Positions 1 through 64,000 of a stretch of 64,000 nt of DNA are shown here, in pieces. Numbering within the stretch: position 1 is the first letter of the stretch; the number at the start of each line of letters is the position of its first letter. The notes beneath the pieces were generated by a model. That model was not told the origin of the DNA. It saw only the letters and a list, made by a program, of their open reading frames with translations, and searched no databases. Origin of the DNA: Labilibaculum antarcticum (GTDB lineage Bacteria > Bacteroidota > Bacteroidia > Bacteroidales > Marinifilaceae); assembly GCF_002356295.1 (NCBI RefSeq), contig NZ_AP018042.1, positions 124,001-188,000 of the forward strand. The letters run 5' to 3'. Made by a program: the position numbers and the translations under genes.

Positions 1-1249
1 AATAAGCACCAGTTGCAGGATCAGTAGTTGAATACTCATTTAGGTTAGCTGCTACATGATCAGATCCTGCTACCCAATTGATACCAGCATCTTCAAATCC
101 ACCAGAAACAACAAGGTTAGGCTTATACATCTTAACCACTGTTGTAAAGGCTGCTAAATTTCTTTCATCAGAAGACATGATAGTTCCACCAACATAAGTT
201 ACAGTAATAGCATCTGAATTATAAATTGGCTCAGTTAATTTAAGCTCCAATACAGTTCCATTTGTAGACTTAATACTAGCAGATGCAACAGCGATATCCT
301 GATCGAACGCACCATTTGTAACATGTACAGTAAAATCACCTTCTTTACCTGCAAATGGTACCATTTCACCAGTCAAGCTAATGCTTATTGTTTCATCATT
401 AGCTTCTGTAGCCTGACCAACAACGTCAAATGGTAAAGTAGACTTAATTACTTTAATTTTTAAAGGAACATACTTCATCTTATAACCTCCAGGAATAGAT
501 TCACCTGTACGAGAAGAATTTAATCTTGTAAAATAAGTTCCTAACTTATAGAAACTTACAACTTTTGCAGAATCTACAGATGTTGCAGGATTACCTCCAC
601 CAACAGACCAAGTTCTACTATCAGGACGTCCAATCGTAGTCATATCGACAAATTTAAGCGCCTCACCAGCCATAATTTCTTTAACTGGCCAGCTTGAGGA
701 ATCAGCTAAAACATGTTGCTCATCGAAATTTACATTTACAAGCTCTACATCTTCATAGAAAACCTTAAATGCAGATTGGATAGAATCATAAACATCCACC
801 ACAAAAGTGGTGTCAATAACCCAAAGGCCATCTTGCATTACAGATTCTAATGTATCCGTACCCTTAAAAACAACTTTGTCGTTAAAAGTATTACGTAATT
901 TCACTCCCTGTATTCCAGCTTTTGTAAATATTATACTAACTGTTTTTTCGGTAGATTCATTACCAATATTTTCATCAATAAACTGTGTATACGTAGAATC
1001 TTGTCTTACGATTCTGCCCGTTAGAAAATTACATCCGCTAGTATCAGAAAAAGACCAGCTATGATCTACAGCATTTTGCGATAAATCCGAAAATGACAGA
1101 TATTTTCCCACAGCAACTGTTTTTGCCTGACTAAACGAACTGGTGTACCAATCGACATCAGAATAGTCGTTTAATGGTTCATAATCCGCTTCGCAAGCAA
1201 ACAACATTGCCAACACGGAAAATAGAAATAAAAATTTTATATTTTTCAT
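1..1249 (-). CDS. PUL surface lipoprotein, PKD-like (partial)
   Basis: The reading frame runs from an ATG at 1247-1249 to the left edge with no stop, so the C-terminus is missing. The N-terminus has a signal peptide and lipobox (LAMLFACEAD), so it should be a lipoprotein, probably displayed at the surface. The visible 416 or so residues look like PKD/Ig-type beta-sandwich modules (for example a VDHSWSFSDTSG stretch) followed by a segment with calcium-dependent or Ig-like character. It starts 14 bases after the SusD stop, so it is the third gene of the susC-susD operon. In that position families are usually surface glycan-binding proteins (SusE/F-like in role, not in sequence). The ligand cannot be read from the sequence. 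Confidence 0.8.
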   Translation of the reverse strand, partial: MKNIKFLFLFSVLAMLFACEADYEPLNDYSDVDWYTSSFSQAKTVAVGKYLSFSDLSQNAVDHSWSFSDTSGCNFLTGRIVRQDSTYTQFIDENIGNESTEKTVSIIFTKAGIQGVKLRNTFNDKVVFKGTDTLESVMQDGLWVIDTTFVVDVYDSIQSAFKVFYEDVELVNVNFDEQHVLADSSSWPVKEIMAGEALKFVDMTTIGRPDSRTWSVGGGNPATSVDSAKVVSFYKLGTYFTRLNSSRTGESIPGGYKMKYVPLKIKVIKSTLPFDVVGQATEANDETISISLTGEMVPFAGKEGDFTVHVTNGAFDQDIAVASASIKSTNGTVLELKLTEPIYNSDAITVTYVGGTIMSSDERNLAAFTTVVKMYKPNLVVSGGFEDAGINWVAGSDHVAANLNEYSTTDPATGAY

Positions 1250-1263
1250 GATCTCTTACTTTT

Positions 1264-3039
1264 TTAGTTAACCTCTGAGTTAGCTGTTGTTTCACTAGTA
1301 GGAATTGGCCAATAGGCATGAGTTGCTTCATTATAATTCACTGCAGATTGAACATAGTCCATTGATTTGTAATCAAAATCAGCTGAAGTAGCATGTTGTA
1401 ATACACTTCCCCATCTTGTTATATCTTTAGATTGAAGTTCACTATAAAACTTATAATCACCTCTTTTGTAATATCTACTAGCTAAATCCGTTAAACGAGC
1501 TTTAGTAATCCCCCATCTTCTCATATCTAACTGACGAATTGCATATCCTTCTGCAGATAATTCCAATGGACGTTCCTTATACATTATATGATCCATAAGC
1601 GATTGAGCAGTATAAGTTACATCATTATGTGTTGAAGTTGAATTTTCACTTCCTGCACTTGGTCCTAACAACATTAAAGCTGAACGATAACGAACTTTAT
1701 TAATATATTTTAATGCTTCTGTAACACCGCCATTATCTGTTCCTCCTTTAATTAAACATTCGGCATACATCAATAAAACATCAGCATATCGAATTACTCT
1801 AAAGTTAATCCCTGATTTATTATTTGTTACTTTTTCAGTATTTAAAATATCCCAATTAGTCATCTTTCTCCAATAACCAGGTTCACCATTGTTAAACGCT
1901 GTACCATCTGCTGTAACATTGCCTTCGTAGTAGGTCATGTCTTTATCCTCTACTAATGCTACAGAGTAAGATGTTCTTAATGAAAAAGTTCTTAATCGCT
2001 TAGTACCATCCTCTTCAGTTACGATATTACGCGGATCTGATGGATCCATAGGATCTTCCATATAAGCCATTAATAACCAATTACTTGGATAAACAGATCT
2101 CCATCCACCCACTGGACTAAATTGCATATGATACGTATTAGTTGTTCCTTCTGCAGACCACTCACTCTCATCAATTTTTAATGCTGCGTTGTAAGCAATT
2201 TCAAGAATTGATTCATTATTAAATTCACCTTGAGTCGTAAAGTTATCTGCAACATCAACTAACTGATAAATACCTTTATCAATTACCTGTTTAAAATAAA
2301 ACGCTGCACCCTCGTAATTCTTTTCGTACAGATAACTCTTACCCAATACTGTTGCAGCCGCTCCAGCAGTTACACGACCCAAATTTGAATTATTATCAGG
2401 TGTTCCTAAAGCGTCATATTTTGTCCACGCACTAGGTAAATTATCTAATGCATATTCTAAATCTGCTCTAAAAAACTCCTTTATTATAGCCGCATCTGTG
2501 AGAGGTTGATTAAAATCGGCTTCACTTTCAGGAACAAAATCATATAAGATTACATTTCCGTTATTATACGAACTGTGTAGGTAAAAATAGAAAAGGCCTC
2601 TAAAAAAACGAGCCTGCGCATTCAATTGAACCCACTGTTCCTTCTTGTCAGTAGTTGTCATATCAGCTTCTATTCCATTTAAACCTTTAATAACCTGGTT
2701 TGCACGAAATATACCTTTGTATAAATTCTCCCATTTATTATTCGCTCCTCCGGAAGATGCTGTAAATGTTTGTAAATAGTACACATCAGATGTGTTTGGT
2801 CTTCCCCAACCAGGAAATGCCAAATCACTTCTTTTAGTTTCTTCTGGAACACTCATTAAATTAGGATTACGAAACTGATTATATACGGAAGTAAGTCCGT
2901 TATTACAATCAGATAGATCCAGCCAATAACTCTCGGTAGAAATCTCATTCGGATTTACCTCGGTAAGGTAATCATCGCAACTGCTAAAGGACAATAGAAC
3001 TGATGCTGCTACTATGTATTTTAATATATTTATTTTCAT
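1264..3039 (-). CDS. SusD/RagB-family starch-binding-like lipoprotein
   Basis: A 591-residue SusD-family outer-membrane lipoprotein. The lipobox is LSFSSCDD with the modified Cys at residue 21, followed by the typical DYLTEVNPNE start of mature SusD proteins. The N-terminal part has the TPR-like helical region (ARFFRGLFYFYLHSSYN) and the C-terminal part the RYADVLLMYAE motif shared by the family. It forms the lid over the SusC transporter and binds oligosaccharide at the cell surface. It lies 18 bases after susC and 14 before the next lipoprotein, so all three are one transcription unit. Substrate is inferred only from the neighbouring glycosidases. Confidence 0.95.
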   Translation of the reverse strand: MKINILKYIVAASVLLSFSSCDDYLTEVNPNEISTESYWLDLSDCNNGLTSVYNQFRNPNLMSVPEETKRSDLAFPGWGRPNTSDVYYLQTFTASSGGANNKWENLYKGIFRANQVIKGLNGIEADMTTTDKKEQWVQLNAQARFFRGLFYFYLHSSYNNGNVILYDFVPESEADFNQPLTDAAIIKEFFRADLEYALDNLPSAWTKYDALGTPDNNSNLGRVTAGAAATVLGKSYLYEKNYEGAAFYFKQVIDKGIYQLVDVADNFTTQGEFNNESILEIAYNAALKIDESEWSAEGTTNTYHMQFSPVGGWRSVYPSNWLLMAYMEDPMDPSDPRNIVTEEDGTKRLRTFSLRTSYSVALVEDKDMTYYEGNVTADGTAFNNGEPGYWRKMTNWDILNTEKVTNNKSGINFRVIRYADVLLMYAECLIKGGTDNGGVTEALKYINKVRYRSALMLLGPSAGSENSTSTHNDVTYTAQSLMDHIMYKERPLELSAEGYAIRQLDMRRWGITKARLTDLASRYYKRGDYKFYSELQSKDITRWGSVLQHATSADFDYKSMDYVQSAVNYNEATHAYWPIPTSETTANSEVN

Positions 3040-3057
3040 CGCTATTAACTTTAAATT

Positions 3058-6000
3058 TTAGAAATCAAGCTGAATACCTGCTCTGTATTGAGAACTAATA
3101 GGATAGTTACCTTTATCCAAACCTCTGGTAGCCAATCCATCATTACCAACTTCTGGATCGTATCCTGTATATTTCGTCAAAGTCAAAGGATTATCAGCAG
3201 CTATATAAAATCTTAATTTCGATACACCTATTTTATTAATGACATTCTTAGGCATAGTATATCCGATAGTAACGTTACGTAAACGAACAAAAGATCCATC
3301 CTCTATCCAAGTATCAGCCCAAGCACGATAGTTATCATGACTACCACCTCTGTTTGACGCTATAACACCATAAGGATTAGCTTCAGTCCATTGGTATAAA
3401 AGATCTTTGTGTGTACCTGCTGTGTAAGCAAATATTTTCGATCCATTTATAACCTCTTGTCCAAAAGATCCAAACCACTGCATCGAGAAGTCAATTCCTT
3501 TATAATCGCAGTTAAAGTTTAAACCTATCTCGAATTCAGGAGTACCACTACCCCCGTAAACACGATCGGCTTCATCAATTACATTATTACCATCCTGATC
3601 CACATAAATCAGATCACCCATTTCAGCACCAGAATTAATTTTTTGATAGGCTGCTAATTTCTCCTCGGTATTGGCTAAACCATTGGTTTCCATTACCATA
3701 TACGCTCCAGCTTCATAACCTTCTCGTATTACAGTAATTTTATCGCTGTTACCACTTATATTAACAGGGTTACCATTTGAAAAATACGCGATCGGATTTG
3801 ATCCTGTCATCTTGGTAACCTCATTCACATTTTTAGAATAAGTTGCATTTACAGCCCAAGTAAATTTTCCATGTTTTCTGTAACCTACTGCTAATTCAAC
3901 TCCTTTATTAGTCATATCACCAACATTAAGGATCACACTCTGATTTTGACCAGCTCCTGCTGCTGTCGGAATCAACAATGGAAATAACAAGTCCTTTTTA
4001 CTTGTATCGTAATAATCAGCAGACACTGTCAATTTATTATCAAACAATCCTAAATCAACTCCTATATTCTTCTGAAAAGAAGTTTCCCATTGTACATCAG
4101 GGTTAGCAAAACCTGTTTGCACGCCACCTAATGCCATAGTAGGATTAGCATCAGTACCAAATGGATAATCATATCCAGAACTAATTGTAGCGGCATTACT
4201 GTAATCTTGGAAACTCTGATTACCTGTTGTACCGACACTACCTCTAAGCTTAAATGAATTAACTGTTGAGCTTAAACCTTGCCAGAAATTTTCATCTGAA
4301 ACATTCCATCCTACAGATGCTGAAGGAAAAGTTCCCCAACGATAATCCTCACCAAATCGTGATGATCCATCATGACGAGCACTAACACTTAATAAATAAC
4401 GCCCCTTATAATCGTACTGAAAACGAGCTAATAATCCGACAAGTGAATTTGTTCTATTCTGATTATAACCATTTCCAATTCCTACTGATGGCTCAGCTGT
4501 TGTTTGACCCAAATTTTGAACTTCGTTACTGGTTATATCTTGTCCTGAAGCCCAAAAACTTGTGAAAGTATATTTTTCGGCTGAACCCATGGCCAATAAT
4601 TTGATTTGATGATCTCCGAACCTCTTCTCGTAATTAGCTCCTGCATCCCAAGTAAAACTTGTATTGCGGTCACTTGTATTTTTAACACCAGAACGTGTGT
4701 TTGGATTCAAAATTAAAACTCCATCATCATCATAAACCTTAAACAAAGGATTTGTTAACACCCTTGTATTATTACCATATAAAACACTTCCTGAAGCAGT
4801 CAGATTTAATCCTTCCGTTACCTCCAAATTAATGTTTATATTACCATTAAACTGCTCTCCGTTACGAACATCAGTTTGTTTTAACTTAGCCATAATAGTT
4901 CCCAACTGTTGCTGGTCATTACCTAATGTTCCTGCACCAGAGAAAGAAACTGCATTTGGATCTAAAGGGGCTTGATAAGGCTTATACTTGTATGCTTCGT
5001 AAAGCAAATTCCACGAAGCGTAAGCTTGTTCTTCAACTCTAAAACCCAAACCTGTTCTAATCGTCCATTTACCCTTTTTATAAGAAGTATTGGCTCTAAC
5101 ATTTGCACGTTCATAATTTGAATTAATTAACGTACCCTCTTGCTTAAACAAAGATCCAACTACATTATAAGTTAAACCCTGCTTACCACCAGAAATATTA
5201 AGACTGTGATTTTGAATTGTAGCATTGTCATTTTCTATCGTATTAACAATACTTGTGTTATTTGTAAAGTTATCTGTAGAATTTTCCAATGAAGTCCAAA
5301 TCTTATCAGTTGAGGTAGCCGGATCTAAATGAGTTTTGCTAGTCACAAATTGATAAAGATAATCTTCAAAATTAAGTAATTCAATACCTGAAGTAATTTT
5401 CTGAATCCCATAATAACTATTTAAGGAAATTTTCATTTCTCCAGCCTTACCTTGTTTGGTTGTTATTAAAATAACACCAGCAGCACCACGAGTACCATAA
5501 ATCGCACAAGACGCAGCATCTTTTAGGATATCCACTGTTTCGATTTCACTATTACCCAACCTTGGATCACTCTCCTGAGGAATTCCATCCACAACAAAAA
5601 GTGGTGAATTTTGTCCATTGATAGAACTAACACCACGAATCTGAATGTTTGAAGCAGCACCTGGCGCACCAGAACTTGCCTGTACACTTACCCCGGCAAC
5701 CACTCCTTGTAAAGCAGAACCTAAATCGGAGGTTGAAATTTTCCCCAACTCCTCAGCCTTTACCTGAACTACAGCACCAGAAATCTCTTTTTTCCTTTGA
5801 GTTCCATAACCAATTGCAATAACTTCATTCAAGTTATATAATTGAGGTTGCAAGGCAACATCAAGTTTAGCACCAGAAATCGTTTTTTCCAACGCTTCCA
5901 TTCCCATAAAACTAAAAATAAGAATTTCTCCTTTATTAGCTTTAATACTGTAATATCCATCAATGTCAGTAATTGTACCTATAGTTGTACCTTTAACTAC

Positions 6001-6156
6001 GACACTTGCACCAGGAATAGACAGGTTGTCTTCAATAGAAACCACCTTCCCTTGGACTTGAATTTCTTGACCATACATATCAAAGGTCAACATTAACAAA
6101 AGGGATAAGATTATACCTCTCGCTTTCCATGAACTTATGTACCCTATGTCCTTCAT
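3058..6156 (-). CDS. SusC/RagA-family TonB-linked outer-membrane transporter
   Basis: A 1032-residue SusC-type TonB-dependent transporter. After a signal peptide (cleavage near residue 30, MYGQEIQVQG) comes a carboxypeptidase-regulatory-like domain at about residues 32-115 (VQGKVVSIEDN, GTITDIDGYYSI), then the plug domain (VVQVKAEELGK, GAAGVILITTKQG around 120-235) and a long beta-barrel ending in QYRAGIQLDF, with a C-terminal Phe as usual for barrels. There is no STN domain, so it is not expected to signal to an ECF sigma factor; this agrees with control by the HTCS at 8431-12609. It is the first gene of the susC-susD-lipoprotein operon. Confidence 0.95.
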   Translation of the reverse strand: MKDIGYISSWKARGIILSLLLMLTFDMYGQEIQVQGKVVSIEDNLSIPGASVVVKGTTIGTITDIDGYYSIKANKGEILIFSFMGMEALEKTISGAKLDVALQPQLYNLNEVIAIGYGTQRKKEISGAVVQVKAEELGKISTSDLGSALQGVVAGVSVQASSGAPGAASNIQIRGVSSINGQNSPLFVVDGIPQESDPRLGNSEIETVDILKDAASCAIYGTRGAAGVILITTKQGKAGEMKISLNSYYGIQKITSGIELLNFEDYLYQFVTSKTHLDPATSTDKIWTSLENSTDNFTNNTSIVNTIENDNATIQNHSLNISGGKQGLTYNVVGSLFKQEGTLINSNYERANVRANTSYKKGKWTIRTGLGFRVEEQAYASWNLLYEAYKYKPYQAPLDPNAVSFSGAGTLGNDQQQLGTIMAKLKQTDVRNGEQFNGNININLEVTEGLNLTASGSVLYGNNTRVLTNPLFKVYDDDGVLILNPNTRSGVKNTSDRNTSFTWDAGANYEKRFGDHQIKLLAMGSAEKYTFTSFWASGQDITSNEVQNLGQTTAEPSVGIGNGYNQNRTNSLVGLLARFQYDYKGRYLLSVSARHDGSSRFGEDYRWGTFPSASVGWNVSDENFWQGLSSTVNSFKLRGSVGTTGNQSFQDYSNAATISSGYDYPFGTDANPTMALGGVQTGFANPDVQWETSFQKNIGVDLGLFDNKLTVSADYYDTSKKDLLFPLLIPTAAGAGQNQSVILNVGDMTNKGVELAVGYRKHGKFTWAVNATYSKNVNEVTKMTGSNPIAYFSNGNPVNISGNSDKITVIREGYEAGAYMVMETNGLANTEEKLAAYQKINSGAEMGDLIYVDQDGNNVIDEADRVYGGSGTPEFEIGLNFNCDYKGIDFSMQWFGSFGQEVINGSKIFAYTAGTHKDLLYQWTEANPYGVIASNRGGSHDNYRAWADTWIEDGSFVRLRNVTIGYTMPKNVINKIGVSKLRFYIAADNPLTLTKYTGYDPEVGNDGLATRGLDKGNYPISSQYRAGIQLDF

Positions 6157-6447
6157 AAAATTAAAAATAGATTAGTTTTTTAACAATTATTTGCATCTCT
6201 ATACACTCGTTAACAAAACTAGTTAGTTCACGTGCAAACGTTAGAATAAAATAGTTCAAATAAAAGGGGGTTTTTAAATTGGCATACAAAAATGGATTCT
6301 AATGATCCTACAACTCCATAAAATTGGGATTTTTTAATCAATGCTTGTATGATTTTATTAAATTCTTACTGGCAATTTAATAGGAAGAAAAGTCTGTTTG
6401 ACTTGGCCTATTTAGCTCGTCAATTAGCTTCCCCCCCCTCTTAAATG

Positions 6448-6462
6448 AAAAATGCCCCCGTT
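6448..6462. promoter_or_regulatory. G5-tract motif upstream of susC
   Basis: Read on the minus strand this is AACGGGGGCATTTTT, 14 of 15 bases identical to the motif at 8314-8328. It lies about 290 bases upstream of the susC start, in the direction of susC transcription. Confidence 0.35.
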
Positions 6463-6541
6463 AATTTCCAAAGAAAACAATAAAAATAATTACTCTAATC
6501 TCTATCAAATCAGAATAAATCGGCAATAAAAAATACAAACA

Positions 6542-6571
6542 AAAATGAGGAGCTGATTAGCTCCTCATTTT
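6542..6571 (-). terminator. Terminator of GH29 gene
   Basis: A perfect 13-bp inverted repeat (6542-6554 with 6559-6571, core gaggagct) with a 4-base loop lies 60 bases after the GH29 stop. The minus-strand transcript ends in a U-rich stretch. Confidence 0.8.
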
Positions 6572-6632
6572 CAACTAGATATTACATTTAATGCAATATT
6601 ATTTTATTTCACGACTAAATAATTACTATCAT

Positions 6633-8153
6633 TTATTCGATTTCAATCTCAAATGCACAAGCATAATTTGCTTTTCCATCTCCGTTTACCTTAATTGATA
6701 ATCCCGAATTGTCCACTTCCCAATCACATGCATTTTTACTTCCAAGAATTCTTACCGATTTAATCTTACCCTTGCACAACTCATTACCATTGGCAAATGA
6801 TTTCACGAGATATTCACCATTTTCAGCGATATCCATAGCAATAACATATATTTTACCCTCTTTCTGTGTAAATCTAAAATCGGCTGCAGTTAAGTCCTTA
6901 TTTTTTCCTTCCGTATGATGACCTGTCTTCACCTCGGTAGGTCCTTCTCCAAAGATAGTCCATGGTCGCGTACCGTAAATAGCTTCACCATTCTTGCTTA
7001 ACCAGGCACCCATTTCAAGTAAAATATTAGCTTGATCAGCAGGAATAGTACCATCGGCCTTCGGTCCAACATTCAATAACATATTACCATTCTTACTCAC
7101 GATATCAATTAAATCATCGATTAAAGTATTTGCATCTTTAGAATTCCAATCTGTAGTGTAGCACCAGCTATTAGTACCTATAGAGGTATCTGTTTGCCAT
7201 GGAAATTTTCTAATATCGGCAGATTTGCCTCGTTCAATATCCAACACATTTGTTCCTTCAGGAAAAGTTTCATGTTTAAAATTCTTGGTTTGAAGAACAA
7301 CATCCTTTTTCCAATCAATTCCCTTATTGTAATAATAAGCAGCAAGTTTTGCATGATAAGGAACAAATTCATCGTGATCCAAAACAAAATCAAACCAAAG
7401 AATATCAGGCTGATAATTATTGATAATATCTTGAGTTCTATTCCACCATAAATCAAGAAATTCCTGATCTGCAGGAGCATAATGCTCATGATCTCTTGAG
7501 TAAAGATCAGAATACTGAGGATCACTGGTGTCAAACCCTTTCTTATGAGTATAATAATTCCAGTTAAAAGCAAAATGAGATGAAGCACCAAAATATAATC
7601 CAGCATCCTTTGTCGCTTTTGATATTTCCGCCAAGACATCACGTTTCGGTCCCATATCTACAGAATTCCATCTTGTATAATTTGATTTATACATCGCAAA
7701 ACCATCATGATGTTCTGCCACAGGAACTACATATTTTGCTCCCGCTTTCTTAAATAAATCTATCCATTCTGTCGCATTAAATTTTTCAGCTTTAAACATG
7801 GGGATAAAATCCTTATAACCAAATTCACCCGGCTTACCATAAGTTTCCACATGATGAGTATAAAATTCATTTCCTTCATGACTTACTTGTTCGCCATTTG
7901 GGTTCCACTGAACTGAATCCATATACATCCAACGAGGATACCATTCCGATCCATAGGCCGGCACACTATACGGTCCCCAATGAATAAAAATTCCAAGTTT
8001 TGCATCTCGGAACCAGTCAGGAGTTTGATATTTGGCCAAAGAGTTCCAATTCTCCTCGAAAGGTTCGCTGTTTACCATTGTGGATTCTTTACTATTCACA
8101 CAGGAAACAAACAGCGTTCCTGCCAACAACATACTTATTGCAAGTTTTTTCAT
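6633..8153 (-). CDS. GH29 alpha-L-fucosidase-type lipoprotein
   Basis: A 506-residue glycoside hydrolase of family GH29, which removes terminal alpha-L-fucose (some members act on alpha-L-galactose). I place the start at 8153 because MKKLAISMLLAGTLFVSC is a clean lipoprotein signal (Cys18); the frame is open for 36 codons upstream, but these look like leader sequence. Family motifs present are AKLGIFIHWG (52-60), EHHDGFAMY (147-155) and the nucleophile strand PDILWFD, with Asp255 the likely nucleophile. The residues after WFD (FVLD) differ from the Gly-rich stretch often seen, so specificity may not be plain fucose. Monocistronic: it has its own terminator and a 10-bp stem in its leader. It lies between susC and the HTCS, so it belongs to the PUL. 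Confidence 0.9.
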   Translation of the reverse strand: MKKLAISMLLAGTLFVSCVNSKESTMVNSEPFEENWNSLAKYQTPDWFRDAKLGIFIHWGPYSVPAYGSEWYPRWMYMDSVQWNPNGEQVSHEGNEFYTHHVETYGKPGEFGYKDFIPMFKAEKFNATEWIDLFKKAGAKYVVPVAEHHDGFAMYKSNYTRWNSVDMGPKRDVLAEISKATKDAGLYFGASSHFAFNWNYYTHKKGFDTSDPQYSDLYSRDHEHYAPADQEFLDLWWNRTQDIINNYQPDILWFDFVLDHDEFVPYHAKLAAYYYNKGIDWKKDVVLQTKNFKHETFPEGTNVLDIERGKSADIRKFPWQTDTSIGTNSWCYTTDWNSKDANTLIDDLIDIVSKNGNMLLNVGPKADGTIPADQANILLEMGAWLSKNGEAIYGTRPWTIFGEGPTEVKTGHHTEGKNKDLTAADFRFTQKEGKIYVIAMDIAENGEYLVKSFANGNELCKGKIKSVRILGSKNACDWEVDNSGLSIKVNGDGKANYACAFEIEIE

Positions 8154-8186
8154 CTGTTCTTTGTTAATTTTTAATTTCAACAATCC

Positions 8187-8223
8187 GCTGCAGAGTAAAC
8201 GATATAGTTGTTCACTCTGCAGC
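8187..8223 (-). promoter_or_regulatory. Inverted repeat in GH29 leader
   Basis: Perfect 10-bp inverted repeat gctgcagagt / actctgcagc at 8187-8196 and 8214-8223 with a 17-base loop, 34 bases upstream of the chosen start codon. It may be an RNA stem in the 5' leader or a protein-binding dyad. There is no U-tract, so it is not a simple terminator. Confidence 0.5.
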
Positions 8224-8313
8224 AGGTTATTTAATAATTTAAAAAGTGTATTAGATCGCATTTCAAAAATACATTAAACAAAGAGCAGGCAGGTGTCCAA
8301 ACAATACTTTTAA

Positions 8314-8328
8314 ACGGGGGTATTTTTA
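8314..8328. promoter_or_regulatory. G5-tract motif upstream of GH29
   Basis: AACGGGGGTATTTTT lies 161 bases upstream of the GH29 start. The same 15-mer with one change occurs on the opposite strand at 6448-6462 upstream of susC. It is a candidate binding site for the HTCS regulator; this is inference from recurrence only. Confidence 0.35.
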
Positions 8329-8372
8329 ATCAATCTTACGGTTTCAAATAAATTCATACTTACAACACGCAA

Positions 8373-8401
8373 AAAAGAGAATCATATATTGATTCTCTTT
8401 T
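8373..8401 (-). terminator. Terminator of HTCS gene
   Basis: Perfect 12-bp inverted repeat (8373-8384 with 8390-8401, core gagaatca) and a 5-base loop, 30 bases after the HTCS stop. A run of A upstream gives a U-tract on the minus-strand transcript. Confidence 0.8.
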
Positions 8402-8430
8402 ATTCTAAAAACATTCGTTTAATTTTATTG

Positions 8431-11400
8431 CTAAGATGTAGCATCATCATCCTCACGATGCTGCCTAATAAATTCAGATGGAGTTGTATCAAATTGTTTT
8501 CTAAAGCATTCTCTAAAATATTTCATATCATTAAAACCAACCTCGTACACCACATCGGTAACCGATAAGCGATCTAATTTCAATAATTGAGCAGCTCTCT
8601 TTAATCGAATAGTCCTAATAAAGACATTGGCAGTCTGTCCTAGTAAAGCCTTTAATTTCTTATTCAAAATTGATTGACTGATGCCGACTTCCCGTCCTAA
8701 TTGAACCACTGTAAACTCGGGATTACTAATATTTTCTTCTACAACCTTAAGTAATCGTTCAACCAATTTTTCATCAATGGAAGTAAATGTTATTTCTTTT
8801 GGTTCTACCTCAATCTTCTGATTAAAAACTTGCTTTACCATTCTTCGAGCCTCAAGAATCGATTTTATTTGTGCTATTAAGACATCTATATTAAAAGGTT
8901 TAGAAATATAGGCTACAGCCCCTTCAGTAAGTCCGGTTAACTTGTCTTCATCAGCAGATTTTGCAGTTAGAATAACAATTGGAATATGACAAATTTCCTG
9001 ATCCTTCTTAATTAAATTACACATTTCAAAACCATCCATTTCAGGCATCATCACATCACTAATTACAATATCAGGATTAAATTTTTTACAAAGATCTAAT
9101 CCCTCTTTACCGTTATAGCCCTGAATGCAGTTAAACTCCTCTTCTAAATTATTTTTTATTAATGTTTGAACATCATAATTATCTTCTACAATTAGAACAG
9201 TCGATTTCTCTTCATCAAATACTATATTATCGGTTGATGTTAGTTCTCTTCTTTCAATTTGGTAGTCTTTTATGATGATTTGCTTTTCTATTGATTGTTC
9301 CCGAGGTTGATCAGCAAAGTCATCATTCGTAAAATGAAGCTTTCCCTTGCTTAAATAAACTGAGAAAACAGTAGCAATATTGGGATTGCTGGAAACCAAT
9401 ATTTTACCATGATGCAAATTTATTAGATTTTTAGCGAATGCCAGACCAATTCCTGTCCCCGAAACTTTGGATAATTTATGACTGCTTGTTTGATAAAATC
9501 GATCAAAGAGAAAAGGCAATTTATCTTTGTCAATTCCCGGACCATTGTCTTTAATATCGAATCGAACCCACTCTTTTCCATCAATCTCCTCTTCAGAAAC
9601 AATAATTGAAACCTCCCCACCTTGAGGAGTAAATTTAAATGCATTAGAGAGTAAGTTAAAGAGCACCTTCTCTATTTTGTCATAATCAAACCATAATTCA
9701 ACCGTAGGGTATGCATTTATCAATTCGTAGCGAATTCCTTTCGATTGGGCTATCTCATTAAAGGCTTCAAAAACCTCTTTCACCAAATCCATCACATTAC
9801 CTCGTGACACAGCCAATGGCATTTTCCCTTTTTCCAGTTTTCTAAATTCCATTAACTGATTAATCAGACGATTAAGCATCCCAACATTCTTGATCATTAA
9901 AGAATAGTTTCGTTGACGATATTCTTCATCAACCCGATCGCCTTTAGAGATCAATTTTTCCAATGGGCTTTGAATTAAGGTCAATGGTGTTCTAAACTCG
10001 TGTGATATATTGGTAAAAAACTGCAATTTCATTTGAACCAGTTCTTCCATTTTTTCCTGTTCAAAATGGTCCATCATTAGTTTATTTTTCTTGGTAACAT
10101 CAATTACCGAATACCTGCGAAAAAAGACTAATAGTATCGCAAAAATCAGAAAATATAAAAAGAAAGAATAGCCAGTTAACCAAAATGGAGGAACGACCTC
10201 TATGGTCAGTATAGAAGGAATTGTTGTCCATACTCCATCGTTATTTGTAGCCAAAACTTTAAGGGTATATTCACCCGGAGGGATATTTGTGTATTTAGCT
10301 CTTGGTTCAACACTATTCACGGTATTCCAACCACTATCAAAACCCTCCAACCTATACTTATACTTAATTTTCTCAGGTGCCACGTAATGGAGCGCGGTAA
10401 AACCAACTGAAAAACTATTTTCACAATATTTAATAGAAACAGAATCTGTAGATGGCATTTCGTTTTCAAGAAGAACTCTCCCATGATACGTTTTTCCCGT
10501 TAAGATTTGTTCATTTAATATAAACAGCTCCGTAAACTCAACATGAGATGCATATGGATTATCTTCTATTTCTTTTGGAGTAAACACATTAATACCATTT
10601 ACACCACCAAATACCATTTCACCATTAGCTCTTGTATAAGAGGCAAGCTCACTAAATTCATAATCCTGCAATCCATCCGAAATGGTATAATTTCGGATCT
10701 CTTCAGTATCAATATTAAATCTTGTTAATCCTCTGTTTGTTGAAATCCACAAATTTCCTTCCCGATCCTCTTCAATTCCTTTAATAACATCATTTGGCAA
10801 GCCATGCTCCGAGGTATAGGATTTAAACTTAATTTTTCCACCTTTTTCATGTTTCAGCAAACAAAGTCCTCCTCCCATAGTACCAACCCAAACTCTATTC
10901 TTACGATCAAGATGCATGGCCAACACATAATTATGTGTTAACGACTTATCATTTTTCGGATCATTTACCACAGTTAAAAAGAAAGGGGTTGAATTTTCCT
11001 TTTTTCTTTTTTGTAAAATATTTAAGCCCATATCGGTACCTACCAAAATATTTCCATCACCATCCTCAAGTAAACTCCTTACAATATCTGAACATATGGA
11101 ACCTTCGCCATTCGCTGTATAATGATTCAGCACAACAAGCTCATTTTTTACTCCATCGTACTTTGTTTTATACAATCCAGAACCATAGGTACCAAGCCAG
11201 ATATATCCATCGTTATCAACTAATATTGTAAATACCGAATTCTGAACCAAATGAGATAAGGGTTCAATTTCAATGTCACCACTCCCATTCATTTTCGCCA
11301 AACCTAACCTTACGGGATATCCCGCTCCAAATATCACCCTCTCAGTTTCTTCAGGCAAACCTGCAATAGAGTATACATAGTTTTGACCATTTACAACCTC

Positions 11401-12609
11401 TGTTATAGCCTTGTTAATAAAGCCTGTTTCATATTCACCTTTCTTATTTGCCGGCAAACAAGAAATTCCTCCCCCTTCAGTTCCTATCCAAAGATTAGTT
11501 TTCGTGTCTTCATAAATCGCTCGGATTTTATTATACGACAGACTTCCTTTGGCATTTGTCCGACTAATATGATGGAATTTCTTTTCATTTAAGTCAAGGC
11601 AGTTAAGACCTCCTCCATTAGTACCAACCCACAAAAGTCCTGAATTATCTTCATACAAATCGGTTACAATATTAGCACTTAAGCTTTTGGAATGATAAAA
11701 TTCATATTGAAAATGTTTTAAAAACTCTAAGCTCTCCTCATCTTCGTTCCAAGTAAATTGATACAAGCCTTTATTATTTGCTCCAAACACAAAACCTTTA
11801 CTCGTTTTAATACTTGATGGAAAATAGTAATTTGAAATTTTTTTAGGTGTGAATTCCCCCTCTAATTCAGCAATATAATATACACCATCATTACAAGAGA
11901 CAATAAACCCTCTTTCAGTTTCAATAATTGAATGAGCAGTTCTTCCCGACAATTTAGAAATTCTTGCCATTCTTAATTTCAAATCACTGGTTAGGGTTAC
12001 CATATACAATCCCCTATTACTTCCCAGCCAAATTTGCCCTTTTGAATCTTGAAATAACAAATTGACAGAACTCAATGCATAAAATTCATTTGCTCTATCC
12101 GAACTTGCTTCAAAAGTTACATTTTTATCATCTGAAGCATTGTATTTTTTAGTATCAATAATACTCACTCCACTTATCGACGATATCCATAGCATCCCGT
12201 CTGAGTCAATAAGCATTTTGCCCGCCTTCCGATCCAATAAAATACGCTTGCCATTTCTCGCCTGAGGAACTTCATGAAACTCTTCTTTTTTTCTATCGAA
12301 AAACCAAACGCCATTATCTGATGTTCCTATCCAAAAATTACCATTAGGGTCTTCGACCATACAAAAAGGCAAATTGCTGCCAATAGGATGTTCCATTGGT
12401 GTTGTTCTCTGATAAGTAATAAAGTTCAGTCCATCATATCGATTCAAACCATCAACGGTTCCAAACCACATAAATCCTTTAGAATCCTGAAAAATGAAAT
12501 TGATGTCATTTTGGGAAAGACCATCAAGCGTGCTTAATCGTTCAAAATCCGTTTGAGAATAAGAAGTAAAACACACAAATAACAGTAGAGAAGAGAGGAA
12601 TAAACGCAT
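8431..12609 (-). CDS. Hybrid two-component system sensor/regulator (HTCS)
   Basis: A 1392-residue one-protein sensor and transcription factor that senses a glycan fragment in the periplasm and turns on the PUL. Order of domains: signal peptide (1-18); about fourteen reg_prop beta-propeller blades (20-690, recurring LWIGT / MWFGT motifs); Y_Y_Y domain (about 725-805); membrane helix (about 811-831); HisKA with phospho-acceptor His870 (FFTNISHEFRTP); HATPase (about 970-1090, DNGPGID and GTGIGLA); receiver domain with Asp1185 (DIVISDVMMPEMDG); AraC-type helix-turn-helix (about 1290-1385). All catalytic residues are present. It is separately terminated and sits between the GH29 and GH3 genes, the usual PUL arrangement. 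Confidence 0.95.
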   Translation of the reverse strand: MRLFLSSLLLFVCFTSYSQTDFERLSTLDGLSQNDINFIFQDSKGFMWFGTVDGLNRYDGLNFITYQRTTPMEHPIGSNLPFCMVEDPNGNFWIGTSDNGVWFFDRKKEEFHEVPQARNGKRILLDRKAGKMLIDSDGMLWISSISGVSIIDTKKYNASDDKNVTFEASSDRANEFYALSSVNLLFQDSKGQIWLGSNRGLYMVTLTSDLKLRMARISKLSGRTAHSIIETERGFIVSCNDGVYYIAELEGEFTPKKISNYYFPSSIKTSKGFVFGANNKGLYQFTWNEDEESLEFLKHFQYEFYHSKSLSANIVTDLYEDNSGLLWVGTNGGGLNCLDLNEKKFHHISRTNAKGSLSYNKIRAIYEDTKTNLWIGTEGGGISCLPANKKGEYETGFINKAITEVVNGQNYVYSIAGLPEETERVIFGAGYPVRLGLAKMNGSGDIEIEPLSHLVQNSVFTILVDNDGYIWLGTYGSGLYKTKYDGVKNELVVLNHYTANGEGSICSDIVRSLLEDGDGNILVGTDMGLNILQKRKKENSTPFFLTVVNDPKNDKSLTHNYVLAMHLDRKNRVWVGTMGGGLCLLKHEKGGKIKFKSYTSEHGLPNDVIKGIEEDREGNLWISTNRGLTRFNIDTEEIRNYTISDGLQDYEFSELASYTRANGEMVFGGVNGINVFTPKEIEDNPYASHVEFTELFILNEQILTGKTYHGRVLLENEMPSTDSVSIKYCENSFSVGFTALHYVAPEKIKYKYRLEGFDSGWNTVNSVEPRAKYTNIPPGEYTLKVLATNNDGVWTTIPSILTIEVVPPFWLTGYSFFLYFLIFAILLVFFRRYSVIDVTKKNKLMMDHFEQEKMEELVQMKLQFFTNISHEFRTPLTLIQSPLEKLISKGDRVDEEYRQRNYSLMIKNVGMLNRLINQLMEFRKLEKGKMPLAVSRGNVMDLVKEVFEAFNEIAQSKGIRYELINAYPTVELWFDYDKIEKVLFNLLSNAFKFTPQGGEVSIIVSEEEIDGKEWVRFDIKDNGPGIDKDKLPFLFDRFYQTSSHKLSKVSGTGIGLAFAKNLINLHHGKILVSSNPNIATVFSVYLSKGKLHFTNDDFADQPREQSIEKQIIIKDYQIERRELTSTDNIVFDEEKSTVLIVEDNYDVQTLIKNNLEEEFNCIQGYNGKEGLDLCKKFNPDIVISDVMMPEMDGFEMCNLIKKDQEICHIPIVILTAKSADEDKLTGLTEGAVAYISKPFNIDVLIAQIKSILEARRMVKQVFNQKIEVEPKEITFTSIDEKLVERLLKVVEENISNPEFTVVQLGREVGISQSILNKKLKALLGQTANVFIRTIRLKRAAQLLKLDRLSVTDVVYEVGFNDMKYFRECFRKQFDTTPSEFIRQHREDDDATS

Positions 12610-12697
12610 ACCAACTTAATTAGTAACAGATTTTAAATTAGAAAAAACAGGACTAAATTTCGCTGAAATTTCTTTATAACTCCATAATGTATAAAAA

Positions 12698-12732
12698 AAA
12701 ACTTTCCCTGCATAAAATACAGGGAAAAGTTT
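12698..12732 (-). terminator. Terminator of GH3 gene
   Basis: Inverted repeat aaactttccctg / cagggaaaagttt with a single-base bulge and a short loop, 28 bases after the GH3 stop, followed on the minus strand by a U-tract. Confidence 0.75.
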
Positions 12733-12759
12733 AATATTTGAATAATAATTATCCTTAAT

Positions 12760-14955
12760 TTATCTGAGTTCAAAAGTTTCTTCAACCAAATTTATTGAAC
12801 CCAAAGCCTGCTTATTTTTAATTGGAGAAGAACCTCCAATATAAATTTTATAAATCCCTTTTTTAATAGTCTCAGTTCCTTCCTCTGTAATCTGAGCCAT
12901 TTTGTTTGCATCAATTACAAATTCAATTTGCTTAGCTTCCCCTTTTAGCAAGGATATTCTTTGAAAACCAATCAACTTTTTAAAAGGAGCACTAACACCT
13001 GCTCCTGGCTGAGAAAGATACAACTGAACGACCTCATCGGCATCAAAACTACCAACATTTGAAAGTTTAACCTTAACCTTTAAAGAATCATTTCTCTTCA
13101 ATTTTTTAGCACTTAATTCTATATTACTGTACTCAAACTTGGTATAGCTTAAACCAAAGCCAAATGGGAAAAGAGGATCCTCTTTCATAAATTTATATGT
13201 CCGTCCTTCCATACTGTAATCGTCGAAGGGTGGTAACTGCTCCATACTGGCAGGAAAAGTAAGTGGCAATTTTCCTGATGGCGATATTTTACCAAAAACG
13301 ACATTAGCAACTGCAGTTCCTCCATCCTGTCCTGGATACCAAGCCCAAACAATAGCATCAGCTAATTCGGCAACTTCTGGCATAATCATAGGACTTCCTC
13401 CTGTCATCACAACAATAACAGGTTTCTTATTGTTCTTTTTCAATTTACGCAAAAACTCAAGTTGATTTGCAGGTAAAAATGGTTGCAAACGATCACCCAT
13501 TGTTTCTGAGGCGATGGCATCTCCTTCTTCACCTTCCATGGCACTTGAAATTCCCAATACTGCAATTATTGCATCAGCACTTTTCGCTTCTCCGGTTGTC
13601 CAATCAATTGGATTCACATTTTTGCGGTAAGGCAAACAACCCATTTTATAATTAATTGTTGTTCCCGAGCTCACAGCGGCAGTGATTCCTTCCAGAATAT
13701 TCACCAAATGATTACTCATTCCATAGTAATTACCTAACAAAACATCACTATTATTTGCCTGTGGTCCTGTAACGTATAAATTTTTTATTGAAGGAGACAA
13801 AGGCAATGCATTGTTCTTATTGGTTAGCAGAACGATCGATTTTTGTGCAACTTCAAGTGCTAACTGGTTGTGCTCGTCACTGCAAATTACTTCTTCTCCA
13901 ATTTTATTGTATGGATTTTCCTCTTCCGGATCAAAAAAGCCTAACTTAAATTTAGTACTCAACAAAGCGCGTAAGCTCTTATCGATTGTTTCCTCTTTTA
14001 CTAATCCTAAGGCAACAGCTTTTACCAAGTTCGGATATACTCTTCCACAATTTAAATCGACACCACTGTTTATGGCAAGAGCGGCCGATTCAACCGCATT
14101 CGCTGTAACTTTGTGATGCAAATGAAAATCTTCGATGGCGCCACAATCCGATACAACATGACCTTTAAATCCCCATTTATCACGAAGGATTTCCTGTAGC
14201 AACAAGTTACTCCCGCAAGCTGGTTCTCCCAAAACCCGATTGTAAGCTCCCATTACAGATTCTACATTCGCCTCCTTTACTAAAGCCTCAAAAGCTGGCA
14301 AGTAAGTTTCATAAAGATCTTTTTTTGAAACAACGGCATCAAATTCATGACGTAAAGCTTCGGGACCAGAATGTACCGCATAGTGCTTGGCACATGCTGC
14401 TGCTTTTAAATATTTTGGATCATTTCCCTGAAGACCTTTTACAAATGCAACACCAATACGCGAAGTAAGATATGGATCTTCACCATAAGTCTCTTGTCCT
14501 CGGCCCCATCTTGCATCTCTAAAAATATTAATATTGGGTGTCCAAAAGGTTAAACCAGCATATTTTGCTCGATTATCATTTTCAATCGAAATATTGTACT
14601 TCGCTCTGGCCTCGTCAGAGATAGCTGTTGAAACTCTTTGGGCCAAATCAGGATCAAAGGTTGCAGCCAAACCAATTGCCTGCGGAAATACAGTTGCACG
14701 ACCATTACGCGCAACACCGTGCAAACATTCATTCCACCAATTATATCTTGGAATTGATAAGCGTGGAATTGCCTCGCTAACATCTGTTAATTGGGACACT
14801 TTTTCTTCTAGAGTCATTGCATCAATTAATGCATCAATTCGAACTTCTATCGGCAGATCATAGTTGAACCATTCATAATTTTCACTTTGTGCATTCACAA
14901 ATGATAGATTAATACAGCATACGCTTACCAGAAAAAAAAATGCTTTTAATTTCAT
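12760..14955 (-). CDS. GH3 glycoside hydrolase (beta-xylosidase/beta-glucosidase type)
   Basis: A 731-residue periplasmic GH3 exo-glycosidase with signal peptide cleaved after about residue 22 (SFVNAQ). The catalytic (beta/alpha)8 domain covers about residues 35-350; GHVVSDCGA carries the nucleophile Asp270. RYNWWNECLHGVAR (70-83) is typical of the GH3 branch that holds beta-xylosidases and related plant-wall enzymes. The second domain (about 385-600) and a fibronectin-III-like domain (about 635-715, SNVGSFDADEVVQLYL) complete the usual architecture. Exact sugar specificity cannot be decided here. It diverges from the GH2 gene across a 489-base region and has its own terminator. Confidence 0.93.
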   Translation of the reverse strand: MKLKAFFFLVSVCCINLSFVNAQSENYEWFNYDLPIEVRIDALIDAMTLEEKVSQLTDVSEAIPRLSIPRYNWWNECLHGVARNGRATVFPQAIGLAATFDPDLAQRVSTAISDEARAKYNISIENDNRAKYAGLTFWTPNINIFRDARWGRGQETYGEDPYLTSRIGVAFVKGLQGNDPKYLKAAACAKHYAVHSGPEALRHEFDAVVSKKDLYETYLPAFEALVKEANVESVMGAYNRVLGEPACGSNLLLQEILRDKWGFKGHVVSDCGAIEDFHLHHKVTANAVESAALAINSGVDLNCGRVYPNLVKAVALGLVKEETIDKSLRALLSTKFKLGFFDPEEENPYNKIGEEVICSDEHNQLALEVAQKSIVLLTNKNNALPLSPSIKNLYVTGPQANNSDVLLGNYYGMSNHLVNILEGITAAVSSGTTINYKMGCLPYRKNVNPIDWTTGEAKSADAIIAVLGISSAMEGEEGDAIASETMGDRLQPFLPANQLEFLRKLKKNNKKPVIVVMTGGSPMIMPEVAELADAIVWAWYPGQDGGTAVANVVFGKISPSGKLPLTFPASMEQLPPFDDYSMEGRTYKFMKEDPLFPFGFGLSYTKFEYSNIELSAKKLKRNDSLKVKVKLSNVGSFDADEVVQLYLSQPGAGVSAPFKKLIGFQRISLLKGEAKQIEFVIDANKMAQITEEGTETIKKGIYKIYIGGSSPIKNKQALGSINLVEETFELR

Positions 14956-15444
14956 TGTTCTATTTTCAATTTAAATACTACTTCCAATTATTCAACTTTA
15001 AAAAAATGAATTATGGCTAAAACTTTTGACTTCCAAACCTACCATCAAAAGAGAATATCATTAGAGTCAAAATACCTTAAATTAAGGGGGGATATGCTTC
15101 CTGTTTTTCAACAACAACATACAATAAAGTCATAATACACTACTAATCATTCGTTTTTACCTACCTAAACTAATAACGTGCCTATCATTTAAATTAAGGA
15201 TATCCTATAATCATTAAAATTTAAAAGTAATGTTTTGCAAAGGAAATACACCCCTCAGTCAGTTATTAAATGTCCCTGCTTAGTTTGTTTAAGCTCATTT
15301 ATCTTTGTGATAAGAGATATTCAGCATATTCAAAAACTGAGTTACTATGGAAAAAATAAAACCATAGGTTACAACGACCTCTTGAATACAATTGTAAAAA
15401 ACATTGAATTTTCGTCAAAGAGAACAAAATAAAATTACACCCAA
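14956..15444. promoter_or_regulatory. Divergent promoter region between GH3 and GH2
   Basis: This 489-base AT-rich region must hold the promoters of the minus-strand GH3 and plus-strand GH2 genes. A 13-bp palindrome (ccttaaattaagg, 15075-15087) runs into a G6 tract (15086-15091) resembling the G-tract motifs near susC and GH29. TATCTTTG at 15300-15307 fits the Bacteroidetes -7 box (TAnnTTTG), but the nearest TTTG lies only 12 bases upstream, so a full promoter is not proven. A 65-codon open frame at 15235-15432 looks like chance. Confidence 0.4.
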
Positions 15445-17946
15445 ATGGACAACAGAGCATGTAAATCACTCATTTTAAGAAGTATTAGTTTTTCACTATT
15501 GATTGCTTTTCTTTTTTTAAGTACATCTTGTAAAACTACGACGAGCCTGAATGATGAAGATTTTAACAACGACTGGTTATTTCTTAAGGGCAATGTAAGC
15601 GATGCCAAACAATTTGGATTTAACGATTCGGAATGGAGAAAAGTCGATTTACCTCATGATTGGGCCATAGAAGGACCTTTCAGTATTGAAAATAATGCCA
15701 GAACAGGAGGTTTACCCGTTCATGGTACTGGTTGGTATCGAAAACATTTTCAAATTAGTAAAGAAAATTCCGACAAAATTATTTCTGTAGAATTTGATGG
15801 AGCAATGAATAATGCTCACGTTTGGGTTAATGGACATTTTGCAGGCAACAGACCTTATGGTTACATTGGTTTTGAATTTGACATTACCCCATTCATAAAA
15901 TTTGGCGAGCAAAATGTAATTGCGGTTCGCTTAAGTCCCAAAGATCTTTCTGCCCGATGGTATCCAGGTGCAGGGATCTACAGAAATGTGAGAATTAAAA
16001 CCAATTATAAATTACATATCCCTCAATGGGGAACTAAAATTACGACTCAAAATGTTTCTAAATCTCATGCGAAAATAAACTTCACCACTAGTGTTTGCAA
16101 CAAATTTAAGACCCAACAATCTGCAGAATTAGAAACAAGCATCGTAAATTCAGATGGCGAAATTGTTTCTACGATTACTTCTGAGATTATTCTACAGGCA
16201 AACACTACTGGATATGTAGATCAACTAATTGATATAGAAAATCCTAAAATATGGGATATAAAACATCCTAATCTTTACAAGTCATTAAGTAAGATTAGTA
16301 TTCAAGGAAAGATAATTGATAGTTACGAAAGTGAGTTTGGTGTTCGAACTATTAAATTCACGACTGAAAACGGATTCCAATTAAATGGGAAAACAGTAAA
16401 ACTACAAGGTGTTTGTATGCATCACGATTTAGGTCCACTTGGTGCAGCGGTAAATTACAGAGCTACTGAAAGACAAATGCAAATCATGAAGAGTATGGGG
16501 GTGAATGCTTTGCGAACCAGTCACAATCCGCCATCTCCTGAATTGCTCCAAATATGTGATAAACTTGGAATTGTTGTTATTGTAGAAGCATTTGATGAAT
16601 GGAAGCTTGGAAAAGTTATAAATGGATACAATAAATATTTCGATGAATGGCATGAAAAAGATCTTCGGGATATGATTAAAAGAGATCGTAATCATCCTTC
16701 AGTAATTATGTGGAGTATTGGAAATGAAATATTAGAACAATCGAGAAAAGACGGATGGAAAATAGCTAAAGAATTAACGGAAATTTGTCATGAAGAAGAT
16801 TCAACGCGACCAACAACAGCGGGTTTCAACTACTATCCTGCTCCATTTACCAACCAATTGGCAAAATATGTTGATATCGTAGGTATGAACTACTGGCCAC
16901 TAAATTATCAGGAAATTTTAGATGCAAACCCAAATATGATTGTTTATGGATCGGAAACTTCATCGCAAACAAGCAGTCGTGGTGTTTACCATTTCCCAAT
17001 TGAAGCAAATGAACAGCACCAAACCAATCAAGTATCCAGTTACGATGGAACTGTTGGACCTCCTTGGGCCTATGCTCCTGATGTTGAGTTTGAACAACAA
17101 GAAAAAGTGACCCGTTCGCTAGGAGAATTTATGTGGACAGGTTTTGATTATTTAGGCGAACCTACACCTTATGGCGGAAAAGATAATTCTACAAATGGAT
17201 ATTGGAATACTGATTGGCCATCTCGTTCCTCCTATTTTGCACCTGTTGATTTATGCGGATTCCCAAAAGACAGATATTACCTTTATCAAAGTCAGTGGAC
17301 AACAAAACCAATGGTTCATGTTCTGCCACATTGGAATTGGGAAGGTAAAGAAGGCGATACTATTCCTGTTTATTCTTACACCAATTGCGACGAAGTTGAA
17401 CTATTTGTTAATGGTAAATCGTTCGGAAAGAAAATAAAAGGTGTCGATTTAACGCCAATTCCTGCAGAATTTCATTTCTTCCCAAAAGGAATGTATCAAT
17501 CTAAATATCGTTTGTCGTGGGATGTTCCTTACCAAGCTGGTACGCTTAAAGTTGTAGCTTATAAAAACGGTAAAATTGAAGCTGAAAAAACAATTCATAC
17601 CGCAGGAAAAGCTTATCAAATAAAATTAATTCCTGATAGAAAAACGATTAGTGCAGATGGCAAAGATCTATCTTTTATTACTGTACGAGTGGAAGATAAA
17701 GATGGAAACTTATGTCCAAAAGCAAATGATTTAGTGAAATTCTCGATTGAGGGTAAAGGAGAGATTGTTGCTGTTGGTAATGGTGATGCCACCTCAACAA
17801 AAGCATATCAAGCAAAAAAAAGAAATGCTTTCAATGGACTATGTCTGTTAATTGTAAAATCGACAACAATAGCAGGTGAAATTACAATTAACGCTGAAAG
17901 TGATCAGTTAATAACAAATGAAATAAGCATTAGTACAAAAAAATAG
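15445..17946 (+). CDS. GH2 beta-galactosidase-type lipoprotein
   Basis: An 833-residue GH2-family exo-glycosidase, most like beta-galactosidases of PULs. Lipoprotein signal with Cys29 (FLFLSTSCK). Sugar-binding jelly-roll domain about 40-190, Ig-like domain about 190-305, then the TIM barrel about 305-600 with the acid/base Glu428 in SIGNEILEQ and the probable nucleophile Glu504 in VYGSETSS. A C-terminal DUF4982-like and an invasin/Ig-like module (FITVRVEDKDGNLCPKA) follow. It is the only plus-strand gene of the PUL and has a strong terminator at 17979-18019. Linkage specificity is not readable from sequence; both catalytic Glu are present, so it should be active. Confidence 0.93.
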   Translation: MDNRACKSLILRSISFSLLIAFLFLSTSCKTTTSLNDEDFNNDWLFLKGNVSDAKQFGFNDSEWRKVDLPHDWAIEGPFSIENNARTGGLPVHGTGWYRKHFQISKENSDKIISVEFDGAMNNAHVWVNGHFAGNRPYGYIGFEFDITPFIKFGEQNVIAVRLSPKDLSARWYPGAGIYRNVRIKTNYKLHIPQWGTKITTQNVSKSHAKINFTTSVCNKFKTQQSAELETSIVNSDGEIVSTITSEIILQANTTGYVDQLIDIENPKIWDIKHPNLYKSLSKISIQGKIIDSYESEFGVRTIKFTTENGFQLNGKTVKLQGVCMHHDLGPLGAAVNYRATERQMQIMKSMGVNALRTSHNPPSPELLQICDKLGIVVIVEAFDEWKLGKVINGYNKYFDEWHEKDLRDMIKRDRNHPSVIMWSIGNEILEQSRKDGWKIAKELTEICHEEDSTRPTTAGFNYYPAPFTNQLAKYVDIVGMNYWPLNYQEILDANPNMIVYGSETSSQTSSRGVYHFPIEANEQHQTNQVSSYDGTVGPPWAYAPDVEFEQQEKVTRSLGEFMWTGFDYLGEPTPYGGKDNSTNGYWNTDWPSRSSYFAPVDLCGFPKDRYYLYQSQWTTKPMVHVLPHWNWEGKEGDTIPVYSYTNCDEVELFVNGKSFGKKIKGVDLTPIPAEFHFFPKGMYQSKYRLSWDVPYQAGTLKVVAYKNGKIEAEKTIHTAGKAYQIKLIPDRKTISADGKDLSFITVRVEDKDGNLCPKANDLVKFSIEGKGEIVAVGNGDATSTKAYQAKKRNAFNGLCLLIVKSTTIAGEITINAESDQLITNEISISTKK

Positions 17947-17978
17947 TTAGGATTAGATTAGATGTAGTGTGAATGATG

Positions 17979-18019
17979 GCTGTAGCAATTTACCTTTCGA
18001 GGTTTTGCTACAGCTTTTT
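17979..18019 (+). terminator. Terminator of GH2 gene
   Basis: Perfect 10-bp stem gctgtagcaa / ttgctacagc (17979-17988 with 18005-18014) followed by TTTTT on the plus strand, 32 bases after the GH2 stop. Confidence 0.85.
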
Positions 18020-18080
18020 CATTTACTTTATCAAGCCCGAAAAAAGATTTTAAAACTCCACGACAAGCGATTTACAAAAA

Positions 18081-18110
18081 AAAGAGACTGCCTAAATAGA
18101 CAGTCTCTTT
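18081..18110 (-). terminator. Terminator of L-galactose operon
   Basis: Perfect 10-bp stem aaagagactg / cagtctcttt with a 10-base loop, and an A-run at 18075-18083 that gives a U-tract on the minus strand. It ends the seven-gene operon that begins with uxaA. Confidence 0.8.
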
Positions 18111-18170
18111 GATTTCAAATTGTACTAATTAAGATTACACAATCATAAACCAGTAAATTTGGGATTGAAA

Positions 18171-19187
18171 TTAATCAAGAGAAACAACGGCTTTCACAAC
18201 ACCTGTTTTAGGATCTAACCATGTTTTAAAATCTTCAATCATATTCTCGAACTTAGCTCTGTGAGTAATTAGAGAATTCACATTCACTTTTCCTGATTTC
18301 ATACTATCTACTACATGATCGAAATCTTCTCGGGTAGCATTTCTACTACTACGAAGTGTAGTTTCTCTTTTGTGAAACTCAGGATGAGAGAAGCTAAAGG
18401 TATCCAACTGTAATCCAACCAAAGTAATACGTCCACTATGAGCTAGAAAATTAAGATTTCCTTCTATTGCTCTTTTGTTACCCGTTGCATCGATAATAGC
18501 AGTAACCATATCGCCACCAGTGATTTCTTTAATTGCCTCGAAAGGATTGTTTAAAGCATTTACGGTAAAATCAACACCAAAATGCTCTTTAGCGAACTCC
18601 AAACGATTATCCTGTACATCCAAAGCAATTACTTTAGCTCCAGCAATTTTCGCAAAAGCCATAGCTCCCAATCCAATTGGTCCAGCACCTGTAACCAAAA
18701 CAAATTCATCTTTTTTGATTTCGGTAATACGAACCGAATGAGCACCAACTGCCATAGGTTCAACCATAGCCAATTCGTCGTAACTCATTCCCTGACCATG
18801 AATTAAGGCATATTCCGGCACATTCATGTACTCGCCCATTCCACCATCAATATGAACTCCGGCTACTTCAATTGTAGTACAACAGTTTGGCTTTCCCGCT
18901 CTACATGCAACACAATCGCCACATGGAAAGTAAGGAATAAAAGTAACTGCTTCGCCTTTTTTAAAACCTTGATCGTTTGAAGCGATATCTACAATATCAC
19001 CTGCTAATTCATGACCAAGTACTCTTGGATAGGAAAAGAATGGTTGTGTTCCCTCAAAGGCGTGCAAATCGGTTCCACAAACCCCAATTCTCTTTATTTT
19101 CAATAAAGCATTTCCTTCTTTTCTTTCAGGTTGAGATACTTCTTTCATCTCGAATTGACCTGGTTCATTACATACTATTTGCTTCAT
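18171..19187 (-). CDS. lgoD: Zinc-dependent L-galactonate 5-dehydrogenase, LgoD-like
   Basis: A 338-residue medium-chain zinc dehydrogenase. Catalytic zinc ligands Cys37, His59 and Glu60 (VCGTD, LGHE) and structural zinc ligands Cys89, Cys92, Cys95 and Cys103 are present; the NAD-binding motif is GAGPIGLGA. It strongly resembles E. coli LgoD (YjjN), sharing PFFSYPRVLGHE and PEFHKRETT. LgoD oxidises L-galactonate to D-tagaturonate, which the uxaB product in the same operon would reduce. The start at 19187 gives the normal length and an 11-base gap after the mutarotase gene; a frame open to 19298 overlaps that gene and is rejected. L-fuconate or L-gulonate could be alternative substrates. Confidence 0.82.
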   Translation of the reverse strand: MKQIVCNEPGQFEMKEVSQPERKEGNALLKIKRIGVCGTDLHAFEGTQPFFSYPRVLGHELAGDIVDIASNDQGFKKGEAVTFIPYFPCGDCVACRAGKPNCCTTIEVAGVHIDGGMGEYMNVPEYALIHGQGMSYDELAMVEPMAVGAHSVRITEIKKDEFVLVTGAGPIGLGAMAFAKIAGAKVIALDVQDNRLEFAKEHFGVDFTVNALNNPFEAIKEITGGDMVTAIIDATGNKRAIEGNLNFLAHSGRITLVGLQLDTFSFSHPEFHKRETTLRSSRNATREDFDHVVDSMKSGKVNVNSLITHRAKFENMIEDFKTWLDPKTGVVKAVVSLD

Positions 19188-19198
19188 TTTTATATTTT

Positions 19199-19558
19199 TT
19201 AAAGTCCTAATTTGTAAATACGTTCCATTAATTGCCATTTTTCGTCGGCACTGGCATCTGCTGATGTGTTTTGAAAACGAGAAACATATGTTTCCCATTC
19301 CGACTGGCGTGGTTTTGTTGCTAATTCTGTCATCGCTTTATCGTGATCAAAATTGGCAACAGTATCCATAATCATAAACAATTGGTTCTTGACAATGTAA
19401 ATCTCCATATCGATGATTCCAACATCAAGCATTCCTTGTGTTATTTCAGGCCATGCAGCACCCGCTGCATGAACCTTTTTATATTCTTCAATCAGTTTGT
19501 CGTCATTTTTCAAACAAAGTGATTTGCAATATCTTTTAGAGCTATCTGTATTCGACAT
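19199..19558 (-). CDS. L-rhamnose/L-fucose mutarotase family (RhaM-like)
   Basis: A 119-residue member of the RhaM family (COG3254), which interconverts alpha and beta anomers of 6-deoxy-L-sugars. It shows KKVHAAGAAWPEI near residues 27-39 and the WETYVSRFQ region near the C-terminus. Inside an L-galactose/L-fucose operon its likely role is to supply the anomer used by the sugar dehydrogenase. It is 15 residues longer than E. coli RhaM (104), mostly at the N-terminus. It lies 12 bases after the permease gene and 11 before the LgoD-like gene. The exact sugar is inferred from context. Confidence 0.85.
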   Translation of the reverse strand: MSNTDSSKRYCKSLCLKNDDKLIEEYKKVHAAGAAWPEITQGMLDVGIIDMEIYIVKNQLFMIMDTVANFDHDKAMTELATKPRQSEWETYVSRFQNTSADASADEKWQLMERIYKLGL

Positions 19559-19570
19559 TATAAATAAAAA

Positions 19571-20980
19571 TTAAGCCATGTGAGTTTTCACTGTTCTGTA
19601 TCCGTAAAAAGCGATTAATACGAAACAAAGCAAGGGAAGAATAAACGAAAAGTTAACTGAAGGCATATTGAAAACAGTTTTCATATCAATAATAGCAGCC
19701 TGAATTTTCGGTAAAAAAGTACCTCCAACAATAGACATGATTAGTCCGGCAGCACCAAACTTAGCATCGTCACCCATTCCTTCTAAAGCAATACCATAGA
19801 TGGTTGGGAACATTAACGACATACATGCTGAAACACCAATCAGACAATACAATCCTGTAATATCTTGCAATACGATTGTTCCTAAAGTCAAAACGATACC
19901 ACCAATTGCCAAGTACTGAAGTAATCTGCCTGGTTTGATATACTTTAACATGAACGTACACACAAAACGAGCAACTAGGAAAAAGGACATTGCCAAAATA
20001 TTATACAACTGGGCAATATGTGCAGCAGCTCCTTCGGTTAATCCATTAGCTCCTTTTCCTGAAACAATTATATCTCTTACATTATCAGAAAGAAACCCTA
20101 AAGAATTTACAATGCTTAACCAGCCACTTTCCAGGTCCTGAGGAGTTAAACCTCCTTTTACGAAAATTCTCTGTCCGTACTGCACTACAAAAGTCCAACA
20201 CATAATTTGTGCTCCCACATAAAACATCTGAGCAATAACACCTTCACGATATTTAGGGATTTTAATTAGTTTTCCTAATGTTCCAAACAGGTTTAAACTG
20301 TGATCAGCATCTTCATTCTTAGGCATCTTAACTAATGCGATAATCACGAACATAGCAATAATCACTAAACTGATAGCAATATATGGTGTACTTAAAATAC
20401 TAAGATCACTCATTTTTACTGCTTCAAAATCTGCAGGCGATAAAGCTGTTCTTGCATCTGCACCACGCGGATCCAAACGAGCCTGAATCACTGTAGTTGC
20501 AATAAACATTCCTGTTAATGATCCCATTGGATTAAAAGCCTGTGCTAAATTCAAACGACGAGTCGCTGTAGAATCAGATCCCATTGACAAAATATATGGG
20601 TTGGCACTTGTCTCTAAAAATGACAAACCACAAGTCATCACGAAATAAGCGATCAAAAATGGATAATACATTCCAAGAGCACTGGCCGGAAGAAATAACA
20701 ATCCTCCAGTTGCATACAAACCTAATCCGACAAGGATACCGGCTTTATAGGTATATTTTCTGATGAATAAAGCAGCAGGAAAAGCCATTGCTCCATATCC
20801 GCCATAAAAAACTACTTGTACCCAGGTTCCGCCACTTGCTCCCATGCTAAAAATTCGGGAAAAAGCTTCCACCATTGGATTGGTAATATCATTGGCAAAT
20901 CCCCAAAGTGCAAAACAGAATGTTATTAAAACAAACGGGACTAATACTGCTCTCGAAACCACTTTATCTTTTGTGTTCAC
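19571..20980 (-). CDS. fucP: FucP-type L-fucose/L-galactose:H+ symporter (MFS)
   Basis: A 469-residue inner-membrane permease of the major facilitator family, FucP branch, with about twelve hydrophobic segments. FALWGFANDI carries Asp31 and LSFLETSANPYI carries Glu123; these match E. coli FucP Asp46 and Glu135, the proton-coupling and sugar-binding residues. E. coli FucP is known to carry L-fucose, L-galactose and D-arabinose, which suits this operon. An insertion of about 40 residues after TM8 (LTPQDLESGWLSI, GKGANGLTEGAAA) lengthens the protein compared with E. coli (438). It is the fifth gene of the operon. Confidence 0.9.
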   Translation of the reverse strand: MNTKDKVVSRAVLVPFVLITFCFALWGFANDITNPMVEAFSRIFSMGASGGTWVQVVFYGGYGAMAFPAALFIRKYTYKAGILVGLGLYATGGLLFLPASALGMYYPFLIAYFVMTCGLSFLETSANPYILSMGSDSTATRRLNLAQAFNPMGSLTGMFIATTVIQARLDPRGADARTALSPADFEAVKMSDLSILSTPYIAISLVIIAMFVIIALVKMPKNEDADHSLNLFGTLGKLIKIPKYREGVIAQMFYVGAQIMCWTFVVQYGQRIFVKGGLTPQDLESGWLSIVNSLGFLSDNVRDIIVSGKGANGLTEGAAAHIAQLYNILAMSFFLVARFVCTFMLKYIKPGRLLQYLAIGGIVLTLGTIVLQDITGLYCLIGVSACMSLMFPTIYGIALEGMGDDAKFGAAGLIMSIVGGTFLPKIQAAIIDMKTVFNMPSVNFSFILPLLCFVLIAFYGYRTVKTHMA

Positions 20981-21035
20981 AGTCGTATTTTTAAGTTTAA
21001 ATTAGTTGAATTCTCTCTGTTATCTTTACGGATGA

Positions 21036-21998
21036 TTAAGCAATTACAGCTTTTCTTGATGTGATAATATTTTCAGTTATCTCATTAAAGATATCTTCAC
21101 TAAGCACGCCTTCATCCCAAGCATCGATTAAATCAGCTAATTGAGCTTTAGTATGTGGACCAACAACTACACGATCAGCTTCCTCCATTGAGAATAGGTA
21201 ACGTAAAGCCAATCGAGACAATGGAATGTTATGCTTTTTAGCTATTTCACTCGTTTTCATTGCAATATCAACATCCATATTTGTAATCCATTCATTGTTT
21301 GGTCTGTCTTCATTATACGTATCCAAACGTCTTCCTAACAATCCCATGTGCAAGGCAGATGCTGCATAATAAGCAATATTCTCTTTGCGGATTTGAGGAA
21401 TATCCTTTTCAAACCCGGATAAATTACATGCATCCATTTTCAAAAATCCTGACAACACATCAAAATTATCTTTGATCATGTGTGGGTAAAAACGATCGAT
21501 TGGATTTCCTCCAATTCCCAACATTCCAACAATTCCTTCTTTCTTGAATGACTGAAGACAAGCCATAATCTCATCCATTTTTTCAACAGGAACCAAATGT
21601 GGCTCATGTAAAAACAACAGATCAATTTTATCAACACCCAAAATATCAAGACTTTCCTGAACACTTCTTCTCATTGACTCAGCTGTGTAATCAACAATAC
21701 AATCATCAGCTTTTTCGGCTTTTAAACGACCAACCTTAGTACTAATGAATGGCTTCTCACCTTTCCACTGACGCAAAGCTTTCCCTAAGTAAGTTTGAGA
21801 CATATTGTAAGAAGGAGCAGTATCAAAAACACGAACACCTCTTTCCAAAGCGTACATCATTGCTTCTACGGCAACACTCTCTTCAACTGGGCTCCATACA
21901 CCACCTAATCCTGAGCATCCACAAACCAAACGGCTTTGTCCCGAAAAGAAGCTGCTTTTTTTATAATCTCCCTTAATATATGACGGTTTTGTAATCAT
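21036..21998 (-). CDS. Aldo-keto reductase, L-galactose/L-fucose 1-dehydrogenase type
   Basis: A 320-residue aldo-keto reductase of the D-threo-aldose 1-dehydrogenase (L-fucose dehydrogenase/pyridoxal dehydrogenase) branch. The catalytic tetrad is visible: Asp59 and Tyr64 (VFDTAPSYN), Lys88 (STKVG) and His131 (FLHEPH). The predicted reaction is NAD(P)-dependent oxidation of L-galactose (or L-fucose) to the 1,5-lactone. It lies 6 bases after the lactonase gene, so the two are translated together, which supports the dehydrogenase-lactonase pairing. The same enzyme class begins the L-galactose route described in Bacteroides vulgatus (from memory). Confidence 0.85.
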   Translation of the reverse strand: MITKPSYIKGDYKKSSFFSGQSRLVCGCSGLGGVWSPVEESVAVEAMMYALERGVRVFDTAPSYNMSQTYLGKALRQWKGEKPFISTKVGRLKAEKADDCIVDYTAESMRRSVQESLDILGVDKIDLLFLHEPHLVPVEKMDEIMACLQSFKKEGIVGMLGIGGNPIDRFYPHMIKDNFDVLSGFLKMDACNLSGFEKDIPQIRKENIAYYAASALHMGLLGRRLDTYNEDRPNNEWITNMDVDIAMKTSEIAKKHNIPLSRLALRYLFSMEEADRVVVGPHTKAQLADLIDAWDEGVLSEDIFNEITENIITSRKAVIA

Positions 21999-22004
21999 TG
22001 TTTC

Positions 22005-22847
22005 TTATTTGTTTAGTTGATAAAATTTGATTGCGTTTCCACCCAAAATAGCTTCCTGTTCTGAGGCGGTATAGTCTTTAATCTGCTCGATAATCAAGTT
22101 CATTACTTTTTGGTAAGATCCGGCCAAAGTACAAACCGGCCAATCGGATCCAATCATCAATCTCTCAGCACCGAATGCATTAAAAACAACATTCAGGTAA
22201 GGAATAATGTCCGATTCTGTCCAATTTGTCCAATCTGCCTCAGTAACGATTCCTGATAATTTGCATGAAACATTAGGGAAAGAGGCTAATTTTTGAATTC
22301 CTTCTGCCCACGCTTCAATTTTTTGATCTTTAATTTCCGGCTTGGCAATGTGATCCAATACAAACTTCTGATTTGGAAATTTGGCAACAAAATCAGCACT
22401 TGCACCCAGATGTTTTGCAAAAATCAAAATGTCGTAGGTAAATCCAAACTCTTCCAACATGGCAATGCCATTACAAAATTTTTCTCCAAGTAAGAAGTTA
22501 TCATCCGGCTCATCCTGCACAACATGTCTGAAACCTTTTAGCGCGGGAAATTTACTGTAATGCACCAATCTTTCGCGCAAATTATCTGCTCTGAAATCAA
22601 CCCAACCTACAACTCCTTTAATAAAAGGATTCTGATTGGCCAACTCAATTAAAAAATCGGTTTCTCCCTCAGTTTGATCTGCCTGAACGGCAACACAAGC
22701 ATCAAAATCGATAGCCTGTAGATTTTTCAACAAATCTTTAGGAGCAAAATCATTTTTCAGAACAGCCATTTCATCGGAAAGCCAAGAATGCTTTTCAGGG
22801 CAATAATTCCAGAAATGCTGGTGAGAATCAACTTTTTGTACTTTCAT
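22005..22847 (-). CDS. Amidohydrolase-family L-galactono/L-fucono-1,5-lactonase
   Basis: A 280-residue TIM-barrel hydrolase of COG3618. The metal-binding start is VDSHQHFWNY (His9, His11) and the C-terminal GSDWPVC supplies the catalytic Asp; GFRHVVQDEPD and FVLDHIAKPEI are typical of L-fuconolactonase/L-galactonolactonase proteins. It should open the lactone made by the aldo-keto reductase encoded 6 bases downstream. The product, L-galactonate, is the substrate of the LgoD-like enzyme. Rhamnonolactone is a possible alternative, but no rhamnonate genes are nearby. Confidence 0.85.
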   Translation of the reverse strand: MKVQKVDSHQHFWNYCPEKHSWLSDEMAVLKNDFAPKDLLKNLQAIDFDACVAVQADQTEGETDFLIELANQNPFIKGVVGWVDFRADNLRERLVHYSKFPALKGFRHVVQDEPDDNFLLGEKFCNGIAMLEEFGFTYDILIFAKHLGASADFVAKFPNQKFVLDHIAKPEIKDQKIEAWAEGIQKLASFPNVSCKLSGIVTEADWTNWTESDIIPYLNVVFNAFGAERLMIGSDWPVCTLAGSYQKVMNLIIEQIKDYTASEQEAILGGNAIKFYQLNK

Positions 22848-22917
22848 AAGCTTTAGTTCGTTCTAATTTCCTTGAGCAAGAACAATAAACTCTTACTAAA
22901 GAATTCAGTAATCAATT

Positions 22918-24366
22918 TTACAACATTGATTCAATTGCTTTATTCATTCCTTTTTCGTGAATAGATTGCAATGATTCAGTTACTGCTTCACACAAACCTT
23001 TCACTTCGTTCAAGTCTCTTTTCCATACTTTGTCGTAAGCCAAAACATTTTTCACAAGAGATCCGAATTCCGATTCTGACTTCATAGCAGCCCATTCCGA
23101 TTTCATCAATTCCATAACATCAGCAGAATCGTTAACCGGAATTTCTTCCAAGTTTCGCTTGCCTCTGTAGAAATACAACATAGCTGCAAAAGCAAAAGCT
23201 AATCGTTGAGGAATTTCACCGGTTTTTTCCTGATAAGCCAATAAAGTTGGCAATACGCGGGTTTCGAATTTCGAGAATGAATTCAAAGAAATTGACAATA
23301 ATAAATGGTGGATGTAAGGATTTCTGAAACGATCCAACACATCGGCTGCGAAAGTCTCTAACTCCTTCTTATCCATATCCAATGATGGAATAATTTCTTC
23401 CTCTAAGGCTTTCTTTAAGAATCGGCCACAAACCTCATCTTCAACAGCTTGTTTAACTGCATCAATTCCGTATAAATAAGCAACTGGAACCAAAATAGTA
23501 TGCAAACCATTCAAAATTCTCACCTTACGCTTTTTATAAGGAGTGATGTCATCAGTAAAAATTACGTTCAAACCTGCCTCTTGTGCAGGAAATTCTTTTT
23601 GAACCTGCTTTGGAGCTTGAATCACCCACAAGTGGAAGAATTCTCCTTCAACAACCAAATTATCTTCGTAGCCCAATTCAGCATTGATTTCCGGCATTCT
23701 ATCTTTAGGATATCCCGGAACAATACGGTCAACCAAAGTATTACAGAAATAATTTGCTTCCTGAATCCATTTCACAAAACCAGTATCTAATTTCCATAGT
23801 TCAGCATATTGCAATACGATCTCTTTCAAACGATCAGCATTGGCTTCAATCAATTCGCAAGGAATAATGATTAAACCTTTTGCGGCCTCGCCTTTAAAAT
23901 GAGTATAACGACGGTATAGTAAAGCGGTTAACTTTCCAGGATAAGAATTTTGAGGTTTGTCTTCCAACTTGTCATTCGCATCGAAAGCGATTCCGGCCTC
24001 AGTAGTATTCGAAAACACAAAACGCAAGCTTTGTTCTTCGGCCTGAGCCATATACAAATCATTCTCAGTGTAAGGATTAATTCCTCCCTGAATAGCTTCA
24101 ATAAGTGTATGCTCACTTTTCGCTTCACCATTCTGAATACCACGAAGATAAAGAGTGTATAAACCATCCTGAGCATTCAGCATGTCAACCATACCTCTTT
24201 CGATTGGCTGAACCACTTTAACTCCACCTTCAAAATTTTGCTTTTTGTTCATGGTATCAATCATCCAATCAACAAAAGCTCTTAAAAAATTACCTTCTCC
24301 AAATTGCAATACTTTAGTTGGTAAAGCAGCAGTGGCAACATCGTTATTTGTTCTATTTAATTTCAT
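22918..24366 (-). CDS. uxaB: Tagaturonate reductase (altronate oxidoreductase)
   Basis: A 482-residue polyol-type long-chain dehydrogenase of the mannitol dehydrogenase superfamily. The N-terminal LQFGEGNFLRAFVDW (21-35) is the NAD-binding start typical of UxaB, and KKRKVRILNGLHT carries the catalytic Lys and the Asn/His of the KxxxxNxxH motif. It reduces D-tagaturonate to D-altronate. It lies 42 bases after uxaA, second in the operon. No uxaC (uronate isomerase) is present in the window, so tagaturonate most likely comes from L-galactonate through the LgoD-like enzyme rather than from galacturonate. Confidence 0.93.
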   Translation of the reverse strand: MKLNRTNNDVATAALPTKVLQFGEGNFLRAFVDWMIDTMNKKQNFEGGVKVVQPIERGMVDMLNAQDGLYTLYLRGIQNGEAKSEHTLIEAIQGGINPYTENDLYMAQAEEQSLRFVFSNTTEAGIAFDANDKLEDKPQNSYPGKLTALLYRRYTHFKGEAAKGLIIIPCELIEANADRLKEIVLQYAELWKLDTGFVKWIQEANYFCNTLVDRIVPGYPKDRMPEINAELGYEDNLVVEGEFFHLWVIQAPKQVQKEFPAQEAGLNVIFTDDITPYKKRKVRILNGLHTILVPVAYLYGIDAVKQAVEDEVCGRFLKKALEEEIIPSLDMDKKELETFAADVLDRFRNPYIHHLLLSISLNSFSKFETRVLPTLLAYQEKTGEIPQRLAFAFAAMLYFYRGKRNLEEIPVNDSADVMELMKSEWAAMKSESEFGSLVKNVLAYDKVWKRDLNEVKGLCEAVTESLQSIHEKGMNKAIESML

Positions 24367-24408
24367 TTTCCCGAATTATTATTCTTAAAAATTCTATTTA
24401 TATCTTGA

Positions 24409-26061
24409 TTATAAGGAAACTCCGCGTTTCCAAGGAATAAAGTCAAACTGACGAAGATTTTCGGCTTTCACCATTTCTTCTCCTGATGCTACCTTAATAA
24501 TTAGCTCAAGTAGTTCAATTGCTTTTTCCCGTATGGTATGTTCGCCAGTAACAATGGTTCCGGCATTAAAATCAATGATATCACTCATTTTTTCAGCCAA
24601 AACGGTATTGCTTGATACCTTAACAACAGGAACAGCAGGATTACCCGTTGGTGTTCCTAAACCTGTGCTAAACAAGATTACGTTTGCTCCTGAACCCGCC
24701 AAACCAGTGGTTGATTCTACATCATTTCCTGGCGTACAAAGTAAACTAAGACCTTTTTTGCTCACGACTTCGGTATAATCCAAAACATCAACAATTGGCG
24801 AAGCTCCGCCTTTTAAAGCAGCTCCAGCCGATTTCATAGCATCAGTGATTAATCCGTCTTTTATATTCCCTGGTGATGGATTGGCTTCAAAACCAGAACC
24901 CGCTTCAACAGCTCTTTGAGCGTAGGTTTTAATCAAATTTGAGAATTTCTCTGCATCTTCAGTTTTAATGCAACGATCAACAATATTCTGCTCCACACCA
25001 TTCAACTCAGGAAATTCGGAAAGAAGAGCTCCTCCGCCTAAAGTCACAATCATATCACTCACATAACCCAAAAGAGGATTCGCTGAAATGCCTGAAAATC
25101 CATCCGATCCACCACATTCCAAACCAATTAAAAGTTCGCTTAGTGGAGTATCTTCTCTTTTAAATTCGTTGGCTTCCATTAAACCTGCAAAGGTTAATTT
25201 TACAGCCTCAGCAATAAAATTACGTTCCGAAGTACTTTGTTGTTGCTCTAAAATATGAACTGGTTTTTTGCCCAACACACCAAACTCTTCTAAAAAGCCA
25301 TTGATGTATTTCACTTCTGCATTTTGACAACCCAGACCCAAAATTGTTGCTCCGGCAACATTAGCATTAGCGATATAGCCAGCTAACAATTTACTCAATA
25401 CAATTGCGTCTTCTCTTGTGCCTCCACATCCACCTTCGTGAGTTAAAAAGCGAATTCCATCTACATTCGGGAAAAATGGAGAAAATTGTTTTTCACTGTT
25501 TAAGTTCAAAACATCCATTTTCAAAATTTCCTCGGCACTAGCACCTTTCGCAGATGCTTCCTTCAAAACATCCAAGTTAATTTTATGAGAAGTCTTATGC
25601 TTGTAGCCCAGTTGAGATTCCAACTCCTCTTGAAGAACTTTTATATTTCGGTTCTGACAAAATACCAAAGGAATTACCAGCCAATAATTTGCAGTTCCAA
25701 CTTTTCCATCTTTACGTTTGTATCCTTTGAAGGTGCGATCCTTAAAATCGCTTACATCAGGTGCAGTCCATTTGTACTCCGAAGCTTCACTACTAAATCC
25801 ACCTGTATGATGAATAACATTCTTTGTAGTAATCACCTCTCCTTTGGCTATAAATGTAGTCGCTTTACCAACTGGTAAGCCATACATTACAACAACATCG
25901 CCTTCCTGAAAATCACACTCCGCAATTTTATGCTTTACCTGAACGCCATTTTTCACAAGATATGTTTCGTTCTGATAAGTAACACTTTCGCCTGCTTTTA
26001 TATCCGCCAAAGCAACAAGCAAATTGTCTTTCGGACTAATTTTAATCAATTTCTCTCTCAT
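24409..26061 (-). CDS. uxaA: Altronate dehydratase
   Basis: A 550-residue altronate dehydratase converting D-altronate to 2-keto-3-deoxy-D-gluconate. The N-terminal SAF domain (about 10-95, LVALADIKAGE, GLPVGKA) and the large catalytic domain (FKGYKRKDGKVGTANYW; GGCGG, LECGGSDGFSG) are both complete. The start is set at 26061; the longer frame to 26175 runs through operator sequences and is unlikely to be translated. It is the first gene of the operon and three palindromic LacI-type operators lie directly upstream (26071-26249). The seven genes that follow in the same direction share short gaps. Confidence 0.95.
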   Translation of the reverse strand: MREKLIKISPKDNLLVALADIKAGESVTYQNETYLVKNGVQVKHKIAECDFQEGDVVVMYGLPVGKATTFIAKGEVITTKNVIHHTGGFSSEASEYKWTAPDVSDFKDRTFKGYKRKDGKVGTANYWLVIPLVFCQNRNIKVLQEELESQLGYKHKTSHKINLDVLKEASAKGASAEEILKMDVLNLNSEKQFSPFFPNVDGIRFLTHEGGCGGTREDAIVLSKLLAGYIANANVAGATILGLGCQNAEVKYINGFLEEFGVLGKKPVHILEQQQSTSERNFIAEAVKLTFAGLMEANEFKREDTPLSELLIGLECGGSDGFSGISANPLLGYVSDMIVTLGGGALLSEFPELNGVEQNIVDRCIKTEDAEKFSNLIKTYAQRAVEAGSGFEANPSPGNIKDGLITDAMKSAGAALKGGASPIVDVLDYTEVVSKKGLSLLCTPGNDVESTTGLAGSGANVILFSTGLGTPTGNPAVPVVKVSSNTVLAEKMSDIIDFNAGTIVTGEHTIREKAIELLELIIKVASGEEMVKAENLRQFDFIPWKRGVSL

Positions 26062-26070
26062 ATTCTTTAA

Positions 26071-26088
26071 TGTTCTATCGATTGAACA
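26071..26088. promoter_or_regulatory. LacI-type operator O1 (upstream of uxaA)
   Basis: TGTTCTATCGATTGAACA is an 18-bp near-palindrome (one mismatched pair) with the central CG typical of LacI-family operators. It lies 10 bases upstream of the uxaA start, so binding here would block transcription or leader clearance. Confidence 0.75.
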
Positions 26089-26156
26089 GATCCTTAAAAA
26101 AAAGGAAATAACACAATCGTTCTTTCTTTTTACATACTGAAAACTGATAATATAAA

Positions 26157-26172
26157 ATTCAATCGATTGAAT
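26157..26172. promoter_or_regulatory. LacI-type operator O2
   Basis: ATTCAATCGATTGAAT is a perfect 16-bp palindrome with the same core (TCAATCGATTGA) as O1 and O3. Confidence 0.78.
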
Positions 26173-26231
26173 CAATAATCAAAAAAATACACGTTTTTAT
26201 CCTCCTCAAGATGAAATGATTTCTCCAGCAT

Positions 26232-26249
26232 TGTTCAATCGATTGAACA
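26232..26249. promoter_or_regulatory. LacI-type operator O3
   Basis: TGTTCAATCGATTGAACA is a perfect 18-bp palindrome between the lacI-type gene and uxaA. The three operators are centred about 85 and 76 bases apart. Confidence 0.8.
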
Positions 26250-26274
26250 CAAAGTAAGAAAAAATAAATATCAA

Positions 26275-27297
26275 TTAAAACTTTTTCGAAGATTTTCGAA
26301 GAATCAAGGTTGGATTTAGAACGATACTTCGAGGACTAAAGTCTGATTTAGAACCTTTTATTTGTTCTAAAACCAACTCGCCAGCAGTATGGCCCATGAT
26401 AATACTAGACTGGTCTACAGAACTTATTCCAGGATCTAAATAGGAAGTAAATGGCTCGTTACTGAAACCAAAAATCATAAGCTCATCTGGAACAATAATA
26501 TTTTGTTCGCGAGCAACTTGCAAAGCACCAACAGCAGAATAATCACTAGAACAGAAAATTGCATCAGGTCTCTCTTTCATTTTAAGCAATTGAATCATAC
26601 CATTTCGACCATCCTCCAAGTGCAAATCACTATGAATGATTAATTCTGTAGAAATTGGTAAAAAAGCATCCTTTAAAGATGCTTTATATCCCTTCATTCT
26701 ATTTTTATACAATTCCATATGAGAATGTCCGGCCAAATGTGCGATCCTCTTACATCCCTGTTCAACCAAATGATTTACTGCATTATAAGCACCTTTATAA
26801 TCATCTACCTCTACTGTACTAACCCCAAAATCTTTTAGAATTCTATCAAAAAACACAAGAGGCACACCTTCCTCTTTCAATTTTTCGAAATGATCATATT
26901 TTTTAGTCTTCATTCCTAATGCAGCAATTACACCATCCACTCTTGTTGCCAAAAGGGTATCAATAATGGCCTTCTCCTTTTTTACGGAATCATTTGATTG
27001 TGTTAAAATAACACTATAGCCGGCTTTATTAGCAGTTTCTTCAATGCCTCTTATTACAGAAGAAAAGAAAGATATATTTGCCGCAGGAACAATTACTCCA
27101 ATAAGCTTACTTTGACCGCTGCGGAGAGCAGCAGCAATTTGATTGGGTTTGTAATTAAACTCGCGCGCTTTTTTGTTCACTGCATCTTTGGTTTGCTGGC
27201 TCATGCGAGGATGATCGCTCAAGGCCTTGGATACAGCTGATGGTGTGATGTTTAACGCTTTCGCAATATCCTGAAGAGTTATTTTTTTCTTTTCCAT
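26275..27297 (-). CDS. LacI-family repressor (L-galactose operon)
   Basis: A 340-residue LacI-type regulator. The N-terminal helix-turn-helix is ITLQDIAKALNITPSAVSKALSDHP (given in part), with the hinge helix at about 50-60, and a periplasmic-binding-protein-like sugar-sensing domain follows (IGVIVPAANISFFSSVIRGI, SSDYSAVGALQVA). It is transcribed in the same direction as uxaA with three CAATCGATTG palindromes between them, so it probably controls itself weakly and the downstream operon strongly. The effector is likely a pathway sugar acid. Its paralogue at 31294-32313 has a similar DNA-binding helix, which fits with their related operators. Confidence 0.92.
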   Translation of the reverse strand: MEKKKITLQDIAKALNITPSAVSKALSDHPRMSQQTKDAVNKKAREFNYKPNQIAAALRSGQSKLIGVIVPAANISFFSSVIRGIEETANKAGYSVILTQSNDSVKKEKAIIDTLLATRVDGVIAALGMKTKKYDHFEKLKEEGVPLVFFDRILKDFGVSTVEVDDYKGAYNAVNHLVEQGCKRIAHLAGHSHMELYKNRMKGYKASLKDAFLPISTELIIHSDLHLEDGRNGMIQLLKMKERPDAIFCSSDYSAVGALQVAREQNIIVPDELMIFGFSNEPFTSYLDPGISSVDQSSIIMGHTAGELVLEQIKGSKSDFSPRSIVLNPTLILRKSSKKF

Positions 27298-27422
27298 AAT
27301 TTAATTAATCCCAAGACAAAAGTAATAACAATTATCTTATAAGTAAGATTAAGTTTCTAATTAGAACGCAAATCAAATTTACTACAGTTACTGAAAAACA
27401 CAAGTATAATAATTACAGGACT

Positions 27423-27907
27423 TTAAATCGAAATCTTCTGAAAATATTCATCAAGCCCCTCTAATTTTGGAAGCATTAAATGTATAATTCCAAGAATCAC
27501 CAGATACAACATACCTGCTCCCGAAAACATCCAGAAATAAAATGCATTTCCTGTGCATCCAAACCTTGACCTAGAGCAAAATCAGTTAACATTCCTGAAA
27601 CAGCACCAATCATGCCACCAATTCCTACTACCGTGGCAATTGACTTTTTGGGCATTACATCAGAAACAAGGGTAAATAAATTTGCGGACCAATTCTGGTG
27701 TCCGCCCGAAGCCAAAGCGATTAAGGCTACTGCAACCCACACATTATCCGTTAAGGCTGCAAAAGATACCGGCGCAATACAAAGAGCACAAATCAGTAAA
27801 GAGACTTTACGTGCGGCATTTAATGTCCAACCACGCCCCATAAAAAATTTAGAGATATTTCCCCATGGAACACTCCCGACATCAGCAGCAATTCCTCTAA
27901 AAAGCAA
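27423..27907 (-). pseudogene. Degraded hexuronate MFS permease (exuT-type)
   Basis: Remains of an ExuT-type hexuronate transporter. The frame from 27907 encodes LFRGIAADVGSVPWGN, then RGWTLNAARKVSLLI, GGHQNWSANLF and MPKKSIATVVGIGG, all family motifs. After about 27560 the matching sequence continues in another frame (GNAFYFWMFSGAGMLYLVIL ... HLMLPKLEGLDEY, stop at 27423-27425), so there is a frameshift. The N-terminal half is missing: a stop codon lies at 27926-27928 and the DUF4861 gene ends at 27942. About 160 of the roughly 430 residues expected remain. Originally it probably followed kduI-kduD-DUF4861 and imported uronates. Confidence 0.85.
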
Positions 27908-27941
27908 GTTATTATTCCCTAACCTCTATCCTGGAATTACG

Positions 27942-29210
27942 CTACTTAATCGATACAATAATAGGTGAACCCAATTCTTCAGCCTGATTTTTCATCAGAT
28001 TTTCAAAATTCTCTTGTTCTGCCCACTTTTTATTCTCTTTCTCCCATGCAGCAAAAAAATAATGGGTAGCAATCGTATTGTTGCTTATTTTTTGAGTTAC
28101 AAAATGGGTTTGACCAACAGGCTGATTGTAACGACTTCCATTAGTTACTTCGTCACTTAATAACGGCGCGTCTCCAGTTCGTACTTTACTAGCAGATGGC
28201 AGTAAAATTCCCATTGCTAAATAATCATTATTCAATGATTGAATATCATGAGTTGCAACCGCCTCGAATTTATCGTTTGCCGAAAAGGAGAATGGTTTCT
28301 TTTCTTTCAGATAACTAGTAACAATACCAGTAGCTAATTCTGCTTCATGACTCAAGCCACTTACAAGCACATCGCTTTGAAACCAATATTTACCTGCCCA
28401 AACAGTAATGGTCTCTACTGCATTCAAATTCCCCCCATCAACATGCCAACCTGAAGATTTCAATTCGAATATTGAGCGAACGGGACCTTTGGTGATCAAT
28501 TGAAATTCAAATTTATCTGTAGATCCTAAACGATACAGAGAATCGTTATGGAACATGGCTAAACCACCTGAACCAAGAGAAGGACCAACATGAAGTACGT
28601 CCATTCCCCAATCGGAAAGAATATGATAGCTACCACTTTCTTTGGTTCCGATTTTATCCATGATCATTTCCGGAGCTAGTTTTCCAAAAAGGTCTTTCGC
28701 ATTTCTACAATCAAAATAGTCGCGGAATCCCATCACGTCATTCTCCCAGCTTACACTTTCAGCCTGATAACTCAAAGGAATCCCGACAAAACCTACTGGC
28801 GATACTGCCTGGTCAACCCCAACGAATCCATCCTCTTTATTGCCAAGTCCCAATCGAACATTGGTTCGAACTGTGTATTTAGGCGCCTCATCTGTAACTA
28901 CAAAGCTTAATCCCATCTTTTTCACCTCATTAGCTTCAAAATCACAAACCAACGCTAACTCATCCCAACTCCCATCTCTATCTAAATCATCAATTTGTGA
29001 AGGAATTGCATTTCCTTTTTCATCAGTTACTACAGGTACTTTTCCTACTGGAATTTCTCCCACGAATTTCTTTACATCAAGCCTTTTGATAAGAATTGAC
29101 GCATCTTTTCTGGCCAAAGCCAACTCATTCTTTAATTCAAGAACCGGAGAAGTAGAACACGCACTTAAAAAACTTGCCACAACAGCAATAACAAAACAAT
29201 ACTTTCTCAT
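27942..29210 (-). CDS. DUF4861-family lipoprotein
   Basis: A 422-residue lipoprotein (SFLSACSTS, Cys18) matching the DUF4861 family, seen in Bacteroidetes gene clusters for pectin- and other uronate-containing glycans. Recognisable features are PSQIDDLDRDGSWDELALVCDF (in part) near residue 70 and a beta-sandwich pattern resembling sugar-recognition folds. The biochemical activity is not established to my knowledge. It lies 96 bases after kduD, with a hairpin between, and directly before the exuT-type relic, so it belongs to the uronate part of the region. Confidence 0.8.
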   Translation of the reverse strand: MRKYCFVIAVVASFLSACSTSPVLELKNELALARKDASILIKRLDVKKFVGEIPVGKVPVVTDEKGNAIPSQIDDLDRDGSWDELALVCDFEANEVKKMGLSFVVTDEAPKYTVRTNVRLGLGNKEDGFVGVDQAVSPVGFVGIPLSYQAESVSWENDVMGFRDYFDCRNAKDLFGKLAPEMIMDKIGTKESGSYHILSDWGMDVLHVGPSLGSGGLAMFHNDSLYRLGSTDKFEFQLITKGPVRSIFELKSSGWHVDGGNLNAVETITVWAGKYWFQSDVLVSGLSHEAELATGIVTSYLKEKKPFSFSANDKFEAVATHDIQSLNNDYLAMGILLPSASKVRTGDAPLLSDEVTNGSRYNQPVGQTHFVTQKISNNTIATHYFFAAWEKENKKWAEQENFENLMKNQAEELGSPIIVSIK

Positions 29211-29246
29211 TTCACAAAGTTTAGATCTTAATACAGATGGATTGAA

Positions 29247-29296
29247 AAAAAAGGAATAAAAAGAGATAAGAATTCACTCCCCTTCTTATTCCTTTC
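29247..29296 (-). terminator. Hairpin after kduD
   Basis: Imperfect inverted repeat (aaggaataaaaag with cttcttattcctt, one mismatch) between kduD and the DUF4861 gene; A-rich on its left side, giving a U-tract on the minus strand. Probably a partial terminator within the operon. Confidence 0.55.
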
Positions 29297-29306
29297 TCAC
29301 TACTAA

Positions 29307-30098
29307 CTATTCTTCGTTTGAAGGTTTACCAATGCTTGCCAAAATACCACCATCAACATAAACCACCTGTCCATTTACAAAATCGGATGCTTTTGAAGCC
29401 AAAAACACGGTCGCACCCGCTAAATCGGAAGGATCGCCCCAACGAGCAGCAGGTGTGCGATTGATAATAAATTCATTAAATGGATGTCCATCTACACGGA
29501 TTGGTTCCGTTTGAGAGGTTGCAAAATATCCCGGACCAATACCATTGGTTTGAATATTATACTTACCCCACTCTGTAGCCATATTTCTCGTTAACATCTT
29601 CAGACCTCCTTTGGCTGCAGCATAGGCACTTACACTATTTCGCCCAAGTTCACTCATCATCGAGCAAATATTAATGATCTTACCGGCACGGCGCTCAATC
29701 ATCCTTCGTCCAACATATTTGGACATAATAAAAGGACCCACCAAATCTACATCAATCACCTGACGATAATCACTTACCTCCATGTCCTGCATAGCTACAC
29801 GCTTAATGATTCCAGCGTTGTTTACCAAAATATTAATAGGACCAACTTCTGCTTCTATTTTTGCAACATTAGCAATTACACCATCCTCATCCGTTACATC
29901 AAAAACATATCCTTTCGCATCAATTCCCTGACTTGCGTACACGGCAATTGCTTTATCCATATTTTCGCGAGAACTACCATTTATAACCAACCGAGCCCCT
30001 GCTTCGGCCAAAGCAATAGCCATAGCCATTCCTAAACCATGTGTTGCTCCAGTTACCAAGGCAACTTTACCATCTAACTTAAATAAATCTAAAATCAT
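29307..30098 (-). CDS. kduD: 2-dehydro-3-deoxy-D-gluconate 5-dehydrogenase (KduD, SDR)
   Basis: A 263-residue short-chain dehydrogenase. The NAD(P)-binding motif is TGATHGLG (17-24), NNAGI follows at about 93, and the catalytic triad is Ser146 region, Tyr and Lys in SAYAAAKGG. The C-terminal FVNGQVVYVDGGI is typical. The neighbouring kduI gene identifies it as KduD, which reduces 2,5-diketo-3-deoxygluconate to 2-keto-3-deoxygluconate, the shared end product with the uxaA branch. On sequence alone a gluconate 5-dehydrogenase is also possible. It lies 34 bases after kduI. Confidence 0.88.
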   Translation of the reverse strand: MILDLFKLDGKVALVTGATHGLGMAMAIALAEAGARLVINGSSRENMDKAIAVYASQGIDAKGYVFDVTDEDGVIANVAKIEAEVGPINILVNNAGIIKRVAMQDMEVSDYRQVIDVDLVGPFIMSKYVGRRMIERRAGKIINICSMMSELGRNSVSAYAAAKGGLKMLTRNMATEWGKYNIQTNGIGPGYFATSQTEPIRVDGHPFNEFIINRTPAARWGDPSDLAGATVFLASKASDFVNGQVVYVDGGILASIGKPSNEE

Positions 30099-30132
30099 AT
30101 CTTAGTTATACTAATTGAACATTACATTTTAA

Positions 30133-30975
30133 TTAACGCATTTCATCTGGCTGACACACATCCATGTCTGCGTAATTCAAGTTTTCACCCGCCATACCCC
30201 AGATAAAAGTATAATTGCTTGTCCCTGCTGCTGAATGAATTGACCATGTTGGAGAGAAAACCGCTTCCTCATTACCCATCCAAATGTGACGAGTCTCTTT
30301 AGGATCACCCATAAAATGACAAATAGCTTGTCCTTTTGGCACTTCGAAATAGAAATAAGCTTCCATTCTTCTGCTGTGAGTATGCGATGGCATAGTGTTC
30401 CAAACACTTCCTTTGTGCAATTCGGTCATTCCCATTTGCAACTGATTGGTTTTAGTTGTGTCGGAAACAATCAACTTGTTCAAAGTTCTGCGGTTTGAAT
30501 TATCAGACTCGCCTAATTCAACAACAATTGCATCTTTATGACCAATCTTTTTGATAGGAAAAACCTCATGCGCAGGAGCTGAGTTCAAATAAAAACGAGC
30601 AGGAGATTTTGCATCTTCACTAGAAAAAACGATTTCTTTATTTCCTTTTCCAACGTAAAGTGCTTCCTTGTAGTCCAATTCATATACTACTCCATCAACA
30701 CTTACCGTTCCTTTTCCACCAACATTTACAACTCCTAACTCTCTCCTTTCCAGAAAATACTCAGCCTTTAAAGGATCAATTGATTCCAATACTAAAGCTT
30801 CTGTTGTAGGAACTGCACCTCCAACGATCAATCTATCGTACTGAGAATAAGTCAAGTTAATGTTTCCCTCTTCCATTACATTCTGAACTAAGTACTCATC
30901 TCTTAATCTCGTTGTATCGTAACTTTTTGCATCTGCAGGATGAGTTGCATATCTCTCGTCGTATTTTACGCCCAT
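30133..30975 (-). CDS. kduI: 5-dehydro-4-deoxy-D-glucuronate isomerase
   Basis: A 280-residue cupin-fold isomerase with full-length agreement to KduI. The N-terminus MGVKYDERYATHPADAKSYDT and the metal-site region SHTHSRRMEAYFYFEVP (His, His, Glu ligands) and SPTWSIHSAAGTSNY are family signatures. It converts 5-keto-4-deoxyuronate, released from unsaturated uronates made by polysaccharide lyases, to the diketo form used by KduD. It is the first gene of the kduI-kduD-DUF4861 group and is divergent from the second lacI-type gene across a region with two operator cores. Confidence 0.95.
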   Translation of the reverse strand: MGVKYDERYATHPADAKSYDTTRLRDEYLVQNVMEEGNINLTYSQYDRLIVGGAVPTTEALVLESIDPLKAEYFLERRELGVVNVGGKGTVSVDGVVYELDYKEALYVGKGNKEIVFSSEDAKSPARFYLNSAPAHEVFPIKKIGHKDAIVVELGESDNSNRRTLNKLIVSDTTKTNQLQMGMTELHKGSVWNTMPSHTHSRRMEAYFYFEVPKGQAICHFMGDPKETRHIWMGNEEAVFSPTWSIHSAAGTSNYTFIWGMAGENLNYADMDVCQPDEMR

Positions 30976-31293
30976 AATTTCTATATTTTAATATTATTAC
31001 TACTATCTGATTTTCTTGTTTATCCGCAAGCTCAATTTTATCACTCTTCGTATTACAAAGGAATAAAATGCAAACGACTTGTGCAATCGATTGTCTTATT
31101 ATTTTATTTTACAAGAGAAACATCGTTCTTTACAAGAGGGTGAAACACTACTAACTTACACTATACATAGGCATTTAAATAATTTACTGGAACAATACTT
31201 TTGCGCAATCGATTACTCTTTATTACGGATTTACTGGTCAATTATAAAAATAATATGCACCTTTGTATCAGATTAAAATCGGCATTAGAAAGT
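30976..31293. promoter_or_regulatory. Divergent control region kduI / lacI-2
   Basis: This 318-base region lies between kduI (minus) and the second lacI-type gene (plus). Two operator-like cores occur: CAATCGATTG at 31084-31093 (perfect 10-bp palindrome) and CAATCGATTA at 31206-31215. Both share the core of the uxaA operators but with shorter dyads (TGCAATCGATTGTC). I see no clear promoter boxes. Confidence 0.6.
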
Positions 31294-32313
31294 ATGAAGA
31301 AGGAGAGTAACATTACAATACATGATATCGCAAAGGCTTTAAACATTTCAGGTTCTACTGTATCAAGGGCTCTCAACGACAATTCCCGGATTAGTGAGAA
31401 AACAAAAAAAGCCGTACGCGATATGGCAAAGCAACTCGGTTATCAACCTAATGCCTTAGCATCTAATTTGCGCACTAGTTGCACAAAGACCATTGGTGTT
31501 ATTATTCCTCGAATCAGCAGATTCTTCTTTTCATCGGCAATAACCGGTATTGAGGAACTTGCCCGAACAAGAGGCTACAGTGTTATTATTTGTCAGTCGA
31601 ACGATCAAGAATCCAGAGAAGTAGATTGCACAAAAACCTTATTTGCAAGTCGTGTAGATGGAGTCATCTCTTCCATAGCTATTAACACTGTAAATTTCGA
31701 TCATTACAAAACCTTCACTAGCAGAAACATTCCATTGGTTTTTTTCGACAGAGTTTGTGATGAACTGGAAACCAGTCAGGTAGTTGTTGATGACTTTAAA
31801 GGAGGTTTTTTAGCTGCAGAACATTTAATATCCAAAGGATGCAAACGAATTGCGCATTTGGGAGGACCACAACATTTGAATATTTACATTAACAGATTAC
31901 AAGGCTACCTTAAAGCCTTGCGCAAACACGATTTTGAGATTGAAGAAGATCTTATTATTGAAAGTCTTTTAACAAGAGAAGATGGTAAAGAAGGTGCCAA
32001 AAGACTATTGGACTCACCAAACCGTCCGGATGCGATATTTGCTGCCAACGATATTTCTGCGCTTAGTATTATTCTTTACGCCAAAGAAATTGGACTTCGA
32101 ATTCCTGAAGATCTAGCTGTTGTTGGATTCAGCAATGAGCCCTTTTCGGAGTTTGTAAGCCCCTCAATAACCACAATAGAGCAATCGGGTTTTGATGTTG
32201 GAACTAAAGCAACAGAACTACTGCTTGACATCATTACGAATAAAACCGGAAATCATCAGGAAACTATTGTATTACCCGTAAAATTGATTGAAAGAGAATC
32301 AAGTAACAGATAA
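31294..32313 (+). CDS. LacI-family repressor (uronate genes)
   Basis: A 339-residue LacI-type regulator. The helix-turn-helix reads ITIHDIAKALNISGSTVSRALNDN (in part), followed by a sugar-sensing domain (IGVIIPRISRFFFSSAITGI, AANDISALSIIL). The start is placed at 31294; an open frame extends 31 codons upstream through an operator core and is rejected. It is divergent from kduI and likely represses the kduI-kduD group and itself from sites at 31084-31093 and 31206-31215. The recognition helix differs from its paralogue at 26275-27297 (GSTVSRALN against PSAVSKALS). Confidence 0.9.
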   Translation: MKKESNITIHDIAKALNISGSTVSRALNDNSRISEKTKKAVRDMAKQLGYQPNALASNLRTSCTKTIGVIIPRISRFFFSSAITGIEELARTRGYSVIICQSNDQESREVDCTKTLFASRVDGVISSIAINTVNFDHYKTFTSRNIPLVFFDRVCDELETSQVVVDDFKGGFLAAEHLISKGCKRIAHLGGPQHLNIYINRLQGYLKALRKHDFEIEEDLIIESLLTREDGKEGAKRLLDSPNRPDAIFAANDISALSIILYAKEIGLRIPEDLAVVGFSNEPFSEFVSPSITTIEQSGFDVGTKATELLLDIITNKTGNHQETIVLPVKLIERESSNR

Positions 32314-32466
32314 AAATATTATTCTTAACAACTGATTTAAAGCAAAAAGAGGGGTGAAATCATACACAAATAAAGCACTTATTATACAGCACAAACTCTG
32401 GCATTACACGCTTCACATTAATAAAGAGTTAATTACCCGTCGAGCGGATAAAAAAACCAAACGCAT

Positions 32467-32501
32467 AAAAATACCGGAAACAAATAAATGCCTCCGGTAT
32501 T
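32467..32501 (-). terminator. Terminator of the 32542 gene
   Basis: Perfect 9-bp stem aataccgga / tccggtatt (32470-32478 with 32493-32501); the A-run at 32467-32471 gives a U-tract on the minus strand. It lies 41 bases after the stop of the 32542-33285 gene. Confidence 0.7.
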
Positions 32502-32541
32502 ACCCCAAAATGACCCATAACAGGACACCCACTAAAAAATC

Positions 32542-33285
32542 TTATTCGCTCCCGCCGATTTCGTCCCCATCATTCTTAGAATTTCGCCCGGCACGTTGCA
32601 GTAAAATTGCATTGGTTTCTTCCGATACAATATTTATTTCTTTCACTAATTCGGCATAAGCAACATCTGAATTTAAATCACACATCACATCCAAATATTT
32701 AAAGAAAGCCTCAAACTCATTTCTGATCTCTTTACACATTTCACCACTAATTTCTGCATTTCGATCCAATTTCGCATTCCCTCTTTCCTCAACAGCTTCG
32801 GTAAAATCCTGTTCCGCTTTTTCAAGCTCTTCCAACCATTGCTCTCCACGCATTTGTTGCAAACAGTCGGTTAAAAACGGACTGTTATTTATTTTTGCAA
32901 ACAGAGCCAAAAGAATAGCCGATTCCTCTAACATGGGGCGACGGATAATGCCACTGCCATAACTTCCTATTTCATTCAGAATTGCTTTTCCAGCACCACT
33001 AACAGTAGTATTTAAACGCTTCGAACAAGCTTCGGCAAAACCTGTAAAGGCAATCATCGACTGATCTCTTCTGCTATCGCAGTCGGTCACATTTATGGTT
33101 AACAACTGTGTGTTTACTTTCTTTCCCGATTCCTCAAGCCTGATTTTCGATTTCTCGATTCGGCCTTTGAATGGCTCCATAGTGATACTATCGCTAACAG
33201 CATTCATTATCAGACTGTAAATACGAGCCGTAAAGGTTAGATACTCCGCTATGCGCATGCGGTAAAACAAAGGATACTTAATCAT
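32542..33285 (-). CDS. Hypothetical helical protein, DUF6261-like
   Basis: A 247-residue protein with no signal peptide or membrane segment, rich in Glu, Lys and Ala and predicted by eye to be mostly helical. It resembles Bacteroidetes proteins grouped under DUF6261, but I am not certain. No catalytic motif is visible. It stands alone between the lacI-type gene and a repeat-rich stretch of about 1.2 kb. GC content looks higher than that of neighbouring genes, and the upstream 42-bp tandem array is also GC-richer, so the two may have arrived or expanded together. Function unknown. Confidence 0.6.
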   Translation of the reverse strand: MIKYPLFYRMRIAEYLTFTARIYSLIMNAVSDSITMEPFKGRIEKSKIRLEESGKKVNTQLLTINVTDCDSRRDQSMIAFTGFAEACSKRLNTTVSGAGKAILNEIGSYGSGIIRRPMLEESAILLALFAKINNSPFLTDCLQQMRGEQWLEELEKAEQDFTEAVEERGNAKLDRNAEISGEMCKEIRNEFEAFFKYLDVMCDLNSDVAYAELVKEINIVSEETNAILLQRAGRNSKNDGDEIGGSE

Positions 33286-33558
33286 GAAATAATTTTATTA
33301 CGTTAATACTACATCTACCTAAGTTATGACATTACTGATCAACAAAAAAACAACAAGCAAAATTATATTGTTTTACATACAAAAATGCCCACGCAAACCT
33401 GTCAGCCTGCAAATATTTATTTTACGAAATAGCAGCAAAACATAAGCATACACCCGTTTTATCATTATTATTTATAATCATATTAAACAACAAAACACCT
33501 ATTCCTTTTTGTAGATATTCAAATTATGCCCCAAACGAAACCGCCCTGCATTGCTTGG

Positions 33559-33789
33559 AGCCCTGCCCACACTTTTGCTTTCATGCCAAGCATGGGTGCA
33601 AGCCCTCTCCACACTAGTGAGCTGATATCTCGCAGCACTGCCAGCCTCCTTTGTAAGTTTGGTTTTACTCCCGGCAAACCTGCCAGCCTGCTCCACACTT
33701 TTACCAGCCCCTCTCGCACCACTACTAACCCCAATGGCAATATTACGAACTAGGCTCACACCAATGCGAGCACTCACCAAAGCAGTGCC
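33559..33789. repeat. 42-bp tandem repeat array, GC-rich
   Basis: Units begin at 33559, 33601, 33643 and 33685, exactly 42 bases apart, each starting AGCC(C)T followed by a CCACACTTTT-like stretch; a weak unit at 33727 and a clearer one at 33769 continue the period. Because 42 is a multiple of three, two overlapping minus-strand frames stay open and encode 14-residue repeats (one with Ala at positions 4 and 8, the other with a recurring VW..L pattern). Confidence 0.75.
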
Positions 33790-33853
33790 CGCAGGGAAAA
33801 CAGCTGGTTGAGATAGCTCACAAAACAGTACGAATTGGGCTTTTAGTCCATTG

Positions 33854-34282
33854 ACTTTGCCCTGCCAATTTTACGCGCAGGGCTTTTATTGGGTGAAGAT
33901 GGGTGGCGTGGGTGTTTAGTGGGAATAATGAATGGATGTGGATAATAACCCAAACTTTAGAATGAAAGTCTTATGGTAGTAAAGAAGAACATCGCCCTTT
34001 ATTTTTTGCTATATGGGCCGTAAGCTTTCGCCCCTTTAGGGCTTCTGATTTACATTTTTCATAAAATAGGGCTATGCCCTATTCTATTGCTTATGCCCTT
34101 TCAGGGCTGAACTTATTTCCTAAATCTGCTTTTCACTTTGCCTGGCCAATTTTATGGACTGAACTTTTATTGGGTGAAGATAGTGTCCGTAAGTATTTGG
34201 CGGAATATTGAATTATATGCAGAAGAATATCGTAATGCTAAGGCTGAAAGCCTTATGGCAATAGCAAAGGGCATCGCCCTTT
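33854..34282. repeat. Diverged direct repeat pair, offset 281-282 bases
   Basis: The segments 33854-34000 and 34135-34282 share actttgcc..gccaatttta, cttttattgggtgaagat, gaaagtcttatggtagtaaag against gaaagccttatggcaatagc, and end in catcgcccttt. They look like two copies of one intergenic element that have diverged by substitution. Short palindromes of REP type lie at their edges. Confidence 0.6.
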
Positions 34283-34410
34283 GTTTGTATTCGTAATAAA
34301 CTTAAAGCCCTGAATGGGCGTAAGCCTTAGATCTTGTCAACACAAGCCTAAGGTGTTTACTTTAAGAGACTCCCCCAATAAATTTTAAAACATAAAATAT
34401 TTAACAATAG

Positions 34411-34441
34411 TTTGAAAAAATATTCACAATTCGTACATTTG
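34411..34441 (+). promoter_or_regulatory. Consensus Bacteroidetes promoter
   Basis: TTTG at 34411-34414, 19 bases, then TACATTTG at 34434-34441: an exact fit to the Bacteroidetes primary sigma promoter (TTTG, 19 nt, TAnnTTTG). Transcription should begin near 34448, which rules out a TTG start at 34443 and supports the ATG at 34470. Confidence 0.85.
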
Positions 34442-34469
34442 GTTGACCTTAAAACTTAAAAACTATACC

Positions 34470-35315
34470 ATGATATCCAAAATTACTACCGTCATTGCAT
34501 TAGCAATAATCTTGACAAGCTGTGTTTCTCAATCCGACTACGACAAGTTAAAAGCCGAGCACGAACAATTAAAAGCTCAACTTGAAAAATGTGAGAACGG
34601 AGCAGAAAAAATAATTGCAAAAGTAGAGCAAGCATACGCTGAAAAAAAATATTCTGAAGCCAAGGAAAATATATTCAAACTATATAAGGAGCACCCTGAA
34701 TCCTCAAAAAACAAGGAATTCGAACTCTTGCGTGGTAAAATAGAAAAACTTCAGTTAGCATTAAAAAAGAAGAAAGAAGCCGAATTACTCGCAGAAAAAA
34801 AGAAAAAGGATGCTGACAAAAAAGAAAAAGACAGAATAGCAAACCTTAACAATACCGGCATTTGGTCTGTCAATTACTATGTCGATGATTTTGGGGAGCC
34901 TACTAAGGAAGGATACATCAGAAACACATATTTAATAAGTGGTGCTTTTAGTAATACTGCAACACAAGATTCAGAGCTAAGCGTAAGATTTCTAAACTCA
35001 AGCTCCAGCAATATATCAATACAACTTTACGAGTACGCAAGCAACAATCCTGTTAAAGCGTACTCTTCTGAATACTACAAAGTACTTATCCTGGACAAAG
35101 ACAAAAAGAGATATAATTTAACTGCTATAAATTACAAATCAGATAGACTTACTTTTGATAAAACGAACTCGAGAACAGTGCACCAAATATTAATGAAAGG
35201 TGGAGCTATTAAATTTAAAATTGTCGAAAGCGATACACCAACGACTCAATATGAATTCACAATTGAAAAAGCAGATTGGTATGATAATGCATATAGAAAA
35301 CTGAGAGAATCCTAA
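34470..35315 (+). CDS. Coiled-coil lipoprotein of unknown function
   Basis: A 281-residue lipoprotein: MISKITTVIALAIILTSC gives the lipobox with Cys18. Residues 24-45 form a short coiled coil (LKAEHEQLKAQLEKC), residues 50-90 look TPR-like, and residues 98-130 are a Lys/Glu-rich helix. From about 135 there is a beta-rich domain (GIWSVNYYVDDFGEPTKEGYI). Only the consensus promoter at 34411-34441 and a perfect terminator at 35343-35376 flank it, so it is transcribed alone. The start at 34470 follows from the promoter position. I do not recognise a family with a known role; it may be an outer-membrane or periplasmic structural lipoprotein. Confidence 0.8.
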   Translation: MISKITTVIALAIILTSCVSQSDYDKLKAEHEQLKAQLEKCENGAEKIIAKVEQAYAEKKYSEAKENIFKLYKEHPESSKNKEFELLRGKIEKLQLALKKKKEAELLAEKKKKDADKKEKDRIANLNNTGIWSVNYYVDDFGEPTKEGYIRNTYLISGAFSNTATQDSELSVRFLNSSSSNISIQLYEYASNNPVKAYSSEYYKVLILDKDKKRYNLTAINYKSDRLTFDKTNSRTVHQILMKGGAIKFKIVESDTPTTQYEFTIEKADWYDNAYRKLRES

Positions 35316-35342
35316 ATCCCAAATTACTTTCTTAAAAAAAAC

Positions 35343-35376
35343 AAAAGCCTAACAATCCGAAATTGTTAGGCTTTTT
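35343..35376. terminator. Terminator of the 34470 lipoprotein gene
   Basis: Perfect 14-bp stem (35343-35356 with 35362-35375, core agcctaacaat) with a 5-base loop and T-run on the plus strand. Confidence 0.88.
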
Positions 35377-35443
35377 GCTATTCAATGTGCCGATCTGTAA
35401 GAGTAGACAATCACTATCGAGCTTGTCCAAAAAAACCGCACAA

Positions 35444-35517
35444 TTGTCATTCTGAGCGTAGTCGAAGGATCTTAATCTATAAATAGGAGATGTTTCGACA
35501 AGCTCAACATGACATTC
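35444..35517. repeat. Imperfect inverted repeat of Bacteroidetes type
   Basis: The left arm reads TGTCATTCTGAGCGTAGTCG, then AAGGATCT; the right arm read on the other strand is TGTCATGTTGAGCTTGTCG, then AAACATCT. Sequences of this kind (CATTCTGAGCG.AGTCGAAGGATCT) occur as dispersed intergenic repeats in many Bacteroidetes genomes (from memory). It lies between two convergent genes. Confidence 0.7.
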
Positions 35518-35584
35518 AAATAGTGTAGGATTCCATTTTAAACTCCCTCTCACAACTAGTGATTGAATCAAATACTAATCGGTA

Positions 35585-36370
35585 TTATTTTACAAACTCC
35601 ACCAAACCAAATCGATTGGGTTGATGCACATTTTTTTCGATGTCGTAAATTGAGAATATGGTAGATGTAGAACGTCGGTCTCCTTTGGCATCGTCTCTAT
35701 TTTGGCGTACGGCCAAAAAAGCCCACTGAACACCTTCGGCAATCGGAGCATAACCAACACCTTTAAACACGCTTAAAGGAATTGCCATTTCCATACACCA
35801 ACCAGTGTCGATATCAGAATTGTCGTTTACCGTTCCCTGAATGCTAACAGCTGTTTTATAATCGGGATTATAGCCTTTAATAACGGCATTTTCTCCCTTG
35901 TTCATATTGTTCAAATAAATAAAATCGTTAGCGGTTTTGTACAAATTGAGTTCAAAACCGAAATGCATGTTCAGACTGTCTGGAGCAGGAATCAGAAAAA
36001 TTTCGGCACAATCATCAAAGTAGGGTGCGCCATCGCGTTTTGTTTCTCTTGCGGTAATATATTGATCTTTGCAGTCAAAAAACACATACAAATTTTCATC
36101 ATCCCACATCATTCTAAAGCTCGTGTTCTGCTGATCGCTTGCTTGTTCTATATTGTAGAAAAAATCCAACGCACGAACTTCTGTCTCCTTCCACGAAGCT
36201 TCATCCATCTTGCCATCAACAGTGACAGTAGATGTATTTTTTGAGGCCTTAAAAAGCTCTTGTTCGCCCAAGAACAAATTATTCTTATCCTGCGCCTGGA
36301 GCGTTGGCATTACCAATACACAAGCAAAAACGACTATCAATACTTTCCTAAAACCAGATGACAATTTCAT
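35585..36370 (-). CDS. CBM9-like sugar-binding-domain secreted protein
   Basis: A 261-residue exported protein; signal peptide to about residue 27 (LVMPTLQAQD). Nearly the whole mature part is one carbohydrate-binding module 9-like domain (VTVDGKMDEASWKE at 49-62, WDDENLYVFFDCKDQYI, DDCAEIFLIP, GWCMEMAIPLSVF). Such stand-alone CBM9-like proteins are common in Bacteroidetes, and the ligand is usually unknown. It is separately transcribed, with the Bacteroidetes-type inverted repeat on its downstream side. A heme-binding or cytochrome-like role has been suggested for related folds, but no CxxCH is present here. Confidence 0.82.
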   Translation of the reverse strand: MKLSSGFRKVLIVVFACVLVMPTLQAQDKNNLFLGEQELFKASKNTSTVTVDGKMDEASWKETEVRALDFFYNIEQASDQQNTSFRMMWDDENLYVFFDCKDQYITARETKRDGAPYFDDCAEIFLIPAPDSLNMHFGFELNLYKTANDFIYLNNMNKGENAVIKGYNPDYKTAVSIQGTVNDNSDIDTGWCMEMAIPLSVFKGVGYAPIAEGVQWAFLAVRQNRDDAKGDRRSTSTIFSIYDIEKNVHQPNRFGLVEFVK

Positions 36371-36425
36371 TTTATTTATTTTTTATGAATCAGAAACAAT
36401 TATTCGTTTCTAAATATACTGTGTG

Positions 36426-36456
36426 ACAAAGCCTGCCCCAATGGAACAGGCTTTGT
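36426..36456 (-). terminator. Terminator of the small TPR gene
   Basis: Perfect 10-bp stem acaaagcctg / caggctttgt (36426-36435 with 36447-36456), 24 bases after the stop of the minus-strand gene at 36480. Confidence 0.65.
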
Positions 36457-36479
36457 TGTATCTGAATATCCTTATCCAA

Positions 36480-36764
36480 TTAAGGATTAATCATGTCTTT
36501 ATTGTAATAATCCAATATCATTTTAATCATCTCGACCTTTACCTTTGCCTTTTTATGCTCCGGATCTAAATCGGTTACACGTATGTAAGCGCTCATTGCA
36601 GGTGGTAATTCGCCCAATTGGTGGTGCAACTCCCCCACTTTAAAATGAGCTTCCACATTCTCCTTTTCCAATAAAGCAATCTCTTTGTATTTTGCTAAGG
36701 CCGATCTAAAATCTCCTTCACTCTCTAACTTTTGTGCGTCTAACTTTATATTTTCAATGTTCAT
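36480..36764 (-). CDS. Small TPR-repeat protein
   Basis: A 94-residue cytoplasmic protein with about two tetratricopeptide repeats: LESEGDFRSALAKYKEIALLEKEN (in part) at 13-36 and HFKVGELHHQLGELPPAMSAYIRVTDLDP at 40-68 (in part), plus a capping helix. No signal or membrane segment. TPR proteins mediate protein contacts; the partner is unknown. It stands alone, with its own terminator, between the CBM9-like gene and the divergent flavin reductase gene. Confidence 0.78.
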   Translation of the reverse strand: MNIENIKLDAQKLESEGDFRSALAKYKEIALLEKENVEAHFKVGELHHQLGELPPAMSAYIRVTDLDPEHKKAKVKVEMIKMILDYYNKDMINP

Positions 36765-36915
36765 GTTTTATGTTGTTGTGGCAAAATCAATTTGGGCCTG
36801 CCCGTGTTTGTGAGAAGCAAATGTAAGTAAAATTGAATTTGTTTAGAATAAATGTGTGCATCTTATCCGTAAAGAAACAGTTATTTGTATTTTAGCAAAT
36901 CTAAAACGCAACACT

Positions 36916-37524
36916 ATGACAAAACAACATTGGAGACCGGGAACCATGATTTACCCCTTACCTGCCGTAATGGTAAGCTGTGGCAGTACACCCGAAGACT
37001 ATAATATCATCACCGTTGCCTGGACCGGTACAATTTGCTCCGATCCGGCCATGTGTTACATATCTCTTCGCAAGAACCGTCACTCCTACAACATCATTAA
37101 AGAGAGTGGCGAATTTGTAATCAACCTTACCACAAAAGATTTGGCATACGCTACCGATTGGTGCGGTGTAAAATCGGGTAAAGATTTCGACAAATTCACG
37201 GAAATGAAACTAACTCCCGGCAAATCAAAAGAGATATCGGCTCCCATTATCGAGGAATCGCCATTGAGCATAGAGTGCAAGGTGACTAAAATAGTAGAAC
37301 TGGGTTCGCACGATATGTTTATGGCCGAGGTAGTCAACGTACAAGCCGATGAGCGATACATCGACGAAAAAGGCGAATTCTCATTGGCACAAGCAGGACC
37401 ATTGGTCTACTCACACGGACATTACTTTGAGTTGGGAGAACTAATCGGTCGTTTCGGCTACTCAGTAATGAAAAAGAAAACAAAGGAGAAAATTAAAAAG
37501 GAAAAAGAGAAAGGGAAGAAGTAA
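36916..37524 (+). CDS. Flavin reductase-like (flavoredoxin-type) protein
   Basis: A 202-residue FMN-binding split-barrel protein of the flavin reductase-like family. Motifs are PLPAVMVSCGSTPEDYNIITVAWTGTICSDP (16-46, in part), the FMN-contacting SLRKNRHSY and the FVINLTTKDLAYATDWCGVKSG stretch (in part). It probably binds FMN and passes electrons in the cytoplasm. I use the ATG at 36916 because the residues upstream (from 36856) do not resemble the family. The C-terminus is a Lys-rich tail of about 20 residues (KKKTKEKIKKEKEKGKK), not usual for the family. It has its own terminator at 37616-37640. Confidence 0.88.
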   Translation: MTKQHWRPGTMIYPLPAVMVSCGSTPEDYNIITVAWTGTICSDPAMCYISLRKNRHSYNIIKESGEFVINLTTKDLAYATDWCGVKSGKDFDKFTEMKLTPGKSKEISAPIIEESPLSIECKVTKIVELGSHDMFMAEVVNVQADERYIDEKGEFSLAQAGPLVYSHGHYFELGELIGRFGYSVMKKKTKEKIKKEKEKGKK

Positions 37525-37615
37525 GAGCGTCTGGAAAAGTCTTGAAAGGTCGAAGGTCGAAAGTCGAAAGTCTAAAAATCTAATAAGACAGTTAGCTCAT
37601 ACTCTTAACCAACAA

Positions 37616-37640
37616 AAAACCGGCCTTTTAAGCCGGTTTT
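37616..37640 (+). terminator. Terminator after the flavoredoxin gene
   Basis: 9-bp stem aaaaccggc / gccggtttt with a 7-base loop, T-run downstream. It closely resembles the hairpin at 38176-38206. Confidence 0.65.
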
Positions 37641-38100
37641 ATTGTTCTATATTGTAATTGCTTAACGAATTCGATCCTTCAATCAGCGCACCAATTGGCA
37701 TTCAGTTCGACGGTGGGCCCCATAGGTGAAAAAGTCGTTAAAAACGGAATTCCATGAGCGAGGAACGAGTGAATATTATTCTGTTTAGACTTTGAACCGT
37801 AATGGGTAGCGAAGAACTGTAGCCTAGCCCTTTTGATTCTTTTATGGTAATGATAAAAGAATAGCCCGTCTGGCTTGAAGACAAAAGCAGAAAAAAAGTA
37901 AAAGGATGAAGGATAAAGTAGAAAGGCCTTGAAAATCTTAAAGGTCGAAGGTCCAAAGCGAAAAGGCAAAAGTGGAAAGATTAAAGTAAATTGATCACTT
38001 ATCTCTGTTTACTTTCATCCGAAACACCCCTCTCCCTGTCGGTATCTCCCCTAAAAAGGGAGAAATTCTCCAAATAAGATTTATAATTAACTGGTCACTG

Positions 38101-38156
38101 TTACTTGATCCTTGTTACTTGATCCTTGTTACTTGATCCTTGTTACTTGATCCTTG
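38101..38156. repeat. 14-bp tandem repeat, four exact copies
   Basis: TTACTTGATCCTTG is repeated four times without change (38101-38156) and continues as TTACTTT. It lies in a non-coding gap upstream of the DUF4293 terminator. Exact copies suggest recent expansion or contraction by slippage. Confidence 0.9.
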
Positions 38157-38175
38157 TTACTTTAAACTCTTAACT

Positions 38176-38206
38176 AACAAAACCGGCTCAAAAGGCCGGT
38201 TTTGTT
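38176..38206. terminator. Terminator of DUF4293 gene
   Basis: Perfect 12-bp stem aacaaaaccggc / gccggttttgtt (38176-38187 with 38195-38206), 19 bases after the stop. Confidence 0.7.
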
Positions 38207-38224
38207 ATTTTATTTCGTGATAGC

Positions 38225-38686
38225 TTATCGAATTCGATCCATTGAGCGAATTAAGGCTTCGTCTTTTCCAATTTCGCGAATTGCCAGATAGCTTAACACC
38301 AATGCAACCAAAGGAAATGCATTAATCAGGCTGTAAGTAGTAATGGCATTTAATTCTGTTGCCTCACTGCTTATGCTGTAATAGATCAAGCCCATTGCGC
38401 CAATCATGCAAATCATATTAAACACAGTTAAACGAACCTGTAACATTCTTTTCTTGAATAAGAAAATAGTTACGAAACTAATTAAGCCAATAATGCCTAA
38501 TAAAATTGCAACCGGGAAAGCATTGCAAACTGCAGGTTCACCTTCCTGCAAAGCAGGTATTCCCCGATATAAAAATTCATATACTGTACCTGATGCATCC
38601 ACCAATTCCGCCAAAGGAAAAAAGAACATGATTTCAATTAAAATAAAACTCCATAACAGGTATAGAGACTGCATTCTTTGTATCAT
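38225..38686 (-). CDS. DUF4293 membrane protein
   Basis: A 153-residue inner-membrane protein with four hydrophobic segments (about 10-28, 58-78, 85-105, 118-138), matching the Bacteroidetes-specific DUF4293 family. The start MIQRMQSLYLL and the DxRIR-type basic C-terminus are typical. The biochemical role is not known; family members lie near diverse housekeeping genes. It has its own terminator, part of which, with the last four or five codons, is duplicated about 565 bases away at 37600-37690. Confidence 0.85.
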   Translation of the reverse strand: MIQRMQSLYLLWSFILIEIMFFFPLAELVDASGTVYEFLYRGIPALQEGEPAVCNAFPVAILLGIIGLISFVTIFLFKKRMLQVRLTVFNMICMIGAMGLIYYSISSEATELNAITTYSLINAFPLVALVLSYLAIREIGKDEALIRSMDRIR

Positions 38687-38888
38687 CGTATTTTTGTTTT
38701 TTTTACAAATTTAAACTTAAATACAAAAGCAGCAAACTTTCGTTTACTGCTTTTTACCATCATTACTTACTACTAACTAATCACACTAGTAAAAAAACAC
38801 TATTGCCTTATAGAATTACCACTAATCACAAAGCAAATTTTCTATCAGCTTTTGCAGTAAGTTAAATCTGCAAAATTTAAGAAGCTTA

Positions 38889-41318
38889 TTAACCTTTTCG
38901 TTTTAACGACATGTAGTCGATATAATAGATCACTTTAACAGACAGGCTGTTAAACTGTGTTGCATCAAATGTGTTTTTCAAATTATTCATGAACCGATGA
39001 GCAATTTTATCATCTTCGCTAAATATTGTGTTCTTCCAAACTACGGCTAATTCACTTCCCGGAGCAAATCTCCACGAGTAAACCATATCAATAGTAAAGC
39101 TGTTAAAATTGATATCATTATTTTCATTGTAGTCTGTATTATTTAAACGTCCATCCGATCGCAATGTATGAAAGCTATTGTATTTCGCTTTTGCCCAATA
39201 GTGTCGAACCTTCATCGTTAATGAGCTTTTATTGTTGAAAATATAACTTCCATTCAGCTTATTCTCTAAATAAGAATTGTCTCTGTCTCCAATATAAACT
39301 GTCGTTTTGCCATTAATTTCCTCATCATCAACATATCCCAAATCATTCAAACTCCTTCCCCATTCTAACTGATAACTCATCACGAACTTGTCGCTAAAAC
39401 GATATCGGGGTTCAATCTCAATCTCAAACACTTGCAAATTATCATTAGACAATCTTTTACCGTACTCACCTCGCACATCAATGGCGAATGCCTTCCGGTA
39501 ATCCGATGAAATCCATGCTCCGGCAAATGCCGATGATCCTTTCCTTAGCTTCAATCCGTCAACTCTTGGCTCATTAAAGTCGTACTGATGCAAGGGTACA
39601 AAATTACCATAAACACCTATTGAAGTATGACTCTTGAATTTCATTTGCCCATTGTAATAAATTGTGAATCGAGAAAATCTTCTTGGCTTAAATCTTGCTT
39701 CGTGACTCAATTGTACGTACCAATTTCTTACCAGAACTGAACCTTTAGGATCTGAATTGTTGTAGTAGAAATTCAAATCATTATTAATCACATTGTTTCG
39801 ATTTAAATACCCCATATCATTGGGATTGTATTTATCCGAAATCATTCTGTGGTAAAAATCCCAATTGAATTTCCCTTTAATTCTACCGAACTCCAATTCA
39901 TGATAATGACCAATCTCATCCGATTGCCCTTTGTCGAATCGTGAAGAAACAATCCCCTTTCCTTTTAAACTATAGGAGCGTTCTTTATTCCTGAATTCGA
40001 ACTCTGTTCCACTCACATTAGCAAGATAGTCCAACTCTGGGATGTACACATTAGTAGTAAACAAACTGGCATACGACTCATTTTTCAAACTCTGATCGAC
40101 CACCAACATATTGTAATTTGAAAATGGCTGGGTCTTTACCTTTCTGCTATCCCCGCTAAGGGTATCGCTAACTTCTGCATAGGTATTTTTAGTCATTGCA
40201 TTAAAAACACCAATACCCAAGCCTTTTGAATTCCTTCCAGAAACCTTGGTTGCATTAATAATTTTTGTCTCGATAGGATTCTCAGTAATTTTCTCATTAT
40301 CCTTTAATTGATCTTCTACCTCGTTCATATTAACAGGACGACCACCAATTCTTCTTGTATAGAAAATCCCTCCACGATCAAATAACTCCGTGGCCTCAGT
40401 AAAAAATTGTCTGTTCTCATCAAACTTCACCTCAAAGGGTGATAAATTCAGAATTTCATCATCAGACTGCACCTGTCCAAAATCAGGAACCAGCATCATG
40501 TCTAAGGTATAACTTTCGTTGATTCCGTATTTTAAATCCATTCCTCCTCTGTAATTCACTTCAACAGAAGAATTATCGGACGATTTATCGAAATAAGTAG
40601 AAAAATACGGTGTAAACGACAAGCGAACCGGAGGATTTACATTCTCAATTCCTTTCATCACTCCACTCTGACCCACCCAGCCATCCTCTTCTTTATCAAT
40701 AAAATTCCAACTTGTTTTTTCTCTTACACTCTGAATATTTCGGATCATATTAATTCCCCACTCCTGAATTTCTTTGGCAGGAAAACGCAATGCAGAGTAA
40801 GGTATTTCCATTTCGGCACTCCAGCCATTTTCATTAATAATGGCCGCACTATTCCAAACTGCATCCCAACTCGAATCTTCATTGCCCTTAACCACTTTAG
40901 CGTCCCACTGCACTCCTGCCGGAGTAATAATAAATTCAAAAGCATCCAATCCATTGTTAAAAGGATCAATTAGTATCGATAAAAAATCAGAATTATTAAT
41001 CTCATCTCTCTTACTCAGCTCTTTAAGAATTCCATTGGGATTGTTATCATACATCATCACACCAACAATAATGGAATGATCGGTATAAATAAATTTCGCC
41101 TCTGTTTTAAAATTAGATGGTTCACCATTCGATGGTTCAAACTGAATAAAATCAGTTGCAATAGGTACGCCCTTCCAAACTTCATCAGTTAGATATCCAT
41201 CAATTACGGGTTTAGTCGTAACACGAACAGCAGTAAGTTCCTTTTTAGGAGTTAAACTATGTGCGGGCAAAACAAATAGGTTTGTAATCAGGTAAATTAG
41301 TAGCAACACTCTCTTCAT
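38889..41318 (-). CDS. DUF5916 / CBM9-like outer-membrane protein
   Basis: An 809-residue exported protein; signal peptide to about residue 21. The N-terminal part (about 28-215) is a CBM9-like domain (VTTKPVIDGYLTDEVWKG, DAFEFIITPAGVQWDAK), followed by a long DUF5916 region (LKYGINESYTLDMMLVPDFGQVQSDD) that is rich in alternating strands and probably forms an outer-membrane beta-barrel. Proteins of this design are common in Bacteroidetes; the role is unclear, with suggestions around transport or proteolysis-linked functions. It stands alone between the DUF4293 and SPFH genes. No truncation is visible. Confidence 0.85.
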   Translation of the reverse strand: MKRVLLLIYLITNLFVLPAHSLTPKKELTAVRVTTKPVIDGYLTDEVWKGVPIATDFIQFEPSNGEPSNFKTEAKFIYTDHSIIVGVMMYDNNPNGILKELSKRDEINNSDFLSILIDPFNNGLDAFEFIITPAGVQWDAKVVKGNEDSSWDAVWNSAAIINENGWSAEMEIPYSALRFPAKEIQEWGINMIRNIQSVREKTSWNFIDKEEDGWVGQSGVMKGIENVNPPVRLSFTPYFSTYFDKSSDNSSVEVNYRGGMDLKYGINESYTLDMMLVPDFGQVQSDDEILNLSPFEVKFDENRQFFTEATELFDRGGIFYTRRIGGRPVNMNEVEDQLKDNEKITENPIETKIINATKVSGRNSKGLGIGVFNAMTKNTYAEVSDTLSGDSRKVKTQPFSNYNMLVVDQSLKNESYASLFTTNVYIPELDYLANVSGTEFEFRNKERSYSLKGKGIVSSRFDKGQSDEIGHYHELEFGRIKGKFNWDFYHRMISDKYNPNDMGYLNRNNVINNDLNFYYNNSDPKGSVLVRNWYVQLSHEARFKPRRFSRFTIYYNGQMKFKSHTSIGVYGNFVPLHQYDFNEPRVDGLKLRKGSSAFAGAWISSDYRKAFAIDVRGEYGKRLSNDNLQVFEIEIEPRYRFSDKFVMSYQLEWGRSLNDLGYVDDEEINGKTTVYIGDRDNSYLENKLNGSYIFNNKSSLTMKVRHYWAKAKYNSFHTLRSDGRLNNTDYNENNDINFNSFTIDMVYSWRFAPGSELAVVWKNTIFSEDDKIAHRFMNNLKNTFDATQFNSLSVKVIYYIDYMSLKRKG

Positions 41319-41491
41319 GGTGGCAATAAACTTTTAGGTTTTTAGCAATAATCAATATGGTTAACTCCAGGTCTACTATCATATTTTATGCCAACACTAC
41401 GACATCAGTTAGTCCACAGACACTTAGTGTTTTTACAACGAAAACAAACTGAACGCTTGCGGAACAATGCTGTTCGCATACGGACATAAAA

Positions 41492-41519
41492 AAAACCGCT
41501 CGACGTATCGAGCGGTTTT
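41492..41519 (-). terminator. Terminator of SPFH gene
   Basis: Perfect 12-bp stem aaaaccgctcga / tcgagcggtttt with a CGTA loop, with the A-run at 41488-41495 giving a U-tract on the minus strand. Confidence 0.9.
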
Positions 41520-41539
41520 GAATATCTCAAATAAATATC

Positions 41540-42352
41540 TTAATTATTTCCAAGAATCAATGGCATGCCATCTTTTCCACTTCCAATTACTACAACTTTA
41601 GCATTTTGAGATTCAGAAAGCTTAATAGTAGCTTCAATACCTCTCATTTTCAAAAGTGCATCAGTTAAACTACTATTGATAATTTTATTGGCTACAGCCT
41701 CACCATCAGCAGCAATTCGTTTTCTTTCCGCCTCACTTTGTTCTCTGTCCAGTCTAAACTTATATGCAAGAGCTTCTTGTTCTTGCTGCAGTTTACTTTC
41801 AATAGCAGTTTTAATTTTCGCTGGAAGATTTATCGAGCGAATCAATAATGCTTTCATCTGTATGTTATTTCTTGAAAGAACAGCTGAAGTTTCTGTAATA
41901 ATAGCATCTTCAACTTCTTTTCTCTTAGTCGAATAGATCTCTTCTGCACTATACCTTCCGGCAACTTGTCTCACCGAAGAACGAACTTCCGGTGTAACCA
42001 ATTGGCTGATATAATCCTTACCAAAAATCTCGTGCAAATATCCAATTTTATTATACTGCGGATTAAATCGTACAGATACATCAATATTTAGCGACAAACC
42101 ACTTTTGTCCAAAACATCCATGGTCTCTTCACTTTTCTGTTCACGAACTACATAAGTATTCATCTGATTCCAAGGAGCAATAACATGGAAACCTGGCTGA
42201 AAAACTGCATCTTTATCTAATCCTCCTGAAAATTTACGGAAAATAACTCCTCGTTCACCTGGTTGCAGGGTAACAAACATACTTGATCCTGATAAAATCA
42301 AAATAACCGCAAAAATTCCTAATACAATTAATAAATAGGGCTGTTTCGTCAT
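41540..42352 (-). CDS. SPFH/prohibitin-family membrane protein
   Basis: A 270-residue prohibitin-like protein. An N-terminal membrane anchor (about 5-27, YLLIVLGIFAVILILSG) precedes the SPFH/Band 7 domain (30-200: VTLQPGERGVIFRKFSGGL in part, VFQPGFHVIAPWNQ, SVRFNPQYNKIGYL) and a coiled coil (about 180-225, QQEQEALAYKFRLDREQSEAERKRI in part). Members form ring-shaped membrane scaffolds that help control membrane proteases such as FtsH. It is transcribed alone and divergently from the uridine phosphorylase gene. Confidence 0.9.
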   Translation of the reverse strand: MTKQPYLLIVLGIFAVILILSGSSMFVTLQPGERGVIFRKFSGGLDKDAVFQPGFHVIAPWNQMNTYVVREQKSEETMDVLDKSGLSLNIDVSVRFNPQYNKIGYLHEIFGKDYISQLVTPEVRSSVRQVAGRYSAEEIYSTKRKEVEDAIITETSAVLSRNNIQMKALLIRSINLPAKIKTAIESKLQQEQEALAYKFRLDREQSEAERKRIAADGEAVANKIINSSLTDALLKMRGIEATIKLSESQNAKVVVIGSGKDGMPLILGNN

Positions 42353-42483
42353 AATTTTGTATTTCTTGTTTAAATATATTTCTAATTCGTGTTAAAGATA
42401 GTAAAGTTAGGTCAGATTACGAATAATGTTACCAGAGTAAATTTTAAAAATACATCTCTTAACAAAAGAAACTATTTAGTAAG

Positions 42484-42514
42484 TTTGCATATTGATTTTT
42501 TTTACATATTTTCG
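42484..42514 (+). promoter_or_regulatory. Probable promoter of the udp gene
   Basis: TTTG at 42484-42487, 19 bases, then TATTTTCG at 42507-42514. It fits the Bacteroidetes pattern with one mismatch in the -7 box and lies 29 bases upstream of the start codon. Confidence 0.6.
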
Positions 42515-42543
42515 GCTCTTTGCTCTCGTAAATTTTTAAAATT

Positions 42544-43419
42544 ATGAATAAAATTAAATCATCAGAATTAATAATAAATCCTGACGGAAGTGTTTTTCAC
42601 TTACACCTTAAACCAGAACACCTTGCTGATACTGTAATTTTGGTAGGTGATCCTGGACGTGTTGAATTAGTCGCTAGTTATTTCGACAACGTAGAATTCA
42701 CCATATCAAATCGTGAGTTTGTAACAAAAACCGGAAGCTATAAAGGCAAAAGGTTCTCTGTTCTTTCAACAGGAATTGGTACCGATAATATAGATATCGT
42801 AGTGAATGAATTAGATGCTTTGGTAAATATCGATTTAGAAACGCGAACTCCTAAAAAAGAACACAAAACTCTAAATTTAGTTCGCATCGGTACTTCTGGG
42901 GCTTTACAGGGAAATATTCTTGTTGACTCATTTTTGCTATCAAACAAATCAATTGGTTTCGATGGCATGCTGAATTTTTACGCGGATAGAGATTCTGTAT
43001 CCGAATTGGATTTTGAAGAAGCATTTAAAAAGTTTGTGAATTGGGATAAAAAATTAGCGTCTCCCTATGTGGTTCCTGCGTCAAAAATACTATTGGACTT
43101 ATTGGATGGAGATGACATGACCAGAGGCGTTACAATCTCTGCAAATGGGTTTTACGGACCTCAGGGAAGAGTTCTTCGTCTTCAAACTCTCGATCCTGAT
43201 TTAAATGACAAACTTGAAAAGTTTGAATACAAAGGTGAAAAAATCACCAATTACGAAATGGAGAGTTCTGCAATATTTGGCCTTTCGGCAATGTTGGGAC
43301 ACGAATCGGTTGCTGTTTGTGCAATAATCGCTAATCGCATTAATAAGGATGCAAGTAAAGACTATCATCCAACGATAAAAAAACTTATCCAAACCGTTTT
43401 AGATCGACTAAGCAAATAG
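42544..43419 (+). CDS. udp: Uridine phosphorylase / nucleoside phosphorylase
   Basis: A 291-residue purine/uridine phosphorylase-family enzyme, which cleaves uridine with phosphate to uracil and ribose-1-phosphate. The phosphate-binding start VILVGDPGRVELVA (32-45), ISNREFVTKTGSYKGKR, the VRIGTSGALQ motif and the nucleoside-binding NYEMESSAIFGL motif are all present. It is longer than E. coli Udp (253 residues), as in other Bacteroidetes versions. Purine specificity is less likely because of the RIGTSGA and EMES context but cannot be excluded. Separate terminator at 43445-43474. Confidence 0.9.
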   Translation: MNKIKSSELIINPDGSVFHLHLKPEHLADTVILVGDPGRVELVASYFDNVEFTISNREFVTKTGSYKGKRFSVLSTGIGTDNIDIVVNELDALVNIDLETRTPKKEHKTLNLVRIGTSGALQGNILVDSFLLSNKSIGFDGMLNFYADRDSVSELDFEEAFKKFVNWDKKLASPYVVPASKILLDLLDGDDMTRGVTISANGFYGPQGRVLRLQTLDPDLNDKLEKFEYKGEKITNYEMESSAIFGLSAMLGHESVAVCAIIANRINKDASKDYHPTIKKLIQTVLDRLSK

Positions 43420-43444
43420 CGTTTTCCCTTACGATCAAAGATTT

Positions 43445-43474
43445 AACCCGCAAGATTGCTTTTCCTTGCGGGTT
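43445..43474 (+). terminator. Terminator of udp gene
   Basis: 10-bp stem aacccgcaag / cttgcgggtt (43445-43454 with 43465-43474) followed by TTTT. It overlaps the promoter region of the next gene. Confidence 0.75.
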
Positions 43475-43507
43475 TTACTATATTTAGTGAGGACTAAACC
43501 TATTATT

Positions 43508-44368
43508 ATGAATAAGAATAAGTTAGAAGCTTTGTTATCTTTACTAGACGATCCTGATAAAGAAATTCATAACAGTATAGAAAAAGAATTAACAGAGTTA
43601 CCTGTTAGTACCATCCCACAATTGGAAGATTTCTGGCTAGAATCCAAGAGTCCCCTCTTTCAGGAAAGATTGGAAATGGTAATCAACAAAATTCAGTTCA
43701 TTAATGTCAAAAGAGAACTTATTAACTGGAGCTCCAATGAAACCCCAAACCTAATTGATGGAGCCATTCTTGTAAATAAGAGCTATAATCCAAATCTCTT
43801 AATAGACCCAATCCGCAAAAGCATTGAGAAAATAAAACAAGATGTAAGTCTGGAGTTAAATGATCATCATACACCATTGGAAAAAATCAAAATTCTAAAT
43901 CATTTTTTCTACAACATATACAACTACCAACCACTCTCGCCTAATCAACCTACAAATTGGGATGGTGATATTGGTACTGTATTATCCCAAAAACACGGTA
44001 ACTATATTATTATCGCGATTATCTATGCTGGGATCGCTCAGGAATTAGGTTTCCCGGTCTACGGAATCAGCCTGCCTGACAGTATTATACTCTGCTACAA
44101 GGATGAATCAATCCCTACAACAAGTAAGAAAGACTCTGATTCTATTCTTTTCTACATCAACCCAGTTGATAAAGGAACGGTTTTCAATCAAGAAGATTTA
44201 CAGCAAATCATTTCCGCGAAAAATATTGCTGACAAAGACCAATTCTACATGTTAGCTTCCAATACAAGCATGATTAAAAGATTAGTACAACACGAAATTA
44301 ACGTTTACAAAAGGCTGAACTTAAATAGTTTCATTCCGAATTTTAAAGAACTATTTCGATCCATATAA
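43508..44368 (+). CDS. SirB1/transglutaminase-like protein
   Basis: A 286-residue protein of the SirB1 N-terminal (transglutaminase-like, COG2912) family. Features are LNHFFYNIYNYQPLSPN, then WDGDIGTVLSQKHGNYIIIAIIYAGIAQELGFPVYGISLPDSIIL (in part). Classical members have Cys-His-Asp; here the region Q-K-H-G-N-Y appears in place of the usual R-x-G-N/C-x-x-L, so the catalytic Cys may be absent. The cellular role is unknown. I use the ATG at 43508, since the frame upstream overlaps the udp terminator. Convergent with rny, with a shared terminator. Confidence 0.82.
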   Translation: MNKNKLEALLSLLDDPDKEIHNSIEKELTELPVSTIPQLEDFWLESKSPLFQERLEMVINKIQFINVKRELINWSSNETPNLIDGAILVNKSYNPNLLIDPIRKSIEKIKQDVSLELNDHHTPLEKIKILNHFFYNIYNYQPLSPNQPTNWDGDIGTVLSQKHGNYIIIAIIYAGIAQELGFPVYGISLPDSIILCYKDESIPTTSKKDSDSILFYINPVDKGTVFNQEDLQQIISAKNIADKDQFYMLASNTSMIKRLVQHEINVYKRLNLNSFIPNFKELFRSI

Positions 44369-44370
44369 AA

Positions 44371-44401
44371 AAAAGCCCGTTTCATAAAGAAACGGGCTTT
44401 T
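44371..44401. terminator. Bidirectional terminator between SirB1-like and rny genes
   Basis: Perfect 13-bp stem aaaagcccgtttc / gaaacgggctttt (44371-44383 with 44389-44401), 5-base loop, A-run on one side and T-run on the other, so it can end both convergent transcripts. Confidence 0.92.
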
Positions 44402-44418
44402 TACTATCAATTATATTA

Positions 44419-45951
44419 TTACTTCGCGTAATTAATCGCTCTTGTTTCTCGAATTACGGTAATCTTCACCTGACCAGGATAAGTCATTTCATCCTGAATT
44501 TTCTGAGCAATTTCTAAGGATAGAGTTTCAGCGTCTTTATCCGAAACTTTATCACTACCTACAATTACTCTTAATTCTCTACCTGCCTGAATTGCATATG
44601 TTTTAAGAACACCTGGATGTGACAATGCCAAATTCTCAAGGTCTTTCAATCTCTTGATATACGATTCTACAATTTCTCGTCTTGCTCCCGGACGGGCACC
44701 AGAAATAGCATCACAAGCCTGAATAATTGGAGAAATCATTGATGTCATTTCAATTTCATCATGGTGAGCTCCAATTGCATTACAGATATCTGGCTTCTCT
44801 TTGTATTTCTCAGCCAATTTCATACCTAAAATTGCATGTGGCAATTCCGGCTCTTCATCCGGCACTTTTCCAATATCATGCAACAGACCTGCACGTTTCG
44901 CTCTTTTCGCATTCAACCCAAGCTCAGTTGCCATGATTGCACAAAGATTAGCAGTTTCTCTTGAGTGTTGTAATAAATTTTGTCCGTAAGATGAACGATA
45001 CTTCATTTTACCAACCAAACGAATCAGTTCAGGATGTAAACCATGAACGCCCAAATCGATTGCAGTACGCTTACCTGTTTCAATAATTTCTTCCTCAATC
45101 TGCTTACGAACCTTATTAACAACCTCCTCAATTCTGGCAGGGTGAATACGTCCATCGGTAACTAATTGGTGCAAAGCCAATCTTGCAATTTCACGTCTTA
45201 CCGGATCAAAACCAGAAAGGACAATAGCCTCAGGAGTATCATCTACAATTATTTCAATTCCAGTAGCAGCTTCTAAAGCACGAATATTTCGTCCTTCTCG
45301 ACCAATAATTCTACCTTTAATTTCGTCCGATTCGATATGGAAAATTGTCACTGAATTTTCAATTGCAGTCTCAGTAGCTACTCGTTGAATTGTTTTCACA
45401 ACTACTTTCTTAGCTTCCATGTTAGCGGTCATCTTGGCTTCTTCCATGATTTCATTCACGTAAGACATTGCCTCAGTTTTCGCCACATCACGCATAGAAT
45501 CAATCAACTGTGTCTTAGCCTCTTCACCTGACAAACCTGAAATTTTTTCCAACTGATCAATTTGCTGTTTTTTTGCCTTCTCTAATTCATCCGACTTTCT
45601 CTCTACCAAATCAATTTGAACAGTCAAATTATCACGAACAATATCAACTTCCTTTTTCTTGCGCTGAAATTCTTCAATCCTTTGTGTTAAAGCATTTTCC
45701 CGTTGCTTGTATTTAGTTTCTGAAGCAAGTAATTTATTATTCCTTGAGTTAATTTGCTTATCGTGCTCAGTCTTTAATTGGAAAAATTTCTCTTTCGCCT
45801 GAAGAATCTTATCTTTTTTGATCACTTCCGCTTCCGATTGCGCATCCCTAATTATTGAGCTACTCCTATTATTAAGAGTCTTTTGCAAAACAAAGTAAGA
45901 AACAACGCCACCGCCAATAAACGCAATAGACCCTATTATTATTTCAATCAT
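44419..45951 (-). CDS. rny: Ribonuclease Y
   Basis: A 510-residue membrane-anchored endoribonuclease that starts decay of many mRNAs. N-terminal membrane helix ([20 protein letters not shown]), long coiled coil (about 30-190), KH RNA-binding domain (about 200-265, [24 protein letters not shown] in part) and HD domain (about 325-420) with the metal-binding HDIGKV and GAHHDEIE stretches. The start is placed at 45951; 19 extra codons upstream are not conserved-looking and interfere with the RNA gene upstream. Transcription probably continues from zapA or starts in between. Confidence 0.95.
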
Positions 45952-45984
45952 ATCATAGAATATTAAGTCAAAATTATTATATAT

Positions 45985-46130
45985 ATAAAACGTAACCCGC
46001 ACTATCACTTAGGCTTACGACAATAACATTCAACAGTCTTCCTTCCATCTTACCATTAGATACAAGAAAAAATGACTACAAAACATTAAAACTGCAATCA
46101 GCTTAAGAAATAATGCGGGCTACGACTCTC
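45985..46130 (-). ncRNA. Probable 6S RNA (SsrS-type)
   Basis: Between zapA and rny lies 195 bases with no frame. Its ends pair: CGTAGCCCGCA near the 5' end with TGCGGGTTACG near the 3' end (46114-46124 and 45991-46001; one G-U pair), enclosing a long, weakly paired rod with further pairing CTTAaGC/GCcTAAG, as in 6S RNA, which mimics an open promoter and binds sigma70 RNA polymerase. The gene downstream of zapA is the known place of ssrS in many bacteria. The exact ends are uncertain; length would be about 140-180 nt. Confidence 0.6.
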
Positions 46131-46146
46131 TTATTAAGAATGTAAT

Positions 46147-46437
46147 CTACTCTTTATCTAAAAATTCTCTTAACTCCTGTTCCATTGCTCTGACCTCTTC
46201 AAGAACAGGTGAAACATCAGTTTTATTTTCAGCTTCAATAACCTTAATTACATACTGTAATGATGCCATTGCTAAAAAATCCTGAGTATCTTTATCTTTA
46301 TATCGTTGTTTGTATTGCAATACCTTTTCGTTAATCATTTTTGCAGCTTTTCGGATAACCTCTTCCTGATTACGATCTATCTTTAAAGGATAGAATCGAT
46401 CCGCCACATTAACTCTTATTGAAAGCTTTTCGTCCAT
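46147..46437 (-). CDS. zapA: Cell division protein ZapA
   Basis: A 96-residue ZapA, which bundles FtsZ filaments at the division site. The N-terminal part (MDEKLSIRVNVADRFYPLKI) is the globular domain and the C-terminal half is a coiled coil (IKVIEAENKTDVSPVLEEVRAMEQEL in part). The ATG at 46437 is preferred to the TTG at 46443. It is 9 bases after the stop of a coiled-coil gene, and the probable 6S RNA follows, an arrangement found in several bacterial groups. Confidence 0.9.
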   Translation of the reverse strand: MDEKLSIRVNVADRFYPLKIDRNQEEVIRKAAKMINEKVLQYKQRYKDKDTQDFLAMASLQYVIKVIEAENKTDVSPVLEEVRAMEQELREFLDKE

Positions 46438-46446
46438 AAACAAATC

Positions 46447-46743
46447 CTATCTGTTTAAAAGTGCAATACATTTATCAATCTCCCGCACAATTCGGTTAAT
46501 TTTAACCTTAGCCTCTTGCGAATCGCCACTATTCGCGGCAAATGTTTTAGCTAACTTTAATGTATTGTATTGATGGTCGAGTTCTCCCCTTTCTCTTTTC
46601 AGAATTTCGACCTTTTCCATGAGCTCCAATTTCTCATGAATTAAAGATTCCTTTTCCTGTTTAGATTTCTGGTATAACGAAATAAGTTCCGTAATTTGCC
46701 CTTTCAAATTATTCAGTACTTCGTTTGGCTCTTGATCCATCAT
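46447..46743 (-). CDS. Coiled-coil protein upstream of zapA
   Basis: A 98-residue protein that is mostly one coiled coil (KGQITELISLYQKSKQEKESLIHEKLELMEKVEILK in part; heptads visible from about 10 to 75) with a short C-terminal helix (INRIVREIDKCIALLNR). Two ATG codons follow each other at 46738-46743. It lies 3-9 bases before zapA, so the two are co-translated. Position and shape suggest a division accessory protein of ZapB-like role; this is inference, since I see no firm family match. Confidence 0.7.
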   Translation of the reverse strand: MMDQEPNEVLNNLKGQITELISLYQKSKQEKESLIHEKLELMEKVEILKRERGELDHQYNTLKLAKTFAANSGDSQEAKVKINRIVREIDKCIALLNR

Positions 46744-46878
46744 TAAATTTTTCTTTTACAAAATTAACATTGCTGAGAAGATTATCAAATATATTAGTTT
46801 GTATTTTGTAAATCATTTCAGAAAAAATAGGTTTTTTTACAATTTTGATAATCCAGTCACAAAACCAGTTATTATAAT

Positions 46879-48609
46879 ATGAAGATACCCAGAACATACA
46901 CCATAATTCCACTACTATTACTATTTTTTTTATTTTCTAAACAAATATATGCGCAGGACAAGATATTTCCTCAAAATTATTTTCGATCGCCTGTTAATTT
47001 CGACATAACATTGGCGGGTAACTTTGCAGAACTCCGTAATAATCACTTTCATTCAGGCATTGATATCAGAACATTTACAACAGGTAAAAAAGTTTATGCA
47101 ATTGCTGATGGTTTTATAAGTAGAATTAAAATATCCGCTGGTGGTTACGGAAAAGCAATTTATATCGATCATCCAAATGGCTACACCTCTGTTTTTGCTC
47201 ATCTTGATCATTTCACCCCCGACATCGAGGAATTCGTTAAATCATATCAATACCAAAACAATACTTTCGAATTTGATTTAGCCCTTAAGAAAGATGAAAT
47301 GTTGGTTAAAAAAGGAACGGTTCTTGCTTTTTCAGGAAATACAGGTTCCTCTGCCGGTCCGCATTTGCATTTCGAAATAAGAGATACAAAATCAGAACAT
47401 CCTCTTAACCCGTTACTTTTCGGTTTTAAAATAAAGGATACTACGCCTCCTAAAATATTCAAATTTTACATCTATCCTCTCGATTCAGCAAGTAATATTA
47501 ATGGGCTTAACAGCAGACAGGCTTTCCCCGTAACCTACTACAATAAAGCATATCATCTTAAAAGCGATCCTGAATTAAAATTATTAGGCAATATTGGTTT
47601 TGCTTTGGAAGTAAACGACTATATGGATAATACCTGGGCTAAGTGCGGAATTTACGACCTGGAAATGACAATAAACGACACTTTAATCTCAAGCTTTTCC
47701 TTAAAAGAATTTTCTTTTGATGAATCCCTTTACGTTAATAGCCACATGGATTACGAATTAAATGTATCTCAGAATAAACGCATCCATAAAACCTTTAAAG
47801 AGCCAAACGATAAACTTAGTATTTATTCAAAAATGAAAAACAATGGGATTTTTCATTTTAAAAAGAGTGTCAGTTACAAAATTGACTTTCGTGTTTCTGA
47901 TGCGAATATGAATGAAAGCAATCTTAGAGTTTATGCAAAAGGAAACGAAACTGAAAAGATATTTTCCACAGGTGCTTTTGAAACACTAATGAACTACGAA
48001 AAAGAAAATTTTTTCGTGAGAAAAAATATTGAATTAGAATTTCCTAAGAATAGTTTCTATTCCTCAATTCCATTTACTTACTCCGTTGAAAAAGATTCAA
48101 GCTACCTTTCAGATATTCATTCCATTCATAGTGAAAATACTCCCGTTCACAACTATTACACGATTTCCATAAAACCAAAATACCTACCCAAAGAAAAATC
48201 AGATAAACTTTATATAGCTAGAATAAATAAAGATGGAGAAACAGTAAACGAAGGGGGCGTTTATTTTGATTCTTCAGTTAAAACAAAATCCAGATATTTT
48301 GGAAAATTCGCCGTAGCGATAGATACAATTCCTCCTTTGATTAAGCCGAAAACTAATTTTGAATTAAAATCCTTGAGAGGACAAGAATCAATTCGATTTA
48401 CCATTTCTGATAATTTAACAGGGATAAAATCGTACGAAGGATTGATTAATGAGAAATGGGTACTATTCGAGTATGATGCTAAAAATGATCTTTTATTTTA
48501 TGTTTTTGATAGCAAAAGATTACCTCCTAATAAAAATCATCAATTGAAAGTAAAGGTGACAGATCAAGTTGGAAACCAAGAAACATTTACAACCGATTTT
48601 ACATGGTAG
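46879..48609 (+). CDS. M23-family metallopeptidase, secreted
   Basis: A 576-residue exported protein with signal peptide (to about residue 25, SKQIYAQD). The M23/LytM peptidase domain covers about 40-175 with the zinc ligands in HFHSGIDI (His and Asp) and HLHFEIRD; the third region GNTGSSAGP precedes it. The remaining 400 residues are beta-rich with Ig-like character (LKVKVTDQVGNQETFTTDF near the end). Peptidases of this type cut peptidoglycan cross-links. It is divergent from the zapA operon; transcription starts within about 130 bases. Confidence 0.9.
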   Translation: MKIPRTYTIIPLLLLFFLFSKQIYAQDKIFPQNYFRSPVNFDITLAGNFAELRNNHFHSGIDIRTFTTGKKVYAIADGFISRIKISAGGYGKAIYIDHPNGYTSVFAHLDHFTPDIEEFVKSYQYQNNTFEFDLALKKDEMLVKKGTVLAFSGNTGSSAGPHLHFEIRDTKSEHPLNPLLFGFKIKDTTPPKIFKFYIYPLDSASNINGLNSRQAFPVTYYNKAYHLKSDPELKLLGNIGFALEVNDYMDNTWAKCGIYDLEMTINDTLISSFSLKEFSFDESLYVNSHMDYELNVSQNKRIHKTFKEPNDKLSIYSKMKNNGIFHFKKSVSYKIDFRVSDANMNESNLRVYAKGNETEKIFSTGAFETLMNYEKENFFVRKNIELEFPKNSFYSSIPFTYSVEKDSSYLSDIHSIHSENTPVHNYYTISIKPKYLPKEKSDKLYIARINKDGETVNEGGVYFDSSVKTKSRYFGKFAVAIDTIPPLIKPKTNFELKSLRGQESIRFTISDNLTGIKSYEGLINEKWVLFEYDAKNDLLFYVFDSKRLPPNKNHQLKVKVTDQVGNQETFTTDFTW

Positions 48610-48717
48610 TCTGTTTTATGTAATACGAAACACTTCAAATTTCTCATAATCTACTAAAGCACTACCAACCGACCAAGAAATCAAGACTTTTATCATTTTT
48701 ATCCACTTTTTTTTTTA

Positions 48718-48725
48718 TATTTTTG
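48718..48725 (+). promoter_or_regulatory. -7 box upstream of C69 peptidase gene
   Basis: TATTTTTG fits TAnnTTTG, 52 bases upstream of the start codon at 48777. The expected -33 region holds ATTTTT rather than TTTG. Confidence 0.5.
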
Positions 48726-48776
48726 TAGCACTAAAAACGATTTAATTCAGTATTGAATACATTTAAAATAGTAAAC

Positions 48777-50489
48777 ATGAAAAAGATTTTTGTAGTTGCG
48801 GCTCTTCTAATGTTGGTGTCTGCTTTTTCAACTCCAAGTGCCAAGGCATGTACAAATTACCTAATAACCCGTGGAGCTTCCACTGATGGTTCTAATATGA
48901 TTACCTATGCAGCCGATTCGCATGTATTATATGGAGAATTATATTTTCGTCCTGCTGCAGATTGGGCAGAAGGAACAATGCTTGATGTTTACGAATGGGA
49001 TACAGGAAAATTTCTTGGTCAAATTCCACAAGTACCGCATACATATTCTGTAGTTGGTAACATGAACGAATACCAAGTAGCAATTGGGGAAACCACTTAT
49101 GGTGGTCGCTCAGAACTAGGATCTCAGGATGGCGCAATAATTGATTACGGAAGTCTTATTTATCTAGCTCTTCAGAGATCAAAAAATGCACGTGAAGCAA
49201 TCAAAGTGATGACTGAGCTTGTTGAGACATACGGCTATTACAGTTCAGGCGAGTCTTTCTCTATTTCTGACGCCAATGAAGTTTGGATTTTAGAACTGAT
49301 TGGTAAGGGTAATGGTGAAAAGGGTGCCGTTTGGGTTGCACGTATGATTCCTGACGGATATGTTAGTGGTCATGCAAATCAAGCAAGAATCACTACTTTC
49401 CCTCTAGAGGGTAAAACATCGATTTCTTCGGATAAAATGGATAAAATTTTCAATTCTGAAGTTCAGAATGTTTACGCAAAAGACGTTATTTCATTTGCCA
49501 AGGAAAAAGGATTCTATTCTAAAGAAGGAAAAAATAAAGATTTTAGTTTTTCAGATACATATGCTCCCGTTGATTTTGGAGGAGCACGTTTTTGTGAAAT
49601 TAGAGTTTGGTCTTTCTTTAATGATGTAAAAGAAGGAATGGATCAGTATTTTGACTATTGCAAGGGCAATATAGAACACGACGAAAAGGGCTATGCTACT
49701 AACAGAATGCCCTTGTGGATTAAACCTGATCACAAAATAAATGTACTTGAGGTGATGGATTTTATGAGAAATCATTTAGAAGGTACAGATTTAGATATGT
49801 CGAAGGATATGGGAGCAGGGCCTTTCGGAAATCCATACAGATGGAGACCTTTAACCTGGAAGGTAGATGGTGTAACGTATTGTAATGAACGTGCTACTGC
49901 TACACAACAAACAGGTTTCTCTTTTGTTGCACAAAGCAGAAACTGGTTACCAGATGCTGTTGGTGGAATTAACTGGTTTGGTGTTGATGATGCATCTTCT
50001 TCGGTTTACTTCCCTGTATATTGTGGAATTACAAGAGTTCCTGAGACTTTCGCTGTAGGAAACGGAAAGTTGATGGATTTCACAAGTAAATCTGCATTTT
50101 GGATATTTAATCAGGTTAGTAATTTCGCCTATACTCGTTACAACGAAATACATCCTGAGATTGCAACTAAACAAAAAGCATTAGAGACCAAATATCTTGC
50201 TTTTACAAATATTATTGATCTTGCTGCTGAGGGTATGTTTAAGAAAAACAAAGCAACAGCAATCGAATTCTTAACAGATTTCTCTTGCAACCAGGGAAAT
50301 AATCTAGTTGATGAATGGAAAGATTTCTATGGTTACCTTTTTGCGAAATTTATGGATGGCAATATCAAAGAAAAGGATGGTAACAATCAAAATCCTAAAA
50401 TGAAACAACCTGGTTACAGTAAAGAGTTCTACAAAACGATTGTAAAAACAACAGGTGACAAGCTAAAAGTTGTTGGTGACTCTCATTAA
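48777..50489 (+). CDS. C69-family dipeptidase (NTN hydrolase)
   Basis: A 570-residue exported peptidase of family C69 (PepD-type). The signal peptide is followed by Cys25 (SAKA|CTNYLITRGAS), which after cleavage becomes the N-terminal nucleophile. Typical stretches are GSNMITYAADSH, GNMNEYQVAIGETTYGGR and NWFGVDDASSSVYFPVYCGI. Substrates are dipeptides or small amides; secretion fits nutrient scavenging. The start at 48777 (MKKIFVV) gives the signal peptide; an upstream ATG at 48753 adds 8 residues. A hairpin at 50507-50530 ends the transcript. Confidence 0.92.
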   Translation: MKKIFVVAALLMLVSAFSTPSAKACTNYLITRGASTDGSNMITYAADSHVLYGELYFRPAADWAEGTMLDVYEWDTGKFLGQIPQVPHTYSVVGNMNEYQVAIGETTYGGRSELGSQDGAIIDYGSLIYLALQRSKNAREAIKVMTELVETYGYYSSGESFSISDANEVWILELIGKGNGEKGAVWVARMIPDGYVSGHANQARITTFPLEGKTSISSDKMDKIFNSEVQNVYAKDVISFAKEKGFYSKEGKNKDFSFSDTYAPVDFGGARFCEIRVWSFFNDVKEGMDQYFDYCKGNIEHDEKGYATNRMPLWIKPDHKINVLEVMDFMRNHLEGTDLDMSKDMGAGPFGNPYRWRPLTWKVDGVTYCNERATATQQTGFSFVAQSRNWLPDAVGGINWFGVDDASSSVYFPVYCGITRVPETFAVGNGKLMDFTSKSAFWIFNQVSNFAYTRYNEIHPEIATKQKALETKYLAFTNIIDLAAEGMFKKNKATAIEFLTDFSCNQGNNLVDEWKDFYGYLFAKFMDGNIKEKDGNNQNPKMKQPGYSKEFYKTIVKTTGDKLKVVGDSH

Positions 50490-50506
50490 TAAATATAAGA
50501 TATAGT

Positions 50507-50530
50507 AAAAAAGGGACCTTTCCGGTTCCT
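50507..50530 (+). terminator. Terminator of C69 gene
   Basis: Stem aaaaagggacc / ggttcctttttt (one G-U pair) with a run of nine T. Confidence 0.8.
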
Positions 50531-50664
50531 TTTTTTTTGTTTAGACGACTAGCTTAATCCTCTAAACACTAACGATTTCTATACTATCCACCATCAAATA
50601 TTTAAGAATCCAAAATATCAGTTAAAAAATAACTTTATTAGGATGGTCATATAGATATTTTTAC

Positions 50665-50672
50665 TAATTTTG
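50665..50672 (+). promoter_or_regulatory. -7 box of the rplS promoter
   Basis: TAATTTTG fits TAnnTTTG, 83 bases upstream of the rplS start. No TTTG lies 19 bases upstream, so the -33 box is weak. The leader between (50680-50754) is about 75 bases, enough for a regulated leader. Confidence 0.5.
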
Positions 50673-50754
50673 TCGCGAATTCGTGCGTAATCTCTGACAT
50701 GGTAATAGATGAATATGTTTATATTGCGTTCGTGAACTTTAACAAATTAAGACA

Positions 50755-51102
50755 ATGGATTTAATTAAAATTGCAGAAGAAGCTTTCGCTACAGGTATTC
50801 AGAATCCTGAATTCAAATCAGGGGATACTATTAGCGTTTCTTACAAAATTAAAGAGGGAACTAAAGAAAGACTCCAGATTTTTAGAGGTGTTGTTATTCA
50901 GATTAAAGGTACTGGTACAACTAAAACATTCACTATCAGAAAAATGTCTGGTAATGTAGGTGTTGAAAGAATCATTCCACTTTATTCTCCATTAATCGAT
51001 AAAATTGAAGTGAACAAAAGAGGTCGTGTTAGAAGAGCAAGAATTTTCTATCTACGTGAACTTACAGGTAAAAAAGCTAGAATTAAAGAAAGAAGATTCT
51101 AA
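50755..51102 (+). CDS. rplS: Ribosomal protein L19
   Basis: A 115-residue protein with full agreement to L19: [11 protein letters not shown] at the start, [16 protein letters not shown] (20-35), [10 protein letters not shown]-like stretch, [18 protein letters not shown], and the basic [24 protein letters not shown]-terminus (in part). L19 sits at the interface of the two ribosomal subunits. It is transcribed alone here, not with rimM and trmD as in E. coli, and ends with a strong terminator at 51125-51151. Confidence 0.98.
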
Positions 51103-51124
51103 TTTACCTTATTCCAAAAAATAT

Positions 51125-51151
51125 AAAAGCTTTCCAAATTGGAAAGCTTTT
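51125..51151. terminator. Terminator of rplS
   Basis: Perfect 11-bp stem aaaagctttcc / ggaaagctttt with a 5-base loop, T7 downstream. It could also end the convergent transcript from 51197. Confidence 0.9.
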
Positions 51152-51196
51152 TTTATGTCTTGATTTTTCGGTTAAAATACTCTAATTAAATTCCCT

Positions 51197-52735
51197 TTAA
51201 GGATTATACAAATCAGGCATCTCTCCATTTGTAATAATCTGTTCCCGATTACTACCATCAGGATCCATAATCCAAATACTCTTTACTCCTTCATTATCAT
51301 TGAGCACATTCATGAACACAATTTTACCACCAGTCTCTGTAAATCTAGCTTGAAGATCGTTTGTCCCTGCGGGTTTATCATCACCAGATAAATCAACAAA
51401 ATTGGTACCATCAATATTTACGCTATATATTCTTGCATTCAATTGTCTGCCTTTATCAGACTCAAAAAGTGAATCCAAAGAAAAAATCACTTTAGTACCA
51501 TCTGGTGAAAAGTACGGGTTTGAAATTGTTCCTTCCAAATTATCTACTAATAAAAATCGATTAGATCCATCTGGATCCATTAAATAGATTTCGTTATCAT
51601 ATGGCTTCTCGCCTTGTGTAAGAACAGCAATTTTCTCCTTTGGATCATTATCAAACTGATCTGTCCAGTCACAATCTGTAAAGTGACGATTTACCGGAGC
51701 ATCATCAATTTTATTTTCACCTGTTCCATTATAATTGATAGTATAAAGATCTCCATAAAATCCATAAAGAATTTGATCTCCCTCAGGAGACCAAACAAAA
51801 CCTGTTCCGTTGTTGTGATAACTAGCTACAGGTTTGTCGGTCACTTTCACAACATTCTTCCCTTTGGTATCCATCGTGTAAATATGGTATTCTCCGGACT
51901 TATTAGAGGCATATGCAATCAACTCTTCATTTGGCGAAATTCTAGGGGAAACTTCACTTCCTCCATCCTTTGTCAATCGAACCAAATGATTATCAGCTAA
52001 ATCCCATGAGAAAATATCTCTAGATCCCAAAGTATCTTTCACAAATAAGTAACCATTCTCGGGGTAATCTTCTATTGTAAATCGCCATTTCTCCCCTTCA
52101 ACTTCATCCAACTGTTTATTTCTAGCGACAATTTGCCATTCATAGGTTTGTTCAAATTTCAGATTTTGAACAGTAAAAGTTGTATCCAAGATATTTGAAG
52201 CAACCTTTGTACCATTCACATCACTTGCACCTTCAAAAATAATAACATCAAAGCGCAATGTATCACCATTTTCTGTTTCTCCATTCTTCCAAACTAGATT
52301 TACTTTGTTTGGAAGTTTAGTTTGATCATTCTGTATATCTAATGGTGAAACATATGTTATATCATCAGGAATCTTTGAATCAAGAGGTGCTACTTGCATA
52401 ATCACCTGCATTACCACCTCTTGTGCTTCGCGAACCGAAATACTTGTACTTACAGCAGTATAGTCTTCCTTTTTGGCACTAACCGTGTAATCACCAACGA
52501 GTACTTCATTTAATTCAAAATACCCTTCCTCATTAGTTGTTACGGATGTAGTTCCTGGATTAGTTGTTATAGTAACTCCTTCCATTGGCAAGCTTCCATT
52601 CTCTTCGGAAGTTTTCACAATACCACTTATCGAACCAAATAAATCCGGATCAATGGTACTTTCATTACAAGAAAAAATAATAGCAGACAGACAAAGTAAT
52701 ATGATAGGTCTGCGGAGTAGGTAGAATAGTCGCAT
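51197..52735 (-). CDS. Lipoprotein with regulatory-like domain and TolB-type propeller
   Basis: A 512-residue lipoprotein (SAIIFSCNES, Cys23). Domains: carboxypeptidase-regulatory-like fold (about 34-110, GSISGIVKTSEENG, NEEGYFELNEVLVGDYTVSA in part), a fibronectin-type domain (about 125-225, PNKVNLVWKNGETENGD, FEQTYEWQIVARN), then a TolB/PD40-type beta-propeller (about 230-510, SPRISPNEELIAYASN, MDPDGSNR repeated twice). It lies 30 bases after the CsgH-like gene, so it probably ends the curli transcript. It may bind or anchor the amyloid at the surface; no such role is established. Confidence 0.85.
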   Translation of the reverse strand: MRLFYLLRRPIILLCLSAIIFSCNESTIDPDLFGSISGIVKTSEENGSLPMEGVTITTNPGTTSVTTNEEGYFELNEVLVGDYTVSAKKEDYTAVSTSISVREAQEVVMQVIMQVAPLDSKIPDDITYVSPLDIQNDQTKLPNKVNLVWKNGETENGDTLRFDVIIFEGASDVNGTKVASNILDTTFTVQNLKFEQTYEWQIVARNKQLDEVEGEKWRFTIEDYPENGYLFVKDTLGSRDIFSWDLADNHLVRLTKDGGSEVSPRISPNEELIAYASNKSGEYHIYTMDTKGKNVVKVTDKPVASYHNNGTGFVWSPEGDQILYGFYGDLYTINYNGTGENKIDDAPVNRHFTDCDWTDQFDNDPKEKIAVLTQGEKPYDNEIYLMDPDGSNRFLLVDNLEGTISNPYFSPDGTKVIFSLDSLFESDKGRQLNARIYSVNIDGTNFVDLSGDDKPAGTNDLQARFTETGGKIVFMNVLNDNEGVKSIWIMDPDGSNREQIITNGEMPDLYNP

Positions 52736-52765
52736 ATATATTGTCGGTTTTATTATATTTTTAAA

Positions 52766-53146
52766 TTAAGAATTATCTCCATGGAAAACAACAGAATCTT
52801 TAGCTACGATCAAGTTATCATGATAAATTAACAATTTAGCAATTAATTCATCGTCTTTTCTAAGATTCATTCTCGACTCTGAAAGAGAAATAATCTTATT
52901 CAAGGGAGCAATAAATGCACCTTTTTGCAAAGAGTTGGAACTTCCCGACTGACTCTTTTTTGTTACGTTAAGAACGTAACTTAATGACAAGGAGTTATCC
53001 CCATTATTTTGAAACATTGCCTTTACTGACAAATTCTGGACTTCCCCTTCAATATCAATCCATGCTCTTACAGGAAACTCCTGTTTAAGCTCTGATGTGT
53101 TACTACAAAAGCACATGATAATAACCATGATAATTTTAGGGAACAT
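52766..53146 (-). CDS. CsgH-like curli assembly protein
   Basis: A 126-residue exported protein. The short hydrophobic N-terminus ends in MCFCSN; a weak lipobox is possible but not standard. The mature part looks like the small beta-sandwich of CsgC/CsgH: LSLSYVLNVTKKSQSGSSNSLQKGAF (in part) and LSESRMNLRKDDELIAKLLIY match the alternation in CsgH proteins, which keep curlin from forming fibres in the periplasm. Identification rests on this pattern and on the location between curlin genes and the propeller lipoprotein; no cysteine pair is present in the domain. Confidence 0.68.
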   Translation of the reverse strand: MFPKIIMVIIMCFCSNTSELKQEFPVRAWIDIEGEVQNLSVKAMFQNNGDNSLSLSYVLNVTKKSQSGSSNSLQKGAFIAPLNKIISLSESRMNLRKDDELIAKLLIYHDNLIVAKDSVVFHGDNS

Positions 53147-53275
53147 ATATAATCTTGATTAATTAATCTATCCTAAATTTATTTAATATTTAACTGTGAA
53201 TCAACATAAACTTCGTTAATTTACTATAATAACTTTAAAAAAAAGTACCTATTCCTTAAATTATCTTTAAAAAAA

Positions 53276-53299
53276 GGGATGCCCATAAATGGGCACCCC
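53276..53299 (-). terminator. Terminator of CsgB-like gene
   Basis: Stem gggatgccca / tgggcacccc with a TAAA loop (one mismatch), 24 bases after the stop, preceded on the left by an A-run that gives U on the minus strand. Confidence 0.75.
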
Positions 53300-53322
53300 G
53301 TCAATTTAAACCTGCTCTGTAT

Positions 53323-53856
53323 TCACAAACCACTTTTTATTATTACGTTCATTCCAGTTCCAACCTGCGTTACGATCATTCCGTTGTTTGCTAATCCGGA
53401 ATCAATCTGCAATTGGTTGTCATTACCAGCCTGAGTAATTTCAAAGCTCTTATTATTCCCAATAACTTCTTGTTGCAATGAATTATTATCGCCATTTTGA
53501 TGAACGCTAGTGGAAATGTTTTTCCCTTGAAGTAAGGATTCAATGGAGTTTCTATCTCCTGATTGTAATATTTCCAAGAGATTTAAATCCCCTTTTTGTA
53601 TTGCCTTAATCAAGTTCCCCATTCCAACCTGCTGAATAATGGCCAACTGTTCCCGACTAAATTGATTTAGAATCAATTCGTTTCTATCTCCTGATTGCAT
53701 TGCCAAAACAACATTTTCGGCATTTATAGCATCAACGGCACCGTAATTCAATTGGTTTAGAATCTGATCCTCAACATTATAATTTTGTCCTACTAGATTA
53801 CCGAAGCAAAATACGAACAGAGCTAACCATAAATATTTCCGAATAATTACTGACAT
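53323..53856 (-). CDS. Small curlin-repeat protein (CsgB-like)
   Basis: A 177-residue exported protein; signal peptide to about residue 23 (FGNLVGQN). It has about ten curlin half-repeats with the Q-x-G-x-x-N pattern, partly degenerate: LAMQSGDRNELILNQ, IQKGDLNLLEILQSGDRN, HQNGDNNSLQQEV, ITQAGNDNQLQID. The small size and less regular repeats fit a nucleator/minor subunit (CsgB role) rather than the main fibre protein. It has its own terminator; its promoter would lie in the short gap after the large curlin at 53933. Confidence 0.8.
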   Translation of the reverse strand: MSVIIRKYLWLALFVFCFGNLVGQNYNVEDQILNQLNYGAVDAINAENVVLAMQSGDRNELILNQFSREQLAIIQQVGMGNLIKAIQKGDLNLLEILQSGDRNSIESLLQGKNISTSVHQNGDNNSLQQEVIGNNKSFEITQAGNDNQLQIDSGLANNGMIVTQVGTGMNVIIKSGL

Positions 53857-53889
53857 AGCGAGTTTGTGAAAAACTATTAGAGGAAAAAA

Positions 53890-53907
53890 ATCCCGCCGAA
53901 GCGGGAT
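53890..53907 (-). terminator. Terminator of the 613-residue curlin gene
   Basis: Perfect 7-bp GC-rich stem atcccgc / gcgggat with a CGAA tetraloop, flanked by A-run and T-run, so it works in either direction; 25 bases after the stop. Confidence 0.88.
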
Positions 53908-53932
53908 GTTTTTTCGATTAAATATTTTTAAA

Positions 53933-55774
53933 TTATGGAGTTACAAAGATAGTCCCTGCGTTTCCTTGCTGAGTTACAGCAAAGTTATCGTTACCATCCT
54001 GAATAACCAAACCATAATGATCATTACCAACTTGCTCAAGGAATGAGTAGTTATCATCACCATACTGATAAGTTAAAGCTGTATTATCATCACCTGTTTG
54101 GATAATGAAAGCTTGGTTTCTAGCACCATCCATTTGAGCAATAACTGCAACGTTACGGTCACCATTTTGCAAGATGTCTGCTAAACTTTCTTCTTGATCG
54201 TACTGAAATACCCAACCTCTGTTGTTATCACCTCTTTGCTCTACAAAAGCTTCAGATTTTTCTCCATCAAACTGACCAACAAATGAGAAGTTATATTCTC
54301 CTTTTTGGAAAATATCAGTTTTATTTTTCTTTCCACCTAGCTGATCAATAATTGCTGTATTACTATGATCTTTCTGAGTGATTTTAGCTTTATTTTTGGT
54401 TCCCCACAATTGAGAAATATAAGCAGTTTGCAAATATCCATATTGCTTCACAGTTGCGTTGTCACCAGTTCCATACTTTTGAGTTACGTCTGCAAAATGT
54501 CTTTCTCCTTTTTGGAATACTTCAACATCTCCACCTGATTCATGAATCTGCTCAACAAAAGCATAATTAGCTGTACCAATTTGATTAGTTCTAGCAACAT
54601 TATGGTCTCCACCAATTTGAACTGTACGAGCGCGATTAGCTTCTCCATTTTGCATGATGAAAGCCTCATTAGCTAAACCACCTCTTTGGAAGGTTGAAGC
54701 CATATTCCGAAAACCATTTTGATGAATATTAGCAAGATTAGCATATCCACCTAATTGCAATGTATTAGCTCTGTTAAAAGCAAACAATTGAGTAATTGAG
54801 GAATGATTAAGCTCTCCACCAAACTGTTCTGCACGAGCGTTATTTCTCAATCCCCATTGGTTTATGAAAGCTGAGTTATAAGCACCTCTTCTTTGTAGTA
54901 CGCTAGCACGATTAGCTCGTCCTTGTTGCATAATATCAGCAGAAGTAAAAATAGGTAAAATTTGAGTAATGTTAGCTGAATTCCATGCTCCCATTTGCCA
55001 AACTGATGCAGTACTCAAAGCACCATACTGAAGAATATCACTATTATTAAAACGTCCCATTTGATTTACCATAGCCATATTGTTATGGTTGGCTTGAAGA
55101 ACTGTAGAATAATTAGCTAATCCCATTTGCATAACAACTGCAGCGTTCAAGAAGTCATACTGCGTAATGTTAGACATGTTAAACATACCCATTTGAGCTG
55201 TAGAAGCCATATTCCATGAGCCCATTTGTGTTGTACGAGCTATGTTATGAAGTCCCGATTGTGAAACCAGAGCAGAGTTAAAGAATCCCAACTGGTCAAC
55301 ATATGAAACATTTAACACACCCATTTGAGAAACAGATGCTGTATTTCCAACAAGAAATTGATTAACCGATGACATATTAAATAGACCAACTTGACCTACC
55401 ATAGCACTATTATCATCTCCAAATTGAAGAATTCTAGAAATGTTATGAAGTCCCATTTGCCATACTGCAGCAGAATTTAAAAATCCTATTTGATCAACGT
55501 ATGAAACATTTAAAACTCCATCTTGAGTAACATTGGCCATGTTATTCATATAGAATTGATCCACATAGGAAATATTTAAAAGTCCTGTTTGATCAACTGT
55601 TGCATCATTAAACCAGCCTAATTGGTTAACATCACTGCTATTGAACCAACCCACCTGAGTAACACCAGCCGTGTTCAGCCAACCAGTTTGGTTGACATCC
55701 GAATTGTTCCCCTGTGCAAATGCAGAAGATACTGCAAAAACAACAGCTACAAATAAAAATAAAAATTTTTTCAT
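53933..55774 (-). CDS. Giant curlin-repeat protein A2 (613 aa)
   Basis: A 613-residue exported curlin with signal peptide to residue 20. The mature part is about 52 half-repeats of 11-12 residues (pattern N-x-x-x-V-x-Q-x-G), compared with 10 in E. coli CsgA. Two zones differ: residues 22-315 have turns with large hydrophobics (GWFN, GFLN, MGMF) and contain no Lys or Glu at all; from residue 316 on the repeats are charged and resemble normal curlins (QNGDRN, QTGDDN). A block of about 28 residues recurs exactly 66 residues apart (86-114 and 152-180). The last residues are GTIFVTP. It has its own terminator and its leader resembles that of the other curlin. Confidence 0.92.
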   Translation of the reverse strand: MKKFLFLFVAVVFAVSSAFAQGNNSDVNQTGWLNTAGVTQVGWFNSSDVNQLGWFNDATVDQTGLLNISYVDQFYMNNMANVTQDGVLNVSYVDQIGFLNSAAVWQMGLHNISRILQFGDDNSAMVGQVGLFNMSSVNQFLVGNTASVSQMGVLNVSYVDQLGFFNSALVSQSGLHNIARTTQMGSWNMASTAQMGMFNMSNITQYDFLNAAVVMQMGLANYSTVLQANHNNMAMVNQMGRFNNSDILQYGALSTASVWQMGAWNSANITQILPIFTSADIMQQGRANRASVLQRRGAYNSAFINQWGLRNNARAEQFGGELNHSSITQLFAFNRANTLQLGGYANLANIHQNGFRNMASTFQRGGLANEAFIMQNGEANRARTVQIGGDHNVARTNQIGTANYAFVEQIHESGGDVEVFQKGERHFADVTQKYGTGDNATVKQYGYLQTAYISQLWGTKNKAKITQKDHSNTAIIDQLGGKKNKTDIFQKGEYNFSFVGQFDGEKSEAFVEQRGDNNRGWVFQYDQEESLADILQNGDRNVAVIAQMDGARNQAFIIQTGDDNTALTYQYGDDNYSFLEQVGNDHYGLVIQDGNDNFAVTQQGNAGTIFVTP

Positions 55775-56119
55775 GGTTGAATTTTTTAAAGGTTTAAAGT
55801 GAATTAATTTTAAAAATCAATTTTAAAGGTTTAAGAGCTCCGTTAGATCTAATAATGCACTTATAGCACCCTTCGATCTTTTTATCTAAATTAAGCAAAA
55901 GCCTTTCCAACCTCATATGTTTTTACACAAACGTCACTGATTCAGTGATTAAACCAAGTCTCTTTTATGCTAATCTTTATTCGTTCTAAAAAAGAATAAG
56001 AAAATTTAAACAAAAGTTTAAGGAGTATTAAATTCCAAAATTGCAAAAACCGCCAAATTTGAATAAAATCTCAATTTTGGCGGTTTAATTAGTAAAATCA
56101 ATTAAATTTTGGCTACAAA
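55775..56119. promoter_or_regulatory. Leader/promoter region of curlin A2
   Basis: This 345-base gap between the two large curlin genes holds the terminator of the upstream gene (56047-56086) and the leader of the downstream one. Read on the minus strand the leader ends TTCACTTTAAACCT, then about 20 bases to the start codon; the same block occurs before the 56120-57751 gene. I see no clear -7/-33 pair. Confidence 0.5.
56047..56086 (-). terminator. Terminator of curlin A1
   Basis: 16-bp stem (56047-56062 with 56071-56086, core aaaccgccaaa) with one mismatch and an 8-base loop, 34 bases after the stop. Confidence 0.85.
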
Positions 56120-57751
56120 TTAGAATCCGTTATACTGACTTACGGTTACGCTATTGCCATTACCATACTGAGTAACTACAGAAGAGTGACCATAACCACT
56201 CTGGTAAACACGAACAGTATTGTTACTGCCAATTTGTTCTGTATAAGACACATTTCCGGAACCAACTTGCAGGGTATTTGCTATATTATTTTCACCCAAT
56301 GCCTGTATTGAAACGGCTTCATTATCGTCCCCATATTGCTGAATTAAAGCATAATTATTGCCAACTTCGTACTGACCAATGGCAGCAGCATTACCATTAC
56401 CAACCTGAATTATTCCAGCGAAAGTATTGCTGGTTTCATACTGCTCTATATATGCGTAGTTTTCATTACCAATTTGTGCAACACCTGCAAAACTGCCAGA
56501 ATTGGACACCTGTAGAATTTCTGCCTCATTATATTTACCATCTTGAAGAATATATGCATTATTAAATGAACCGTCAACCTGAGTAATCACAGCATCATTA
56601 CCTTTCCCATACTGCTCAATCTCAGCGGCATTAAATGCACCACCTAATTGATATACTGAAGCTTCGTTCATTTTACCCCTTTGGCTTACATCTGCAGAAT
56701 TAAAAGCACCACCATCCTGAATAATTTCTGCAGTATTCCCTTTTCCTCTTTGTGTAAGTAAAGCACTATTAAAAGCTCCATCAAGTTGTGCAATCATTGC
56801 AAGATTACTGCGTCCTCTTTGGTTTACATCAGCAGAGTTGAAAGCACCACCAACTTGCTCAGTTACGGCAACATTTTTCTTTCCTTGCTGCTTGATCGTT
56901 GAATTATTAAAAGCACCACCATACTGTCCTGCATATGCTTCATTTCCTTCCCCTTCTTGGTTTACATCAATATCATTTAAAAAACCGCCAACCTGGTATG
57001 TCCAAGCAAAGTTTTCTTTGCCTTTCTGCATAACAACAGAGTTATTTCCCATTCCGAAGAACTGATCAACCAAGGCAGTATTCATTTGACCTCTTTGAGA
57101 AACTTCAGCATTATTTAAAAGACCAGCAAACTGATTAACAAGAGCATAATTACCATATCCATGCTGATCAACTAAGGCACTATTTTTATAGGTGAGAGTT
57201 TGATATACATCAGCTCTATTTAAAACACCCCACTGACTAACTGTAGCTTTATCAAATCTTCCACCTGACTGCATAATATTAGCTGAATTTAAAAAACCAA
57301 ACTGAAATACATCAGTAGTTTCAGAATGACTTAAAAACTGACTAATTGTAGACAGATTCAAAAATCCAATTTGCTCAACATAGGCCTTGTTGTAAGAACC
57401 CCAAAACTGAGAGATATAAGACGCATTGAATCCTAACTGATCAACATCAGCAAGATTATAATTACCTACCTGTAACGCTTTTGAGAAATTAGTCATAGAC
57501 TGAGTCGCATGATACTCGTTCCCCACTCCATATTGATCTAAAAATGACATATTAAAGAAGCCAGACTGCGTAACTCCCGCGATATTATCATCACCATTTT
57601 GATAAATATCATTAATATTAAAAACGCCAACTTGTTGCACTGTTGCAGCATTGTCATTTCCGTCTTGGTTAATATTGGATTGATTAATTTGGGCAAACGA
57701 AACAAGCCCAGTAAATAAAACTGCTAAAAACGTGAATAAAATCTTTTTCAT
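56120..57751 (-). CDS. Giant curlin-repeat protein A1 (543 aa)
   Basis: A 543-residue exported curlin with signal peptide to about residue 20 (FTGLVSFAQ). About 46 half-repeats of 11-12 residues, with Gln and Asn in the usual places (QVGVFN, QNGDDN, QSGYGH). In the middle (about residues 240-370) alternate half-repeats carry GGAFN or DGAFN, forming a 23-residue higher-order repeat, five to six copies, which points to recent internal duplication. The C-terminus QYNGF ends without a cap. It is the first curlin gene after csgG and is likely a main fibre subunit, exported through CsgG. Confidence 0.92.
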   Translation of the reverse strand: MKKILFTFLAVLFTGLVSFAQINQSNINQDGNDNAATVQQVGVFNINDIYQNGDDNIAGVTQSGFFNMSFLDQYGVGNEYHATQSMTNFSKALQVGNYNLADVDQLGFNASYISQFWGSYNKAYVEQIGFLNLSTISQFLSHSETTDVFQFGFLNSANIMQSGGRFDKATVSQWGVLNRADVYQTLTYKNSALVDQHGYGNYALVNQFAGLLNNAEVSQRGQMNTALVDQFFGMGNNSVVMQKGKENFAWTYQVGGFLNDIDVNQEGEGNEAYAGQYGGAFNNSTIKQQGKKNVAVTEQVGGAFNSADVNQRGRSNLAMIAQLDGAFNSALLTQRGKGNTAEIIQDGGAFNSADVSQRGKMNEASVYQLGGAFNAAEIEQYGKGNDAVITQVDGSFNNAYILQDGKYNEAEILQVSNSGSFAGVAQIGNENYAYIEQYETSNTFAGIIQVGNGNAAAIGQYEVGNNYALIQQYGDDNEAVSIQALGENNIANTLQVGSGNVSYTEQIGSNNTVRVYQSGYGHSSVVTQYGNGNSVTVSQYNGF

Positions 57752-58112
57752 GGTTGTGAATTTTCAGGTTTAAAGTGAATAAATCAGGTTTCCCTGAGGT
57801 TAAATTTTTATAAAATGTGGTTATTGGTTGATAATAATTAATTGATTTGTGTTTTTACTACAATTAAATGTAATGAGTTCAATTGAATTTATAATATTAG
57901 ATTACGCAGAACATCACATTTACATGATGAACAATAACAAGACTTTGATTAAGACAAGATAAAGTTTTAAATTCATCATGAAAGATTAAAATAAATTAAA
58001 CGATCCAGCATAGCACCGGTGTTTACTGGCTATTTAAAGTCAGACACAAGCAAAAAAAAAACAAAAAAAAAGCCGGATAAGTATCCGACCTTGTTACTAA
58101 TCTGTTCCTATT
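57752..58112. promoter_or_regulatory. Leader/promoter region of curlin A1
   Basis: A 361-base AT-rich gap with the csgG terminator at its right end (58071-58088). The minus-strand leader just before the start codon (57762-57780) has TTCACTTTAAACCT in common with the other curlin gene. No convincing promoter boxes; nothing else is visible. Confidence 0.45.
58071..58088 (-). terminator. Terminator of csgG
   Basis: 8-bp stem (gccggata with tatccgac, one G-U pair on the minus-strand transcript) next to a run of nine A, read as a U-tract on the minus strand. Confidence 0.75.
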
Positions 58113-59576
58113 TTATTCAATAGGAGCACCTTTACTTACTGCTTTTTTCCGTATTTTTTCTTTTCTATTCTTATTCTTTTTATTTCGATCCCAAATCTTA
58201 TCAAAATAAAAGTTTAGGCCAACTTTGCCTTCCCAGAAATAATCATTAAAATTCCCTTGCTCTTTCCCATCTATATTATCATTAAAAATATAATGATTCA
58301 ATACGGAAAAATTCAATCCGATTCTATCATTAAATATAAATTCTATTCCAGCACCATACAAGGCTTGGGTATAAATAGAATTTGAAATATCAATGGTATA
58401 TACTGATTTATCATGTTCCGAAAACACACCCAAACCACCTTCAATATAAGGTGTCCAATCTTTATAAGGTAATAATCGATATTTAGCTGTTACATCCAAA
58501 GAATTATATGTCTTTTGAAAATAATCCGTTGTTGCTAAATCCCCTCTCCCAAAATTAAGTCCAAACTGCAAGGCCGATTGGGTATCGTATAATAAAGACA
58601 CCCCAGCCATAACTTCCAACTCTGTATGCTTATAATCTCCCATATATAACCATGACCCAGCATTAAAACCTAAACCAAACTTACGACGGCGAGGAGTAAT
58701 TAACTGGTCGAAAAAATCTGCTCCTTGATTATCTTCTTTATCCTCAACATATTTAGTAATAACATCCGAATTAACGTCCTCTGGATTCTTTAAGTCCCAA
58801 AGACCTTCTATCACACCTTCGATAACCAAAGACTCAACAGCCTTCTCTATTGCCTCTTTAACCGCCATTTCAGACGGCTCGTTATAAGTAAAGCCAACTT
58901 CAGCTTCAAGAAGACGTTTAAATTTCACATATCGAAAAATACTAGCATCCAATTTTTGGGAAAGAATCATTTTTGAAGTATATACAGTCTTTAAAATTCG
59001 ACCATTACTGGTCGATATTGCACGAAGATATACTGTAACCCTATCTTGTCGGTACTGCCCGGAAGCACCTGCACCAAAGTATTTCAAACCAGCACCACCT
59101 GTTAATACATTTGCATCGTAACTTATAACCCCACCTTCCAGCACCAATCCTGCAAAAAGTAGTGGAGGCAGCAATTGTGAACTTTCGTTTTGACCTGCAT
59201 AATTTGCACGACTTGATCGTATAATTTTTCGTTCATTGAGTAAATTAGATAAGCCTTCCCTTTCAATAGGAATAAACCAACCCGATTCTTCAATTGCTTT
59301 TAAAAGTATAGATGTAGTTCCTTGCGTTACAGCAGTTGACCAGCTCGCTCCAGTCTCAGAAGGTTTATATTGTCCGGTTTGGTCGCGAAATTTATAAACA
59401 GCAGCAACTATCTTCTCTTTTGGCAAAGGTAAATTAGCCAAACTTTTCCTAGCCGGTGTTTCAGCGCCAATTTCTGCTCTTTGCTCGCTTAAAGGCTGAT
59501 TAAAATAAGGAACACATCCATTAATAGAAATCAATAACAATAAACAACAAGTGTAGTGGAGTATATATCTAAGCAT
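58113..59576 (-). CDS. csgG: CsgG curli secretion pore with C-terminal barrel-like extension
   Basis: A 487-residue outer-membrane lipoprotein (SINGC, Cys21). Residues 45-290 match E. coli CsgG closely (DQTGQYKP, GWFIPIEREGLSNLLNERKIIR in part, FRYVKFKRLLEAEVGFTYNEPSE in part, GLWDLKN), so it should form the nine-fold secretion pore. The constriction loop differs: E. coli FKPYPASNFSTAV is YKPSETGASWSTAV here, one residue longer, with Trp79 where E. coli has the pore-lining Phe. The last about 195 residues (from RRKFGLGFNAGSWLYMGD) are a strand-rich OmpA/porin-like barrel domain absent from E. coli CsgG (277 residues), ending in a Lys/Arg-rich tail. Third gene of csgE-csgF-csgG. Confidence 0.95.
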   Translation of the reverse strand: MLRYILHYTCCLLLLISINGCVPYFNQPLSEQRAEIGAETPARKSLANLPLPKEKIVAAVYKFRDQTGQYKPSETGASWSTAVTQGTTSILLKAIEESGWFIPIEREGLSNLLNERKIIRSSRANYAGQNESSQLLPPLLFAGLVLEGGVISYDANVLTGGAGLKYFGAGASGQYRQDRVTVYLRAISTSNGRILKTVYTSKMILSQKLDASIFRYVKFKRLLEAEVGFTYNEPSEMAVKEAIEKAVESLVIEGVIEGLWDLKNPEDVNSDVITKYVEDKEDNQGADFFDQLITPRRRKFGLGFNAGSWLYMGDYKHTELEVMAGVSLLYDTQSALQFGLNFGRGDLATTDYFQKTYNSLDVTAKYRLLPYKDWTPYIEGGLGVFSEHDKSVYTIDISNSIYTQALYGAGIEFIFNDRIGLNFSVLNHYIFNDNIDGKEQGNFNDYFWEGKVGLNFYFDKIWDRNKKNKNRKEKIRKKAVSKGAPIE

Positions 59577-59610
59577 GTAAAGAGAATTAAATGGAAAATA
59601 TTAAAATTGA

Positions 59611-60033
59611 TTAATAACTTGGAATTACGACATTGGAAAAATTTCCATTCGTGATATCCTGAATATTAACAGTAACTCCACTCGCATCTTCAAACACATC
59701 AACCTTATAATTTCCCAAATTATACGACCCTGCCTCTAAGTCTCCACTATCTCCAAAAATTTGATTCACCAAGCGACTAGATAATTGATTAAGGATTTGC
59801 CTATTCAAGTTCGACTCAAAATCATCCAACGGATCTGAATTTAATGCACTATCAGAATTGGGATCTTCAATTCTGTTTTGCTGAGTAGCCGAATTTAACA
59901 ACCAATTGTAATTGTATTGATCACCTCCAAAAGATGAGTTTATTGGCTTATAAACAAAATCCTGAGCCTTCGATTCGTTTGGCATTAACAAACACAAAAA
60001 AGACAAGACAAATACTATTTTAATAATATTCAT
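59611..60033 (-). CDS. csgF: CsgF curli assembly factor
   Basis: A 140-residue exported protein with signal peptide to about residue 23. After it comes FVYKPINSSFGGDQYN and WLLNSATQQN, which match E. coli CsgF (FRNPNFGG, FLLNSAQAQN); this N-terminal part inserts in the CsgG channel as a second constriction. The C-terminal half holds the helical neck and a small beta-domain (VDVFEDASGVTVNIQD). In E. coli CsgF couples secretion to nucleation by CsgB. It lies between csgE (17 bases) and csgG (34 bases). Confidence 0.93.
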   Translation of the reverse strand: MNIIKIVFVLSFLCLLMPNESKAQDFVYKPINSSFGGDQYNYNWLLNSATQQNRIEDPNSDSALNSDPLDDFESNLNRQILNQLSSRLVNQIFGDSGDLEAGSYNLGNYKVDVFEDASGVTVNIQDITNGNFSNVVIPSY

Positions 60034-60050
60034 GGTTTACAGTTTTAAGT

Positions 60051-60557
60051 TCAAAACAATCCCGTTCCTTGTTGATCTTCATCTTCAAGTTGGGCCTTCA
60101 TTTTTTCATAATTATCTAAAAATTGCACCGCCATTTGATTAGCATATTGGGACATTTGCTCCAAAACTTCATAACGCGGTTGCACTCTTTGCTTAAACAC
60201 TTCAGTTTCATTTACAAAAACAGTAATTTGAGTTGCCACCCCAGGTAAAATCATTTCTTTAATTAAAATGGTGAAATTTTTCGCCTTTTCTGGCGCAACC
60301 CAAATGGAAAAAAACATATCATAGAAATCACGTCCTACTTTGGTCATTGTTTCATCCATAACCAATCCATCAATTTCCATATCAAAATTTGGATCATTAG
60401 CCATTTTATTTTCATCAACTATATCATCCAATGCTTGTTGAAGGATCTTTAATGTTTTTACAGAATCACTTTCAACTTCCTGCCCCTTCATTTCTGGTAA
60501 TGAAACAAAAAACATAAAAAGGAAAATAAATATAAAACTTCTATAAAAATATCTCAT
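60051..60557 (-). CDS. csgE: CsgE curlin-specificity factor
   Basis: A 168-residue exported protein with signal peptide to about residue 26 (LPEMKGQE). The core EIDGLVMDETMTKVGRDFYDMF (in part) matches E. coli CsgE (EVPGLLTNHTVSSIGHDFY); the downstream TQITVFVNETEVFKQRVQPR is the second conserved block. CsgE caps the periplasmic mouth of CsgG and selects curlins. It has an extra N-terminal helix of about 30 residues. First gene of the csgE-csgF-csgG unit; its promoter should lie in 60558-60733. Confidence 0.93.
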   Translation of the reverse strand: MRYFYRSFIFIFLFMFFVSLPEMKGQEVESDSVKTLKILQQALDDIVDENKMANDPNFDMEIDGLVMDETMTKVGRDFYDMFFSIWVAPEKAKNFTILIKEMILPGVATQITVFVNETEVFKQRVQPRYEVLEQMSQYANQMAVQFLDNYEKMKAQLEDEDQQGTGLF

Positions 60558-60733
60558 TTTAATCTTAATAAGATTAATGACTATAACACTTATAAATATA
60601 TCATTTCTAAATTTAATATCATAATATTACAGGATTCATTAGGTTTCTCTTAAGAAATCTTAACTTTTGTTAACCTGTCTATAACACTCAACCTTCAAAC
60701 TGTTGATTACCAGCGAATATAAACATAGGATGC

Positions 60734-61753
60734 TTAAAATTTAGGACATCGAATAGCTCGTATTCTTCTTTTCTTTCTTAAAAAATGAGTTCCTGAACAA
60801 GACGATTTTGCCGTTCCCAATAAATAACTAAGTGATATCTCATGAGCTCCAGAATTGGTTTTAACCAAATTAGAGACCACATAATCATAGGAATAACCAA
60901 TTCTTATTTTTTCCGTTTGGTAACCAATTAAAATAATGAATGCATCAAAATCGAAAGATAGGTTGTGTCGAAGCCAAGTTCCAACAACCCAATTATTTCT
61001 GGACAAATACAATCCGTAATTTATTTGCTCGAAATCTAACTGTCGTTGATACAATATATTTGGCGAAATTGAAAAATTGCTCTTCATTAATCCACGAGAA
61101 TAACCCATGGGAATATTTGCACCCGCATGCACTGTATATTTACGCGGTAAAACCGCTATGTTCTGTTCTGAATTGAATGCTTCATTAGGCTCTGAAAGAT
61201 GATCAATTACACCTCCAAAATAAAGACTCTTATAATTCACGATGATCCCCATCGAAAAATCCCAGTACGATTTACTCAAACTACTTGGCTGAACTTCTCT
61301 CGAAGGATAAATAACACCATACAATGGATCGATCATATCCGAAAACACAAATGATCCCCAGTCCAATTTCCTTTGAATATAGCCGGCTTTGAATCCAATA
61401 TTCATTGATAAATTCCTATTGACATCCAATGAATATGAATACATTGCTGAAGCTGTTGTTGTTTTGATCGCTCCTTGTCCCTGATTATCCTGAAGTATTA
61501 ATAGTCCTACTCCCCCATTCATTAAATCAACGTATTGATCGAAAGAAGCACTATAAGTAACAAAAGGGCGATTGTTCTGCGGCCATTGATTACGATACGA
61601 CATTCCTAATGTTGGAACATATTCTGATCCGGCAAACGCTGGATTAAGGTAGAGTCTATTCGCATAAAACTGAGAGAACTCAACGTCCTGAGCCTTGACT
61701 AGTGAAGTCAAAAGCAAACAACAGATGATATGAATAAATCTCCATTTTACCAT
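60734..61753 (-). CDS. PorP/SprF-family T9SS membrane protein
   Basis: A 339-residue outer-membrane protein of the PorP/SprF family. Signal peptide to about residue 21 (LLTSLVKAQD), then the diagnostic VEFSQFYANRLYLNPAFAGS (in part), and a barrel of about 14 strands. In T9SS these proteins help export and attach type B substrates at the surface. The start codon is one base after the CHU_C gene stop, so the two are translated together. The C-terminus (SCSGTHFLRKKRRIRAIRCPKF) is unusually basic and does not end in a barrel-like strand. Confidence 0.92.
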   Translation of the reverse strand: MVKWRFIHIICCLLLTSLVKAQDVEFSQFYANRLYLNPAFAGSEYVPTLGMSYRNQWPQNNRPFVTYSASFDQYVDLMNGGVGLLILQDNQGQGAIKTTTASAMYSYSLDVNRNLSMNIGFKAGYIQRKLDWGSFVFSDMIDPLYGVIYPSREVQPSSLSKSYWDFSMGIIVNYKSLYFGGVIDHLSEPNEAFNSEQNIAVLPRKYTVHAGANIPMGYSRGLMKSNFSISPNILYQRQLDFEQINYGLYLSRNNWVVGTWLRHNLSFDFDAFIILIGYQTEKIRIGYSYDYVVSNLVKTNSGAHEISLSYLLGTAKSSCSGTHFLRKKRRIRAIRCPKF

Positions 61754-61754
61754 T

Positions 61755-64000
61755 TTATCGAATTAAAGAAACATTACCATCCTTACGAGCTTTCCCATTA
61801 ACGATCAGGATCCAAACATATACACCTGTATTTGCTTTCTGTCCCTTATAGGTGCCATCCCAACCTTGACCTAAATCAGTAAATTCATAAATTAATTCGC
61901 CCCATCGGTTGTATATATACATCTCAATATCTTCACCTGCAATATCACCTGTTATTGATGGTCTAAAAGTATCATTAACACCATTTCCATCAGGAGTAAA
62001 AGCATTAGGAACAAATATTCGATATCTATCCATGTACACCGTAATTGAATCTACTCCTACACAACCGTTCATATCTGTATATTTCAACAAATATTTTCCT
62101 TCAGCAGTAACCGTATAGGTTGAGCTGGTAGTTCCGTCTTGCCACAAATAATTGCCAGGCAAAAAGCGGATATTTATTGAAGGTGCTAATATTTTAGATT
62201 CTGTGTAGAATATTGTGGTATCCATTCCTAAATCAAAAATGGGCTTGTCGTGAACTATAAAATCAACCATTGATGAATTAACACATCCATTTTCAACTTT
62301 CGCAAAATAACTTTCAGCTGAACGAATCGTTAGGTCACCCGGATTTACGACAGGAATAAGTAAATCAACATCTTTATACCAACTAACAATAACGGATGGA
62401 GTAGTGCTTATTTGACTATTAAGTGTAGTTAAGTCATAATCTGCAACCTCCCCATTCCCAACAACATCCTCACACAATTCAAGACCCAAATCAATTGCTT
62501 CAGGAAGTGGATTCACAATGAAATTCAAGCGTCCAGAATTTTCACATCCACCCGGATTAGTAGCTTGGGCGTAATATGAACTTTGATTAAAGATGGTTAC
62601 ATCAAGAGGATTCACCACAGGAATATTTAATTGATCATCTTCAAACCATTCTACATTTGCAACAGGATCATTACTTACCTGCAAATTATAATCGGTCAGG
62701 TTTATTCCTGATAATGATGACGAACCAAAATTATCTTCACAAACGACTTCATTTACTGTTGATGTTTGAGGTAATGACGAAATATCATATGATAGTTCTG
62801 CGAAATTATCGCAAGTACCGTCCCAAACCCGAGCATAATAAATATCTCCATCAGAAACTAAAATATTCTGAGCATTTAAAACTGGATTTGAATAGCTTAG
62901 ATCAAAATACCAGATAATTGTACTGGTTAATGATGATGAAATAGAGGACTCGTAATTATTTAAGTTTTCGCCGACTACCTGTCCCGTATTAAAAATATCT
63001 TCGCATAAAGCAACAACATGATTTTGAGCATCAGGAGATGCATTAATGATAAAATCAATGCGCCCGACATTACTCTCAGCACCAAAACTTACCCGAACAA
63101 AAAAACGATCTCCGTTAGAAACGCTTGTATTCGTTGGAGTGGGAACCGGTAAAGTCAAACCTGTATCAAAAAACCATTCTTTTAGAGTTCCTGGATCATT
63201 ATTTACAGCTGATTCTAACTGAGAAAAATCATAGGAGGAGAATGTGCCGCTTCCCGTTATGTCTTCACACAATTCAACTTGCAGATTATTCGCTTCCGGC
63301 AAATTGCGAACATTAAATATTAAAACCGCCGTATTTTGACAATTACCATTATCTACTAAGGCATAATAATCATCTCCTGTAATAACATTTACATTATTAG
63401 GAGTTGCAACTGGAATTGTTATCAAGGCATCTTCATACCATGATATAGAATTAGTTGAAATAAGGGGATTATAGGCTACTAAATTTAGACCTGAAGCCAA
63501 TCCGGTACCAAAACTATCTTCCCACACATCAATAGTTTGATCAGTTGCATTAGGTCGTGAATAAACTGTATAAGTTACTGCAGCAACATTAGTGTTAAAC
63601 GCATCACTTACAGCGGCGAAAAATCGATCCCCGTCATTAACAATTACATTTGCAGGATCAGCAATTGCATTAACAGGCAAACCACTTGGTTCTGTGGGCC
63701 AGTCAAAATACCATACAAAAGTATCCCCATTTCCTTCGTTAATTTGATTCTCCAGCAAACTTAAATCAACTAAAGCAGTTCCTGTTCCTTCTACATCTTC
63801 ACATACAACAGGAAAAGCATTTCTTGCTACTGGAGTATTTACAACCGAAAAATCGACTACAGCAACATTCGAACAAGTTCCATTCGACACGAGAGCATAG
63901 AAAACATCCCCATCGGTGACATCATGATTCGTTGGATCTGAAACCAAAGTAGTGAGACCAGAATCTAAATACCAATCAATAGAATTTGACTGTCCTCCTA
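61755..64000 (-). CDS. Multidomain T9SS type B cargo protein (CHU_C, partial)
   Basis: The frame is open to the right edge, so the N-terminus is missing; a TTG at 63945-63947 is only an internal codon. At least 748 residues are visible: six to seven repeats of about 95 residues, each with a CED...GTG start, a WYxD stretch and a GDxFYAxVxNG stretch (Ig/PKD-like adhesin modules), then the C-terminal gliding-motility-type sorting domain (FVPNAFTPDGNGVNDTF, IYNRWGELIYE, GVYVWILIV). This is a large surface adhesin secreted by T9SS. It is translated together with the PorP/SprF-like gene and lies directly before the curli genes. Confidence 0.92.
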   Translation of the reverse strand, partial: GGQSNSIDWYLDSGLTTLVSDPTNHDVTDGDVFYALVSNGTCSNVAVVDFSVVNTPVARNAFPVVCEDVEGTGTALVDLSLLENQINEGNGDTFVWYFDWPTEPSGLPVNAIADPANVIVNDGDRFFAAVSDAFNTNVAAVTYTVYSRPNATDQTIDVWEDSFGTGLASGLNLVAYNPLISTNSISWYEDALITIPVATPNNVNVITGDDYYALVDNGNCQNTAVLIFNVRNLPEANNLQVELCEDITGSGTFSSYDFSQLESAVNNDPGTLKEWFFDTGLTLPVPTPTNTSVSNGDRFFVRVSFGAESNVGRIDFIINASPDAQNHVVALCEDIFNTGQVVGENLNNYESSISSSLTSTIIWYFDLSYSNPVLNAQNILVSDGDIYYARVWDGTCDNFAELSYDISSLPQTSTVNEVVCEDNFGSSSLSGINLTDYNLQVSNDPVANVEWFEDDQLNIPVVNPLDVTIFNQSSYYAQATNPGGCENSGRLNFIVNPLPEAIDLGLELCEDVVGNGEVADYDLTTLNSQISTTPSVIVSWYKDVDLLIPVVNPGDLTIRSAESYFAKVENGCVNSSMVDFIVHDKPIFDLGMDTTIFYTESKILAPSINIRFLPGNYLWQDGTTSSTYTVTAEGKYLLKYTDMNGCVGVDSITVYMDRYRIFVPNAFTPDGNGVNDTFRPSITGDIAGEDIEMYIYNRWGELIYEFTDLGQGWDGTYKGQKANTGVYVWILIVNGKARKDGNVSLIR

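Follow-up and report, generated by a model that had tools for sequence, protein, structure and literature searches.

A curlin with a hydrophobic-edged first half and a charged second half in the csg locus of Labilibaculum antarcticum and other Marinifilaceae

We know of no zones within CsgA, the curlin of E. coli. This protein has 4-5 repeats in about 152 aa (Dueholm et al. 2012, PMC3521004), and the same authors reported that curlin size varies greatly and suggested that additional copies could serve to adjust the properties of the fibre. Curli have been described as mostly hydrophilic fibres in which the core is conserved and the surface free. According to Sleutel et al. 2023 (PMC10192328), curlins span 4 to 62 repeats, each rung adds 4.8 Å, and polar or charged residues predominate at surface positions, which should make most curli hydrophilic. 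They also described R15.5, a long curlin of Pontibacter korlensis built of centrosymmetric N-x-A/S-x-V-x-Q-x-G-x-x half repeats with a shorter second arc near the C terminus, which has an acidic surface grid with charge packing and whose curli form ordered side-by-side arrays through specific surface contacts. Taylor et al. 2016 (PMC4838910) reported that CsgC and CsgH act by charge and named a Bacteroidetes CsgH sub-family, and another functional amyloid has been reported to increase biofilm hydrophobicity (PMC4595789).

Here we describe a curlin, denoted A, in a window of 64,000 nucleotides of the L. antarcticum genome (contig NZ_AP018042.1, positions 124,001 to 188,000). Its gene lies at 53933..55774 on the minus strand and encodes 613 aa. 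Like E. coli CsgA, A is made of the curlin repeat and has csgE, csgF and csgG at its locus, but it has 26 repeats. It shares with R15.5 the half-repeat type and the shorter second arc near the C terminus, whereas in place of an acidic grid it carries hydrophobic arcs across its N-terminal half. In the open-licence literature, we found no paper that pairs Labilibaculum or Marinifilum with curli.

Curlin A and the csg genes around it

Protein A is a real, conserved curlin. It matched PF07012 with 241.7 bits, above the curated cut-off of 20.7, in 12 stretches, and follows the half-repeat pattern N-x-Psi-x-Psi-x-Q-x-G-x-x of 11-12 residues. PF07012 was its only Pfam match at E ≤ 0.01, with no match to a family model of chaplin, hydrophobin or BslA-type coat proteins. 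Both the CsgB (281, cut-off 165) and the CsgA (187, cut-off 160) equivalog models were passed; since model scores add up over many repeats, A is not assignable to either class. A PDB sequence search gave a single match, 8c50 (E 3.1e-51), entitled "Curlin associated repeat-containing protein", which we take to be R15.5. Foldseek of A against the PDB returned no match at E ≤ 0.001, which we regard as a limit of the comparison for a long repetitive solenoid.

A dynamic-programming parse of strand positions placed 52 anchors in A, corresponding to 52 strands, 26 repeats and 51 arcs with a spacing of 11 or 12, in agreement with the roughly 52 half-repeats of 11-12 residues counted in a first-pass annotation of the sequence. 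Twenty-six repeats lie within the published range, and the length of A is thus unremarkable. The inward positions of the half repeats are mostly A/S and V/I. Residues 1-21 (55712..55774, minus strand) were recognized by eye as a signal peptide and include a helix at residues 2-16 in the AlphaFold2 model. This model, built from six aligned sequences, had a mean pLDDT of 91.8 and a pTM of 0.82, with regular strands in both zones described below; in ten-residue blocks, the pLDDT was 86-97 over residues 21-600 and 70-71 at the C terminus. The hydrophobic first half, whose solenoid fold had been marked for checking, is thus predicted to form regular strands as well.

On the minus strand, the genes are ordered as a CHU_C type IX cargo gene, PorP/SprF, csgE (60051..60557; PF10627), csgF (59611..60033; PF10614), csgG (58113..59576; PF03783, PF13505), a second curlin gene B (56120..57751), A, a small curlin (53323..53856), a CsgH-like gene (52766..53146), and a gene for a protein with a CarboxypepD_reg domain and a propeller. 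The CHU_C and PorP/SprF genes (60734-63947, minus strand) lie directly upstream of csgE. CsgG has 487 aa, including a C-terminal outer-membrane-barrel-like domain, and is apparently a pore-barrel fusion. The PF13505 match on CsgG was at the cut-off in the window, and of the related loci L032 and L035 it was just over the cut-off in one and just under it in the other.

Scanning named genomes, we found five related loci (L031-L035), from Labilibaculum sp. MAG11, L. filiforme and three Marinifilum. A and B were present in all five. The block from PorP to A and the CarboxypepD_reg/propeller gene also recurred in all five, as judged from domains in L032 and L035, where PorP, csgE, csgF and csgG domains were found, and from the ORF layout in L031, L033 and L034. 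By layout, a long ORF precedes PorP in these five loci too. Taken together, sequence, locus and structure prediction support A as a curlin subunit belonging to a csgEFG locus, probably exported by CsgG and folded as a 26-rung beta-solenoid.

Zones of A and the position of its hydrophobic residues

Lys occurs in A at residues 2 and 3 and next at residue 422, and the first Glu is residue 316, leaving 294 residues after the signal peptide (22-315) without either; the counts given in the first-pass annotation were exact. In 20,000 shuffles of the residues of the mature protein, the longest K/E-free run was 221, compared with 294 in A, and the longest distance to the first Lys was 331, compared with 400; none of the shuffles reached either value. 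The base composition of A shifts only modestly between the zones. The shuffles and the composition by codon position exclude chance or base composition as the source of the K/E gap.

Three parts can be delimited in the mature protein, all on the minus strand. Zone 1 (residues 22-270; 54965..55711) has 11/11 spacing, two hydrophobic edges and no K/E. The transition (residues 271-315; 54830..54964) is Arg-rich, likewise lacks K/E and begins the 12/11 spacing at QILPIF. Zone 2 proper (residues 316-613; 53936..54829) has arcs whose charge rises toward the C terminus. The spacing is 11 for arcs 1-22, alternates between 12 and 11 from arc 23, and is 11 again in the final arcs. The hydrophobic turns listed earlier (GWFN, GFLN, MGMF) are present. 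A switch to GDDN/GDRN turns at residue 316 had also been described, but the change of character along A is graded, not abrupt. The best change point for arc hydrophobicity follows arc 29 (near residue 350) and that for K/E follows arc 30, charge becomes steady in the arcs no earlier than arc 40 (residue 467), and one GDDN turn already occurs at residues 119-122, within the hydrophobic half. This half contains Asp and Arg and is therefore not charge-free.

Pooled over the 14 distinct A orthologues described below, zone-1 arcs were 72% (even arcs) and 74% (odd arcs) hydrophobic and 8% and 4% charged, while zone-2 arcs were 31% and 41% hydrophobic and 42% and 36% charged. Hydrophobic residues made up 22-69% of outward strand positions in zone 1 and 25-55% in zone 2. 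The edges of zone 1 carry many Trp, Phe, Leu and Met residues, whereas its flat outward faces are polar (Asp, Thr, Ser, Asn) and do not exceed those of zone 2 in hydrophobicity. The contrast between the zones thus lies in the arcs and not in the outward faces, and the first half of A has two greasy edges rather than greasy faces.

We propose, with somewhat less than even confidence, that A, a true curlin of the csg locus, builds fibres with sticky bands by which they pack laterally or attach. At 4.8 Å per rung, a subunit of 26 rungs would be ~12.5 nm long, with ~11 rungs bearing Trp, Phe, Leu and Met on both edges followed by ~15 increasingly charged rungs. If the subunits join head to tail like known curli, hydrophobic-edged bands would recur at intervals of 12.5 nm (11 nm for the short form described below), with charged, hydrated bands between them. 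The hydrophobic bands could act as sticky patches through which fibres join by their edges to give ribbons or bundles, or bind hydrophobic surfaces, and the charged part would keep the fibre wetted. Such fibres should show an axial repeat of 11 or 12.5 nm and edge-to-edge packing. The R15.5 arrays reported to form by surface contacts (PMC10192328) are a precedent for lateral packing of A. However, the outward faces of zone 1, which are not especially hydrophobic, count against the sticky-band reading.

The same faces also bear on the idea that zone 1 inserts in, or forms, a water-repelling coat or lipid layer. The two edges rich in large hydrophobic residues would suit such a layer, and the report on biofilm hydrophobicity (PMC4595789) provides an analogy from another functional amyloid, but the flat faces are polar, and no membrane-type segment was seen by eye in A other than the signal peptide. 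We therefore consider this layer very unlikely; the first-pass annotation had suggested that a part of A sits in a hydrophobic layer, and nothing that we tested supports it.

Conservation of the two zones and comparison with other curlins

Of 59 relatives' genomes searched, 15 had matches and 14 of these an A orthologue, two of which were identical proteins, and the scan of named genomes added one new A sequence. The final set contained 14 distinct proteins with 60-89% identity to A of the window in best alignments. All came from one family, Marinifilaceae (Labilibaculum and Marinifilum), and they do not represent 14 independent origins. Retention of the two zones in orthologues had been named as a check, and hydrophobic arcs come first and charged arcs last in all 14, which excludes an artefact of one genome. 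The K/E count was 0-4 in the N half and 12-27 in the C half. Strict absence of K/E is not a conserved trait, since four such residues occur in the N half of L005 and three each in those of L012 and L014.

Fourfold sites were 43-68% identical between A of the window and its orthologues. With zone-1 arcs remaining 72-74% hydrophobic, the pattern has outlived much silent change. The 227 replacements at hydrophobic zone-1 arc sites, counted over rows that share ancestry, comprised 181 hydrophobic, 36 other and 10 charged residues, while single-base changes would be expected to give 233 hydrophobic, 72 other and 44 charged of 349. Given the shared ancestry of the rows, this substitution pattern is suggestive only.

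The orthologues occur in two length forms, of 612-613 aa (5 of 14) and 546-548 aa (9 of 14). The difference of ~66 aa equals six half repeats, or three rungs, and falls within zone 1. All 14 have 16 or 22 zone-1 arcs followed by 29 zone-2 arcs, indicating that the zones vary as modules, by whole rungs. Residues 63-128 and 129-194 of A in the window are 59% identical (63% at the DNA level), an old 66-aa duplication in the long form. In the curlin tree, the A proteins formed a single group (100/100) with short forms at two places among long ones, suggesting that the long form may be the older one and may have been shortened twice, although several forks of this tree are weak and the program warned of long branches that meet.

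For comparison, we parsed 132 distinct curlins after dropping ORFs that were cut by locus ends, shorter than 200 aa, or had fewer than 12 anchors; the 122 with at least 16 arcs were ranked and 10 were left unranked. A survey of the phylum found curlin matches in 48 of 395 genomes (own genome included), and stretches were taken from 34 of the 47 others. In the order, matches were found in 6 of 295 genomes (own genome included), and all five others were used. Beyond Bacteroidota, the comparison covered plasmid-borne curlins only, with 11 of 36 matching records used, nine of them from Pseudomonadota.

The A orthologues took ranks 1-14 of 122 for the N-to-C contrast (arc hydrophobicity minus charge), and for each of them 0 of 300 arc permutations was as strong; these tests take arcs as independent, and the orthologues share ancestry. 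Of the 108 non-A curlins, 6 had p < 0.01 in this contrast, and ranks 15-21 were all Marinifilaceae B or C copies. For the longest K/E-free run, 13 A orthologues held ranks 1-13 of 132, and L012 was 33rd. Hydrophobicity of both edges over 14 arcs was 0.67-0.81 in A, compared with at most 0.60 (L113) outside the Marinifilaceae family and 0.41 among plasmid curlin-like ORFs of Pseudomonadota, Hymenobacter and Spirosoma (17 scored, two too short for the 14-arc score). Hydrophobic arcs are not unique to A, since by the same measure one B (L019) reached 0.75 and one C copy (L074) 0.76.

Median arc hydrophobicity was 0.49 in the 14 A, 0.48 in 13 B and 0.44 in nine C proteins, but 0.23 in 96 others, and the N-half arcs were the more hydrophobic in 14/14 A, 13/13 B, 8/9 C and 31/86 others. 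Hydrophobic arcs are thus a habit of the Marinifilaceae curlin family, and A takes this trend furthest and combines it with a charged tail. The B and C-type curlins belong to the same protein family and have a gradient of the same sign; unlike A, they have K/E spread throughout and a weaker split. Searching titles and abstract openings in the open-licence literature, we found no two-zone or edge-polar curlin, in line with the earlier remark that none like A had been described, but some B and C copies do have hydrophobic-edged N-terminal stretches.

The family trend raises the possibility of tolerated drift, in which the arcs are loosely constrained, the curlins of the family expanded from hydrophobic-arc repeats, and the split as such is without function. 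High arc hydrophobicity in all three family groups, the same-sign gradient in B and C, and the old duplication in long A all fit this explanation, and the genetic code alone keeps most hydrophobic codons hydrophobic (233/349). However, drift would not be expected to keep a strong split in all 14 A proteins at such divergence, nor so few charged replacements in zone-1 arcs (10/227, against 44/349 from single steps). We judge drift unlikely, and less likely than the sticky-band reading.

Partner curlin B and the other neighbours of A

Gene B encodes 543 aa (PF07012, 245.8 bits) and adjoins A on its upstream side. AlphaFold2 predicted regular strands for B with a mean pLDDT of 92.5, and its N-to-C gradient is weaker than that of A. 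Arc composition and a parity scan delimited an edge-polar (Janus) zone at residues 207-414 (56510..57133, minus strand); in this middle part, one edge is hydrophobic (GGAF-type) and the other Lys/Arg-rich in all 13 B homologues. When arcs 17-34 of the 13 proteins were pooled, the 12-residue arcs were 62% hydrophobic and 17% charged, with F, L, M, Y or W as the terminal residue in 80 of 116, while in the 11-residue arcs 58% of residues were charged and 22% hydrophobic, and the penultimate residue was K or R in 93 of 117. The parity scan (60 permutations each) gave p ≤ 1/60 in 13/13 B, 0/14 A, 1/9 C and 10/86 other curlins, showing that edge polarity is not confined to B. It is also seen in short curlins (228-229 aa) of other Bacteroidota (L100, L108, L117 and L120).

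The strand count of B is 46 in 11 of the 13 homologues, among them those of all five species with long A, and 48 in two. That A varies by 66 aa while B keeps 46 strands alongside long A argues against a strict side-by-side register of the two proteins, and a fixed register is disfavoured.

Fibres with a water-repelling end or side had been suggested for A in the first-pass annotation. An end fits A at the level of the single subunit, but a side fits the middle of B better. If A forms sticky bands, B would have a single sticky side, given the pairing of a hydrophobic with a Lys/Arg edge across its middle. The ordered surface of these proteins, with hydrophobic edges and then charge along A and opposed edges in the middle of B, seems to be new. 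A conserved pair of this kind, with A polar along the axis and B polar across the width, would imply evolutionary patterning of the fibre surface, and such curlins may be natural templates for amphiphilic protein fibres. A bolder version makes A and B the two components of an amphiphilic amyloid, in which A contributes alternating hydrophobic and charged blocks along the fibre, as in a block copolymer, and B one greasy and one basic edge, giving ordered ribbons or sheets and a self-adhesive or water-repelling biofilm; we consider this decidedly doubtful.

The genes downstream of A are relevant to a different explanation, that the split reflects the order of folding or secretion. The hydrophobic N half would be fast-folding or nucleating, and the charged C half would be a gatekeeper, or a handle for a charge-guided CsgH chaperone. 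The charges of A are concentrated in its C half, CsgC and CsgH reportedly act by charge (PMC4838910), and the locus has a CsgH-like chaperone gene (NF041112, 35.8 bits, cut-off 35). A CsgH-like ORF was also present in L033 (39.1 bits), L034 (37.2 bits) and, below the cut-off, L035 (26.9 bits); none was found at the L031 or L032 loci, yet the split of A is kept there. In addition, the hydrophobicity lies in the arcs, whereas it is the core that drives the packing of amyloid. The small degenerate curlin (PF07012, 31.3 bits) is a candidate nucleator. It is whole in L031, L034 and L035, L032 has a 68-aa remnant-like ORF, and L033 has no small curlin and no ORF of at least 40 aa on the relevant strand. 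Being whole in only three of five named loci, it is doubtful as a required nucleator, and the absence of the small curlin and CsgH from some loci makes the chaperone-handle explanation slightly weaker. We think a folding or secretion role quite unlikely and keep the sticky-band reading as the preferred one.

A hairpin scan found terminator-like hairpins after csgG, A and the small curlin, with 11 in the region compared with 2.5 in shuffles; promoter-like sites in the curli region showed no excess over chance. The hairpin 3' of A (53890..53907, minus strand) and another at 53276-53299 flank the small curlin gene and may lower its expression. The CsgH-like protein of the window was compared with a small protein beside a Hymenobacter curlin and showed no likeness worth the name. 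Adjoining the curli genes is the gene for the CarboxypepD_reg and PD40-propeller protein (51197-52735, minus strand). A 37% identical protein is encoded beside curlins on a Hymenobacter plasmid (L132:6032-7558), suggesting that the CarboxypepD_reg/PD40 gene may be a curli-linked accessory of Bacteroidota.
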